A DNA stretch of 41,540 nucleotides from a virus, in the IMG/VR virus record IMGVR_UViG_3300017917_001969, positions 1 through 41,540 of that record, one strand, 5' to 3'. Positions 1 through 41,540 of the stretch are shown here, piece after piece (positions within the stretch are counted from its first letter, which is position 1; the number at the start of each line of letters is the position of its first letter). A program made the translations under genes and the position numbers. The notes under the pieces were generated by a model. It did no database searches. It worked only from the letters and a program-made list of their open reading frames with translations, and was not told the DNA's origin.

Positions 1-422
1 ACATTATAGTTTTTGTTAAACCGTTTACCTGTCATTTTATAGATAGTATCTTGGTTTAAGTTAATCTCCATTTTATAGTCATTGGTGTAAATGATAACAT
101 TGACATCACTATCGATAAAGTTTTTTACTCTTGGCAATTTAGTAAAAACATCTTCTGCTTTTTTAATTGCAAGGACATCACTTTTAGGTAATAGTTTCAT
201 GCCTTCGACTAAGTCGCTGACTACATATTTTTTTGGATTTAATATGCCTAGCATAATTTTAGCAGCGGTCTCATCCTCGGTAATAATATGAGGATACTTC
301 TGCTGCTTATACTTGCCTGTTATGCTTTTGATTTCGCCTGTCCAGTCGTCATAGTAAACATAGTATTTTGGTAACGGTTTACTATCATCTGCTATTTGTA
401 TTAATCTTGGCTCTGATGACAT
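1..422 (-). CDS. Partial protein of unknown function, cut by the left edge
   Basis: An open frame reads leftward from an ATG at 422 (MSSEPRLIQIADDSKPLPKY...) and is still open at base 1, so at least 140 residues are present and the C-terminus is missing. It overlaps the end of the upstream glycosyltransferase-like gene by 38 bases, which suggests translational coupling in the same leftward operon. The visible part is mixed in charge, with aromatic residues near the start (YYVYYDDWTGE) and no signal peptide or membrane segment. I do not recognise the family. The frame is supported by its continuity and by its tight packing against the neighbouring gene. Confidence 0.7.
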   Translation of the reverse strand, partial: MSSEPRLIQIADDSKPLPKYYVYYDDWTGEIKSITGKYKQQKYPHIITEDETAAKIMLGILNPKKYVVSDLVEGMKLLPKSDVLAIKKAEDVFTKLPRVKNFIDSDVNVIIYTNDYKMEINLNQDTIYKMTGKRFNKNYN

Positions 423-1251
423 CTAATATATCTTCTGTTAAAAATGACTTATCATGATAATGTATGATACCGTTATTGATTCCGTAGTTTTCGATAATCA
501 GTTTCATATCATCTGTATACCAATGATTTAACATTTCTGTCCAATTAATCGGTATGTCTTCATTCCATAACCATTGGCTTCTTAAGTCTAAATCGTATAG
601 GTTATTTAAGTTAATACTTACATCACGGTTTACATCTAATAAATGAGTAACAATGTTTGCTAAAATGTTTTTATTAAACGTAGTAGGTTTTTTATCCGTT
701 AGTAGTTTACTATATACATCTCTCCAATTTTGGAACACAGGGTCTGCCATTTTAAACCATTCAATTGCCAATGGCGAACTACGCTGAAAATAGATTAAGT
801 TATTAAAATTAGTAGGCAAGTTGTAATGAATTTCAATATCAAAATATTTGCTATAATTGATAAGATTGTTTCTAAAACTTCTAGCTAAACTAGATACTGC
901 AAATCCGTCTGTTACAGACATTTGATCCCATAACAACTCTATGTCAACATTGTTGAATATAGTGTCGTAGTCTGCGTAAATGGTTTCATCAAAAGGCGTA
1001 GCATGAATTAGCTGCCATAAGTTCATGCCATGAAAACCATCTTTATATGCAGTATTACCGAATGGCAACTCTGTTATATAATCAAACGCATGGAAGTATT
1101 TAGAAGGGACTAAATCTGCTTTGCCGTGGTCAACAATTAAACAAGTCTCGGCTTTACTATCACTAGCTTTGATACTCAAAGCAAGTCCGTAACTGTATTT
1201 TATCATATCTCTTTCGGTATTAATACCTAATGTTACAAATCCTTTAGACAT
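385..1251 (-). CDS. Glycosyltransferase-like protein (GT-A type, DxD motif), copy 2
   Basis: A 288-aa protein with the layout of a small GT-A glycosyltransferase. A short beta-rich N-terminus is followed by a hydrophobic strand ending in D94-Y-D96 (IYADYDTIF), which looks like the DxD motif that binds the metal and sugar nucleotide. The C-terminus has a His-containing segment (IIHYHDKSF) where GT8-like enzymes carry a metal-binding His. It starts 8 bases inside the end of the preceding gene, which has the same general plan, so the two are probably an old duplication. No signal peptide or membrane segment is seen, so it should act in the cytoplasm. The substrate is unknown: DNA, a virion protein or host surface glycan are all possible. 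The family call rests on motif and layout only. Confidence 0.6.
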   Translation of the reverse strand: MSKGFVTLGINTERDMIKYSYGLALSIKASDSKAETCLIVDHGKADLVPSKYFHAFDYITELPFGNTAYKDGFHGMNLWQLIHATPFDETIYADYDTIFNNVDIELLWDQMSVTDGFAVSSLARSFRNNLINYSKYFDIEIHYNLPTNFNNLIYFQRSSPLAIEWFKMADPVFQNWRDVYSKLLTDKKPTTFNKNILANIVTHLLDVNRDVSINLNNLYDLDLRSQWLWNEDIPINWTEMLNHWYTDDMKLIIENYGINNGIIHYHDKSFLTEDILDVIRAKINTNSR

Positions 1252-2146
1252 TCATATTCGCCTGTAATTTCTCAATGAGAGTATCTGCATGTCTACTAAC
1301 AGCACGTTTATTCATAACATGTATGTTTGTTTTTTCAGTTCTGACCAAGGTATTTTTCCATGGTTCTCGACGGTCATGACTTAAAAATATAAAATCGGTT
1401 GTATCTTTGACTTCTATTAGGTCGTCCTTTTGATCCATGTTAATCAACGGCACAGACATGCCGTCAACAAATGATTCATTGGTAAAACCATTTAACAGAT
1501 GTGCAGCAATACTTACACAAAAGTCTGTTCTAAACAAAGCAGGCGGAAATTGATATAACAAGTAGTAATAATCCCAGTTGTCTTTTACATGTGACCATAT
1601 ATCGAAAAACAATTCTGCTTCGTCACTTTTATCAAAATAAACTATAGTAGACCACCAATGGTGTATGCCGGTTTCGTTTAAATCACACTCGTTCATATAA
1701 GGGCGCTGGCCTTCGAGGTATATAGCATCCCTGTGTAATGCAACAGGTGTAGTAGTGTTAAACAAATAATCGTAAAAGTTATTTTGTATAAAGTAATCAG
1801 TGTCTATTAGAAGAGTTTTGTTGTAAGGAGATAAGTGAAAAATATCATGCTTGTTACTATTGCTAAATTGAGCATTAAATTCAGTCCACGGGCTGTCATA
1901 ATGTTTTCTAGGATTTGGTCTATGGTCAACATCTTGAATCACAACATTGTCAAAACAATAATTGTGCCACTTAGTGTTTACACTTTCTTTTAACCACGCA
2001 TACCCGCCATTATCTGTAATAAGCGTTACAGAATTATTTTCCATATTTTGTTTAACATACGCAGCCGCTATATGAGATATTTGTATATAATCAAGCTGAC
2101 TGTTATTATATGCAAACATGCATACACCGTTCTCTTCTTGACTCAT
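1244..2146 (-). CDS. Glycosyltransferase-like protein (GT-A type, DTD motif), copy 1
   Basis: I place the start at the ATG at 2146, giving 300 aa. This ATG shares one base with the TAA stop of the upstream gene (TAATG), a typical coupled start; the frame could extend two codons further to a TTG, which is less likely. The protein has a beta-strand ending in D115-T-D117 (KTLLIDTDYFI), a good GT-A metal-binding DxD motif. Near the C-terminus, FLSHDRREPW resembles the H-x-KPW type segment of GT8-like enzymes. Trp, Tyr and His are frequent, as in sugar-binding enzymes. It lies in a small operon with a related gene (385-1251). The acceptor is unknown. Confidence 0.65.
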   Translation of the reverse strand: MSQEENGVCMFAYNNSQLDYIQISHIAAAYVKQNMENNSVTLITDNGGYAWLKESVNTKWHNYCFDNVVIQDVDHRPNPRKHYDSPWTEFNAQFSNSNKHDIFHLSPYNKTLLIDTDYFIQNNFYDYLFNTTTPVALHRDAIYLEGQRPYMNECDLNETGIHHWWSTIVYFDKSDEAELFFDIWSHVKDNWDYYYLLYQFPPALFRTDFCVSIAAHLLNGFTNESFVDGMSVPLINMDQKDDLIEVKDTTDFIFLSHDRREPWKNTLVRTEKTNIHVMNKRAVSRHADTLIEKLQANMNV

Positions 2147-2493
2147 TACCAATCCATTAACTTTTTAATATTTCTTGCCTTATTGACTTTGTCTAGAAGC
2201 GTTAAATATTCATTTGTTGCTTCAGTGTATTTTTCAACAAGTAATTCAAAGAATTCCTGCAAATCGTCGATTTTGATAGGCGTTTCTTTAGTGTCTAAAA
2301 CAATGGCAGATTTTTTGCTAGCGGATATTAACCCACTAATAAAACCGATAGTTATTGGATCGGCTATAAAACTGCCGTTATTATAATGCACTAATTGTAA
2401 CATTTGCATTCTACTGCGAATGTTACGTTTTTGGTTTGCTAATGTTTGTCTGTAGTTTGCAAAGTCTAGAGCTTTTTCGAGTCTCTCATCCAT
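2146..2493 (-). CDS. Small helical protein of unknown function, first gene of the left accessory operon
   Basis: A 115-aa protein that starts MDERLEKALDFANYRQ and is predominantly charged and helical at both ends, with a short hydrophobic, glycine-containing middle (PITIGFISGLI, about residues 46-56). A strong ribosome binding site, AAGGAG (minus strand of 2502-2507), lies 8 bases before the ATG. The gene is the first behind the consensus sigma70-type promoter at 2521-2549 and is coupled to the glycosyltransferase-like gene by TAATG. I do not recognise a family. The hydrophobic stretch is too short for a confident membrane helix. Confidence 0.75.
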   Translation of the reverse strand: MDERLEKALDFANYRQTLANQKRNIRSRMQMLQLVHYNNGSFIADPITIGFISGLISASKKSAIVLDTKETPIKIDDLQEFFELLVEKYTEATNEYLTLLDKVNKARNIKKLMDW

Positions 2494-2520
2494 GCGAGTT
2501 TCTCCTTACAATTAACTACT

Positions 2521-2549
2521 ATTATAACTATTTATGAGGGTTGTGTCAA
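2521..2549 (-). promoter_or_regulatory. Consensus sigma70 promoter with an overlapping late-type octamer
   Basis: On the minus strand there is TTGACA (2549-2544), exactly 17 bases, then TATAAT (2526-2521): a full match to both sigma70 hexamers at the best spacing. The predicted start is near 2514, upstream of the AAGGAG and ATG of the 115-aa gene. CATAAATA (2536-2529), one base off the T4 late octamer TATAAATA, sits inside the spacer, so the same site might also be read by gp55. The promoter would drive the glycosyltransferase operon from host polymerase, unlike the tail genes next to it. Confidence 0.8.
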
Positions 2550-2556
2550 GCTATTT

Positions 2557-3837
2557 TTAGCTATCGTCCATGGTGTTAAAGTTGTCAGTAATCACAACAT
2601 AAGGATCTGGATTAACATCAAATGTTGCAGATCCTGCCCAACTAGTTCTTGTTATAGTGTCGGGCATAAGATATGTAAAACTAGCTGCAATCTGTCCGTC
2701 AATAGTTTGGTCATATGCGGTGTCATCTAATACTACTTTAAAATGTAGTTCGGTGCCACCGTTTGCCCACTTACCATAAATTTTAAATCTTAAACTTGCA
2801 TAGCTGCTGTATGCACCGTATGACGATGCATACACAGAAGTTGCATAAGCACTGTATGCACTAGGCGGACAATAATGATAACCTGTTGTGTAGCCTGTCA
2901 TAGGATTACTTACAAATCCGTAATAGCCGCCGCTGTAACCATAACCATATCCATAACCATAGCCGCTAAGATTGACAGTTACACCTGCACTTTCAAATAG
3001 CAGACCTTCGTTAGTTGATGTGTCGCTACCGTCGCCGTAATTTTCAGTTAGCTGATAAAAACCTTTACCGTAACTTGTGCCTGCAGTGTAATGGTTGTTA
3101 CTTTGATACAAGTTGTCAACAGTAAATGTCAATACACCCATTTCGTTAATAACATCGGACCAGTTGTAGTAACCTGCAGTGCAGCCGCCCGACATTTCTA
3201 ACTGTATACGTAATTGTCCACCGCCATTAAAAAAATGTCTTGCATGACTGTAATCGTCAAAGACCCACTTATATTCTCCGGTGATTTTATTTGTCCACGG
3301 AGCGGTTCTTTCCATATCGCTAGGTGTCTGAGTTGCAATTAACAAGCTAGCGTTAGTTGGATCTACAGTATTATATCTATAGTTAGGTATGACACTGTTA
3401 TTGATTTTATTTTCAACAACGTTCAAATCTTCTGCACGAATTAGTGCATATTTGTCTACTGTAGTTCTGCCGGTTGGCACTGCAAATATTAAAATAGTAT
3501 CAGTTATGTTAATGTGATCTACCATTACATTAACACGATCAACCAAATATTGTAATCTGTCGGCTGTTATCAACTCTCCGGTAGCAACGTTGTTAGCTAA
3601 ATTTACAGCACCCCAGCCAAATCTATAATTACCGTAAATTGCCGGAGCACCGTTTATATCATTGCCACGACTAATATTTGCATATTGCGATGTATTAAAT
3701 GCAGGTGTTGTGGCGCTTGCTTCTGCAGAAGTCAGAGGTGTAGCAGTAGGATAGTTATCGCCGAACACTTTGTTTACAAGTGTTGCGACGGTATTGTATT
3801 CACTACCGTATACTTTTGACCCCGGAGTAACAGTCAT
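2557..3837 (-). CDS. Probable virion structural protein with a Tyr/Gly-rich repeat region
   Basis: A 426-aa protein beginning MTVTPGSKVYGSEYNTV. The N-terminal half is mixed alpha/beta. Residues of about 288-345 are rich in Tyr, Gly and Ser and include a run of alternating Gly-Tyr (SGYGYGYGYGYSGGYYG) followed by many SAY/SSY units. The DNA under the Gly-Tyr run is a hexamer-like tandem repeat at 2935-2964. The gene lies three bases after the fibre-like gene at 3841-4758 and is the last of the leftward tail cluster. Late position, size and composition point to a tail fibre or baseplate accessory protein. I do not recognise a named family. Confidence 0.65.
   Translation of the reverse strand: MTVTPGSKVYGSEYNTVATLVNKVFGDNYPTATPLTSAEASATTPAFNTSQYANISRGNDINGAPAIYGNYRFGWGAVNLANNVATGELITADRLQYLVDRVNVMVDHINITDTILIFAVPTGRTTVDKYALIRAEDLNVVENKINNSVIPNYRYNTVDPTNASLLIATQTPSDMERTAPWTNKITGEYKWVFDDYSHARHFFNGGGQLRIQLEMSGGCTAGYYNWSDVINEMGVLTFTVDNLYQSNNHYTAGTSYGKGFYQLTENYGDGSDTSTNEGLLFESAGVTVNLSGYGYGYGYGYSGGYYGFVSNPMTGYTTGYHYCPPSAYSAYATSVYASSYGAYSSYASLRFKIYGKWANGGTELHFKVVLDDTAYDQTIDGQIAASFTYLMPDTITRTSWAGSATFDVNPDPYVVITDNFNTMDDS
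2935..2964. repeat. Short hexamer tandem repeat coding Gly-Tyr units
   Basis: On the plus strand the sequence reads gtaacc, ataacc, atatcc, ataacc, atagcc: five near-identical 6-base units in frame, each coding one Gly-Tyr pair on the minus strand. Such repeats can gain or lose units by slippage without breaking the frame, so the number of Gly-Tyr pairs in the structural protein could vary between isolates. Confidence 0.75.
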
Positions 3838-3840
3838 TAC

Positions 3841-4758
3841 TTACTTTGCTCCTACGACTACTTCGACTATACCTGCGTCGAGTGTATCTTTACTAGAAAG
3901 AGCTCTGCCAATAATGCGTCTATAATCTCCTAATTCTGATGGATATGCTGCACGAGCATGGCCTGCAACATCACTTGTTACGAGCCTTTCGCCTTTATTA
4001 ATAATTCCGATTACTTTACATGGAACACGACCAGCTAATGCGACATAAGGATGTGTTGCATCATTTCCGGCACCGCTGTTCATTTCAAAGCCAGGAGCAG
4101 TAGAAATTATACCGAACACATTTATGCTAGCTGGTTCAGTGGATTGTGTTATTTCTTTTTCACCGCCTAATATCACAACAGTTCCAGGTTCGTATTCTTT
4201 ATCTGCAGCATAACGCTCTGCAAGGTCAGCATATTCAGCACTTGTAGCAGTGCCTCTAAATTTATAGTTTGCTGTAGTATTCATATTGTCGCCTGCTTGC
4301 AAAACAGGAAACTGTGTGCTTAACAATGTTAAGCCGTCTTCTAAATACTCAGTTGTTGCCGGTGTCCATGCAGTAGTGTCACTGACTTGTATAGTAACGA
4401 TTTCGCTATCGACTATGGTTTCTATTGTATAATGGTAAACCCCTAATGTGTCAAGTCTTCTTCTTGCAACAACTCGAGTTCCGCCGGCCTGGAAGCCGAT
4501 CGGCCACCACGTGCCATTGTCATACAAGTATAGCTGACTTTCAGTAGTGTTATACCAGAGCTGACCTTCGTTTGGGTTTATAGGTGCAGTAGTATCTGCA
4601 CTATTTGACAATAGTTCTAAAAAATTTTCATTTAACGCTTCGCCGAACCTGCTATAATTTCTTCCAATAAGTTTTAATGTAGTGCTTGTGTCTACTGTTC
4701 CATCGTTAATAATAATCGGTGTTTTACCTGCATCTGGCCAATCAACTGTATACGGCAT
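3841..4758 (-). CDS. Tail fibre-like structural protein
   Basis: A 305-aa protein starting MPYTVDWPDAGKTPIIINDG. The N-terminal part (about 1-95, with NPNEGQLWYNTT and a Trp-rich WWPIGF) resembles the attachment-type N-terminus repeatedly seen in fibre-like proteins of marine T4-like phages. The C-terminal half, about residues 170-305 (ADLAERYAADKEYEPGTVV, then GIISTAPGFEMN), looks like a compact beta domain found at the end of several such fibres. A ribosome binding site, AAGGAAGAG, precedes the ATG, and the gene follows the 4770-5366 gene by 11 bases. It probably sits at the baseplate or on a fibre. Its partner is not known. Confidence 0.7.
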   Translation of the reverse strand: MPYTVDWPDAGKTPIIINDGTVDTSTTLKLIGRNYSRFGEALNENFLELLSNSADTTAPINPNEGQLWYNTTESQLYLYDNGTWWPIGFQAGGTRVVARRRLDTLGVYHYTIETIVDSEIVTIQVSDTTAWTPATTEYLEDGLTLLSTQFPVLQAGDNMNTTANYKFRGTATSAEYADLAERYAADKEYEPGTVVILGGEKEITQSTEPASINVFGIISTAPGFEMNSGAGNDATHPYVALAGRVPCKVIGIINKGERLVTSDVAGHARAAYPSELGDYRRIIGRALSSKDTLDAGIVEVVVGAK

Positions 4759-4769
4759 TTTCTCTTCCT

Positions 4770-5366
4770 TTATACATCACTATACGATGTTCTAATTCTT
4801 AAAGTATATATTACTTGGATTTTTCTATTTGCGCTCTTCTGAACTGGATGGAAAATCACATGAGTTAACATTGTGTTATTTGCAGTATAAAGTGCAAGTT
4901 CGTCAAAAACATAAGTGCCGTTCATATCAGTGCTTGTATCTAATGTATCTTGACCAGCTGGCTGGTTATAATCAAGTGTGCAAGTTACTACAACATCGCT
5001 ATATAACTCTCCGCTAGTATGGGTTACTTCAACACTGTTAGTTGCTGTTCCGGTGATTGCTTCATCTACTGTTTGTGCATATGTTTGATTATACAACGCA
5101 CCTGTTGTTAAGTTGGTATTTGTTGCTTTGTAAGTAACAGCACCCAACCCATCAATGATCGTGCCGCCATTACCAAAGCGCATTTGAGCGATTGCATAAG
5201 TGCCAACGCCACCCGACTCATTTGCTAATAAGTTTGCAAGCGCAATACTCATATTTTCATAATTAATAGCATTACGACGACGAACTAGGATTTCGCCGTT
5301 GTCAGGATCCCATATTGTAATATGTCCTTCTATTCCGAATACTGGTTTTTCAATTATCTTACTCAT
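4770..5366 (-). CDS. Probable tail structural protein downstream of the giant tail gene
   Basis: I start this at the ATG at 5366 (MSKIIEKPVFGIEGHITIWD), giving 198 aa. The frame is open 15 codons further to an ATG at 5411, but that would overlap the giant gene by 23 bases. An exact T4 late octamer, TATAAATA, lies between the two candidates at 5393-5386, so a transcript starting there carries only the shorter form. The protein is beta-rich, with many Thr and Val and a central Thr/Asn segment (about 70-130), as in tail accessory proteins. No enzyme motif is seen. Its place in the tail cluster suggests a baseplate or fibre-connector part. Confidence 0.65.
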   Translation of the reverse strand: MSKIIEKPVFGIEGHITIWDPDNGEILVRRRNAINYENMSIALANLLANESGGVGTYAIAQMRFGNGGTIIDGLGAVTYKATNTNLTTGALYNQTYAQTVDEAITGTATNSVEVTHTSGELYSDVVVTCTLDYNQPAGQDTLDTSTDMNGTYVFDELALYTANNTMLTHVIFHPVQKSANRKIQVIYTLRIRTSYSDV

Positions 5367-5385
5367 AGTTTTTTTCCATTTATAA

Positions 5386-5393
5386 TATTTATA
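5386..5393 (-). promoter_or_regulatory. Late promoter octamer TATAAATA
   Basis: An exact match on the minus strand to the T4 late promoter -10 element recognised by gp55. The predicted start lies about six bases on, near 5380, leaving a 14-base leader before the ATG at 5366. It overlaps the last codons of the giant gene, so the small structural genes downstream could be transcribed without the 11-kb gene. Confidence 0.6.
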
Positions 5394-8300
5394 ACGTTCC
5401 GGAACCTGCATTTCTTATGAATATATGCATAGGTGTTGTTCCTGTTGCACTCAGGCTTATTCCTGTATCATTATAGGCAAACCCTAAACCATTACCGTAA
5501 TCGATAAAATGTTCTAAGGTTGGTATCTTGTAAACCCAGCTTGCATCTGTCACTGTTGCACCAGAAGTATGTGTTGTTGCACTTGTTCCAAGAGTTCCTC
5601 TTGTGCAGTAACGTAATGTGTTACCTTCTATAGCACGATATTCGATGCGTTCGTTATCTATCCATACAACACCAACTTGACTTTCAATAGGTGTAGTTAA
5701 CGCTGCTGCCGACGCAACAGATATAGTTGTGGCAGACGCACTCAAGTTACTTGAAAGCGTTGTCTTTGCAGTGTCGACAACAACAGTGCTTTCTTCAATT
5801 TGATATGGAGAATAGTAAATCATATCAAAAGTTCTGGTATCGCTGGTTACAGTGCTGCCGCTGCTGTTTGTTTGAACACGTATACGTATATTTTCTGAGT
5901 AATCAACTGGATATAACTCTTCTCCCCAGTTATCTCTAACAACGGTGTTGAAGCCGTTTGCTTCGTATATATATTCGATTGCTGCATCTAACGTTGTAAA
6001 TGTTGAGCTGTCAGTATTAGTTACAACACTTGTAAATGTGCCGCCAGTTAAGATTTCGTCAAAGTCTTCGAAATCCTTAACACTATGATCGTTATAACGA
6101 AGCGTGATTTCCGCATTGTAATCTACTTCGGTTATTTCAACATCATTTTCGTCAATGTGTGTTACTGCACGGTCAATACTATGCAACTTAGTGTGGTAAG
6201 GTTTGATAGAGTTGAAGAACTCTTCGACCACTTCGGTTCCAGTTGGCTGATAATGTGTCGCATCAGTTAATACTGGATGTTCTATGCGAATTTTTGCATA
6301 GGTTGTTTTGAATGCAAAGTCATCTGTTGTGTTGTCTGTAACACAATGATATAAGCATTTAAACCATAATTTGTTATAGAATGACTTGTATTGACCCACA
6401 AACACTTTGTTTCTTAATAAATCAAATATTGCTTTAATAATAGGACTAGGCTCGGCATCAAAGCCGCTCATGTCAAACGGTCCAACGTCGAACCCATAAC
6501 CAAATTTTTCTAAATTCCAAAGCTCTTCACTTAACTGTATTGTGCCTTTTGATTTCCATTGAATTACCCATTCGTTGTTAACTAATTTGTAAATCTCTGG
6601 TCTATTTACACCGTCGCTGTGAATCGAAGTTTTAACATAAACAAGTGTTCCTTCTTCTGTTGAAATTGGGTCTTCGCCTAACACTGGAATCAACTCTTGT
6701 TTAGTATCTACATATAAATCTGGAAGAATAGTTTTATCAAATACGTTTAACAACGATCCGTCGCTGTTGTATTCTTTACGATACCAATCGGTATAAATCC
6801 AATACTTGTCCATGTCGTATTCGATAATTCCATCTGTTATGATTTCTTCGAAAACTGTGTCCCAGTCTGGCAATTCGTTAATTACACAAATTCTAGCTAA
6901 AAGATCATTTGCTGCATGAACAAAATTCTGTCTTGCAGTTTTTAAATCTCTCACTAAACTTTGATTTGGTCTAGTTAAGTGACCATATCTATTGAACGGA
7001 TGCAAGTTAAGATCCGGAAGAGGTTGCCCCATCCAGACATCTATGTCGTTTGCTGGTGTATCTGCCGGCAATTCGTATTCGTAAATACGTCTCCACCAAG
7101 TCATTGCAGTGTCCGCTGATGGTGTGTGGTTTAGGTTACTATTTTTTAAGCTAATGTAAAAACGACCGCTACCATCAACTACTACATCATCTATATTGTA
7201 TGTTGTTGACCCGCTGTAAGTTGTGTATGAATAACGTTTTACTGCATTGTTCCATCCAACAATGCTATCACGAATTTTTATGTGTAGTTGTTCTGGAATT
7301 AATTCTACAGGATCACTGTCATGTAATAACACCCATTCACTAAGTGGGAGCGCATCGCTTTCAACTATCTGATTAATTTGAATTACAGTATTATCGCTGA
7401 CAACTTTGTCTAGATTGTTAATCAACAAGTTACTAGACTCAGACGCTGCTACCCAAAGTTGTTCAAAACTATTCGGATTCTTTAAATAGTTCGATAGCTG
7501 CTTTGTATTGTAGACTCTATTACCGACAATATCTAATTTATTCTTAACCCAGAAATAATAAACAGTTTTAGATCTATTTTGCACAGGATCTACAACTGTT
7601 TGTTCTGACCAGTAGTAGACATACTCGTCGTTATTTTTAACTTTGTAAACTTCTCCGGTAACACGTTTTCCATTAATGGTTGCATTAGCTTTTACTAACT
7701 GTTCCCATTGGTCTGGCAATACTGTGCTTTCGGTCCACTCGTAAATATCAACCGAAGCACCATCAAATAATCTGCCCCAGTTGTTTTGCTGGTAGTCAAT
7801 TGGTCCTTGTTCATAATCTAAATAGATTGCTGTATTTAGGTCCCACCAACGTAGTCCTAGTTGATCTGCACCCCAGGTTTTTCTCGATTCGTTACTTCCG
7901 TTAACACTATCAAAATTGTAAACTGCAAAATCTGCAGTGGTTGCAAAATCTATCTCATTGTCAATGAACCCAGGTAGTATACCTTTTGCAGGATCAAATG
8001 TTTCAATAGTAGTAATTAGTGTTTTATTGATCGCATCATATACCTTAACGTTTTCGATTAAATCGTTACGTGCTTGTGCGTTGCCTTCTCTAACTAGTTG
8101 CCAACTGCCGTTATGGCCGGTGACTGTAGAGAAGCTACCATAAAACTTGTAAACACCCGATACCGGATCAGTGTCACTTATTCTATCAACAAATGCATAT
8201 ATCGGTCTTGTTGTAGTATTTTGTCTATAACCAGCAAAGTTATAGTAATACATGTCTGCCGCATTTGTAGAATTGTAGTTAGCTAGTAATTCTTGGTATG

Positions 8301-11300
8301 ATGAGAATCTTACATTTCTAATAGGGTAAACGTTCCCTACGTTTCCTTCTTTGTTAATGTAAACATCGATAAAGAATTTGTTATCATTGTTAGCATCAAT
8401 ACCTGTGACACGGTGTATGCCATCAATACTAGGTTCGGTATTACTTCCTCTAACTAATACAAAGTCTCCTACTTGTAAACTATGAGCCTGTGCAGCGCCA
8501 GATGGTGTTGCAATAGAAAGTTGTGCGTCATCTGCTGCATCTATACCAGCACAAGCACGAGTGATATACCATCCCATGTCCATTGTCTGATATACTGCAA
8601 AGCCGACATCGCTGTCAATTTGAGAACTTGTTATTTCATCTGCTTTCCATTTTGCAATCCATATACTGAATACATTAGGATCGTTATCCATTCTGCGGAA
8701 TATTACGTTTCCGTCAACGATTGCCTCAAATATATTGCTGACTGTAGTTTGTGTTGCAGCATAAGATTGTGCAGTGAATCCTAAATCACTGTTAGCTGTT
8801 CCTGCGCCGATTGTTAATGTAGAGTTTGTGCTTGTTAACTTAACTCTGTTATTACTATTAGTAGCTCTTACACCTGATATATTTGCCAAATTGATTTGGG
8901 TTACTACATCATTTATGTAACTACTAATATTAACTGTGGTTATGGTTGATGTGGCTGCTGTAACACCAGTTGTCAGACCGATGACACTATTTGCAGTGCC
9001 ATTACCTATATATAGTGAACTATTTGTGCTAGATATAGTGAGTAATATACCACTCGGTGCAAGTGCAGCCGCTGTTATTCCATTTACTCCTGCAGCATTA
9101 ATTTGTGCTATTACTTGTGAAATAGACAAGTTAGGAGTAGTGGTTGTTGTAGAACTACTACTGATATATGTTCCTGCATTGAGACCTACGTCGGCGTTTG
9201 CAGTTGCACTAGCAATAATTAAAGTAAATTGTGTCGCTGGAGTTGCTGTAGTTTTTGTTAGTCGCAATCTTCCTGAACTATTTGATGCTGTGACATTTGG
9301 TATACTTGTGCTATTGATTCTGTTTACGATTTCTGTTATAGTATATGTAAGATATGTTGTTCCAGAAATAGTAGCAACCACAGTTGATACAGTAAATGCA
9401 GTTGTAGTGTTTGCTGTCAGCCAGTTTGTAATATCATCAGTATATGTTCCTGCAGCCATTAATGTTTGTGTAGATGTAATATCTCCAGCAGCAACAGTTT
9501 CAGATCCTGCAATAACATTCGCAGTGTTATATGTATTATTTGTATAGTTGTTTATTAGTGTAATGTCACTGTCGAGCAGTGCCTCAACTTGCGCTTGGTA
9601 GCTAGGTGCGGATGCAATTTCGCTTAACAGTAGACTTATGTTTATTCCTGCAACGCTGCCGCTAAAATAACTTGCTAAGAATGTAGCCCACGATCCAGTG
9701 TATGCTGTTCTTAGATTTTCTATTGCACTGATTCTTGCGTTTGCTGCTGATGTTTTTGCACCAGATGTGTTGTTTATTACCCATCCATTGAATGCATTTT
9801 CAAATGCAGCTCGTGCAGTGATGTTGGTTGTAGTACCTACAGTTTCGTTAAACAATACGTCAACACCATCTATTGTTAACTTTTCAGTTGCGCTGCCTGT
9901 AAATGATGGATTGATAACATCGCCAGTTACAACAATATTATTATAAGTTGTCGATGTTACTACGTTATTGAATACAATAGTTTGTGCTGTAGAAGAGGTA
10001 GCACCTAATACTAACGTAGATCCGTGAGTAACAACGTTAGAGCTTCCGATGTTATTTGTTCCAGTAACGGTTACTGTAGTAGTGGTAGTTGATGTTGTTG
10101 AATTATTAAACGTAATAGTATTACCGTCTAATATCAGTGTTCTGCCATTTGCAACAATAGGAAGTGAAATTGTTCCTGTGACAATAATAGGATCGTTTGG
10201 AGTTGATAATCCGGTGCTACTGTTAGTGTCCACCATTTCCCACACACGACCTTGATAGATAACACGATCTCCGTATTTGTATGAAGTTTTATTATCCCAC
10301 TGTTTGATATCTTGCCATCCGCCGCTAAAATCGTAATAATTGTTTTCTTGCTCTGGGAACATTGCAAACGCAGAATAATCTAATACACGATAGTCTGTCT
10401 CAGTAGTTAAAGGTGTTCCAGAAGTAATAAAGTCGTTTTTATACGGACCTTCTTTTCCTAGTGTGTCGTATGTGAATACCTTAGGTAATCTTGTTTGAAA
10501 ATTATTACCAACAGAACCTGTAACTAGTAAATTACTAGCAGGTGTAATATCAATATAAACATCGCTTAATGCATCAGTTTCATCTGTGTCTTTAAGTCTT
10601 ATTACTTGAGGACTTGTTAAGACCATATCTTTGGTAACGTTAAATTCAACAGTATCACGTGATCTGATATCACCAAAGTCTGCAGTTCTTATTGCCCATT
10701 CTTCGAATAGCTTTACATCTGCTTGTGTTCCGAATATCGAAGTATTTCTCAAGAACGCATTTAACGCATACTTTGTTCCTTTGTATTTTCCTATACCTTT
10801 GACAAATTCAAATACAGTATCATCATCAAGCGTTGTATGTTGAGCCCATGAAGGAGTATTATATCCTATATTTGATCTTGCAGAATTTTTTATCGATGCG
10901 TTTACGATTTTACTTCCAACATCATACACCTGATCTATGTCTAACACAGTTCTATCAAAGTTATTGTAGATAGTGTTGTTATCAACAATATATCCCGGAG
11001 CGTATAGTTTTCCGTTCCAGTCTTTTGTTCTGCTACCTGTCCATTTGATTCTTTTGTGCAACTGCCCTAATGCCGGATTATAAATCACATCGTCAAACCC
11101 TGTGTAGTTGTCAAATACTATAACATGTTCTAGTTCGACCGAATACATTCTTATACCGTATAATGTTAAATCTGACGACTTAGGTGTAATTTTAGTAAGA
11201 GCATCTGATTTTTCTAAGAGTTGTCTCTCGACTATGACCTTGTTCGGCAGCACTTGTCTGCCATTTTGATCGATTAGATTGTAAACGCCGTCATACTTGT

Positions 11301-14300
11301 TTTGTAGATTGTCAAAATAGCCAGTTTTGCCTTCAGATATTTCAACCGAAACATCTGATGGGATAATATTGATAATACTACCGATAGCTGGAGATTCTTC
11401 TGCCCACGATAAGAATGTAGTTGCAGCGGCATCCCAATTTGGGACCCACCCAAATGTATTCAAATAGTGACCGTAACCTCTGATAATATCATAAACATCT
11501 TGTTCGTTACTTAGAACTGTGTTATATTCTAATCTAGTAACGTTATCGGTAAACTCTTTATATTTTATAATATTGCTGTTACCCACTGGGATAATGGTTT
11601 TTCTGCTGTTATACGCTACAGGATTGTATTCTAGATACATTTTGCTATTATCATATCCTGATATCATATAGCCTTCGTCAGTAAGTGTTATTTTTATTGC
11701 ACCGTAGAATGTGTCAGACTTAGGTTGACTTTTGTAAAGAGAAACTGAATAGTTTTCTTCTGGTATTGTTGCTTTACCTTTATCTTGACTGCTGTCTAAT
11801 ACAAATCGTTGGTTTGCTTTGTTAACAAATCCTCCTAGTTTAACTACAGGATTGTATGTTGCTGTTTCAAACTTTTCTTGTATATCGTCGATATTGTTTG
11901 TATTAAAGAATGCAAATTCGATAATAGCGTTGCTTAATCCATTATAATATTTTCTGATGTTCGACGACAACAGTGCTTCGAATGTTGCTTCTTGTGTAAT
12001 AGTTGCAGTATTATCAGTTGCAATTATAGTAGGTTTACTTTGATAATTGCTACCGGGATTAGTAATAGTCACTGCAATGATACTACCGTTTCTAACGATA
12101 GCTTCTGCAGTAGCGCCACTTCCAAAATTGCCGTAAATTTCTATACTGGTATTATTTGTATAGCCAGCACCACCGTTTCTTACGGTTATAAGCTCTATAA
12201 TACTGTCGTCGTATTTTTTGTAACTTAATTTTGGTTCTTTGTTATTACCTATTAAACCAGTATCTTCAAATAATACTTGTGGAGTGGCTACCGACGGATG
12301 ATAATCGAACTTTCTATTGTTACTGTCAAAATAACTGTTAAGCAGCCATAGAGGTCTCAATCTTAATAATCCCAAGGCACGGCTTATGTTATATTCAGGA
12401 CTACGTCTCCAGCGTTTCTCTACAGGCCCCCAATCGCCATAAACGAAGTCTTTTTGTTTTTCTGTTAATGTAGGTGCTGAAACTAATCCTGCTGTTACAG
12501 GCCCATTTAATACACCTGCGGCAGTGACTAGTGTGTTTGCAGTCCAATCATATGCAGAATAGCAATAAGTTATATCATAACGTTTATCTGATTCTGCAGG
12601 ACTATTCCAATGTCCTGTTTTTAGTGCCTCAATTAATGCAGAACGTTTTGCGTCATTGCCGCCATTTGCAGTGCTTAACCATGTGTAATATGTATCCCAC
12701 CACGATGGCTTTTGTCTGTGACCTAGCATTTCCCATGGATGTGTATGCGGACGATCTGTATTGAAGTAATAATGGTATATACCTTTCCAGCCGCCTATCC
12801 CAGTTCCAACACTACTATAATTCCAAGTAAATTCATTTAGCGGATCAAAATAACCTGCATCATTCAATGATGAAATGTTATTTCTAACTTTCCAACTATT
12901 AAATTCACTCTCCATAGCTGCATTTAATTCGTCCCATGTATAAGGAGATTTTCTGTTAGCAGTAGGCATGCCTTCTAAATAGTCGATTACATTATTGTAA
13001 TCTCCTGTTAAGTTGTTGAATATTCTGGTCTCGATTTCCCATATTGCAGCACCTTCAATATCGAAATTAACAGAATCTCTATTAACAATGTCGCTATTGA
13101 ACAATACGTGGATAGAGCCATCGTGACATATTATTGCATCGCTACTGCTAATGCCGTCGCCTTCTATATCAAAGTTTGCAAGTATTTGTGGGTAGTAAGG
13201 TTTAGTTAACCCTAATTTAACTGCACTCGGCGGCATGAAGCTAACGCTGTCGATAGGGAACCATCTGATTAATACTTTAACTCTGCCATTAACATCTGCT
13301 GTAAACGAGTCAGATATATTAATTTCTTTTTTATTATCAAACGAATAATCTAAACCTTTAACAAGCGGTCTCCAGTAAGGATTTGTGGCGCCGCCGTCAC
13401 GATCATAAACATACACCTGAACGTGGTTTTCTAAATCACTGTATGTGTTTACTGTTTCTGGTATTTCAAATACTTTATCGTCGCCGGTTACCCATACATG
13501 TTCGACTTCTTTAAAATCTCTGTATAGTAGCATATTGCTGTATGCAAACGGAGAGTTAACAGTTTTACCTAAGTTTAGTTGATCTAATGCCATATCAACT
13601 AACTTGTATAGCGGAACACTTATTGGTTGACTAGCATGTAACTGTATTGTTTTACGGATGAGTTGTTGTCTAAATTTAGCATAGCTGTTTGAAACAAACT
13701 TCAAACTAGCAAACGGATTGGTAGCAGGATTATCTAGTGTCACAGCTAATAACTCTGTGCTAAACGGCTGCTGTCTAATTGTGCCGCCAAATTCATGAAT
13801 ACGTGGCAACGATATATAATTATTATCGCCAAAGTAATCGCCAACAAACCCAGGTATGTTAGACATTTGTGACTTAATGTGTGCTTGCAAATCGCCAAAT
13901 GTTGCACTTACAAGCCAATCATTTTGTGGGTTATAAACATGAGTGTCTGCGGTGTGGAAATTTCCCTGGTCAGATGTTAATATATCGTATGATGACCAAG
14001 AAATTTCGATCACAGTATCTAACGGGTATATATTTTCAACAGTGATTCGAGAACCAGATAATGTGTAATTAGTTGTATCGGCCCCGTTTATTTTAACTGT
14101 TAAGCTATTTGAAGCAGTGTTAGAATCCAAATAAATTATACCGTATACAGAGTTATCGGATACTAATCTATACTTAATATAATCAATTGAAATAGAACTG
14201 CTAATTTCAATTGATTTAGTATTATCTGCGATTGTTGTAATTGTTAACCCTGTAGATATTGCAGAACCATCTACATTTACTAATTCAAAATCAGTTATGT

Positions 14301-16455
14301 CGAACATTGTTTGAACAATATATGTGTTACCCTTGCTCATGAAAATAGCTGGGTTAACACCGTTAATTAGTTCAGGCTTGTCACGTTCGTTTAATGTGTT
14401 TTCACTGTAAACTTTTAGATTTCCATTGTTACTTAATTTAAATCTAAACTTGTCATCTAAGTTAATATCAGTTGTTCCTATGTCAAAGACGTGATCTCCG
14501 TTATCAGTGCTTTCGACAATATAACGAATATGCTTTTCGATAGGCTGATCGTTACGCAACTGTGCCCAGCCGTTGTTGTAGAAACCTGTAATTAGATTTT
14601 TGTAGTAATAGTATCCTTTAATTTCTTCTATATTAACTACATCGGTATCAGCTTGATACCCGGTATGTTCGTTAATAGTGTTATAATGATAGCGTTTTGC
14701 ACCAAGACCGAATTCAAATTCATAACCTGGATTATTGCCATAATCAACATATTTGGGAGCAAACCCTAAAGCGTTATCAACTACACCACTTGTTCTTGCA
14801 TAATCAAATATAGTATCTCCAGCAAAAGTAGTGTTAGGATAAGTTGTTAGATTTGACAATAATACTTGTGCATGATCGTAAAGATTAAACTTTGGAGCGT
14901 TACTTCTGAGGTCTTTTTGTTGACCATAAATCCAATTTGTGCCGTCCCAATACCATTCGCTTCCTGCATAAATTAAACTATCTGAAGAATCACCAAATAC
15001 ATTGTTATAACCTATTTTTACAACAACCTTATCGTATAGTGTGTAATTACTAGTGTTGTAAACTTCAGTCAGTGTGATGCTGCTGCCTACGCCGCCCACT
15101 CTGTATATTTTTTTATTATAAGTCGCTGTTGCATTTTTAGCAAACAGGATAGTATCTCCGTCAACTAATGCTTTAGAAGCAACCTCTCTCCAATAATCTC
15201 TGTTCTCAATGAATGTTGGATTTTTTCCACTAGTGTGAGTTTGTATACAGTCCCAGTAAGTAACGTTGCCGCTAACTGTTACTTTTACTTGATCTCCTTT
15301 ATTATACCCGACAGGATCCCATTCGTTGGTAATACTGTAAGATGCAAGGCTCCAAGCTGATTGACCTACTATCGCAGTTGCTGGGTCAGCAACAGAATCA
15401 AACATGTGTGTTACTGCAGTCAAATGTTGTTTGCCGTAGTTATATTTTTCTATGTTTCCACGAAACTCAATAATAGGACGTATTGCTCTGAAAGGTTCGA
15501 CAATATAATCGACCGGATCTTGGTCGTTGAAATTGCATATTGCAGTTGCAACGTCGTCTCTGATCCATGCGTTACTTCTTGCCCATGCACTTTGATCTAT
15601 ACTGTCTCTGCACTCGACTACATAATCCCTGACAATAATTCTGTCGTCTTGAATATCAATAGGAAGAGCATTATCTTCATTGCGTGTTAACGAATAGATA
15701 GTATTAGTAACAAATGTTGTTTCTGCAGCACTGTCATCATACTGTCTGATAAGTTTAATTCCGGTAGGTTGTCCGACACCTTCAACAATGTAAATATCGT
15801 TGACAGGATATGTGCCGTTACCAATGCAATTTGCGTTAAACGTTACTCTCATACCGTTACTAAATTCTAGTGTTTTTCCGTTAGCTAGAGTAGGAGTAGT
15901 ATAAGAAATTTGACCTACTACGTTTGCAATAGTAATAGGATCTCCTACAGTTGCGTTGATTTCACATACTGGTAAGAAATCTAATAACCAGAAATATCTA
16001 TGATAGTTAACAAACATATCATAGTTAATAGGAAGGTCAAGTGTATATGCAGGTTCGTTTAGTAATCTATTAGGCTGTTCAGTTGTAGCACCGCCGAATT
16101 TTAAGCCATTCATAATATCATCATACGATATTACATCTAAAATGTTTCCGTTGTCATCTTTATTGATAACACCCGGTATGAACTGGTATTGATCGCTAGT
16201 TCTGTTATCATCTAAATACAAATCGTCAACACTTATTCTGCTGTCTTCGTGTCCAAGATAATGGTTAATAGCTTGTAAACTACCGCTAGACATTAATTGA
16301 TCTAGTGTAGATTCTAAAAATTTCCTATTAACCGGAGTGCCAAAAATGTTAGGTAGTAAGTTTACTACACATCTTGCACCTACAAATTCGTTACTTTCAC
16401 CTGGTCTTGAAATAAGTGGTGCTACTGTAGGATTTGCTTTATAATTTTGACTCAT
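5389..16455 (-). CDS. Giant (3688-aa) tail or fibre structural protein
   Basis: One uninterrupted 11-kb frame, starting ATG at 16455 and overlapping the gp6 stop by four bases. It is beta-rich and modular. The N-terminus (MSQNYKANPTVAPLISRPGE) looks like a baseplate attachment region. Three aromatic modules resembling small carbohydrate-binding domains (pattern W...Y..GD.V.Y...) lie near residues 377, 2055 and 3082. A glycine-rich GAGYTNN...GSGATAEA unit is near 1423-1490. A long Thr/Ser/Asn-rich stretch covers about 2090-2570, including three similar units starting near 2371, 2445 and 2515. The C-terminus (about 3570-3688) resembles receptor-binding ends of other phage proteins (VVWIDNERIEYRAIEGNTL, then CTRGTLGTSA). 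It is probably the main host-contact or baseplate-peripheral protein. The exact role is inferred from position and composition. Confidence 0.75.
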   Translation of the reverse strand: MSQNYKANPTVAPLISRPGESNEFVGARCVVNLLPNIFGTPVNRKFLESTLDQLMSSGSLQAINHYLGHEDSRISVDDLYLDDNRTSDQYQFIPGVINKDDNGNILDVISYDDIMNGLKFGGATTEQPNRLLNEPAYTLDLPINYDMFVNYHRYFWLLDFLPVCEINATVGDPITIANVVGQISYTTPTLANGKTLEFSNGMRVTFNANCIGNGTYPVNDIYIVEGVGQPTGIKLIRQYDDSAAETTFVTNTIYSLTRNEDNALPIDIQDDRIIVRDYVVECRDSIDQSAWARSNAWIRDDVATAICNFNDQDPVDYIVEPFRAIRPIIEFRGNIEKYNYGKQHLTAVTHMFDSVADPATAIVGQSAWSLASYSITNEWDPVGYNKGDQVKVTVSGNVTYWDCIQTHTSGKNPTFIENRDYWREVASKALVDGDTILFAKNATATYNKKIYRVGGVGSSITLTEVYNTSNYTLYDKVVVKIGYNNVFGDSSDSLIYAGSEWYWDGTNWIYGQQKDLRSNAPKFNLYDHAQVLLSNLTTYPNTTFAGDTIFDYARTSGVVDNALGFAPKYVDYGNNPGYEFEFGLGAKRYHYNTINEHTGYQADTDVVNIEEIKGYYYYKNLITGFYNNGWAQLRNDQPIEKHIRYIVESTDNGDHVFDIGTTDINLDDKFRFKLSNNGNLKVYSENTLNERDKPELINGVNPAIFMSKGNTYIVQTMFDITDFELVNVDGSAISTGLTITTIADNTKSIEISSSISIDYIKYRLVSDNSVYGIIYLDSNTASNSLTVKINGADTTNYTLSGSRITVENIYPLDTVIEISWSSYDILTSDQGNFHTADTHVYNPQNDWLVSATFGDLQAHIKSQMSNIPGFVGDYFGDNNYISLPRIHEFGGTIRQQPFSTELLAVTLDNPATNPFASLKFVSNSYAKFRQQLIRKTIQLHASQPISVPLYKLVDMALDQLNLGKTVNSPFAYSNMLLYRDFKEVEHVWVTGDDKVFEIPETVNTYSDLENHVQVYVYDRDGGATNPYWRPLVKGLDYSFDNKKEINISDSFTADVNGRVKVLIRWFPIDSVSFMPPSAVKLGLTKPYYPQILANFDIEGDGISSSDAIICHDGSIHVLFNSDIVNRDSVNFDIEGAAIWEIETRIFNNLTGDYNNVIDYLEGMPTANRKSPYTWDELNAAMESEFNSWKVRNNISSLNDAGYFDPLNEFTWNYSSVGTGIGGWKGIYHYYFNTDRPHTHPWEMLGHRQKPSWWDTYYTWLSTANGGNDAKRSALIEALKTGHWNSPAESDKRYDITYCYSAYDWTANTLVTAAGVLNGPVTAGLVSAPTLTEKQKDFVYGDWGPVEKRWRRSPEYNISRALGLLRLRPLWLLNSYFDSNNRKFDYHPSVATPQVLFEDTGLIGNNKEPKLSYKKYDDSIIELITVRNGGAGYTNNTSIEIYGNFGSGATAEAIVRNGSIIAVTITNPGSNYQSKPTIIATDNTATITQEATFEALLSSNIRKYYNGLSNAIIEFAFFNTNNIDDIQEKFETATYNPVVKLGGFVNKANQRFVLDSSQDKGKATIPEENYSVSLYKSQPKSDTFYGAIKITLTDEGYMISGYDNSKMYLEYNPVAYNSRKTIIPVGNSNIIKYKEFTDNVTRLEYNTVLSNEQDVYDIIRGYGHYLNTFGWVPNWDAAATTFLSWAEESPAIGSIINIIPSDVSVEISEGKTGYFDNLQNKYDGVYNLIDQNGRQVLPNKVIVERQLLEKSDALTKITPKSSDLTLYGIRMYSVELEHVIVFDNYTGFDDVIYNPALGQLHKRIKWTGSRTKDWNGKLYAPGYIVDNNTIYNNFDRTVLDIDQVYDVGSKIVNASIKNSARSNIGYNTPSWAQHTTLDDDTVFEFVKGIGKYKGTKYALNAFLRNTSIFGTQADVKLFEEWAIRTADFGDIRSRDTVEFNVTKDMVLTSPQVIRLKDTDETDALSDVYIDITPASNLLVTGSVGNNFQTRLPKVFTYDTLGKEGPYKNDFITSGTPLTTETDYRVLDYSAFAMFPEQENNYYDFSGGWQDIKQWDNKTSYKYGDRVIYQGRVWEMVDTNSSTGLSTPNDPIIVTGTISLPIVANGRTLILDGNTITFNNSTTSTTTTTVTVTGTNNIGSSNVVTHGSTLVLGATSSTAQTIVFNNVVTSTTYNNIVVTGDVINPSFTGSATEKLTIDGVDVLFNETVGTTTNITARAAFENAFNGWVINNTSGAKTSAANARISAIENLRTAYTGSWATFLASYFSGSVAGINISLLLSEIASAPSYQAQVEALLDSDITLINNYTNNTYNTANVIAGSETVAAGDITSTQTLMAAGTYTDDITNWLTANTTTAFTVSTVVATISGTTYLTYTITEIVNRINSTSIPNVTASNSSGRLRLTKTTATPATQFTLIIASATANADVGLNAGTYISSSSTTTTTPNLSISQVIAQINAAGVNGITAAALAPSGILLTISSTNSSLYIGNGTANSVIGLTTGVTAATSTITTVNISSYINDVVTQINLANISGVRATNSNNRVKLTSTNSTLTIGAGTANSDLGFTAQSYAATQTTVSNIFEAIVDGNVIFRRMDNDPNVFSIWIAKWKADEITSSQIDSDVGFAVYQTMDMGWYITRACAGIDAADDAQLSIATPSGAAQAHSLQVGDFVLVRGSNTEPSIDGIHRVTGIDANNDNKFFIDVYINKEGNVGNVYPIRNVRFSSYQELLANYNSTNAADMYYYNFAGYRQNTTTRPIYAFVDRISDTDPVSGVYKFYGSFSTVTGHNGSWQLVREGNAQARNDLIENVKVYDAINKTLITTIETFDPAKGILPGFIDNEIDFATTADFAVYNFDSVNGSNESRKTWGADQLGLRWWDLNTAIYLDYEQGPIDYQQNNWGRLFDGASVDIYEWTESTVLPDQWEQLVKANATINGKRVTGEVYKVKNNDEYVYYWSEQTVVDPVQNRSKTVYYFWVKNKLDIVGNRVYNTKQLSNYLKNPNSFEQLWVAASESSNLLINNLDKVVSDNTVIQINQIVESDALPLSEWVLLHDSDPVELIPEQLHIKIRDSIVGWNNAVKRYSYTTYSGSTTYNIDDVVVDGSGRFYISLKNSNLNHTPSADTAMTWWRRIYEYELPADTPANDIDVWMGQPLPDLNLHPFNRYGHLTRPNQSLVRDLKTARQNFVHAANDLLARICVINELPDWDTVFEEIITDGIIEYDMDKYWIYTDWYRKEYNSDGSLLNVFDKTILPDLYVDTKQELIPVLGEDPISTEEGTLVYVKTSIHSDGVNRPEIYKLVNNEWVIQWKSKGTIQLSEELWNLEKFGYGFDVGPFDMSGFDAEPSPIIKAIFDLLRNKVFVGQYKSFYNKLWFKCLYHCVTDNTTDDFAFKTTYAKIRIEHPVLTDATHYQPTGTEVVEEFFNSIKPYHTKLHSIDRAVTHIDENDVEITEVDYNAEITLRYNDHSVKDFEDFDEILTGGTFTSVVTNTDSSTFTTLDAAIEYIYEANGFNTVVRDNWGEELYPVDYSENIRIRVQTNSSGSTVTSDTRTFDMIYYSPYQIEESTVVVDTAKTTLSSNLSASATTISVASAAALTTPIESQVGVVWIDNERIEYRAIEGNTLRYCTRGTLGTSATTHTSGATVTDASWVYKIPTLEHFIDYGNGLGFAYNDTGISLSATGTTPMHIFIRNAGSGTL
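8740..9350 (-). repeat. Three tandem 65-75-aa repeat units inside the giant protein
   Basis: Three units in the giant protein share the pattern [IV]-x-x-[IV]-[VI]-x-x-[IQ]-N, then Gly/Asn-V-x-A-x-N, then L-x-L/I-T, then T-L-x-I, then A-N-S/A-x-[IL]-G-[LF]. They start near residues 2371 (ITEIVNRINS), 2445 (ISQVIAQINA) and 2515 (INDVVTQINL). The pattern is like the IN motif of flagellar hook-associated proteins, a surface-exposed beta unit. Coordinates are approximate because unit edges are not sharp. Confidence 0.55.
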
Positions 16456-19400
16456 CTTGTGCTAACTCCGGTATTTGCTGCTATGGATGTTGCATTTGCT
16501 ATAACTGTATTAGTAATAACAAAATTTCCTATACTTAATACCGGCATGAATAACTCGTCGCTATCTGCTTGTATTTCGTATAAGCTATTTAAATCTTCTG
16601 GATTTGCTACAGAAGATATTGTAATTTGTGATATTTGACCTATCATATTATTATGAATATATGCTGCTAGTTCAGTGAAATAAAATGTTTCACCGAAGTC
16701 CCAATTTTCTATATTAAAAAATTCGTTTATTAAGTTTATTGCCTGTTGTTTTATTTCCACATCACTCATTGATGCATTACTGGTTTTTGTAATATTAAAC
16801 TTTGCCTGGAGTTCAGGGTTAGCTAAATCTCCAAACAATATTTTATATTTTACAGGTCTATAAATTATCTGATCGCTAATAGATTTCTTTGTTTCTAAAC
16901 TTACAAACGTTTCTGTTAGTTCTGATATAGTCGGCGGATTTGGTTTTGTATAACTTCTGCCATCTCGCAACGCCCATGTTCTAAAACTGGTATCGTAACT
17001 TCTTAGTAATACATAAGTGTCGATAATGTTAGTTACTGCAGGATCTATCACTTGATTTATATCTGCAACTCTTGTATATTTCATGTGTAGATTTGCACGA
17101 CCATTCACTGATGTAGCACCAGCATCGTCATGAACTACAAATTCATATTCGTTAGGATAATATTCTAGTTTTGTTCCTAGATTAATGCTTCCTGCACTAG
17201 TCAATTTTTTAAATGATTCAGGATCATTTATGAATGTATCATTGTCATTGTCGTCTAGTGTAACTCTAACTTTATAAGGATCTGTATAACCTTCCGGATA
17301 TGTAAAATATCCGAAACTATTAAAGGTATACTTTTTACCTAACGGAGTCATATTAGTAGCTGACGCTGTATTAATCGGTAAAAATTCAAACTTATCTCTA
17401 CCTGGTTTTAGTGTTTCGCTGCTGAACGATTCTGCAAAATTTAAATTATTGAATCTTAGAGTGTCATCGCTTCCTATAATATATCGTGTCTTACGGGTTA
17501 ATATTTCCCACTGAGAGTTTGCATAGTTGACTCTTATTAACCAACTGTTGTCTCTTCCTGTGTTTGATGTGTCACCTTCATATTGTCTACTCCAGCTAGC
17601 TACGCTGTTGTTAGTTATATTGCTTGCAGGTAAATTGCTGCTGTCAATAACAGCCCATTCTTGAATACTAGGTGTGTATCTTAAACCAAAACTTAGCCTG
17701 TTTGTAATTTTAGAAATTACAGTATTCTTAGCCGATGTTGTAAGTTGACCTTCCCAACTCGGTATTATTCTTTTTATTCTAGCACCGGAAGGTATAGATG
17801 ATGATAATACTATTGCACCTTGGCCTATTACGTTAACACCTGTTGGATTGCCAACACTATCATCTGCACCAAGCCCGCCGTTGTCTAATTTTACAATTCT
17901 AGCCCAAACAGTATCTGCACTTGACACAGTAGCTTTTGCAGTGGCACCAGAGCCACCACCACCTGTAAAGGTCACATTAGTTACAGAATCATAGTTAACT
18001 CCAGGATTTGTAATGTTTATTGAAACTACAACGCCTGCACTTATGTTTGCAGTTGCAGTAGCACCTGCACCGTTGCCGGTTATAGTAACTGTAGGCGCAC
18101 TAGAATATCCCGAGCCACCATTAACTACTTCTATTGTTTTAATATACCCTGTTCTGAAAGGAGATGTAATAAACTCTACTAAGCCATTGACTTCTAATTT
18201 TCTCAACGGTGCAGATGCGTTATCGCCTAATCTTTGAACAAAGCTGTTATAAGTTATATAACCTGTGCAACTGTTATTACTTCTAGTGACTTGGTTCCAG
18301 CGATACACGTTAGTGATATTATTATCACTGGCAGTTAAAAATGTTATACTTTCAGTAGTATTGTTGTAATAGTTATTAGCATTATAACCGCCTAGTTCAT
18401 AGCCGTAATATTGTCTATCATAATAGAAGTTTTTAACTTCTGGATTGTTTAAAATCGGATTAATATACTGACTTAGTATTTGTTCCGAGTTTAAAACAGA
18501 TGGCAGAGAAACTGAACTTCTAGTAGTGACATCTTCTTTATAAATGTATGCATCGTCTGCATATTGTATTGCATCGCTATATGTTGCTGTAGGATCATAC
18601 AAATCTCTGAAACGACTATGCCCGCTATGAACACGGTTAATGCTTTTTATTTTTAAAATGTTCTCACTTACTGTTAACGGAAACACAGTATAGTCGTCTG
18701 CAGTAATCATACGATCTTGTGTTGCAAAGAATCGTCCACTGTTTACTTTTATACTATCGATGCTTTCTCTTTCGCTAGCATTGCTAACAGGAGTTTTTAA
18801 ACTACAGTTAAAAGTTGCAACATACGTTCTGCTATCTTGACCCACGTAGTTGATACTAATAGACACATTATTAAATGTATCTGGATTAATGTTGTATGTT
18901 CTGTTGATACCAGTTCTATACCATACACGTATTATGCCACGTGGAATATTACCAAAATTACCGTCAGCAAAAACTATACTAACTTGATCATTTTCTCTAG
19001 AACTTACTGTATATACATTTCTTGAATTAGAGTTATTTACAATGTTACTATTTCCAAACAATCTATCAATTTGAGTCCACGTTGCTAAAACTTGTCCCGC
19101 TTCGTCGATTGTCTGCACCCATATATTTCCATTAGCAATATTGTTTTCATTAATATCTATTACTAGGTTCGGCAAACCGTTTGTTATTGTAAAGTCTTTA
19201 TACTGCAATGCCCCTTCTTTAAATCCAAAGAAAAATCCGGTGTTAGGACTTGCTAATCCGCCGTTATCATTTTTATAAAGAAGATCATAAACACCATATG
19301 GATCTGGAATTTTTTCTTCTAATCTATTTTTAAATTGATCGTAACTTACGCTGTGTGCAGTAAACGAAGTTCTGCCAGAATCAATAATACCACTGAATTC

Positions 19401-19994
19401 TTTTACTACATCATTATTAGAACTATTTGTTCTATATATTTCGTATTGAATGTTGTTTTTTGTAAACTTAGCGAAGGGTGAACCGAATCTGTTACTGCTT
19501 TGGAAAATGCTATTCATAATAGCTAAAAAGTTCTGGTATGTATCAGGATCAGTAGTGTCTTCGTATTGAACAGTAACGTTTGCTAAACTGTTTCCGTTTA
19601 CATCATATACTGCTTGGTTTGTTCTAACACTATCTATTTTTAAATAGCCGCTTGCAACAACGTTGCGTGTTGGTTTGTAACCTAAGAACTCTGCAATACG
19701 TAAAACACTTTCTCTACGTTCTGCAGTGCTTAAAAAGTTTTCACGACTTGCAAGGTCTGCACGGAATGCTAAGTTATGGCCGAGGAATGCCATAAGTTCT
19801 ATTAGGCTTACAAATTCGCTGCTACTAATCCAGTCATTGAAATTTTCCGGATAATTGTTATTAATGTAGTTAACCATACTGTTTCTGATTGTGTCAAAAT
19901 CGTATGATTGAAAGTCTGCTTGTGCAAAACTTTCATATACTACGCTGAAGTCTTCTGCAGCAAATAAACTACTTTGTCTGATACTTTGTGCCAT
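16452..19994 (-). CDS. 6: Baseplate wedge protein gp6, enlarged
   Basis: The N-terminal 110 residues carry the typical gp6/J-like segment of T4-like phages (NYPENFNDWISSSEF, then LIELMAFLGHNLAFRADLAS and RRESVLRIAEFLGY). The C-terminal part also fits the family (SDVEIKQQAINLINEFFNIENWDFGE). gp6 forms the inner ring of the baseplate that triggers sheath contraction, with gp25 and gp53 as partners. At 1180 aa it is far longer than T4 gp6 (about 660 aa). Much of the extra length is a central beta-rich insert with a glycine-rich module around residues 628-690 (GSGYSSAPTVTITGNGAGA). It begins one base inside the gp25 stop and ends in a four-base overlap with the giant gene, so all three are coupled. 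Confidence 0.9.
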   Translation of the reverse strand: MAQSIRQSSLFAAEDFSVVYESFAQADFQSYDFDTIRNSMVNYINNNYPENFNDWISSSEFVSLIELMAFLGHNLAFRADLASRENFLSTAERRESVLRIAEFLGYKPTRNVVASGYLKIDSVRTNQAVYDVNGNSLANVTVQYEDTTDPDTYQNFLAIMNSIFQSSNRFGSPFAKFTKNNIQYEIYRTNSSNNDVVKEFSGIIDSGRTSFTAHSVSYDQFKNRLEEKIPDPYGVYDLLYKNDNGGLASPNTGFFFGFKEGALQYKDFTITNGLPNLVIDINENNIANGNIWVQTIDEAGQVLATWTQIDRLFGNSNIVNNSNSRNVYTVSSRENDQVSIVFADGNFGNIPRGIIRVWYRTGINRTYNINPDTFNNVSISINYVGQDSRTYVATFNCSLKTPVSNASERESIDSIKVNSGRFFATQDRMITADDYTVFPLTVSENILKIKSINRVHSGHSRFRDLYDPTATYSDAIQYADDAYIYKEDVTTRSSVSLPSVLNSEQILSQYINPILNNPEVKNFYYDRQYYGYELGGYNANNYYNNTTESITFLTASDNNITNVYRWNQVTRSNNSCTGYITYNSFVQRLGDNASAPLRKLEVNGLVEFITSPFRTGYIKTIEVVNGGSGYSSAPTVTITGNGAGATATANISAGVVVSINITNPGVNYDSVTNVTFTGGGGSGATAKATVSSADTVWARIVKLDNGGLGADDSVGNPTGVNVIGQGAIVLSSSIPSGARIKRIIPSWEGQLTTSAKNTVISKITNRLSFGLRYTPSIQEWAVIDSSNLPASNITNNSVASWSRQYEGDTSNTGRDNSWLIRVNYANSQWEILTRKTRYIIGSDDTLRFNNLNFAESFSSETLKPGRDKFEFLPINTASATNMTPLGKKYTFNSFGYFTYPEGYTDPYKVRVTLDDNDNDTFINDPESFKKLTSAGSINLGTKLEYYPNEYEFVVHDDAGATSVNGRANLHMKYTRVADINQVIDPAVTNIIDTYVLLRSYDTSFRTWALRDGRSYTKPNPPTISELTETFVSLETKKSISDQIIYRPVKYKILFGDLANPELQAKFNITKTSNASMSDVEIKQQAINLINEFFNIENWDFGETFYFTELAAYIHNNMIGQISQITISSVANPEDLNSLYEIQADSDELFMPVLSIGNFVITNTVIANATSIAANTGVSTR

Positions 19995-20359
19995 TACTCT
20001 ATCTCACCTATGAATGTTAAGTATAATTCCTCTGCAGTGCCTGTATCATTATAAAACATTTGCACTCTTATACTTAAACTATGGTCGTCTGGTTTTTCTG
20101 CTTTCATATCTTGAAACACCCATCTTGGGTCACTTCGGACAATTCTCTCGACATCTTCTTTTGCTAATGATTCTGTTAAATCGTCTAGCGGATCAAACAG
20201 CAAGTCCCAAATGATAGATCCAAACTCTGGATTCATCACTCGCTCACCTTTTTTTGTGTAGAAATGATTCATCAAATCACGAATAGCAAGTTCTTTATCT
20301 ACAAGAATCTTGCTACTGTTTTGATTTTCGACTGTGCTGTATCCGATATATGTTGCCAT
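19994..20359 (-). CDS. 25: Baseplate wedge protein gp25
   Basis: A 121-aa protein of the gp25/GPW family (T4 gp25 is 132 aa). Family features are KELAIRDLMNHFYTKKGER, then NPEFGSIIWDLLFDPLDD, and the C-terminal IRVQMFYNDTGTAEELYLTF. gp25 bolts the inner baseplate to the sheath and helps start sheath polymerisation. It lies directly before gp6, as its partner. There is no clear ribosome binding site before the ATG. A late-type octamer GATAAATA lies at 20372-20365, so its predicted transcript start falls on the ATG itself. Confidence 0.92.
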   Translation of the reverse strand: MATYIGYSTVENQNSSKILVDKELAIRDLMNHFYTKKGERVMNPEFGSIIWDLLFDPLDDLTESLAKEDVERIVRSDPRWVFQDMKAEKPDDHSLSIRVQMFYNDTGTAEELYLTFIGEIE

Positions 20360-20364
20360 AATAA

Positions 20365-20372
20365 TATTTATC
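20365..20372 (-). promoter_or_regulatory. Late-type octamer GATAAATA before gp25
   Basis: One base off the T4 late octamer on the minus strand. With the usual spacing the start would be at about 20359, the A of the gp25 ATG, implying a leaderless message. The gap between the upstream gene and gp25 (20360-20391) is AT-rich and has no other visible signal, so this may be a chance match. Confidence 0.4.
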
Positions 20373-20391
20373 GGATAATTATATGCTAATA

Positions 20392-21300
20392 TTATATTTT
20401 AATTTTTGAAGAAATAATATCACCAGGGACCAGTTCAATTGAATCTGTTTTAATAGTAAACACATTTCCGCTTAAAGTATAATCATATTCATACTGCAAT
20501 ATGTTGTTATTAACTTTAATTTCTAGTTTTTCTACTGGAGACATTGCAGGAGTTTTTGATAACGAATATTCTACTGTTGTTGCATCGTAAATCCAACTTT
20601 GTGTAATTAATGTTTCGTTATAACGTTTAGCAATATCACGTTTAATACTATCAGGTGTTAATGGTAAAAATTCTAAAGTTTCTGCATAATATGCAAATCT
20701 TGCTCTTGTTAATTGATCGCCCGATAACAATCCGATCTGATTGGACGCCCGCATTTCAAAAATGCCGTTTGCTCGTAACCATCCTCTGTTTTTTGGATTA
20801 CCATAATCTGCAAGCCGAAGTATAGTTGCTGCACGAATAGAATTTTGTCTGTGTGCATGGTCTCTTAAAATCATACCTGCAACAGTATCCCAGTTTTTAT
20901 TTGCGATATGATCTCTTATATTATATTGCCCTTCCATTGCATAAACTATTGTGAAATTTTCTGCTAACAAATAATATAGCAATAAGCCATCAAATACTGA
21001 TTGAGAAATTTCATTTAAACCAAATGCTTTTAACTGTTTAATTAAGTTTCTTTCTTTTCGACGAAAGTCTTCAATCCATATATTATATGCTTCTTCTTCT
21101 GTTATACCTCTAGTTGCAGTGCCTACAGAATACCCTTTACCATCGTAACCGTTGTATTTAAAATTATTAAGAGCGACCAATACAAGTGTATCACTTGCAA
21201 AAATATCATCTATATAAATCTCAGTCTCATATAGATCGCTGTCTAAAACGACATAATCTTCCCAATTTGTTTTATGATAAATTTGTAATTCAGTTAGCAT
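20392..21300 (-). CDS. Baseplate-associated protein with a degenerate lysozyme-like domain
   Basis: A 302-aa protein that starts at TAATG shared with the gp5-like stop. Residues of about 40-175 have the order of features of a T4/GH24-type lysozyme: GYDGKGYSVGTA (51-62, like the Y-D-x-x-G-Y-x-T-I-G hairpin), ITEEEAYNIWIEDFRRKE, QSVFDGLLLYYLLAEN, NWDTVAGMILRD and RAATILRLADYGN. The Glu expected about ten residues before the hairpin is not there (ALNNFKYN), so it is probably inactive. A beta-rich tail follows (about 235-302). In T4 the lysozyme domain is inside gp5. Here gp5 lacks it and this gene is next door, so it may be the separated, structural remnant. The similarity was judged by eye. Confidence 0.5.
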   Translation of the reverse strand: MLTELQIYHKTNWEDYVVLDSDLYETEIYIDDIFASDTLVLVALNNFKYNGYDGKGYSVGTATRGITEEEAYNIWIEDFRRKERNLIKQLKAFGLNEISQSVFDGLLLYYLLAENFTIVYAMEGQYNIRDHIANKNWDTVAGMILRDHAHRQNSIRAATILRLADYGNPKNRGWLRANGIFEMRASNQIGLLSGDQLTRARFAYYAETLEFLPLTPDSIKRDIAKRYNETLITQSWIYDATTVEYSLSKTPAMSPVEKLEIKVNNNILQYEYDYTLSGNVFTIKTDSIELVPGDIISSKIKI

Positions 21301-22643
21301 TATTGAGGTCCTACTTTGGGTGCAGTCCCGGCAGCGCCGCCTGTTCCGCCAACAATACCGCCACCACTTAGCTGCGCTAAGTTATAATCCTTTGACGTAG
21401 TGTCTGTTGTATTGCTTCTTGCTTGAGCTGGTAGATACATTTCGTTTGTTAAATGTCCGCCCCAAGGCTCGTGTTCTGGAACCCTTCCGGCAGTGCTTTG
21501 TTTTACACCGGTATTAGTTGTTAAATTGTTAGGGCTAGGCTTACCTGCAGTTGCGGCCGCAGGTCCGTTCAAGTCGATCATACCAGAAGTAACTCGTGTA
21601 TTTCCTGGCGCTTTTATGTGCATGTTTGCGTCGGTAGTTAGCTTAATATCTTTAGTGCTGTAAACGTCAACGCCCCCAGTTGCACTGTGTATTTTAACAC
21701 CCGAGCCTCTTGCGTTTAAATTTATAGTGTCTGCATCCACATTAAAGTCTCCGTCAACATATAAATTAAAATCCTGCGTTGCTCTCATGCTTATACTGCC
21801 ACCAGCATAGATATCTAGGTTTCCTGAACTATCTAGTTGTATCCACCCGCTACCATTTTGATTAATAATATAAACAATACCAGCACTATCATTTAATAAT
21901 ATTTGCGCTCCGCTGCCGCTTCTTAGTCTTACTAAATTGCTTTTTCCTGCTTCTCTGTTTTTATCTGGTGTATAGTTTGTTCCTTCGGCATATGCAGTTG
22001 TTCCGTCATCAAACACTAGACCATGACCGCCAGGTGTTAAAAATCCGGCAACAGTAGATGGACTTTCACGTCTCATGCCGCTACTACTTACACCACGGGC
22101 AGCGTCGAGACCGATCCCTTGAATAGCATTAGCATTTGCTATAGGGTGACGTGTTCTTTTATTTCCATCTTGTGTTTTACTAGGTGCAGTATCTAGTGTA
22201 GCGCCTACAGTTCCAGATTCGCCGTCTATTTCACTAGCAGGCACACCTGGCACATTTGTATTTCTAGTAGATTCTGGCATGACTCCTAATAGAAAACCTT
22301 CCTGGTCTGTCCCAGAGAATCCTACAACAACTTCAGTGCCAGGCGCTGGTGGTGGAAATGCAGCGCCGTAACTATTACTATAATTTCCACCGCTAATAGA
22401 ACCGCCAAACGGCATTGGTCGTCTTATTTTTGTATAATTTCTTCTGTCCTCTGGTGTATCTTTGTTTGATAGCCGCTGACCGCCTACTAACTCTACCCAG
22501 ATGTGACCTTCATAATCAGGATCTGCAATTTCAACTACTTTTGCAATATAAATGCCATTATAACTGCTAATACCGCCAGTTGGGCCGCTATTAGACGCTT
22601 TATGTGGTTTATAGCTATCGTTCATTCCGCTAAATTTTGTCAT
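21300..22643 (-). CDS. 5: Baseplate hub protein, gp5-like OB fold and beta-helix without lysozyme domain
   Basis: A 447-aa protein. Residues of about 28-125 are an OB-fold domain as in gp5/VgrG (YIAKVVEIADPDYEGHIWVE, then the PGTEVVVGFSGTDQEGFLLG strand). Residues of about 225-345 are short repetitive strands (SGSGAQILLNDSAGIVYI, LDIYAGGSISMRATQDFNLY, IKLTTDANMHIKAPGNT), which should trim into the needle-like triple beta-helix. The lysozyme domain that T4 gp5 (575 aa) carries between these parts is absent. A gly/ala-rich tail ends the protein. A ribosome binding site, AAAGG, lies before the ATG. It follows the 876-aa hub gene, consistent with a shared hub and tail tip. Confidence 0.8.
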   Translation of the reverse strand: MTKFSGMNDSYKPHKASNSGPTGGISSYNGIYIAKVVEIADPDYEGHIWVELVGGQRLSNKDTPEDRRNYTKIRRPMPFGGSISGGNYSNSYGAAFPPPAPGTEVVVGFSGTDQEGFLLGVMPESTRNTNVPGVPASEIDGESGTVGATLDTAPSKTQDGNKRTRHPIANANAIQGIGLDAARGVSSSGMRRESPSTVAGFLTPGGHGLVFDDGTTAYAEGTNYTPDKNREAGKSNLVRLRSGSGAQILLNDSAGIVYIINQNGSGWIQLDSSGNLDIYAGGSISMRATQDFNLYVDGDFNVDADTINLNARGSGVKIHSATGGVDVYSTKDIKLTTDANMHIKAPGNTRVTSGMIDLNGPAAATAGKPSPNNLTTNTGVKQSTAGRVPEHEPWGGHLTNEMYLPAQARSNTTDTTSKDYNLAQLSGGGIVGGTGGAAGTAPKVGPQ

Positions 22644-22653
22644 ATATTAACCT

Positions 22654-25284
22654 TTAAAATAATGATGTTAGCCAATTCGGCGGCCGCACATGTGCAGTTT
22701 CTCCGCTGCCGCCCCAAACTGTTCCTCTGTCAGAACCTATGCTATTTCCTACTGCAATATCATAATGGAAAGTGTTACCACCCATATACCATTGATTTTG
22801 TGGATATGTGTGATTAGCTGCACCTACACTAGGAGTATATCCTTGCGCTCTTGCTTCATTTATAAAATTCTGCGAAAACGTAGCAATGATCGCTCTGTCT
22901 GCTGCATTACTAACTGAAAGTCTACGATCTCCGGAATATAGTGCTACATCGGATGCATCGCCTAAATGGCGACCACTACCAGGCCCCGCTCTGAATCCAC
23001 TTGTAGTAACAACACGCACACCAGAGGCATTGCCGGCTGCAATAAGTAAGTCATTTAGTGCGGGGTTAACATTGTTAGCAAGCGTATGTCCACCTGGTGA
23101 ACTTTCGCCAGTTGCGCCCGGTGCCAATGCTCCTTCTGGAGGTCGTTGTGTAGTGCCGTCTGCACCTGTTACAGATTCGTCTGCTGTCTCAGGTAACGAT
23201 TCTAAAGTTCTAATCTCATCCCCAGTAACATAACCTTGATCTAATAAATCATATATCAAATGGACTTGACAATTTAAATCTCTATATGCAGACAATGCCA
23301 TAGTAAACGCACCTGACTCATATGTGGCAGTGCCGCCAAGAACGATATATACACCAGATAGCATATAAGTTACTAGATTTTCTTGTAACATCCAACCGGT
23401 GTTGTCGTCTGGATACCTAGGAGCTATTACATTTAAAAAGAATGCTTGACCTCCGTTTTCACTGTTGATTCCATACTTATTATAATTAGATTGTCCTAAC
23501 CACCACGGATCGCCCCGAATTGATAAAGATATTTCTATTAAGTCAGCAGGTGCAAATAAGTTAGATTGTAACGCTGCAACACCCTGAGCGCCAATGGTTT
23601 GACTGTTTGCTTCAGGACCACGTGTTGCAGAACCATTTGGTGTTGCAAATCTGAAAGGCACTCTGTATACAGGTTCTCTGTTTGAATTTATATTAGAATT
23701 AGCATATAATTCACTTTGTGTAATATAACGATTTTTATTAACAGACGGGACAGTGTTGGTAAACGCACCAGTTTGAAACGGAACCAATGCAGCATTAACA
23801 GACGGTGCGAGTGCTTCTTCTTGTCTAACCAAATCATCTAATTCTGAATTCAATGTTGATATTTCACGACCGATTCTTATCATTTCAGAGTCGCCGCCAC
23901 TGCTGTTTTTTAATTTATTTTGTAACTCAGATATCTGAGTTTGAATTTCTAGTATACTTGCCCTAATTTGATCTGACTGCGTTAATAATGCACTTGCTGT
24001 TTGTCCATCCGAACTACCGCCTGGAAAATAACTATCAGTTCTATTTAATGCCCCAAACAATGAAGCTTGCATTGTAAAAAACAAGTTATTTATTGATACA
24101 TCAAAATTTAATATTTCTGTATTTTTACCAGTATGAATATAATCATATCGTTTTTTTAGTTGACCGTTTGTAAAATACTTTCTTAGCTTGTCAGCTTGCA
24201 TTACTTTGGATTCGATAAAGATTTTATGACTATCCGGATCGTTAATCCCGTCGGGCTTAAGTGTTGGTATAACAGTATAAGTTAATCGTTTTTGATAATT
24301 ATTAGAAATGTCGTCGTATCTTCCAAATTCGGTAGTTGTCTTATATGTTGGCCATCTTAGCTGATTTGCATACTGTGATGGTATTGCAGTAAGATCGTTT
24401 GCATTAGCTTTAGCAAATACTTCTCCTCTGAGTCCTACAGGTAACCTACGTTGTTTGTCTGTGTTCAATAGTGCAATTGTTATTGCAGTTGTAATACTTG
24501 TTCCTTTTGGAAACGAAAAATTTAAGTTTCCGGCGCTACCGCTGACACTAACGTTTCTTGCTTCTTCAAGTGTGCCCGGGTCACCGAATACCCACGAACT
24601 TGCACCGTAGTTGTCGACCAAAACATAATCATTTGGGAATAAACTATTACGACTTAATCTAACAACTTCTCTTGCTTGTTTTTGCAGTTCAGCCTGAAAC
24701 TTTGTTAAAAAATCTCCAAATGTAGATGCTTGTATGCTAGTGTCAAACGACAATGCTACTTCGTTTGTATTGAAAGCTAACGAAGTTGTTTCAACAAGTG
24801 TGCCGCTGTAATATGCTGCTCCTTCTTGATAAGACATGCCTAAATTTGTCATTGTGCAGAAATAATAATATGTGCCGACTTCGGGCATTCTACCAATTGG
24901 CGAACCGTTTAATTGTCCTTTAAAATTCAATTCTAAAATATATGTTGCACTCAAATGATTTTCTATGTTCAAGTCATTTGCTGCTTTTAAAATTCTACTA
25001 AAAAATGTCATGCCGCCAACTTCAATAAAATCCATTTTGAACTGGTTAGCGAACGCTTGTTTATCTTGAGACACAAATACAAACGTCTGCTCGACTCGAT
25101 GAATTGAAATTTCATTTTCAACTCCGGATTCTGCAAGCGTTATTACTTTATTGCTCGATTTAAGTGTAGCTGGATTAGCAGCATTAGAATTCTGAGGATG
25201 ACATATATGCATCGCCCAGCTATACGTATAACTTTCGTATCTGTTTAAAGGATTGTCGATATAATTCGAACTGTAATTCACCAT
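22654..25284 (-). CDS. Large baseplate hub protein with a C-terminal peptidase-like domain
   Basis: An 876-aa protein between gp53 and gp5-like, where a hub protein with the gp27 role is expected. The N-terminal 180 residues are beta-rich (ISIHRVEQTFVFVS, YILELNFKGQL). A coiled coil covers about 435-495 (IRASILEIQTQISELQNKL). The last 150 residues resemble a zinc peptidase of the M15 type: VVTTSGFRAGPGSGRHLGDA, with H773 and D779, then H840 and D842 in FHYDI. The His-Asp spacing is one residue shorter than in most M15 enzymes, so activity is uncertain. A peptidoglycan-cutting domain here would replace the missing gp5 lysozyme. Family assignment of the N-terminal part is by position. Confidence 0.65.
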   Translation of the reverse strand: MVNYSSNYIDNPLNRYESYTYSWAMHICHPQNSNAANPATLKSSNKVITLAESGVENEISIHRVEQTFVFVSQDKQAFANQFKMDFIEVGGMTFFSRILKAANDLNIENHLSATYILELNFKGQLNGSPIGRMPEVGTYYYFCTMTNLGMSYQEGAAYYSGTLVETTSLAFNTNEVALSFDTSIQASTFGDFLTKFQAELQKQAREVVRLSRNSLFPNDYVLVDNYGASSWVFGDPGTLEEARNVSVSGSAGNLNFSFPKGTSITTAITIALLNTDKQRRLPVGLRGEVFAKANANDLTAIPSQYANQLRWPTYKTTTEFGRYDDISNNYQKRLTYTVIPTLKPDGINDPDSHKIFIESKVMQADKLRKYFTNGQLKKRYDYIHTGKNTEILNFDVSINNLFFTMQASLFGALNRTDSYFPGGSSDGQTASALLTQSDQIRASILEIQTQISELQNKLKNSSGGDSEMIRIGREISTLNSELDDLVRQEEALAPSVNAALVPFQTGAFTNTVPSVNKNRYITQSELYANSNINSNREPVYRVPFRFATPNGSATRGPEANSQTIGAQGVAALQSNLFAPADLIEISLSIRGDPWWLGQSNYNKYGINSENGGQAFFLNVIAPRYPDDNTGWMLQENLVTYMLSGVYIVLGGTATYESGAFTMALSAYRDLNCQVHLIYDLLDQGYVTGDEIRTLESLPETADESVTGADGTTQRPPEGALAPGATGESSPGGHTLANNVNPALNDLLIAAGNASGVRVVTTSGFRAGPGSGRHLGDASDVALYSGDRRLSVSNAADRAIIATFSQNFINEARAQGYTPSVGAANHTYPQNQWYMGGNTFHYDIAVGNSIGSDRGTVWGGSGETAHVRPPNWLTSLF

Positions 25285-25289
25285 TGTTC

Positions 25290-25589
25290 TTAATTCCCCG
25301 GCGCTACAAATCGTTTAGGGACAACGATTTCTAATCCTGATTTAAAGTCAAATATTGGATCTTTAATTACATCTCGGTTATAATGTATTAAGATCCACCA
25401 TGCATTACTATTACCAAACAGTTCGTAAGCCATCAAATCAGGTCTTAGATCAAATTTTGAAGGTATGATAGTTTTTCTAGTTTCAACACTCAAAGTTTGC
25501 TTTGTTAAGGGCGGAACATAGATATCTAAATATTTTCTATTTAGACTTGTTAGAGCATAATTACTACTTGATTTATATTTTACCGCCAT
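25290..25589 (-). CDS. 53: Baseplate wedge protein gp53-like
   Basis: A 99-aa protein that fits the short gp53 type of marine T4-like phages. It has an N-terminal RKYLDIYVPP segment, then SKFDLRPDLMAYELFGNSN and WWILIHYNRDVIKDPIFDF, and ends in GLEIVVPKRF. The C-terminal portion is LysM-like. gp53 joins wedges around the hub and binds gp6. The start shares one base with the stop of the upstream gene (TAATG), so translation is coupled. T4 gp53 is longer (196 aa), so this copy is compact. Confidence 0.75.
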   Translation of the reverse strand: MAVKYKSSSNYALTSLNRKYLDIYVPPLTKQTLSVETRKTIIPSKFDLRPDLMAYELFGNSNAWWILIHYNRDVIKDPIFDFKSGLEIVVPKRFVAPGN

Positions 25590-26182
25590 TAAATGTATCC
25601 TCTAGAATATAAACTACCTGAAACAAAGCCATTCAAACTGAACTCATTTTTTTGTTTATCCGGTGTTACAATTGGTAATAAATCTAACGCAATTGTTTGT
25701 ATAGTTGGTAATGCAACACCGTTAAACTCTTTTAAATCTGTATCACTTGATAACACCATCGAAAAACTAGAAACTTGAACTCTGACATCTTTGAATAACC
25801 CAAGTGCGCTAAATCGTAATACTGGTGGTGGAACACCTGCAGTGCTACCGTCACCTATTCCGTAAAACATTTTAGTTACACTTCGTAAAAAGTGTATAAC
25901 TCCTTGCAAATACGCATGTTCCTGATCTGTTACTTGAGAAAATTGCGCTGTTACCTGAATACTAGGAGACGGAGTATTATTATAAGCATTAAAATTATAA
26001 TTTGTATGAGTTAAACTATACGGACTATAACTTACGCTTTGTGAGTATGATATGTCTGGCTGATTGGGAAATACAATTCCACTATGTGTTCGAAGTATAG
26101 ACGCCGGGCCTCTGCAGTAAAAGTCTGCTGCACCGGGTGCTGTTCTCAGAAACGCTCTGTTTTGACTACTTATACCGCTCAT
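25589..26182 (-). CDS. Baseplate/tail-tube initiator, gp48/gp54-like
   Basis: A 197-aa protein whose middle and end match the tube-initiator and cap family: YSPYSLTHTNYNFNAYNN, VTAQFSQVTDQEHAYLQGVI, HFLRSVTKMFYG, then PPPVLRFSALG and VQVSSFSMVLSSDTD. In T4, gp48 and gp54 sit on the hub and start tail-tube polymerisation. Only one such gene is seen in this window, so gp48 and gp54 cannot be told apart. It is the first gene of the leftward baseplate operon, behind the AATAAATA octamer at 26231-26224. Confidence 0.65.
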   Translation of the reverse strand: MSGISSQNRAFLRTAPGAADFYCRGPASILRTHSGIVFPNQPDISYSQSVSYSPYSLTHTNYNFNAYNNTPSPSIQVTAQFSQVTDQEHAYLQGVIHFLRSVTKMFYGIGDGSTAGVPPPVLRFSALGLFKDVRVQVSSFSMVLSSDTDLKEFNGVALPTIQTIALDLLPIVTPDKQKNEFSLNGFVSGSLYSRGYI

Positions 26183-26200
26183 TATGATGTATTCCCCATT

Positions 26201-26208
26201 AATAAATA
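26201..26208 (+). promoter_or_regulatory. Late-type octamer AATAAATA facing gp55
   Basis: A one-base variant of the T4 late octamer on the plus strand, predicted to start transcription near 26214 towards gp55, with a leader of about 97 bases. It lies to the left of the leftward promoter at 26224-26231, so the two point at each other. Match is short and AT-rich, so chance is possible. Confidence 0.35.
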
Positions 26209-26223
26209 TCTATACTCTACATG

Positions 26224-26231
26224 TATTTATT
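26224..26231 (-). promoter_or_regulatory. Late-type octamer AATAAATA for the baseplate operon
   Basis: A one-base variant of the T4 late octamer on the minus strand. Its predicted start is near 26218, leaving a 36-base leader before the gp48/54-like gene. It is the natural promoter candidate for the long leftward baseplate operon. Confidence 0.5.
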
Positions 26232-26266
26232 GAATAATTATATTAGTATTTAATGGTTGACTAATG

Positions 26267-26272
26267 TATAAT
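26267..26272 (+). promoter_or_regulatory. Possible sigma70 -10 box (TATAAT) for gp55
   Basis: A perfect TATAAT lies 38 bases before the gp55 ATG, with only a weak -35 (TTAGTA, 18-base spacer) and a TG just before it. The predicted start near 26279 is downstream of the TTG at 26272, which argues against that TTG as the gp55 start. gp55 must be made before late transcription, so an early-type promoter is expected here. Confidence 0.4.
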
Positions 26273-26310
26273 TGTCTGTTACATTTAAAATAAAACCTAA
26301 GGAATTTTTA

Positions 26311-27186
26311 ATGAAAAGAGTAAATTACCTTAATAACAAAGATATGTTAAAGGAAATACACAAAAGCAAACTATCCTATTGTCACTTACTAGATAAAGAA
26401 CACGGTCGTTATGATGTAATTGTAGAAGATTATAATGACATATTTAAAGAAGAAGTAATTCAACAAGCCAAAGAGAATCGTGCGTATCAATTAACTGTAG
26501 AATCCTATGAAGCTGCATATTTAGATTGGTATAATAATAGCAAAAAATTAAAAGACAAGCCTAAGGTAGCAGATCACAGGGTCAATGCAGCAGACATCCC
26601 TACAGAAGATTTGATATACAGAGTTATGACTTACGAACATATACCATTGGAGCCAGGTCGCAAGTCAAAACCAAAAACAACTGCAGATGCTCATTCTAAA
26701 TGTAACTTTCCTCCGTTTAAGCATTATAAATCAATCGACAATGAAATACGTGAAGTAGTCCGCAGCCATTGGAAGGGCGGGTTTGACAACGGTCATTTTA
26801 GTGTTGAACACGGAAGTATTACAAACAACTTAGCAAAAATGTTTATTAAACTTTGCGAAAGATATAGTATGCGTAGTAACTGGAGAGGGTATACTTACGT
26901 AGACGAAATGCGTAGTCATGCACTGCTACAACTAAGTCAAATTGGTTTACAGTTTAACGAACACAAATCACAAAATCCATTTGCATACTATACTGCCGCT
27001 GTTACAAATAGTTTCACCAGAGTCTTGAATTTAGAAAAACGTAACCAAAACATACGTGATGATTTGTTACAAGAAAGCGGACAACTTCCGTCATTTAGCA
27101 GACAAATTGATCACGAAATAGCAGAGAGAGCTAAATGGGACGAACAAATGGCATCTGAACAAAAAGATGCTGGTTACAACATTTGA
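26311..27186 (+). CDS. 55: Late-transcription sigma factor gp55
   Basis: I start at the ATG at 26311 (MKRVNYLNNKDML), with AAGGA seven bases before it, giving 291 aa. A TTG 13 codons earlier is also in frame but has no ribosome binding site. The C-terminal core has the gp55 signature, NWRGYTYVDEMRSHALLQLS, then FNEHKSQNPFAYYTAAVTN and FTRVLNLEKRNQNIRDDLL, which correspond to sigma region 2-like helices that bind RNA polymerase and the late octamer. T4 gp55 is 185 aa; the extra N-terminal 150 residues (Lys/Glu-rich, with IPTEDLIYRVMTYEHIP) are typical of longer marine forms. It leads the rightward replication/recombination operon. Confidence 0.9.
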   Translation: MKRVNYLNNKDMLKEIHKSKLSYCHLLDKEHGRYDVIVEDYNDIFKEEVIQQAKENRAYQLTVESYEAAYLDWYNNSKKLKDKPKVADHRVNAADIPTEDLIYRVMTYEHIPLEPGRKSKPKTTADAHSKCNFPPFKHYKSIDNEIREVVRSHWKGGFDNGHFSVEHGSITNNLAKMFIKLCERYSMRSNWRGYTYVDEMRSHALLQLSQIGLQFNEHKSQNPFAYYTAAVTNSFTRVLNLEKRNQNIRDDLLQESGQLPSFSRQIDHEIAERAKWDEQMASEQKDAGYNI

Positions 27187-27221
27187 TTGACATTCATACA
27201 ACGTTATCGTAAAGTTATAAC

Positions 27222-28229
27222 ATGACATTTTTTAATCAAGCAGCCTGTTTTACAGACATTCACTTTGGTAACAGAAACAACAGTCGTCAGCATAATCAAG
27301 ATTGTGCAGACTTCGTTGATTGGTTTATTGCTAACAGCCGAGATTGCGACACTTGCATATTCTTAGGCGATTGGCATCACCATCGTGCAGGAGTGAATGT
27401 TACTACGCTAAACTATAGTGTAGAAAACGTTAAAAAGTTAAGTGAATCCTTTACTCGTGTTTATATGATTATGGGCAACCATGATCTATATTACCGTGAA
27501 AAGCGTGAACTCAACAGTTTACCGTATGCAGGTTTATTTCATAATGTTACACTAATCGAAGATATATTTGTGCAAGATGATGTTGCACTCATACCTTGGT
27601 TAGTAGGTGACGAGTGGAAACGGATTGAAAAATTAAAAGCTCGTTATATGTTTGGTCATTTCGAGTTGCCTCATTTTAAAATGAACGCAATGGTAGAAAT
27701 GCCAGATCATGGCGGGCTAAACACAACACACTTAACAAAACCAGATTACGTGTTTAGTGGTCATTTCCATAAGCGTCAGCATAGTGGTAATATTCATTAC
27801 TTAGGGTCTCCTTTCCCGCATAACTATGCTGACGCTTGGGACGATGATAGAGGAATGATGAAACTGCAATGGGGCGGAAAACCTGAGTATTTTAATTACG
27901 ATGGACCTCGTTATAGAACCACAGCCCTTAGTAGATTAATCGATACTCCTGATACAATTCTAAACAGCAAAACATATTGTCGTGCTACATTAGATGTTCC
28001 TATCAGTTACGAAGAAGCAACGTTTATTAAAGAAACATTTGCTTCGCAGTATCAGTTAAGAGAAATTAGTTTACTACCTAGTAAAAAAGAAGAACATACA
28101 CAAGAATGGCGAACAGTAGACGATATTGAAGTTGAAAACGTAGACAAAATTGTGTATAATAGTTTAAATGCAGTTGATAGCGATCTTATCGATAGGAAAA
28201 TGCTAATCGACATATATAATTCCTTATGA
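27222..28229 (+). CDS. 47: Recombination nuclease subunit gp47 (SbcD/Mre11 type)
   Basis: A 335-aa metallophosphoesterase with all main motifs: D12-I-H14 (FTDIHFG), G49-D50 (FLGDWHHH), G85-N-H-D88 (MGNHDLYY), GHFELPH near 147 and SGHFHKRQHSG near 185. These residues hold two metal ions. gp47 works with gp46 to resect DNA ends for recombination-dependent replication and host DNA breakdown. It overlaps gp46 by four bases (ATGA), so the two are made together. The ribosome binding site is weak (TAAAG). Confidence 0.93.
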   Translation: MTFFNQAACFTDIHFGNRNNSRQHNQDCADFVDWFIANSRDCDTCIFLGDWHHHRAGVNVTTLNYSVENVKKLSESFTRVYMIMGNHDLYYREKRELNSLPYAGLFHNVTLIEDIFVQDDVALIPWLVGDEWKRIEKLKARYMFGHFELPHFKMNAMVEMPDHGGLNTTHLTKPDYVFSGHFHKRQHSGNIHYLGSPFPHNYADAWDDDRGMMKLQWGGKPEYFNYDGPRYRTTALSRLIDTPDTILNSKTYCRATLDVPISYEEATFIKETFASQYQLREISLLPSKKEEHTQEWRTVDDIEVENVDKIVYNSLNAVDSDLIDRKMLIDIYNSL

Positions 28230-30007
28230 TTGTAATTAAAGACTTAACTATCAAAAACTTTATGAGTGTTGGTAATGTTACCCAAGCGGTAAGATTTAAC
28301 AAAAACGGACTAACACTAGTATTAGGTAACAACTTAGATTTAGGCGGCGACGGTTCTAGAAATGGAACAGGCAAAACTACGATAGTAAATGCACTATCGT
28401 ATGCGATGTATGGCAATGCCCTTACTAACATCCGTAAAGATAACCTAATCAACAAAACTAACAGCAAAGGTATGCTTGTAACACTTGACTTTGAAAAGGA
28501 CGGTGTTCCGTATCGTATTGAGCGTGGACGTAAACCAAATGTGTTCCGATTCCTAGTTAACAATCAAGATGTTAACAACGAAGAATCCGACGAAGCACAA
28601 GGTGAGAATCGTCAAACACAAGAAGTTGTTGAAAAGCTATTCGGTATGTCGCACGATATGTTTAAACACATCGTTGCGTTAAATACATATACAGAACCAT
28701 TCCTGAGTATGAAAGCAAACGATCAAAGAGCGATCATTGAACAATTACTTGGTATTACAATGCTTAGTGAGAAAGCAGAGGTTCTGAAAGAACAGCAAAG
28801 GCTCACTAAAGATGCAATCAAAGAAGAAGAATATCGCATTAAAGCAGTTGAAGAAGCAAATCAGCGGATTGAAAAAAGTATTGCTGATTTGGAAAGACGT
28901 CAACGATTGTGGCAGTCTAAAAAACTCGAGGATTTACAGAGTTTAAAAAACGCTATTTCAAAACTAGAAAAAATAGATATCGAAAACGAATTAGCTGCAC
29001 ATGTTGCACTAACTGCGTATCTAGAAAAGAAACAACAGATTCAAACACTTGAATCTGAAGTTAATAGACTTACTGTAAACATTAACAAAGAACAATCACG
29101 TCTAGACAAAGCATCTAAAGACCTCACTGCAACACTTGAACATAAGTGTTATGCATGTGGTCAAGAATTGCATGACGAGCAACACGACAAAATTTTAGAA
29201 ACAAAAAAGGCAGCAGTTGCTGAATGCGAGAAGCTGATCGAAACTGATATCGAGACAAGACATGCGTATCAGATGGGATTACAAGAATTAGGTCCGCTGG
29301 GAACAATGCCAGTGACACACTACAACACAGCGCAAGAAGCATATCAGCATCAAAGTAAATTAGAATCATTGCGTTTACAGTATGACACAAAAGAAAATGA
29401 AGCAGATACATACCAGGAACAAATTAATGCACTTAAAGAAACTGGTTTGCAATCAGCCGACTGGAATGTTATTAACGATTTAACACGACTCAAAGAGCAT
29501 CAAGACTTTCTTTACAAGTTGTTAACAAATAAAGACAGTTTTATACGTAAACGCATCATTGAACAAAACTTAACATATCTCAATAGCCGTCTTGCATATT
29601 ATCTTACTAAACTAGGACTACCTCATGAAGTTCAGTTTATCAGTGATTTGTCTGTAGAAATTACAGAACTAGGCAGAGAATTAGATTTTGATAACTTAAG
29701 TCGTGGAGAGCGAAATAGACTTATATTAGGTCTAAGCTGGGCATTTAGGGATGTCTTTGAAACTATGAATACTCCATTGAATTTTATGGCAATCGACGAA
29801 CTTATCGACAGCGGGATGGACACCAATGGTGTGGATAATGCGCTAGGTGTTCTGAAAAAGATCGAACGTGAACGTAATAAGAATATTTTTCTTATCTCGC
29901 ACAGAGATGAATTACAAGGTCGTGTTAATACAATTCTGCAAGTCATTAAGCAAGACGGTTTTACAACGTTTAGCATTGACACGGAGTTTGTTGATGGAGT
30001 TAAATAA
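28226..30007 (+). CDS. 46: Recombination ATPase subunit gp46 (SbcC/Rad50 type)
   Basis: A 593-aa SMC-like ATPase. Walker A is GSRNGTGKTT (K50). Two coiled-coil arms flank a zinc hook, CYACGQ, at C308 and C311. The ABC signature LSRGERNRLILGLSWAF comes near the C-terminus, followed by Walker B, NFMAIDELID, and the H-loop (FLISHRDEL). It binds gp47, which supplies the nuclease. Length is close to T4 gp46 (560 aa). It overlaps gp47 by ATGA. Confidence 0.95.
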   Translation: MIVIKDLTIKNFMSVGNVTQAVRFNKNGLTLVLGNNLDLGGDGSRNGTGKTTIVNALSYAMYGNALTNIRKDNLINKTNSKGMLVTLDFEKDGVPYRIERGRKPNVFRFLVNNQDVNNEESDEAQGENRQTQEVVEKLFGMSHDMFKHIVALNTYTEPFLSMKANDQRAIIEQLLGITMLSEKAEVLKEQQRLTKDAIKEEEYRIKAVEEANQRIEKSIADLERRQRLWQSKKLEDLQSLKNAISKLEKIDIENELAAHVALTAYLEKKQQIQTLESEVNRLTVNINKEQSRLDKASKDLTATLEHKCYACGQELHDEQHDKILETKKAAVAECEKLIETDIETRHAYQMGLQELGPLGTMPVTHYNTAQEAYQHQSKLESLRLQYDTKENEADTYQEQINALKETGLQSADWNVINDLTRLKEHQDFLYKLLTNKDSFIRKRIIEQNLTYLNSRLAYYLTKLGLPHEVQFISDLSVEITELGRELDFDNLSRGERNRLILGLSWAFRDVFETMNTPLNFMAIDELIDSGMDTNGVDNALGVLKKIERERNKNIFLISHRDELQGRVNTILQVIKQDGFTTFSIDTEFVDGVK

Positions 30008-30011
30008 ACAT

Positions 30012-30185
30012 ATGTATATGTGGTTAGCAGAACAAGTCAACGGTCCCATGATACACGAAAGTCCGGACGGTGGTAAAACTATCCGCAGTAGACCAAGTTC
30101 TGAACACCCAGTTCAATTGTTAGCGAAGGGAACTATCCCGATCGACATTTGGTATAAAATTTTTAAGGGTAAACATGACTATTAA
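30012..30185 (+). CDS. Very small protein of unknown function, copy A of a shared motif
   Basis: A 57-aa frame starting at ATG 30012 (MYMWLAEQVNG), just after the gp46 stop; GGAG lies 11 bases upstream. An alternative ATG at 29994 would overlap gp46 by 14 bases. The C-terminus, LLAKGTIPIDIWYKIFKG, resembles the end of the next small protein (LKDEGRLPHDVWALMFNNG). Both have the pattern L-x3-G-x-[IL]-P-x-D-[IV]-W-x2-[IM]-F. It overlaps the next start by 11 bases. No known family is seen. Confidence 0.6.
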   Translation: MYMWLAEQVNGPMIHESPDGGKTIRSRPSSEHPVQLLAKGTIPIDIWYKIFKGKHDY

Positions 30186-30444
30186 TTCTTCAGTTTTAAA
30201 CAATTACAACTACAACGGATACAGCAACATTTCATCTATGGGAGATACTGTAACTGTTACTACTACCTCGCCGTCATACAGCAATCATGTGTATACAGTA
30301 GACACCGGTTTAGTGGGAGGCTACAGTTTAAAATCGGCAGCAGGAATATACGAACCTGAAAAGCGTCATCATCTTAAAGATGAAGGCAGACTACCACACG
30401 ATGTATGGGCGTTGATGTTTAATAACGGCGTATTGAATGACTAA
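30175..30444 (+). CDS. Small protein of unknown function, copy B of a shared motif
   Basis: An 89-aa protein with AAGGG before its ATG. The N-terminal 50 residues are Ser/Thr/Asn-rich (MTINSSVLNNYNYNGYSN, then TVTVTTTSPSYSN). The C-terminal 25 carry the motif shared with the preceding 57-aa protein (EGRLPHDVWALMF). Its stop overlaps the start of the phosphatase gene by eight bases. Function is unknown. The overlap chain gp46-A-B-phosphatase suggests coordinated translation. Confidence 0.65.
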   Translation: MTINSSVLNNYNYNGYSNISSMGDTVTVTTTSPSYSNHVYTVDTGLVGGYSLKSAAGIYEPEKRHHLKDEGRLPHDVWALMFNNGVLND

Positions 30445-31132
30445 TTTTGTCTTTGATGTCGACGGAACATTAACAGATTCTCGAAAATCAATTGACACAA
30501 CATTTAAAGACTTTATGCTAGATTTTACAAGGATGCATACTTGTTATATTTGCACAGGGTCTGACAGGCAAAAGACAATAGAACAAATAGGCGAAGATCT
30601 TACTAATCAATTTGAATTGGCATTTCACTGCAGCGGCAATTTAATTTATAAAAGCAACATCGAAGTATATAAAAATCTCTGGGCATTAACTAACAAAGAA
30701 ATAGAATTCTTATATCAGGCATTAGACAACATATATTATAGCGAAAAAACTGGCAATCACGTTGAGGAAAGATTAGGCACTGTTAATTTTAGTATTGTAG
30801 GCAGAAATGCGTCACACGATCAACGTCAACGATACGTAAAATGGGATAATGAAACAAAGGCTCGTGAAATTATAGCTGAACAATTTAATACTTTATTCGA
30901 AGAATCGCAGGCAGTTGTAGGCGGTGAAACTAGTATTGATATCTTTAAAAAAGGCTGTGATAAATCTCAAATAAAAAAATACATAGAAGGTGAAACAATT
31001 TACTTTGGTGATAGATGTTATCCTGGCGGTAACGATTATGCTATAAGTATGTTGTGCGACAAGTTCTACCAGATTGATAACGGTTGGAAACAAACATTTT
31101 CTATTCTTAAAGAATACCATAATAAACACTAG
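30437..31132 (+). CDS. Phosphomannomutase-like HAD phosphatase
   Basis: A 231-aa HAD protein. Motif I is FDVDGTLT (D7, D9), with T40-G-S in CTGSDRQKTIEQIG. The segment VNFSIVGRNAS...QRQRY, then IDIFKKGCDKSQI with the motif III Lys, and YFGDRCYPGGNDY with motif IV Asp, match the eukaryote-type phosphomannomutase/Cof-like subfamily rather than general HAD enzymes. The family interconverts mannose-6-phosphate and mannose-1-phosphate, the precursor of GDP-mannose. A phosphatase role is also possible. It lies in the gp55-gp46 operon, not beside the glycosyltransferase genes. Confidence 0.7.
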   Translation: MTNFVFDVDGTLTDSRKSIDTTFKDFMLDFTRMHTCYICTGSDRQKTIEQIGEDLTNQFELAFHCSGNLIYKSNIEVYKNLWALTNKEIEFLYQALDNIYYSEKTGNHVEERLGTVNFSIVGRNASHDQRQRYVKWDNETKAREIIAEQFNTLFEESQAVVGGETSIDIFKKGCDKSQIKKYIEGETIYFGDRCYPGGNDYAISMLCDKFYQIDNGWKQTFSILKEYHNKH

Positions 31133-31165
31133 TTTTATGAGGTTGATTGATATATATAGTATAAG

Positions 31166-31606
31166 ATGATTTGGACGTATAAAGGTAATACTGTTGAAGA
31201 AATTCCAGAAGGCTATATGGGCTTTGTTTACCTTATCACAAATCTAACAAATGGCAAGCGTTACATTGGCAAAAAGCTAGCAAATTTTAAAAAATCTAGA
31301 CCACCTTTAAAAGGCAAAAAGAATCGTAGGCGATATACTGTAGAAAGTGATTGGCGTGACTATTGGGGCTCCAGTGACAAACTACAAGCAGACGTTTTAG
31401 AATTAGGCACAGAAAATTTTACAAGAGAAATATTATATTTTTGCACCAGTAAGGCTGAATTAAGTTACTTAGAGGCTCGTGAACAGTTTGAACGTAAAGT
31501 TCTAGAAACTGATGATTATTATAATGGCATCATTGATGTCCGTGTTGGCAAATCTAAGGCTCTATTAGAATCTCTGCAAAATCAAAAAGACATACCCTCC
31601 ATATAA
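31166..31606 (+). CDS. GIY-YIG family endonuclease
   Basis: A 146-aa protein with the GIY-YIG core at the N-terminus: GFVYLITNLTNGKRYIGKK (about 19-37). A basic Arg/Lys-rich stretch (KKSRPPLKGKKNRRRY) follows, then a Glu in the expected helix (SYLEAREQF) and an Asn near the end (YYNGI), as in active enzymes of this fold. There is no separate DNA-binding domain beyond it, so it resembles short free-standing phage nucleases. It is the last gene of the rightward operon and is followed immediately by the GC-rich, structured intergenic region. Confidence 0.75.
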   Translation: MIWTYKGNTVEEIPEGYMGFVYLITNLTNGKRYIGKKLANFKKSRPPLKGKKNRRRYTVESDWRDYWGSSDKLQADVLELGTENFTREILYFCTSKAELSYLEAREQFERKVLETDDYYNGIIDVRVGKSKALLESLQNQKDIPSI

Positions 31607-31900
31607 AAGCATTGAGGAGGCGGCACTAGGTGTTTAGCCAACGGATCTTGCTGAGGGAAACAAACCAAATGAGTGGGCTCTCCTGTGCCATTGGATCCCA
31701 CGGATAGCCGATACTGTAGACGTTATTGCAGTCGGTGTTTCTGCGTTGTAAGCAGTGTGTAAAGGGGTATCGCACAACCGCCTCTGCCTGTATAAGGTTG
31801 CACTATAACGTTGCGCTAGTGGACGATGGGTAATACCTTGTTCGGTCGCATTTAGCTGTAACAAGCTAAGTGCGACTGAAACTCCAGGTAATATATAATC
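31607..31900 (+). ncRNA. Candidate structured RNA in the convergent intergenic region
   Basis: There is no credible gene here. By hand count GC is about 50% over 31621-31860, against about 33% in the following 60 bases. A nested fold is possible: 31617-31623 with 31778-31784 (GAGGCGG/CCGCCTC) closes a junction containing 31673-31677/31697-31701 (GTGGG/CCCAC), and 31709-31714/31767-31772 (CGATAC/GTATCG) over a CTGC/GCAG hairpin at 31741-31755. Then come 31792-31798/31835-31841 around CACTA/TAGTG, and a 13-bp hairpin 31845-31857/31864-31876 with loop GTAACA. I do not recognise tRNA, tmRNA, RNase P or group I intron features. The strand is not settled. It could also be the 3' end of the gp26 transcript. 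Confidence 0.55.
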
Positions 31901-31933
31901 ATAAAAGATTATAAAAAAAATAATTCAATCGAG

Positions 31934-31990
31934 CGATTAAGCGAAGATTGATGATTAGCGTAGCTAATCGAATAGTATATAAAATACTAT
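31934..31990. other. Small inverted repeats at the end of the gp26 transcript
   Basis: Two short perfect hairpins lie between the RNA candidate and the leftward gp26 cassette: GATTAGC/GCTAATC with a three-base loop (31953-31969), and ATAGTAT/ATACTAT with loop ATAAA (31972-31990) touching the stop of the small ORF. Neither is followed by a clear T-run on either strand, so a classical terminator is not certain. They may protect or end the convergent transcripts. Confidence 0.4.
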
Positions 31991-32178
31991 CAGAACATAG
32001 TTGTTGATATACCTTTAGCTTTATCTAATGCTTGTTTTTCTTTTTCATTTTTATCAATTATTGTTTGTGTGATTTCTTTAAGATAACTTAAAGGAACATT
32101 CCAAAGTTCTGATATTTTAAATGCTCCGCTAGAATATAAGACAATGTCGAATACTTCTTTACGTAGTCCTTTAGCCAT
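31990..32178 (-). CDS. gp51-like assembly domain, probably made only as a frameshift fusion to gp26
   Basis: A 62-aa frame (MAKGLRKEVFDIVLYSSGAF) that resembles the small protein found behind gp26 in marine T4-like phages, with the pattern Y-S-x-G-x-F...L-x-x-[MV]-P. The ATG at 32178 has no proper ribosome binding site. The same frame stays open upstream through HSEIAATNDVAKVILNYEK to the nine-T run in gp26, with the first stop at 32253. So the natural product is probably a -1 frameshift fusion of 276 gp26 residues and 82 residues from this frame (358 aa). In T4, gp26 and gp51 act in baseplate hub assembly. The gp51 name is by analogy only. Confidence 0.55.
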   Translation of the reverse strand: MAKGLRKEVFDIVLYSSGAFKISELWNVPLSYLKEITQTIIDKNEKEKQALDKAKGISTTMF

Positions 32179-32202
32179 CTTTTCATAATTTAAGATAACT
32201 TT

Positions 32203-32250
32203 AGCAACATCATTTGTTGCTGCTATTTCGGAGTGAAAAAAAAAGTAGGG
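32203..32250 (-). promoter_or_regulatory. Probable -1 programmed frameshift site (T9 run and hairpin)
   Basis: Nine T residues on the minus strand (32244-32236) lie in gp26 codons ACT TTT TTT TTC. A one-base backward slip enters the frame of the 31990-32178 ORF. That frame has a stop at 32253-32251 and gp26 ends at 32225-32223, so the shift can only happen in a 26-base window (32250-32225) that contains the run. A perfect 7-bp hairpin, AGCAACA/TGTTGCT with loop AATGA (32221-32203), starts 14 bases after the run. RNA polymerase slippage on T9 is an alternative mechanism. Confidence 0.65.
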
Positions 32251-33065
32251 TTAAATTCAACACTTGCATCGAATGTATGATTGCATAACTCGTTGCTGCA
32301 TGTGAATGTATGCGTTCTTGGGATACCGCTTACATTTAAATGTTCGCCGGCTTTTTTAATTCTTTCGTTACTTTTTAAATCTAAATTTTGAACCCATTGA
32401 AGTATATCTTTGTATTCGGTAACTACTTTCCCGTCTGGTGTTGTTACTGACTCGATCATATCTGCAATTACTGCTAGGTTTGCAGCCGCAATGCGATTTA
32501 AACTATTTTCGACTAATTTTTTAGAATTTTCAAAATCATTTTTAGCTTCTAACTCGACTATAGTTTTTCTAAGTCTAGCTACTTCCACACTTTCTATACT
32601 CGATGCTGTCATGACTGCTAGTGTGTTTGGTTTTAATTTAAGTTTTAGATTTTTAATCTCAATTTCAACATCATCGTTTATAGTTTTTATTTTACTCAAC
32701 ATTGTTGGTATGTCTATTGAGTAGTCTGTTATTTCATTACAGTTTGGACATTTAACTGAAACATCCATGTCTTTACCTTGCGTAACTGCTCGTGTTGCAA
32801 CTAGAATTGCATCAACGTCGGGTATAGCAACATCGTAAGGGTTTTCGATATCAGGTGCTACACTTTGAATAACAACAAATAGAGATTCACCGTTATATAA
32901 ACTGTCTGGGACCTTTAATATCATTTCATCTTTTGTAGTCATAGGCATTATGCCTATTTCTCCTGACACAGATAATTTTGGTTTTGTTTTATACCATCTG
33001 CCACCGGATGGCAATTTAATGTATATTTCCTTGTTTCTGTAATAATTCTCTAACGGATTGCTCAT
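32223..33065 (-). CDS. 26: Baseplate hub assembly protein gp26
   Basis: A 280-aa protein of the T4 gp26 (T4 baseplate) family: IYIKLPSGGRWYKTKPK, then IMPMTTKDEMILKVPDSLYNG and a VDAILVATRAVTQG segment. It has a zinc-ribbon-like set of cysteines: C106-P-N-C109 and C256...C261 near the end. T4 gp26 (208 aa) is shorter. The gene is transcribed away from the tape-measure gene from the inward-facing late promoters at 33076-33102. Its last codons contain the T9 run described in the frameshift entry, giving either this 280-aa form or a longer fusion. Confidence 0.85.
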   Translation of the reverse strand: MSNPLENYYRNKEIYIKLPSGGRWYKTKPKLSVSGEIGIMPMTTKDEMILKVPDSLYNGESLFVVIQSVAPDIENPYDVAIPDVDAILVATRAVTQGKDMDVSVKCPNCNEITDYSIDIPTMLSKIKTINDDVEIEIKNLKLKLKPNTLAVMTASSIESVEVARLRKTIVELEAKNDFENSKKLVENSLNRIAAANLAVIADMIESVTTPDGKVVTEYKDILQWVQNLDLKSNERIKKAGEHLNVSGIPRTHTFTCSNELCNHTFDASVEFNPTFFFTPK

Positions 33066-33075
33066 ATTTAAAACC

Positions 33076-33083
33076 TATAAATA
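33076..33083 (+). promoter_or_regulatory. Late promoter octamer TATAAATA for the tape-measure gene
   Basis: Exact T4 late octamer on the plus strand. Its predicted start is near 33089, giving a 33-base leader for the gene at 33122. It faces the leftward octamer at 33095-33102, whose predicted start falls on the same base. Confidence 0.65.
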
Positions 33084-33094
33084 GTATATATATG

Positions 33095-33102
33095 TATTTA
33101 TC
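33095..33102 (-). promoter_or_regulatory. Late-type octamer GATAAATA for gp26
   Basis: One base off the T4 late octamer on the minus strand, start near 33089, with a 24-base leader before the gp26 ATG at 33065. It points towards the rightward octamer, so the two cannot be opened at once. Confidence 0.5.
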
Positions 33103-33121
33103 TGAATAAAGTGAGTAGTTA

Positions 33122-34828
33122 ATGGCAATAATTAATATACCAGTCGGGGGTGTTGCAGTCGGTATTGAAATACCTGATTTTGCAATGGAATATACTTCCC
33201 AGCAAATGTTGTCTGAATTGAAACAACAAACTGCTATACTTCAAACAGGAACACAAGCGCAAGTAACAGCGTTAAACAACCTGTCGGGCGGCGGAACGTC
33301 TGGAAGATTATCATCGGCAGCGGCATCTAATGCAAACAATAATCAAGTTTCCGGAATCAATCGTCTTTTTACTGGTATAGAAGCTGGGTTTCAACAATTA
33401 ATAGCTAATGCAGGATTACAAGAAGCAGTTGAGAAAATGTTTGCTGGTTTTGGTATGGAACGTTTTGGGGCAGCGTTAGGGACTGTTGTAGGAATAGTAG
33501 AACAAACGGCCGAAAGTATGGGAAAACTCGGAAGAATTGGTGCTAATGCAGGAATGTCCTTGATTGATTTAAGAGATAAAGCGGCAAAAGTTGGTTTAGG
33601 ACTAGAACAAGTAACTGCATTTGTTAGCACATTCGGGACAACAATTACAAGTTTAGGTAAAAATTCTACTGAGGGAACACACAGACTACTTGAGTTTGTC
33701 AGTGAGCTACGAACAGCTACAAAAGATGTTGGTTATTTTGGCATGTCTTCTACAGAGATGACACAGTATATGATAGACGAGTTAGAAATACGTCGACAGT
33801 TAAATGATACTATGACAATGCAAAATCTTAATGCTCAACAAGTGTCAACTGCATTAAGAGAACAATATATGCAGCAAATGGCAGTAGCAAGATTAACAGG
33901 TCAAGACGTTCACGCTCGGATAAGAGCAAGAATGGATGCTGACCGAGACGTTAATTATGCGGCTGCAATGGCAGGCCTAGATGAACGACAAAAAAGAGCT
34001 GCTGATGCAGCAGCATCAGCATTATCTGAACTAGGCCCAGCTGTGCAAGAAATGATGCGAAAAGCAATGACAAATCAGTTTTTAGGTATGCCTGCGCCTG
34101 TAAATAACGAAGGATTTGCAGAATTTGCAGGCGTTACTCAAGGTATAACAGGTCTAGATATGATTGGCCTGGTTCAACAAGTTGTAGCTGCTTCTAATTC
34201 AGGAGATGCTGAAATGGCTCAGGCATTGATAAGTCAGATGGCTATAGGGTTTGACAACATGACTCAAGAACAAAAAAGACAATTAGGGGTTCTTAGTGCA
34301 GGCGGCGGAGTAGAAGGTGCTACTATGGCATTAACTGTAGCGATGCAAGCTACACCTCCTGTGGTAGATGCAATGAACGCATCACTTAGTGAACTCATTG
34401 ACGCATTCAGAACAGCAGCATCAGAAATAAGTTCAGCAGGTAATATGAGGATAGCAGGATTTAAACAAGATTCAGAGGTAATGATACAACAATTACAAGC
34501 ATCTTTGTTCAATACTATATTAGGTGCTACCGGAACTAGTGCGTTGAATGAAACACAAAGTATGGACGCATTAATGAAAGTAATGGAACTGGGAGTAAAC
34601 TCTACTGCAGGGATGCAAGAAGTAACCCGGCAAATAGGTGAAATAATGTCAGTGGTGCGTGAAGGTGCAACTACGGCGTTGGAAGAATTAACACCTGATG
34701 AAATTGGTCAAGGTGTCAGGAATGCATTGAGTGATTTTTTTGCACAAACATCACAAAATATTGCAGATAACAGAGCTATAATGGCAGCACTACTAGATGA
34801 GATACGCCGTAATGGTATATTCCAATAA
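33122..34828 (+). CDS. Probable tape-measure protein (gp29-like)
   Basis: A 568-aa, largely helical protein, rich in Ala, Gln, Met and Gly, with long heptad-like helices and a short hydrophobic helix near 115-127 (FGAALGTVVGIVE). Its length is close to T4 gp29 (590 aa), which sets tail length and forms part of the hub. It lies next to the gp26 chaperone-type cassette, as tape-measure genes usually do, though on the other strand. Tape-measure sequences diverge fast, so the call rests on size, composition and context. Confidence 0.6.
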   Translation: MAIINIPVGGVAVGIEIPDFAMEYTSQQMLSELKQQTAILQTGTQAQVTALNNLSGGGTSGRLSSAAASNANNNQVSGINRLFTGIEAGFQQLIANAGLQEAVEKMFAGFGMERFGAALGTVVGIVEQTAESMGKLGRIGANAGMSLIDLRDKAAKVGLGLEQVTAFVSTFGTTITSLGKNSTEGTHRLLEFVSELRTATKDVGYFGMSSTEMTQYMIDELEIRRQLNDTMTMQNLNAQQVSTALREQYMQQMAVARLTGQDVHARIRARMDADRDVNYAAAMAGLDERQKRAADAAASALSELGPAVQEMMRKAMTNQFLGMPAPVNNEGFAEFAGVTQGITGLDMIGLVQQVVAASNSGDAEMAQALISQMAIGFDNMTQEQKRQLGVLSAGGGVEGATMALTVAMQATPPVVDAMNASLSELIDAFRTAASEISSAGNMRIAGFKQDSEVMIQQLQASLFNTILGATGTSALNETQSMDALMKVMELGVNSTAGMQEVTRQIGEIMSVVREGATTALEELTPDEIGQGVRNALSDFFAQTSQNIADNRAIMAALLDEIRRNGIFQ

Positions 34829-34836
34829 GATAAATA
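34829..34836 (+). promoter_or_regulatory. Late-type octamer GATAAATA before gp20
   Basis: Begins one base after the tape-measure stop. The predicted start near 34842 gives a 22-base leader before the portal ATG, which contains an AAAGAG ribosome binding site. Confidence 0.5.
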
Positions 34837-34863
34837 TACTACAAATAAAAGAGAATATAACAC

Positions 34864-36534
34864 ATGTCATGGAAGAAACACTTCACTCTATATCAAGGTC
34901 AAGATACTAGCGCAGCTAAACCTAGTAGCGCAAGCCGCTTTCAAAGCTGGTTACCAGAAGTTTACAGCGGTCAACCAAACCGTGTAGAACGCTATGCACA
35001 ATACGATCAAATGGATATGGACAGCGAAGTAAATGCTGCACTTGATATTATTGCAGAATTCAGCACACAGCTAAATGAAAAAACGAACTCCCCGTTTGAA
35101 TTTAAATTCAAAGAAGATGCTACTGAAAGTGAAGTGAGGATATTAGAACAAACACTTCGTCAATGGTGCAGTTTACAAGACTGGGATCGTAGAATGTTTA
35201 GAACATTCCGTAACGTTATAAAGTATGGAGATCAGTTTTTCATACGTGATCCAGAAACATGGGAATTGTATTATGTAAATCCGGTTGATGTTAGTAAAGT
35301 AATCATCAATGAAGCAAAAGGTAAAGAACCTGAGCAATATGTTTTAAAAAATATTAATCTAAATATTAAAGACAAAACAGTTAGTAAACCCGTTCAACTT
35401 GCACAGTCTTATAGCACAGTTAATAGCACAGTCAGATCACAAGTAGTCGACAGAACTCCTGTAGGTAATGGTGCAAACTATCAGTCAAACTTTGGTAACA
35501 TACAAGAATACAGTGTTGATGCAACGCACGTTGTTCATACAGCATTAACTGAAGGCATGGACAGTGATTATCCGTTTGGTAGTAGTATATTAGATCCTAT
35601 CTTTAAAACTTACAAGCAAAAAGAATTGCTAGAAGACAGTATTATTATCTATCGTGTTCAAAGAGCGCCCGAACGTCGAGTGTTTTATGTTGACGTAGGT
35701 AACATGCCTGCAAACAAAGCAATGGGATTTGTTGAACGTGTAAAAAATGAAATCCACCAAAAGCGTATTCCTAGTAGAACCGGCGGCGGCACTACTATTA
35801 TGGATGCAGCATACAACCCGTTAAGTATCATGGAAGATTACTTCTTTGCTCAAACTGCAGAAGGTCGTGGCAGTAAAGTAGAAGTATTACCGGGCGGCAC
35901 TAATTTAGGCGAGATTGACGATCTAAGATATTTTACAAATAAAATGTTAAGAGCTTTGCGTGTTCCAACAAGTTATTTGCCCACTGGCCCAGATGATGGA
36001 ACTGCAACATATGTTGATGGTAAAGTAGGCACTGCATTTATTCAAGAATATAGATTTAATCAATATTGCAAGCGATTACAAAACATTGTTAGTCCTGTGT
36101 TTGATAAAGAATTTAAACTCTTTATGAAAAACCGTGGCATCAATATTGATAGTGGTATTTTTGAACTTAAGTTTGTAGAACCACAGTCATTTAGCCAATA
36201 TAAAGAAATCGAAGTTCATGCTGCCCGTGCAAACGTGTTTGCAAACTTAGAACCTGTTCCATACTTAAGCAGACGTTTTGTATTAAGCAAGTATCTCGGT
36301 TTAACTGAAGATGAGATACTAGAAAACGAACGCATGTGGGAAGAAGAAAACAAGCCAGGGACAACACCTGATTCAGAAAGCACACCAGGATTAGGTAGTG
36401 TTGGTGTTAGAGGATTTGACACTGCGCCTGATTTAGGCGACACTACACCAGACGAGACACCAACAGAAGAGGGTAGTCCTATTAGTGGTGAAGAAAATGC
36501 ACCAACACCACCCGCCGGACAAGAAGGATTATAA
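34864..36534 (+). CDS. 20: Portal protein gp20
   Basis: A 556-aa portal of the T4 family, close to T4 gp20 (524 aa). Marker segments are the N-terminal VERYAQYDQMDMDSEVNAAL, DIIAEFSTQLNEK, FRTFRNVIKYGDQFFI, VFYVDVGNMPANKA and PSRTGGGTTIMD, then DDLRYFTNKMLRALRVPTSY. It forms the dodecameric ring at the head vertex, through which DNA enters, and nucleates prohead assembly. The Pro/Thr/Glu-rich tail (about 505-556) is low complexity. The next gene begins two bases after its stop. Confidence 0.95.
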   Translation: MSWKKHFTLYQGQDTSAAKPSSASRFQSWLPEVYSGQPNRVERYAQYDQMDMDSEVNAALDIIAEFSTQLNEKTNSPFEFKFKEDATESEVRILEQTLRQWCSLQDWDRRMFRTFRNVIKYGDQFFIRDPETWELYYVNPVDVSKVIINEAKGKEPEQYVLKNINLNIKDKTVSKPVQLAQSYSTVNSTVRSQVVDRTPVGNGANYQSNFGNIQEYSVDATHVVHTALTEGMDSDYPFGSSILDPIFKTYKQKELLEDSIIIYRVQRAPERRVFYVDVGNMPANKAMGFVERVKNEIHQKRIPSRTGGGTTIMDAAYNPLSIMEDYFFAQTAEGRGSKVEVLPGGTNLGEIDDLRYFTNKMLRALRVPTSYLPTGPDDGTATYVDGKVGTAFIQEYRFNQYCKRLQNIVSPVFDKEFKLFMKNRGINIDSGIFELKFVEPQSFSQYKEIEVHAARANVFANLEPVPYLSRRFVLSKYLGLTEDEILENERMWEEENKPGTTPDSESTPGLGSVGVRGFDTAPDLGDTTPDETPTEEGSPISGEENAPTPPAGQEGL

Positions 36535-36536
36535 CG

Positions 36537-36740
36537 ATGCGTAGTAACGAGTTTTTAGTTGAATATTATGATGCAGAAGATGATGAATACAGTAATCGTA
36601 AAATAGACGATACTCGTCGTAGTCGGTTAACACTAAAGCATTTAAATAGATTGCGTAAGCAACGTGAAGTTCACGCAACTGAATATGCATCTAGAATTGA
36701 AAGTATTAAAGATATCTATTCAAAACCAGCAGCAGAATAA
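36537..36740 (+). CDS. Small head-cluster protein (position of gp67/68-type genes)
   Basis: A 67-aa highly charged helical protein (MRSNEFLVEYYDAEDDE, then LTLKHLNRLRKQREVHATEY). The acidic N-terminus is followed by a basic helix. In T4 the genes right after gp20 encode small prohead core proteins, and this location suggests a similar role. Sequence alone does not prove it. The gene ends 17 bases before the terminator at 36757-36814. Confidence 0.65.
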   Translation: MRSNEFLVEYYDAEDDEYSNRKIDDTRRSRLTLKHLNRLRKQREVHATEYASRIESIKDIYSKPAAE

Positions 36741-36756
36741 TATCTTATAACAGTGT

Positions 36757-36814
36757 AAAACAGCACAAAAACTACTTATACTAAGTGGTTTAATCAAAAA
36801 GTGCTGTTTTTACC
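36757..36814 (+). terminator. Strong hairpin terminator with an inner hairpin
   Basis: AAAACAGCAC (36757-36766) pairs over 10 bp with GTGCTGTTTT (36801-36810), and a second 8-bp stem (36771-36778/36782-36789, one G-T pair) lies within. Five T follow. The A-run on the other side makes it usable on both strands. It separates the portal unit from the prohead-core unit. Confidence 0.7.
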
Positions 36815-36843
36815 ACCATTTAAGCAGGCAAAATGTCTTGGTT

Positions 36844-36851
36844 GCTAAATA
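36844..36851 (+). promoter_or_regulatory. Possible late-type octamer GCTAAATA before the acidic core protein
   Basis: A weaker match (two changes from TATAAATA), but CTAAATA-type late elements are known in marine T4-like phages. The predicted start is near 36857, with a 47-base leader ending in TAAGGAG before the ATG at 36904. It lies just after the terminator, where a new promoter is needed. Confidence 0.45.
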
Positions 36852-36903
36852 AAACTGTAAACCATCTTGGTAAGCCTGTAAAATTTTTAAGGAGATTAAC
36901 AAA

Positions 36904-37647
36904 ATGAGCAATCACAAGGATTCACTAGTAAAAGTCCTTGAATATCTTGTTAACGACGAGCGTGAAAAGGCATCAGACCTTCTACACACTATCTTTGTTG
37001 AAAAAGCAAAGAATCACTGGGCAGCTATTACTGAAAGTGATGAAGAAGTCGAAGAAGAAATTCAAGAAGAAGACCTAGACGAAACAATCGATGTAAGCGA
37101 CGAGGAAGATGATTTCCTAAGCGATATCGAAACTGCTGAAGAAGAAATCGATAACGAAGAAATCTTCGACGCAGAAGAAATGGACGATGAAGAAGAAGCA
37201 TCGGACGAACTATCATTTGATATGGGTGCAGACGATTCGGGCATGGAAGACATGGGCGATGAAGGCGACGACTCAGACGCAGAAGCAGCACTAGCAAATG
37301 TTGAAGATGCTATTGCAGAACTTCGTGCAGCATTTGCAGACCTAATGGGCGATGCAGATGAAAGCGAAGAAGACGAAGAGGGCGAAGAAGACGAAGACAT
37401 GAAAGCATTCGGCGAATCAGTTGCTCTTAAGTCAGTAAGTGTTTCTATGCCAGATCATACAGACACTAGTGCAAAGTCACCAGTAGGTAAAGGCGGCAAA
37501 GGTCCAACCGATGCAAAACCACACCCAACTGACACTAAAGTCGAGAATGGTGGCAAAGCACCAGCAGCAAAGCAGATGAGCGTTAAAGGCCCAGAAGGCG
37601 GAGCAAAGCTAAGTGCAGCACCAGCACCGAAAAGAGAGATGAAGTAA
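36904..37647 (+). CDS. Acidic prohead core-type protein
   Basis: A 247-aa protein with three parts. Residues 1-40 are helical (SLVKVLEYLVNDEREKASDL), residues of about 45-170 are extremely rich in Asp and Glu with an Ala-rich helix (LANVEDAIAELRAAFADLMG), and residues of about 185-247 are a Gly/Lys/Pro-rich basic tail. Position before gp21 fits the small acidic core proteins (gp67/gp68 in T4). TAAGGAG precedes the ATG. Which one it is cannot be told. It may be cleaved by gp21. Confidence 0.6.
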   Translation: MSNHKDSLVKVLEYLVNDEREKASDLLHTIFVEKAKNHWAAITESDEEVEEEIQEEDLDETIDVSDEEDDFLSDIETAEEEIDNEEIFDAEEMDDEEEASDELSFDMGADDSGMEDMGDEGDDSDAEAALANVEDAIAELRAAFADLMGDADESEEDEEGEEDEDMKAFGESVALKSVSVSMPDHTDTSAKSPVGKGGKGPTDAKPHPTDTKVENGGKAPAAKQMSVKGPEGGAKLSAAPAPKREMK

Positions 37648-37648
37648 T

Positions 37649-38287
37649 ATGTTTAAGCCACTCACCGAGCACCTAACATTTAATCAAGCAAATATAATTA
37701 CCGAAGCTGTTGATGAAGCTAGCGGTAAGAGCTTGTATATGAAAGGTATTTTTATTGAAGGTGATGTGCGTAATCAAAACAATCGCATTTATCCAAAAGA
37801 TGAAATCTATAGAGCAGTTAAAGCTATTAATGAAAAAATCAAAAAAGGATATAGCGTTTTAGGTGAGGCTGATCACCCAGATGATTTAAACATCAACCTT
37901 GATCGTGTAAGTCACATTATCACTGAGATGGATATCGACGGTGCTAATGGTATCGGTAAACTAAAAATTCTGCCAACTCCGATGGGAAATATTTGTAAAA
38001 CCTTATTGGAAAGTGGAGTAAAACTGGGCGTTTCCAGTCGGGGAAGCGGCAATGTAAGTGAAAATGGACATGTCAAAGACTTCGAAATAATCACTGTCGA
38101 CATCGTTGCTAATCCGAGCGCCCCAGATGCATATCCTGATCCAATCTATGAAAGAATTATGAATCATAGACGTGGAAATGTATTAATGGATGTTGCTAGT
38201 GCTGTTAAGCATGATGCAAAAGCACAACGTTATCTCCAAGAAGAGGTAACGAAACTTATAACCAACTTAAAGTATAGGAGAGATTAA
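37649..38287 (+). CDS. 21: Prohead maturation protease gp21
   Basis: A 212-aa serine protease of the T4 gp21 family (T4: 212 aa). The catalytic His is in GEADHP (H76) and the catalytic Ser is in LGVSSRGSG (S129 or S130). The VDIVANPSAPDAYP segment near 150 is also conserved. It is built into the prohead core, then cuts the scaffold, core proteins and gp23. The start is one base after the stop of the acidic core gene. Confidence 0.95.
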   Translation: MFKPLTEHLTFNQANIITEAVDEASGKSLYMKGIFIEGDVRNQNNRIYPKDEIYRAVKAINEKIKKGYSVLGEADHPDDLNINLDRVSHIITEMDIDGANGIGKLKILPTPMGNICKTLLESGVKLGVSSRGSGNVSENGHVKDFEIITVDIVANPSAPDAYPDPIYERIMNHRRGNVLMDVASAVKHDAKAQRYLQEEVTKLITNLKYRRD

Positions 38288-38288
38288 T

Positions 38289-39383
38289 ATGGCTCACGCA
38301 ATAGATGAACTATTAAGCTCAAAGACGCTCTCCGAAGAGGTAAGATCTTCAATTAATGAAGCATGGCAAGCACAACTAAGTGAAGCACGTGAACAAATCA
38401 CTGCAGAACTTAGAGAAGAATTTGCACAGCGTTATGAAAATGACAAAGCGCAAATTGTAGAAGCAATGGATTCAATGCTCGGTGATGTAATTGCTGCAGA
38501 ACTTAACGAGTTCAAAGCAGACAAAGCTAAGTTATCTGAAGATCGTGTCGCTTACCGCAAGCACATGTTAGAACACGCAAAGGTTCTAGATGGGTTTGTT
38601 ATGGAAGCACTTCGCAAAGAAGTTTCCGAACTTCGCGAAGATCGTAAAGCTCAAAAATCAAATATGGCCACATTAGAAGGCTTTGTTATTGAGCAACTTA
38701 CCAAAGAGCTAAACGAGTTTCATGAAGACAAACGCTCACTAGTTGAAGCTAAAGTCAAAATGATAAAAGAAGGCAAGACTGTTATTGAGTCTGCAAAGCG
38801 TGAGTTTGTTGAAAATGCTGCAAAGAAAGTAAATTCCATTCTTGAATCAACTATCAAGAAAGAACTTACTACACTACGTGAAGATATTCAAGTCGCAAAG
38901 CAAAACACTTTCGGCCGTAAAATATTTGAAACATTTGCAGCTGAGTTTATGAGCAGTATGCTTAACGAAGGCACTGAAACTGCAAAACTAAACAAAAAAG
39001 TCAATGAACTAACCCGCAAGCTAGACGAAGCAACAAAAACTATCGCTACAAAAGAAGTCCAACTACAAGAGTCAGCACGTAATGCTCGCATTGTAGCAGA
39101 CAAAGCAGAAAGAAAAGCAATCATGAATGAAATGATGGCTCCACTTTCTAAGCAGCATAGAGAAATAATGGGTGCATTACTTGAAAGCGTTCAAACAAAG
39201 GACCTACAAGGTGCATTCAACAAGTATCTACCATCTGTATTGAAGGAAGATACTAAAAAAACAGAAACTAAGAAGGTCCTCAGTGAATCTGCAAAAGAAG
39301 TCACTGGAAATAAGCAAGTTGTAGCAGAAGCTGCAGTCGATGCCAATATTGTAAACCTTCGTAAATTAGCCGGACTAAACTAA
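38289..39383 (+). CDS. 22: Prohead scaffold core protein gp22
   Basis: A 364-aa, almost wholly helical and highly charged protein placed between gp21 and gp23 as in T4 (gp22, 269 aa). Coiled-coil segments repeat a pattern LEHAKVLDGFVMEALRKEVS / TLEGFVIEQLTKELNEFH at about 95-160, so part of it looks like an internal repeat. The C-terminus (NIVNLRKLAGLN) is typical of marine gp22. It guides head assembly and is destroyed by gp21. The next gene follows after an AAGGAG site. Confidence 0.88.
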   Translation: MAHAIDELLSSKTLSEEVRSSINEAWQAQLSEAREQITAELREEFAQRYENDKAQIVEAMDSMLGDVIAAELNEFKADKAKLSEDRVAYRKHMLEHAKVLDGFVMEALRKEVSELREDRKAQKSNMATLEGFVIEQLTKELNEFHEDKRSLVEAKVKMIKEGKTVIESAKREFVENAAKKVNSILESTIKKELTTLREDIQVAKQNTFGRKIFETFAAEFMSSMLNEGTETAKLNKKVNELTRKLDEATKTIATKEVQLQESARNARIVADKAERKAIMNEMMAPLSKQHREIMGALLESVQTKDLQGAFNKYLPSVLKEDTKKTETKKVLSESAKEVTGNKQVVAEAAVDANIVNLRKLAGLN

Positions 39384-39395
39384 GGAGACCGAAAA

Positions 39396-40553
39396 ATGGA
39401 CGCATTATTTGAAAATTGGAATGCAACCAAAGACGCATTAACAGACGGTCTATCTGGAACAAAGAAAAAAGTAATGGAAACAACTCTTGAGAATACCAAG
39501 AGATACCTTGCAGAAGCTGCATCCTCAGGTGCAACACAAGCTGGTAACATTGCAACACTTAACAAAGTTATCCTTCCAGTTATTCGTCGTGTTATGCCAA
39601 CTGTTATCGCTAACGAGATCGTTGGTGTTCAGCCAATGACTGGCCCAGTTGGTCAAATTCACACTCTACGTGTTCGTTACGCTGAAACTTTTGACTCAGC
39701 AACTGCAGGCGATGAAGCACTAAGCCCATTCGCAATTGCAACTGGTTACTCAGGTAACGCAAGCACAAACCGTGCAGATTCTACAAGCGCACTAGAAGGT
39801 ATCGCTGGTAAGAAACTAAGCATCCAAGTTCTAAAGCAAACTGTTGAAGCTAAAACACGTAAGCTATCAGCACGTTGGACTTTTGAAGCTGCTCAAGATG
39901 CAAACGCAATGCACGGTCTAGACGTTGAAGCAGAAATCATGCAAGCTCTTGCACAAGAAATCACTGCTGAAATCGATCAGGAAATCATTGCAAGCCTAAA
40001 CTCACTAGCAGGCACAGCAGCTGATACTTACAACCAAGCAGGTGTAAGCGGCACTGCAACCTTCGTTGGTGACGAACATGCTGCACTAGCAGTTCTAATC
40101 AACAAGAACGCAAACACTATCGCAGCCCGCACACGTCGTGGTGCAGGTAACTGGGTAGTTGTTAGCCCAACTGTTCTAACTGTTCTACAGTCAGCAACTA
40201 CTTCAGCATTCGCAAGAACAACTGAAGGTCCATTCGAAGCACCAACTAACACTAAGTTTGTCGGTACTCTAAATGGCACTATGAAGGTTTATGTAAACCA
40301 GTATGCAGCAAACGATGATGTCCTAGTTGGTTATAAGGGTTCAACTGAAACCGACGCAGCAGCATTCTACTGCCCATACATTCCTCTAATGAGCTCAGGA
40401 ACTGTTCTAGATCCAAGCACATTCGAGCCAGTAGTTAGCTTCATGACACGTTATGGTTATGTAGAACTAAGCAACCAAGCTTCATCTCTTGGTAACGCTG
40501 CAGACTACCTAAGCAAGATTGCTGTCACAACTGCAAACCTAAGCTTCAGCTAA
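39396..40553 (+). CDS. 23: Major capsid protein gp23, compact form
   Basis: A 385-aa HK97-fold capsid protein of the T4 family (GNIATLNKVILPVIRRVMP, then ANEIVGVQPMTGPVGQIHTL). T4 gp23 is 521 aa, so this one lacks some 130 residues, probably including the insertion domain. The N-terminal 40 residues are a charged helix, with a likely gp21 cleavage site after E40 (RYLAE/AASSG), leaving a mature protein near 345 aa. Codons are noticeably more GC-ending than in the neighbouring genes (many AAC, CTA, GCA). AAGGAG precedes the ATG. A strong terminator follows. Confidence 0.95.
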   Translation: MDALFENWNATKDALTDGLSGTKKKVMETTLENTKRYLAEAASSGATQAGNIATLNKVILPVIRRVMPTVIANEIVGVQPMTGPVGQIHTLRVRYAETFDSATAGDEALSPFAIATGYSGNASTNRADSTSALEGIAGKKLSIQVLKQTVEAKTRKLSARWTFEAAQDANAMHGLDVEAEIMQALAQEITAEIDQEIIASLNSLAGTAADTYNQAGVSGTATFVGDEHAALAVLINKNANTIAARTRRGAGNWVVVSPTVLTVLQSATTSAFARTTEGPFEAPTNTKFVGTLNGTMKVYVNQYAANDDVLVGYKGSTETDAAAFYCPYIPLMSSGTVLDPSTFEPVVSFMTRYGYVELSNQASSLGNAADYLSKIAVTTANLSFS

Positions 40554-40575
40554 TAGTTTGTTATACTACATTAAG

Positions 40576-40602
40576 AACAGGGCCTCAGGGCCCTGTTTTT
40601 TT
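40576..40602 (+). terminator. Intrinsic terminator after gp23
   Basis: AACAGGGCC (40576-40584) pairs perfectly with GGCCCTGTT (40589-40597) around a TCAG loop, followed directly by seven T. A textbook rho-independent terminator, isolating the abundant capsid message from the fibre-like genes. Confidence 0.92.
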
Positions 40603-40613
40603 ATGGATTTTTA

Positions 40614-40621
40614 AATAAATA
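40614..40621 (+). promoter_or_regulatory. Late-type octamer AATAAATA before the fibre-like gene
   Basis: One base off the T4 late octamer, 12 bases after the gp23 terminator. Predicted start near 40627 gives a 17-base leader with AAGGAG before the ATG at 40644. Confidence 0.55.
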
Positions 40622-40643
40622 TGTATAACAAGGAGAAACTGAA

Positions 40644-41453
40644 ATGACAGAAACAAGATTCCCTACAGGTATTAGCGGCAGAAAAAATGATGACTTAGAC
40701 ATTTGGAGTGACTCAGATATTGCATTATATCCACAAGGAAACATTTGGATTAGTCAAGGAACTAAGCTAATATTTGAAGGAACTATTCCTGATGATTATG
40801 AAATTAAATTGCAAGCTACTACTGCAACTGCAGACAGAGATATAATATTGCCTGATGCAAATGGCACTGTTGCAGTAAGCGTAAGTGATACAACAACAAC
40901 CGTGCAAGGTGAACTAAATTTAGATTTTACATTAAGTTCTGCTGGAAACATAAGTGCAACAGGAACAGTATATGGATTGGCTGGAACCGATTCTCCTACT
41001 TTTACTGGATTAACTATTAATGGAAGTAGCATAATTTTTGAAGGGTCAGTGGCAGACAATTTTGAGACAACACTTACTGTTACTAATCCTACTGCAGACA
41101 GAACAATAACATTTCCGGATTCTACAGGAACAGTTGCATTATTAGGTTCATTGAGTGTAGGCACAGAAGGCGTAGCATCAGGTGATGGTGGTATTGCTTA
41201 TAACAACACAACAGGTGTCTTTACATATACTCCGCCAGATTTAAGCAGTTATCTAACTGCAATCCCGGCTAATATTTCAGTTACAACTGCCTCTATTTCG
41301 TCAACATTAACATTAACATTATTGAATACTGCACCTGCAAGCCCAGTGAATGGTATGATCGCAGCTAGTGATGGGACAGGCTGGAACCCTGCAGGTGATG
41401 GATTACAACATATAAATGCATATATTAATGGTGCTTGGGTTCAGATAGCGTAA
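40644..41453 (+). CDS. Fibre-like structural protein with repeated TADR...GTVA units
   Basis: A 269-aa protein with two copies of a unit common in phage fibre and collar proteins: ATADRDIILPDANGTVAVS (about 53-71) and PTADRTITFPDSTGTVALLG (about 151-170), each preceded by a [IV]FEG..[PA]D[ND][FY]E segment. The N-terminus (TRFPTGISGRKNDDLDIW) and the C-terminal short Trp-rich domain (DGTGWNPAGDGLQHINAYIN) resemble other fibre proteins. It is probably a tail fibre or whisker-type component. It is the first gene after the gp23 terminator and has its own promoter and ribosome binding site. Confidence 0.7.
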   Translation: MTETRFPTGISGRKNDDLDIWSDSDIALYPQGNIWISQGTKLIFEGTIPDDYEIKLQATTATADRDIILPDANGTVAVSVSDTTTTVQGELNLDFTLSSAGNISATGTVYGLAGTDSPTFTGLTINGSSIIFEGSVADNFETTLTVTNPTADRTITFPDSTGTVALLGSLSVGTEGVASGDGGIAYNNTTGVFTYTPPDLSSYLTAIPANISVTTASISSTLTLTLLNTAPASPVNGMIAASDGTGWNPAGDGLQHINAYINGAWVQIA

Positions 41454-41455
41454 CT

Positions 41456-41463
41456 AATAAATA
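41456..41463 (+). promoter_or_regulatory. Late-type octamer AATAAATA before the last gene
   Basis: One base off the T4 late octamer, starting two bases after the preceding stop. Predicted start near 41469 gives a 16-base leader before ATG 41485. Confidence 0.5.
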
Positions 41464-41484
41464 TTATAAACAAGTGAGAGTCTA

Positions 41485-41540
41485 ATGGCATTAAATTTTG
41501 ACCACCAACGAAATAGAATTAGTTCTAGTAACGAAACTAT
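41485..41540 (+). CDS. Start of a further structural gene, cut by the right edge
   Basis: An ATG with a GAGAG site eight bases before it opens a frame, MALNFDHQRNRISSSNET, that runs off the window after 18 full codons. Position and spacing from the late octamer match the preceding fibre-like gene, so it is probably another virion protein. Too little is present to assign a family. Confidence 0.6.
   Translation, partial: MALNFDHQRNRISSSNET

Follow-up and report, generated by a model that had tools for sequence, protein, structure and literature searches.

A conserved slip site at the 3' end of gp26 points to a -1 frameshift in the putative tail assembly chaperone gene of a marine T4-like phage

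The closest described system is that of the phage lambda proteins gpG and gpGT, whose -1 frameshift is conserved in long-tailed phages, with T4 as a named exception (Xu, Hendrix and Duda 2004, as described in PMC5009743). The extended form, GT, links the tape measure protein and the tail-tube protein (PMC5009743). T4 gp26 and gp51 are listed as hub assembly chaperones in a review (PMC3004832). Both an arrangement of one short and one long gene without frameshifting (Vladimirov 2022, as cited by PRFect, PMC10885494) and poly-T slip signals in the chaperone genes (Vladimirov 2022, as cited in the phage Adele paper, PMC12846349) were reported for T4-like phages. As far as these citations describe them, the tail assembly chaperone (TAC) genes of the 2022 work belong to PF12322, the protein family shared with the gp26 described here, and the frameshift idea for T4-like TAC genes was already published, at least in part, in that year. 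A -1 frameshift on the T-rich sequence GTTTTT was proposed for the locus of phage Adele (Vandenendeviridae / Andersonviridae). The Adele locus is like the present one in that the extension is open in all relatives and routinely annotated as a separate gene, but it differs in its phage families and its shorter run (PMC12846349). What is added here, beside this partly published idea, is the conservation of the site across a marine lineage, jumbo phages, cyanophages and KVP40- and CC2-like phages, together with a T9 variant of the site and the nesting of T4's two-gene arrangement among frameshifting lineages.

The DNA analysed, referred to below as the window, comprises positions 1 to 41,540 of the IMG/VR record IMGVR_UViG_3300017917_001969 and derives from a marine T4-like phage. 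gp26 is located on the minus strand (33065..32223) and its zero-frame product of 280 aa ends in PTFFFTPK*. The product was assigned to PF12322 (T4_baseplate) by Pfam with an E-value of 1.6e-14 and a score of 54.6 bits, above the curated cut-off of 24.5, and the match covered most of the domain (residues 23-269). A match to PHROG 150, baseplate hub, was also obtained. A tblastn search of phage records with gp26 matched 62 of them, mostly jumbo myophages, and most alignments ran to about residue 277, which is as far as the T run described below. T4 gp26 and T4 gp51 each match PF12322 end to end, with about 48 residues beyond the domain in gp51. Unlike lambda gpG and gpGT, the N domain of gp26 is a PF12322 domain with two conserved cysteine-pair motifs. 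The AlphaFold model of gp26 had a pLDDT of 91. In a comparison with PDB chains, its fifth-ranking match was the HK97 tail assembly chaperone 2OB9 (rmsd 4.8 over 98 of 107 residues) with a Z of 7.2, in a range where unrelated folds can score. The other high-ranking chains mostly aligned over little beyond two helices, and 2OB9 aligned nearly end to end. The predicted structure may resemble this protein of relevant function, at a middling Z. The best reading is that gp26 is the putative tail assembly chaperone gene of this phage, with the 280-aa product as the proposed short form (TAC-N).

The 3' end of gp26 reads ACT TTT TTT TTC ACT CCG AAA TAG in the zero frame and contains the slip site TTTTTTTTTC (32235..32244, minus strand). 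Its nine T residues (32244..32236) are the longest homopolymer of the window. The heptamer T TTT TTC at 32241-32235 is of the X XXY YYZ type in the zero frame, as used in -1 programmed frameshifting, and lies inside the overlap of two open frames. On the same strand, the -1 frame is open from stop to stop over 31990..32250 and ends at the TGA at 31992-31990. Both frames are open together over 28 nt only, stop included, and the T9 run lies there. The extension read from the slip point is FFHSEIAATNDVAKVILNYEKMAKGLRKEVF...STTMF (FFHSEIAATND...TTMF), 83 aa in length. The sequence details in the initial annotation, namely the ACT TTT TTT TTC end of gp26, the T9 run in the shared open stretch and the long -1 frame, were correct, with the overlap being 28 nt and the extension 83 aa. 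The observation of a T9 run combined with an open -1 frame is real and far beyond chance.

Loci for comparison were gathered from isolates and from more than 200 further loci, some of them overlapping, by way of the adjoining portal gene and a cyanophage gp26. gp26 and its 3' end were readable in 204 viral loci, giving 120 representatives at most 85% identical to one another. The initial annotation had proposed an alignment of gp26/gp51 loci from related phages as a check. In the present comparison the T run was found at the homologous 3' site in all 120 representatives, and the -1 frame was open for 58-87 codons past the run in every one of them; the +1 frame was usually closed within about 10 codons. 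The run was T9C in 33 representatives, T6C in 81, T7C in three, T7A in two and T5C in one. T9C was present in 33 of 33 distinct members of the lineage to which the window belongs and was confined to that lineage, the other 87 representatives having T5-T7. The gp26 proteins of the T9C lineage are mostly only 40-50% identical to that of the window, with the T9C still invariant. Outside this lineage T6C was the usual form, in cyanophages, KVP40- and CC2-like phages and jumbo phages such as RaK2 and 121Q. The zero-frame tail of gp26 after the run varied from 2 to about 31 codons and was not conserved, and the extension began at the slip in every representative, which makes the slip site, and not the stop codon, the conserved landmark. 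A more distant gp26 homologue (31% identity; L003:3700-3900), left out of the 120 counted, has an extension-like frame that opens right after an FF pair.

The phase of the site was conserved as well. The Phe codons were TTT TTC in 85 representatives, TTT TTT TTC in 33 and TTT TTT in two. The codon preceding them ended in T in 119 of the 120, though the residue varied (Ser, Ala, Thr, Asp, His, Asn and others). From background codon usage, the chance of this wobble T was about 10^-12 for the T9 group and about 10^-19 for the rest, values which are overstated since the sequences are related; the counts, coming from sequences that are not independent, likewise overstate significance. An in-phase T6C within the last 40 nt was found in none of 519 other genes of at least 150 aa from the same loci. 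The claim that a -1 frameshift gives a G/GT-like pair of gp26 and gp26 plus extension is strongly supported by this comparison, in which site, phase and open extension were conserved in 120/120 and the wobble T in 119/120, against 0/519 in the control. Long homopolymers are prone to indel errors, and a true run of T8 or T10 would turn gp26 and the extension into one continuous gene or leave two unrelated frames. The probability of such a sequencing or assembly error is negligible, as 79 T9C and 112 T6C loci, obtained from many different samples and isolates, are in agreement and runs as short as T6 are not prone to errors.

The extension showed the substitution pattern of a coding sequence in the -1 frame. 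Differences between the window and a 95%-identical relative (L002) fell 9/1/17 on codon positions 1/2/3, and ten pairs pooled gave 147/67/218. Judged by these differences, selection acts on the extension as a protein read in the -1 frame. The model of the extension was a helical domain with a pLDDT of 88. A fold search with the extension alone returned only helix-hairpin look-alikes such as bHLH domains, and its viral matches were insignificant; a tape measure chaperone and gp51 of phage ZZ1 were among them.

In the public annotations of most relatives a distinct open reading frame is called at this position, as if the extension were a separate small gp51-like gene with its own start codon, translated by reinitiation after the gp26 stop. 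The first in-frame start codon of the extension in the window is an ATG at 32178-32176 (minus strand), which is codon 22 and has no Shine-Dalgarno motif, and this counts against separate initiation. The first 15 extension codons were free of ATG in 32 of the 33 T9 representatives, and a Shine-Dalgarno motif preceded the first ATG in none of the 33 and the extension ATG in two of the other 87. The initial annotation was therefore right in describing this ATG as lacking a ribosome binding site, in the window as in the rest of the T9 lineage. It was also right that the downstream frame is protein-like ahead of its own ATG, as the coding type of conservation begins at the slip site, ahead of every start codon. 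An ATG overlaps or touches the gp26 stop in Atu_ph07, Phosso, 121Q and a KVP40-like phage, which fits reinitiation, but the slip site is retained in these phages too; in them a free C domain may also arise by reinitiation. An ordinary separate gp51 gene was rejected as an explanation of the extension for want of a start and a Shine-Dalgarno motif, and the broader reading of a separately initiated product is very improbable. Shortened runs, GTTTTTC and T5C, were seen at L023 (Vibrio phage SD25, 3001-3195) and L129 (112-342). The gp26 stop of Vibrio phage SD25 overlaps an ATG (TAATG), and this phage may represent a transition between frameshifting and reinitiation.

The mechanism is most likely -1 slippage of the ribosome on T TTT TTC, of the kind known from lambda G/GT. 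About nine T's is the length at which bacterial polymerases slip well. RNA polymerase could instead add one U, or skip two, on the T9 run, so that some of the mRNAs would be fused in frame. The exact length of nine in 33 of 33 members of the lineage agrees with such transcriptional slippage, as does the lack of a conserved strong downstream RNA structure in the T9 lineage. Against it, the C after the T's leaves the heptamer T TTT TTC intact, and 87 representatives keep both junction and extension with T5-T7. These runs are too short for efficient polymerase slippage, which makes the mechanism of the family most simply ribosomal, and transcriptional slippage in place of ribosomal slippage is improbable. 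It is unlikely, though conceivable, that in the marine lineage an ancestral ribosomal T6C was lengthened to the invariant T9C and that the long chaperone is produced, wholly or in part, through slippage of the host RNA polymerase.

Downstream of the slip site, a 7-bp stem-loop AGCAACA-AATGA-TGTTGCT is present on the minus strand (32203..32221; arms 32221-32215 and 32209-32203), beginning 13 nt after the slip codon. The hairpin had been put forward as part of the frameshift signal and was indeed present and well folded in the window (z of -3.9). However, it was broken in the 95%-identical relative L002, and the mean z in the T9 lineage was -0.83, with no conserved strong downstream hairpin. Its support is weaker than first annotated. 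As a conserved stimulator in the T9 lineage the hairpin was rejected; it is possibly an unconserved stimulator in the window. In cyanophages a GGAGGG was observed 10-16 nt upstream of the T6C run, conserved in L019, L020 and about 57 cyanophage loci (L180-L259) and absent from the T9 lineage of the window. It encodes Glu-Gly, with Glu written as GAG in 52 cases and GAA in seven, compared with a background of 81 to 138. Internal Shine-Dalgarno sequences stimulate -1 shifting in dnaX, and the cyanophage GGAGGG looks like such a stimulator of frameshifting.

The initial annotation had named the extension as gp51-like, and correctly so, but gave no argument for it. Profile comparisons with hhalign matched the extension of the window's lineage to the jumbo phage extension (E 5.5e-20), the jumbo extension to the gp51 C-terminus (E 3e-5), the cyanophage extension to the gp51 C-terminus (E 8e-12) and T4 gp26 to gp51 (E 2e-17). 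Matches to phrog_634 (baseplate hub assembly catalyst) are shared by T4 gp51 with the cyanophage and KVP40-like extensions. A direct profile match between the extension of the window's lineage and gp51 was not significant (probability 1.7%), and the link is transitive via these intermediates. Through this chain of profiles, the extension corresponds to the C-terminal domain of T4 gp51, and T4 gp26 and gp51 are, by their profiles, paralogues that represent a short and a long form. T4 gene order was considered as support and rejected: gene 51 of T4 has full length and diverges from gene 26, which means that the extension cannot be equated with gene 51.

Short and long forms are two genes in T4, 44RR, EC-F2 and an Acinetobacter phage. 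The window and most other sampled T4-like lineages, in contrast, have one gene with a slip site. In a tree of the PF12322 domain, T4-type gp26 and gp51 grouped together (99/96) and were nested inside the frameshifting lineages; the tree was rooted at its midpoint, and the long branches of 44RR and EC-F2 gp26 are unsurely placed. The simplest reading of the tree is that a frameshifting gene was duplicated once toward T4, with one copy retaining the short form and the long, fused form retained by the other.

A tape measure gene had been expected next to gp26. The adjoining gene (33122-34828, plus strand, 568 aa) has the expected place and length, lying between gp26 and the portal gene in the window and in most jumbo relatives, and its length across relatives is 563-1074 aa. 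It is divergent from gp26 and is a candidate tape measure gene by position and length only, its product having no detectable similarity to T4 gp29, so this point of the initial annotation is weaker than it was put there. Neither T4 gp29 nor the gene that follows gp51 in cyanophages gave a match to the tape measure candidate, and homology to them was rejected. Compared with lambda G/GT, the locus differs in having a T run for its slip site and in the orientation of the candidate tape measure gene, which is divergent and not downstream.

Some further features of the window were recorded. About 380 nt (31607-31989) without a convincing gene, tRNA or Rfam match lie between the end of the gp26 extension and a SegE-like GIY-YIG gene; Rfam and tRNA scans of the whole window gave no matches. 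Near the gp26 side of this stretch, inverted repeats followed by T8 on the minus strand are conserved in L002 and are likely a terminator. The gene beyond it (31166-31606), not far from the chaperone gene, encodes a SegE-like GIY-YIG homing endonuclease (PF19835, E 9.5e-35); T4 likewise has segE near gene 26. A phosphomannomutase-like HAD hydrolase (PF03332, E 1.6e-26) is encoded at 30437-31132, which is unusual beside virion genes. A single open reading frame of 3688 aa occupies 5389-16455 on the minus strand.

Taken as a tail assembly chaperone gene, gp26 very probably yields a G/GT-like pair by a -1 frameshift, with a gp51-type C-terminal domain on the long form; a short and a C-terminally extended form from one gene are indicated by sequence and comparison. 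Most ribosomes would stop at 32223 and give the short form. A fraction would slip one base back on T TTT TTC in the T9 run and translate about 80 further codons of the -1 frame, yielding a long form whose C-terminal domain has its counterpart in T4 gp51. If the pair works like lambda G/GT, coating of the tape measure protein would fall to the short form, and recruitment of tail-tube subunits to the long form. The occurrence of slippage, its ribosomal nature, its efficiency and the chaperone role are what we infer from these comparisons.

Few features of long-tailed phages are as well conserved as the G/GT frameshift, and the T4 exception looks local. The T4-type two-gene arrangement forms one clade within slip-site lineages, which suggests that gp26 and gp51 of T4 came from a duplicated frameshifting gene. 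If polymerase slippage did come to serve the marine lineage, the passage from T6C to T9C would be a change of recoding mechanism inside one gene family, in which the T4 branch would have swapped recoding for gene duplication. The small 'gp51' or 'hypothetical protein' beside gp26, annotated separately or missed in most of these genomes, is probably the C-terminal part of a fusion.
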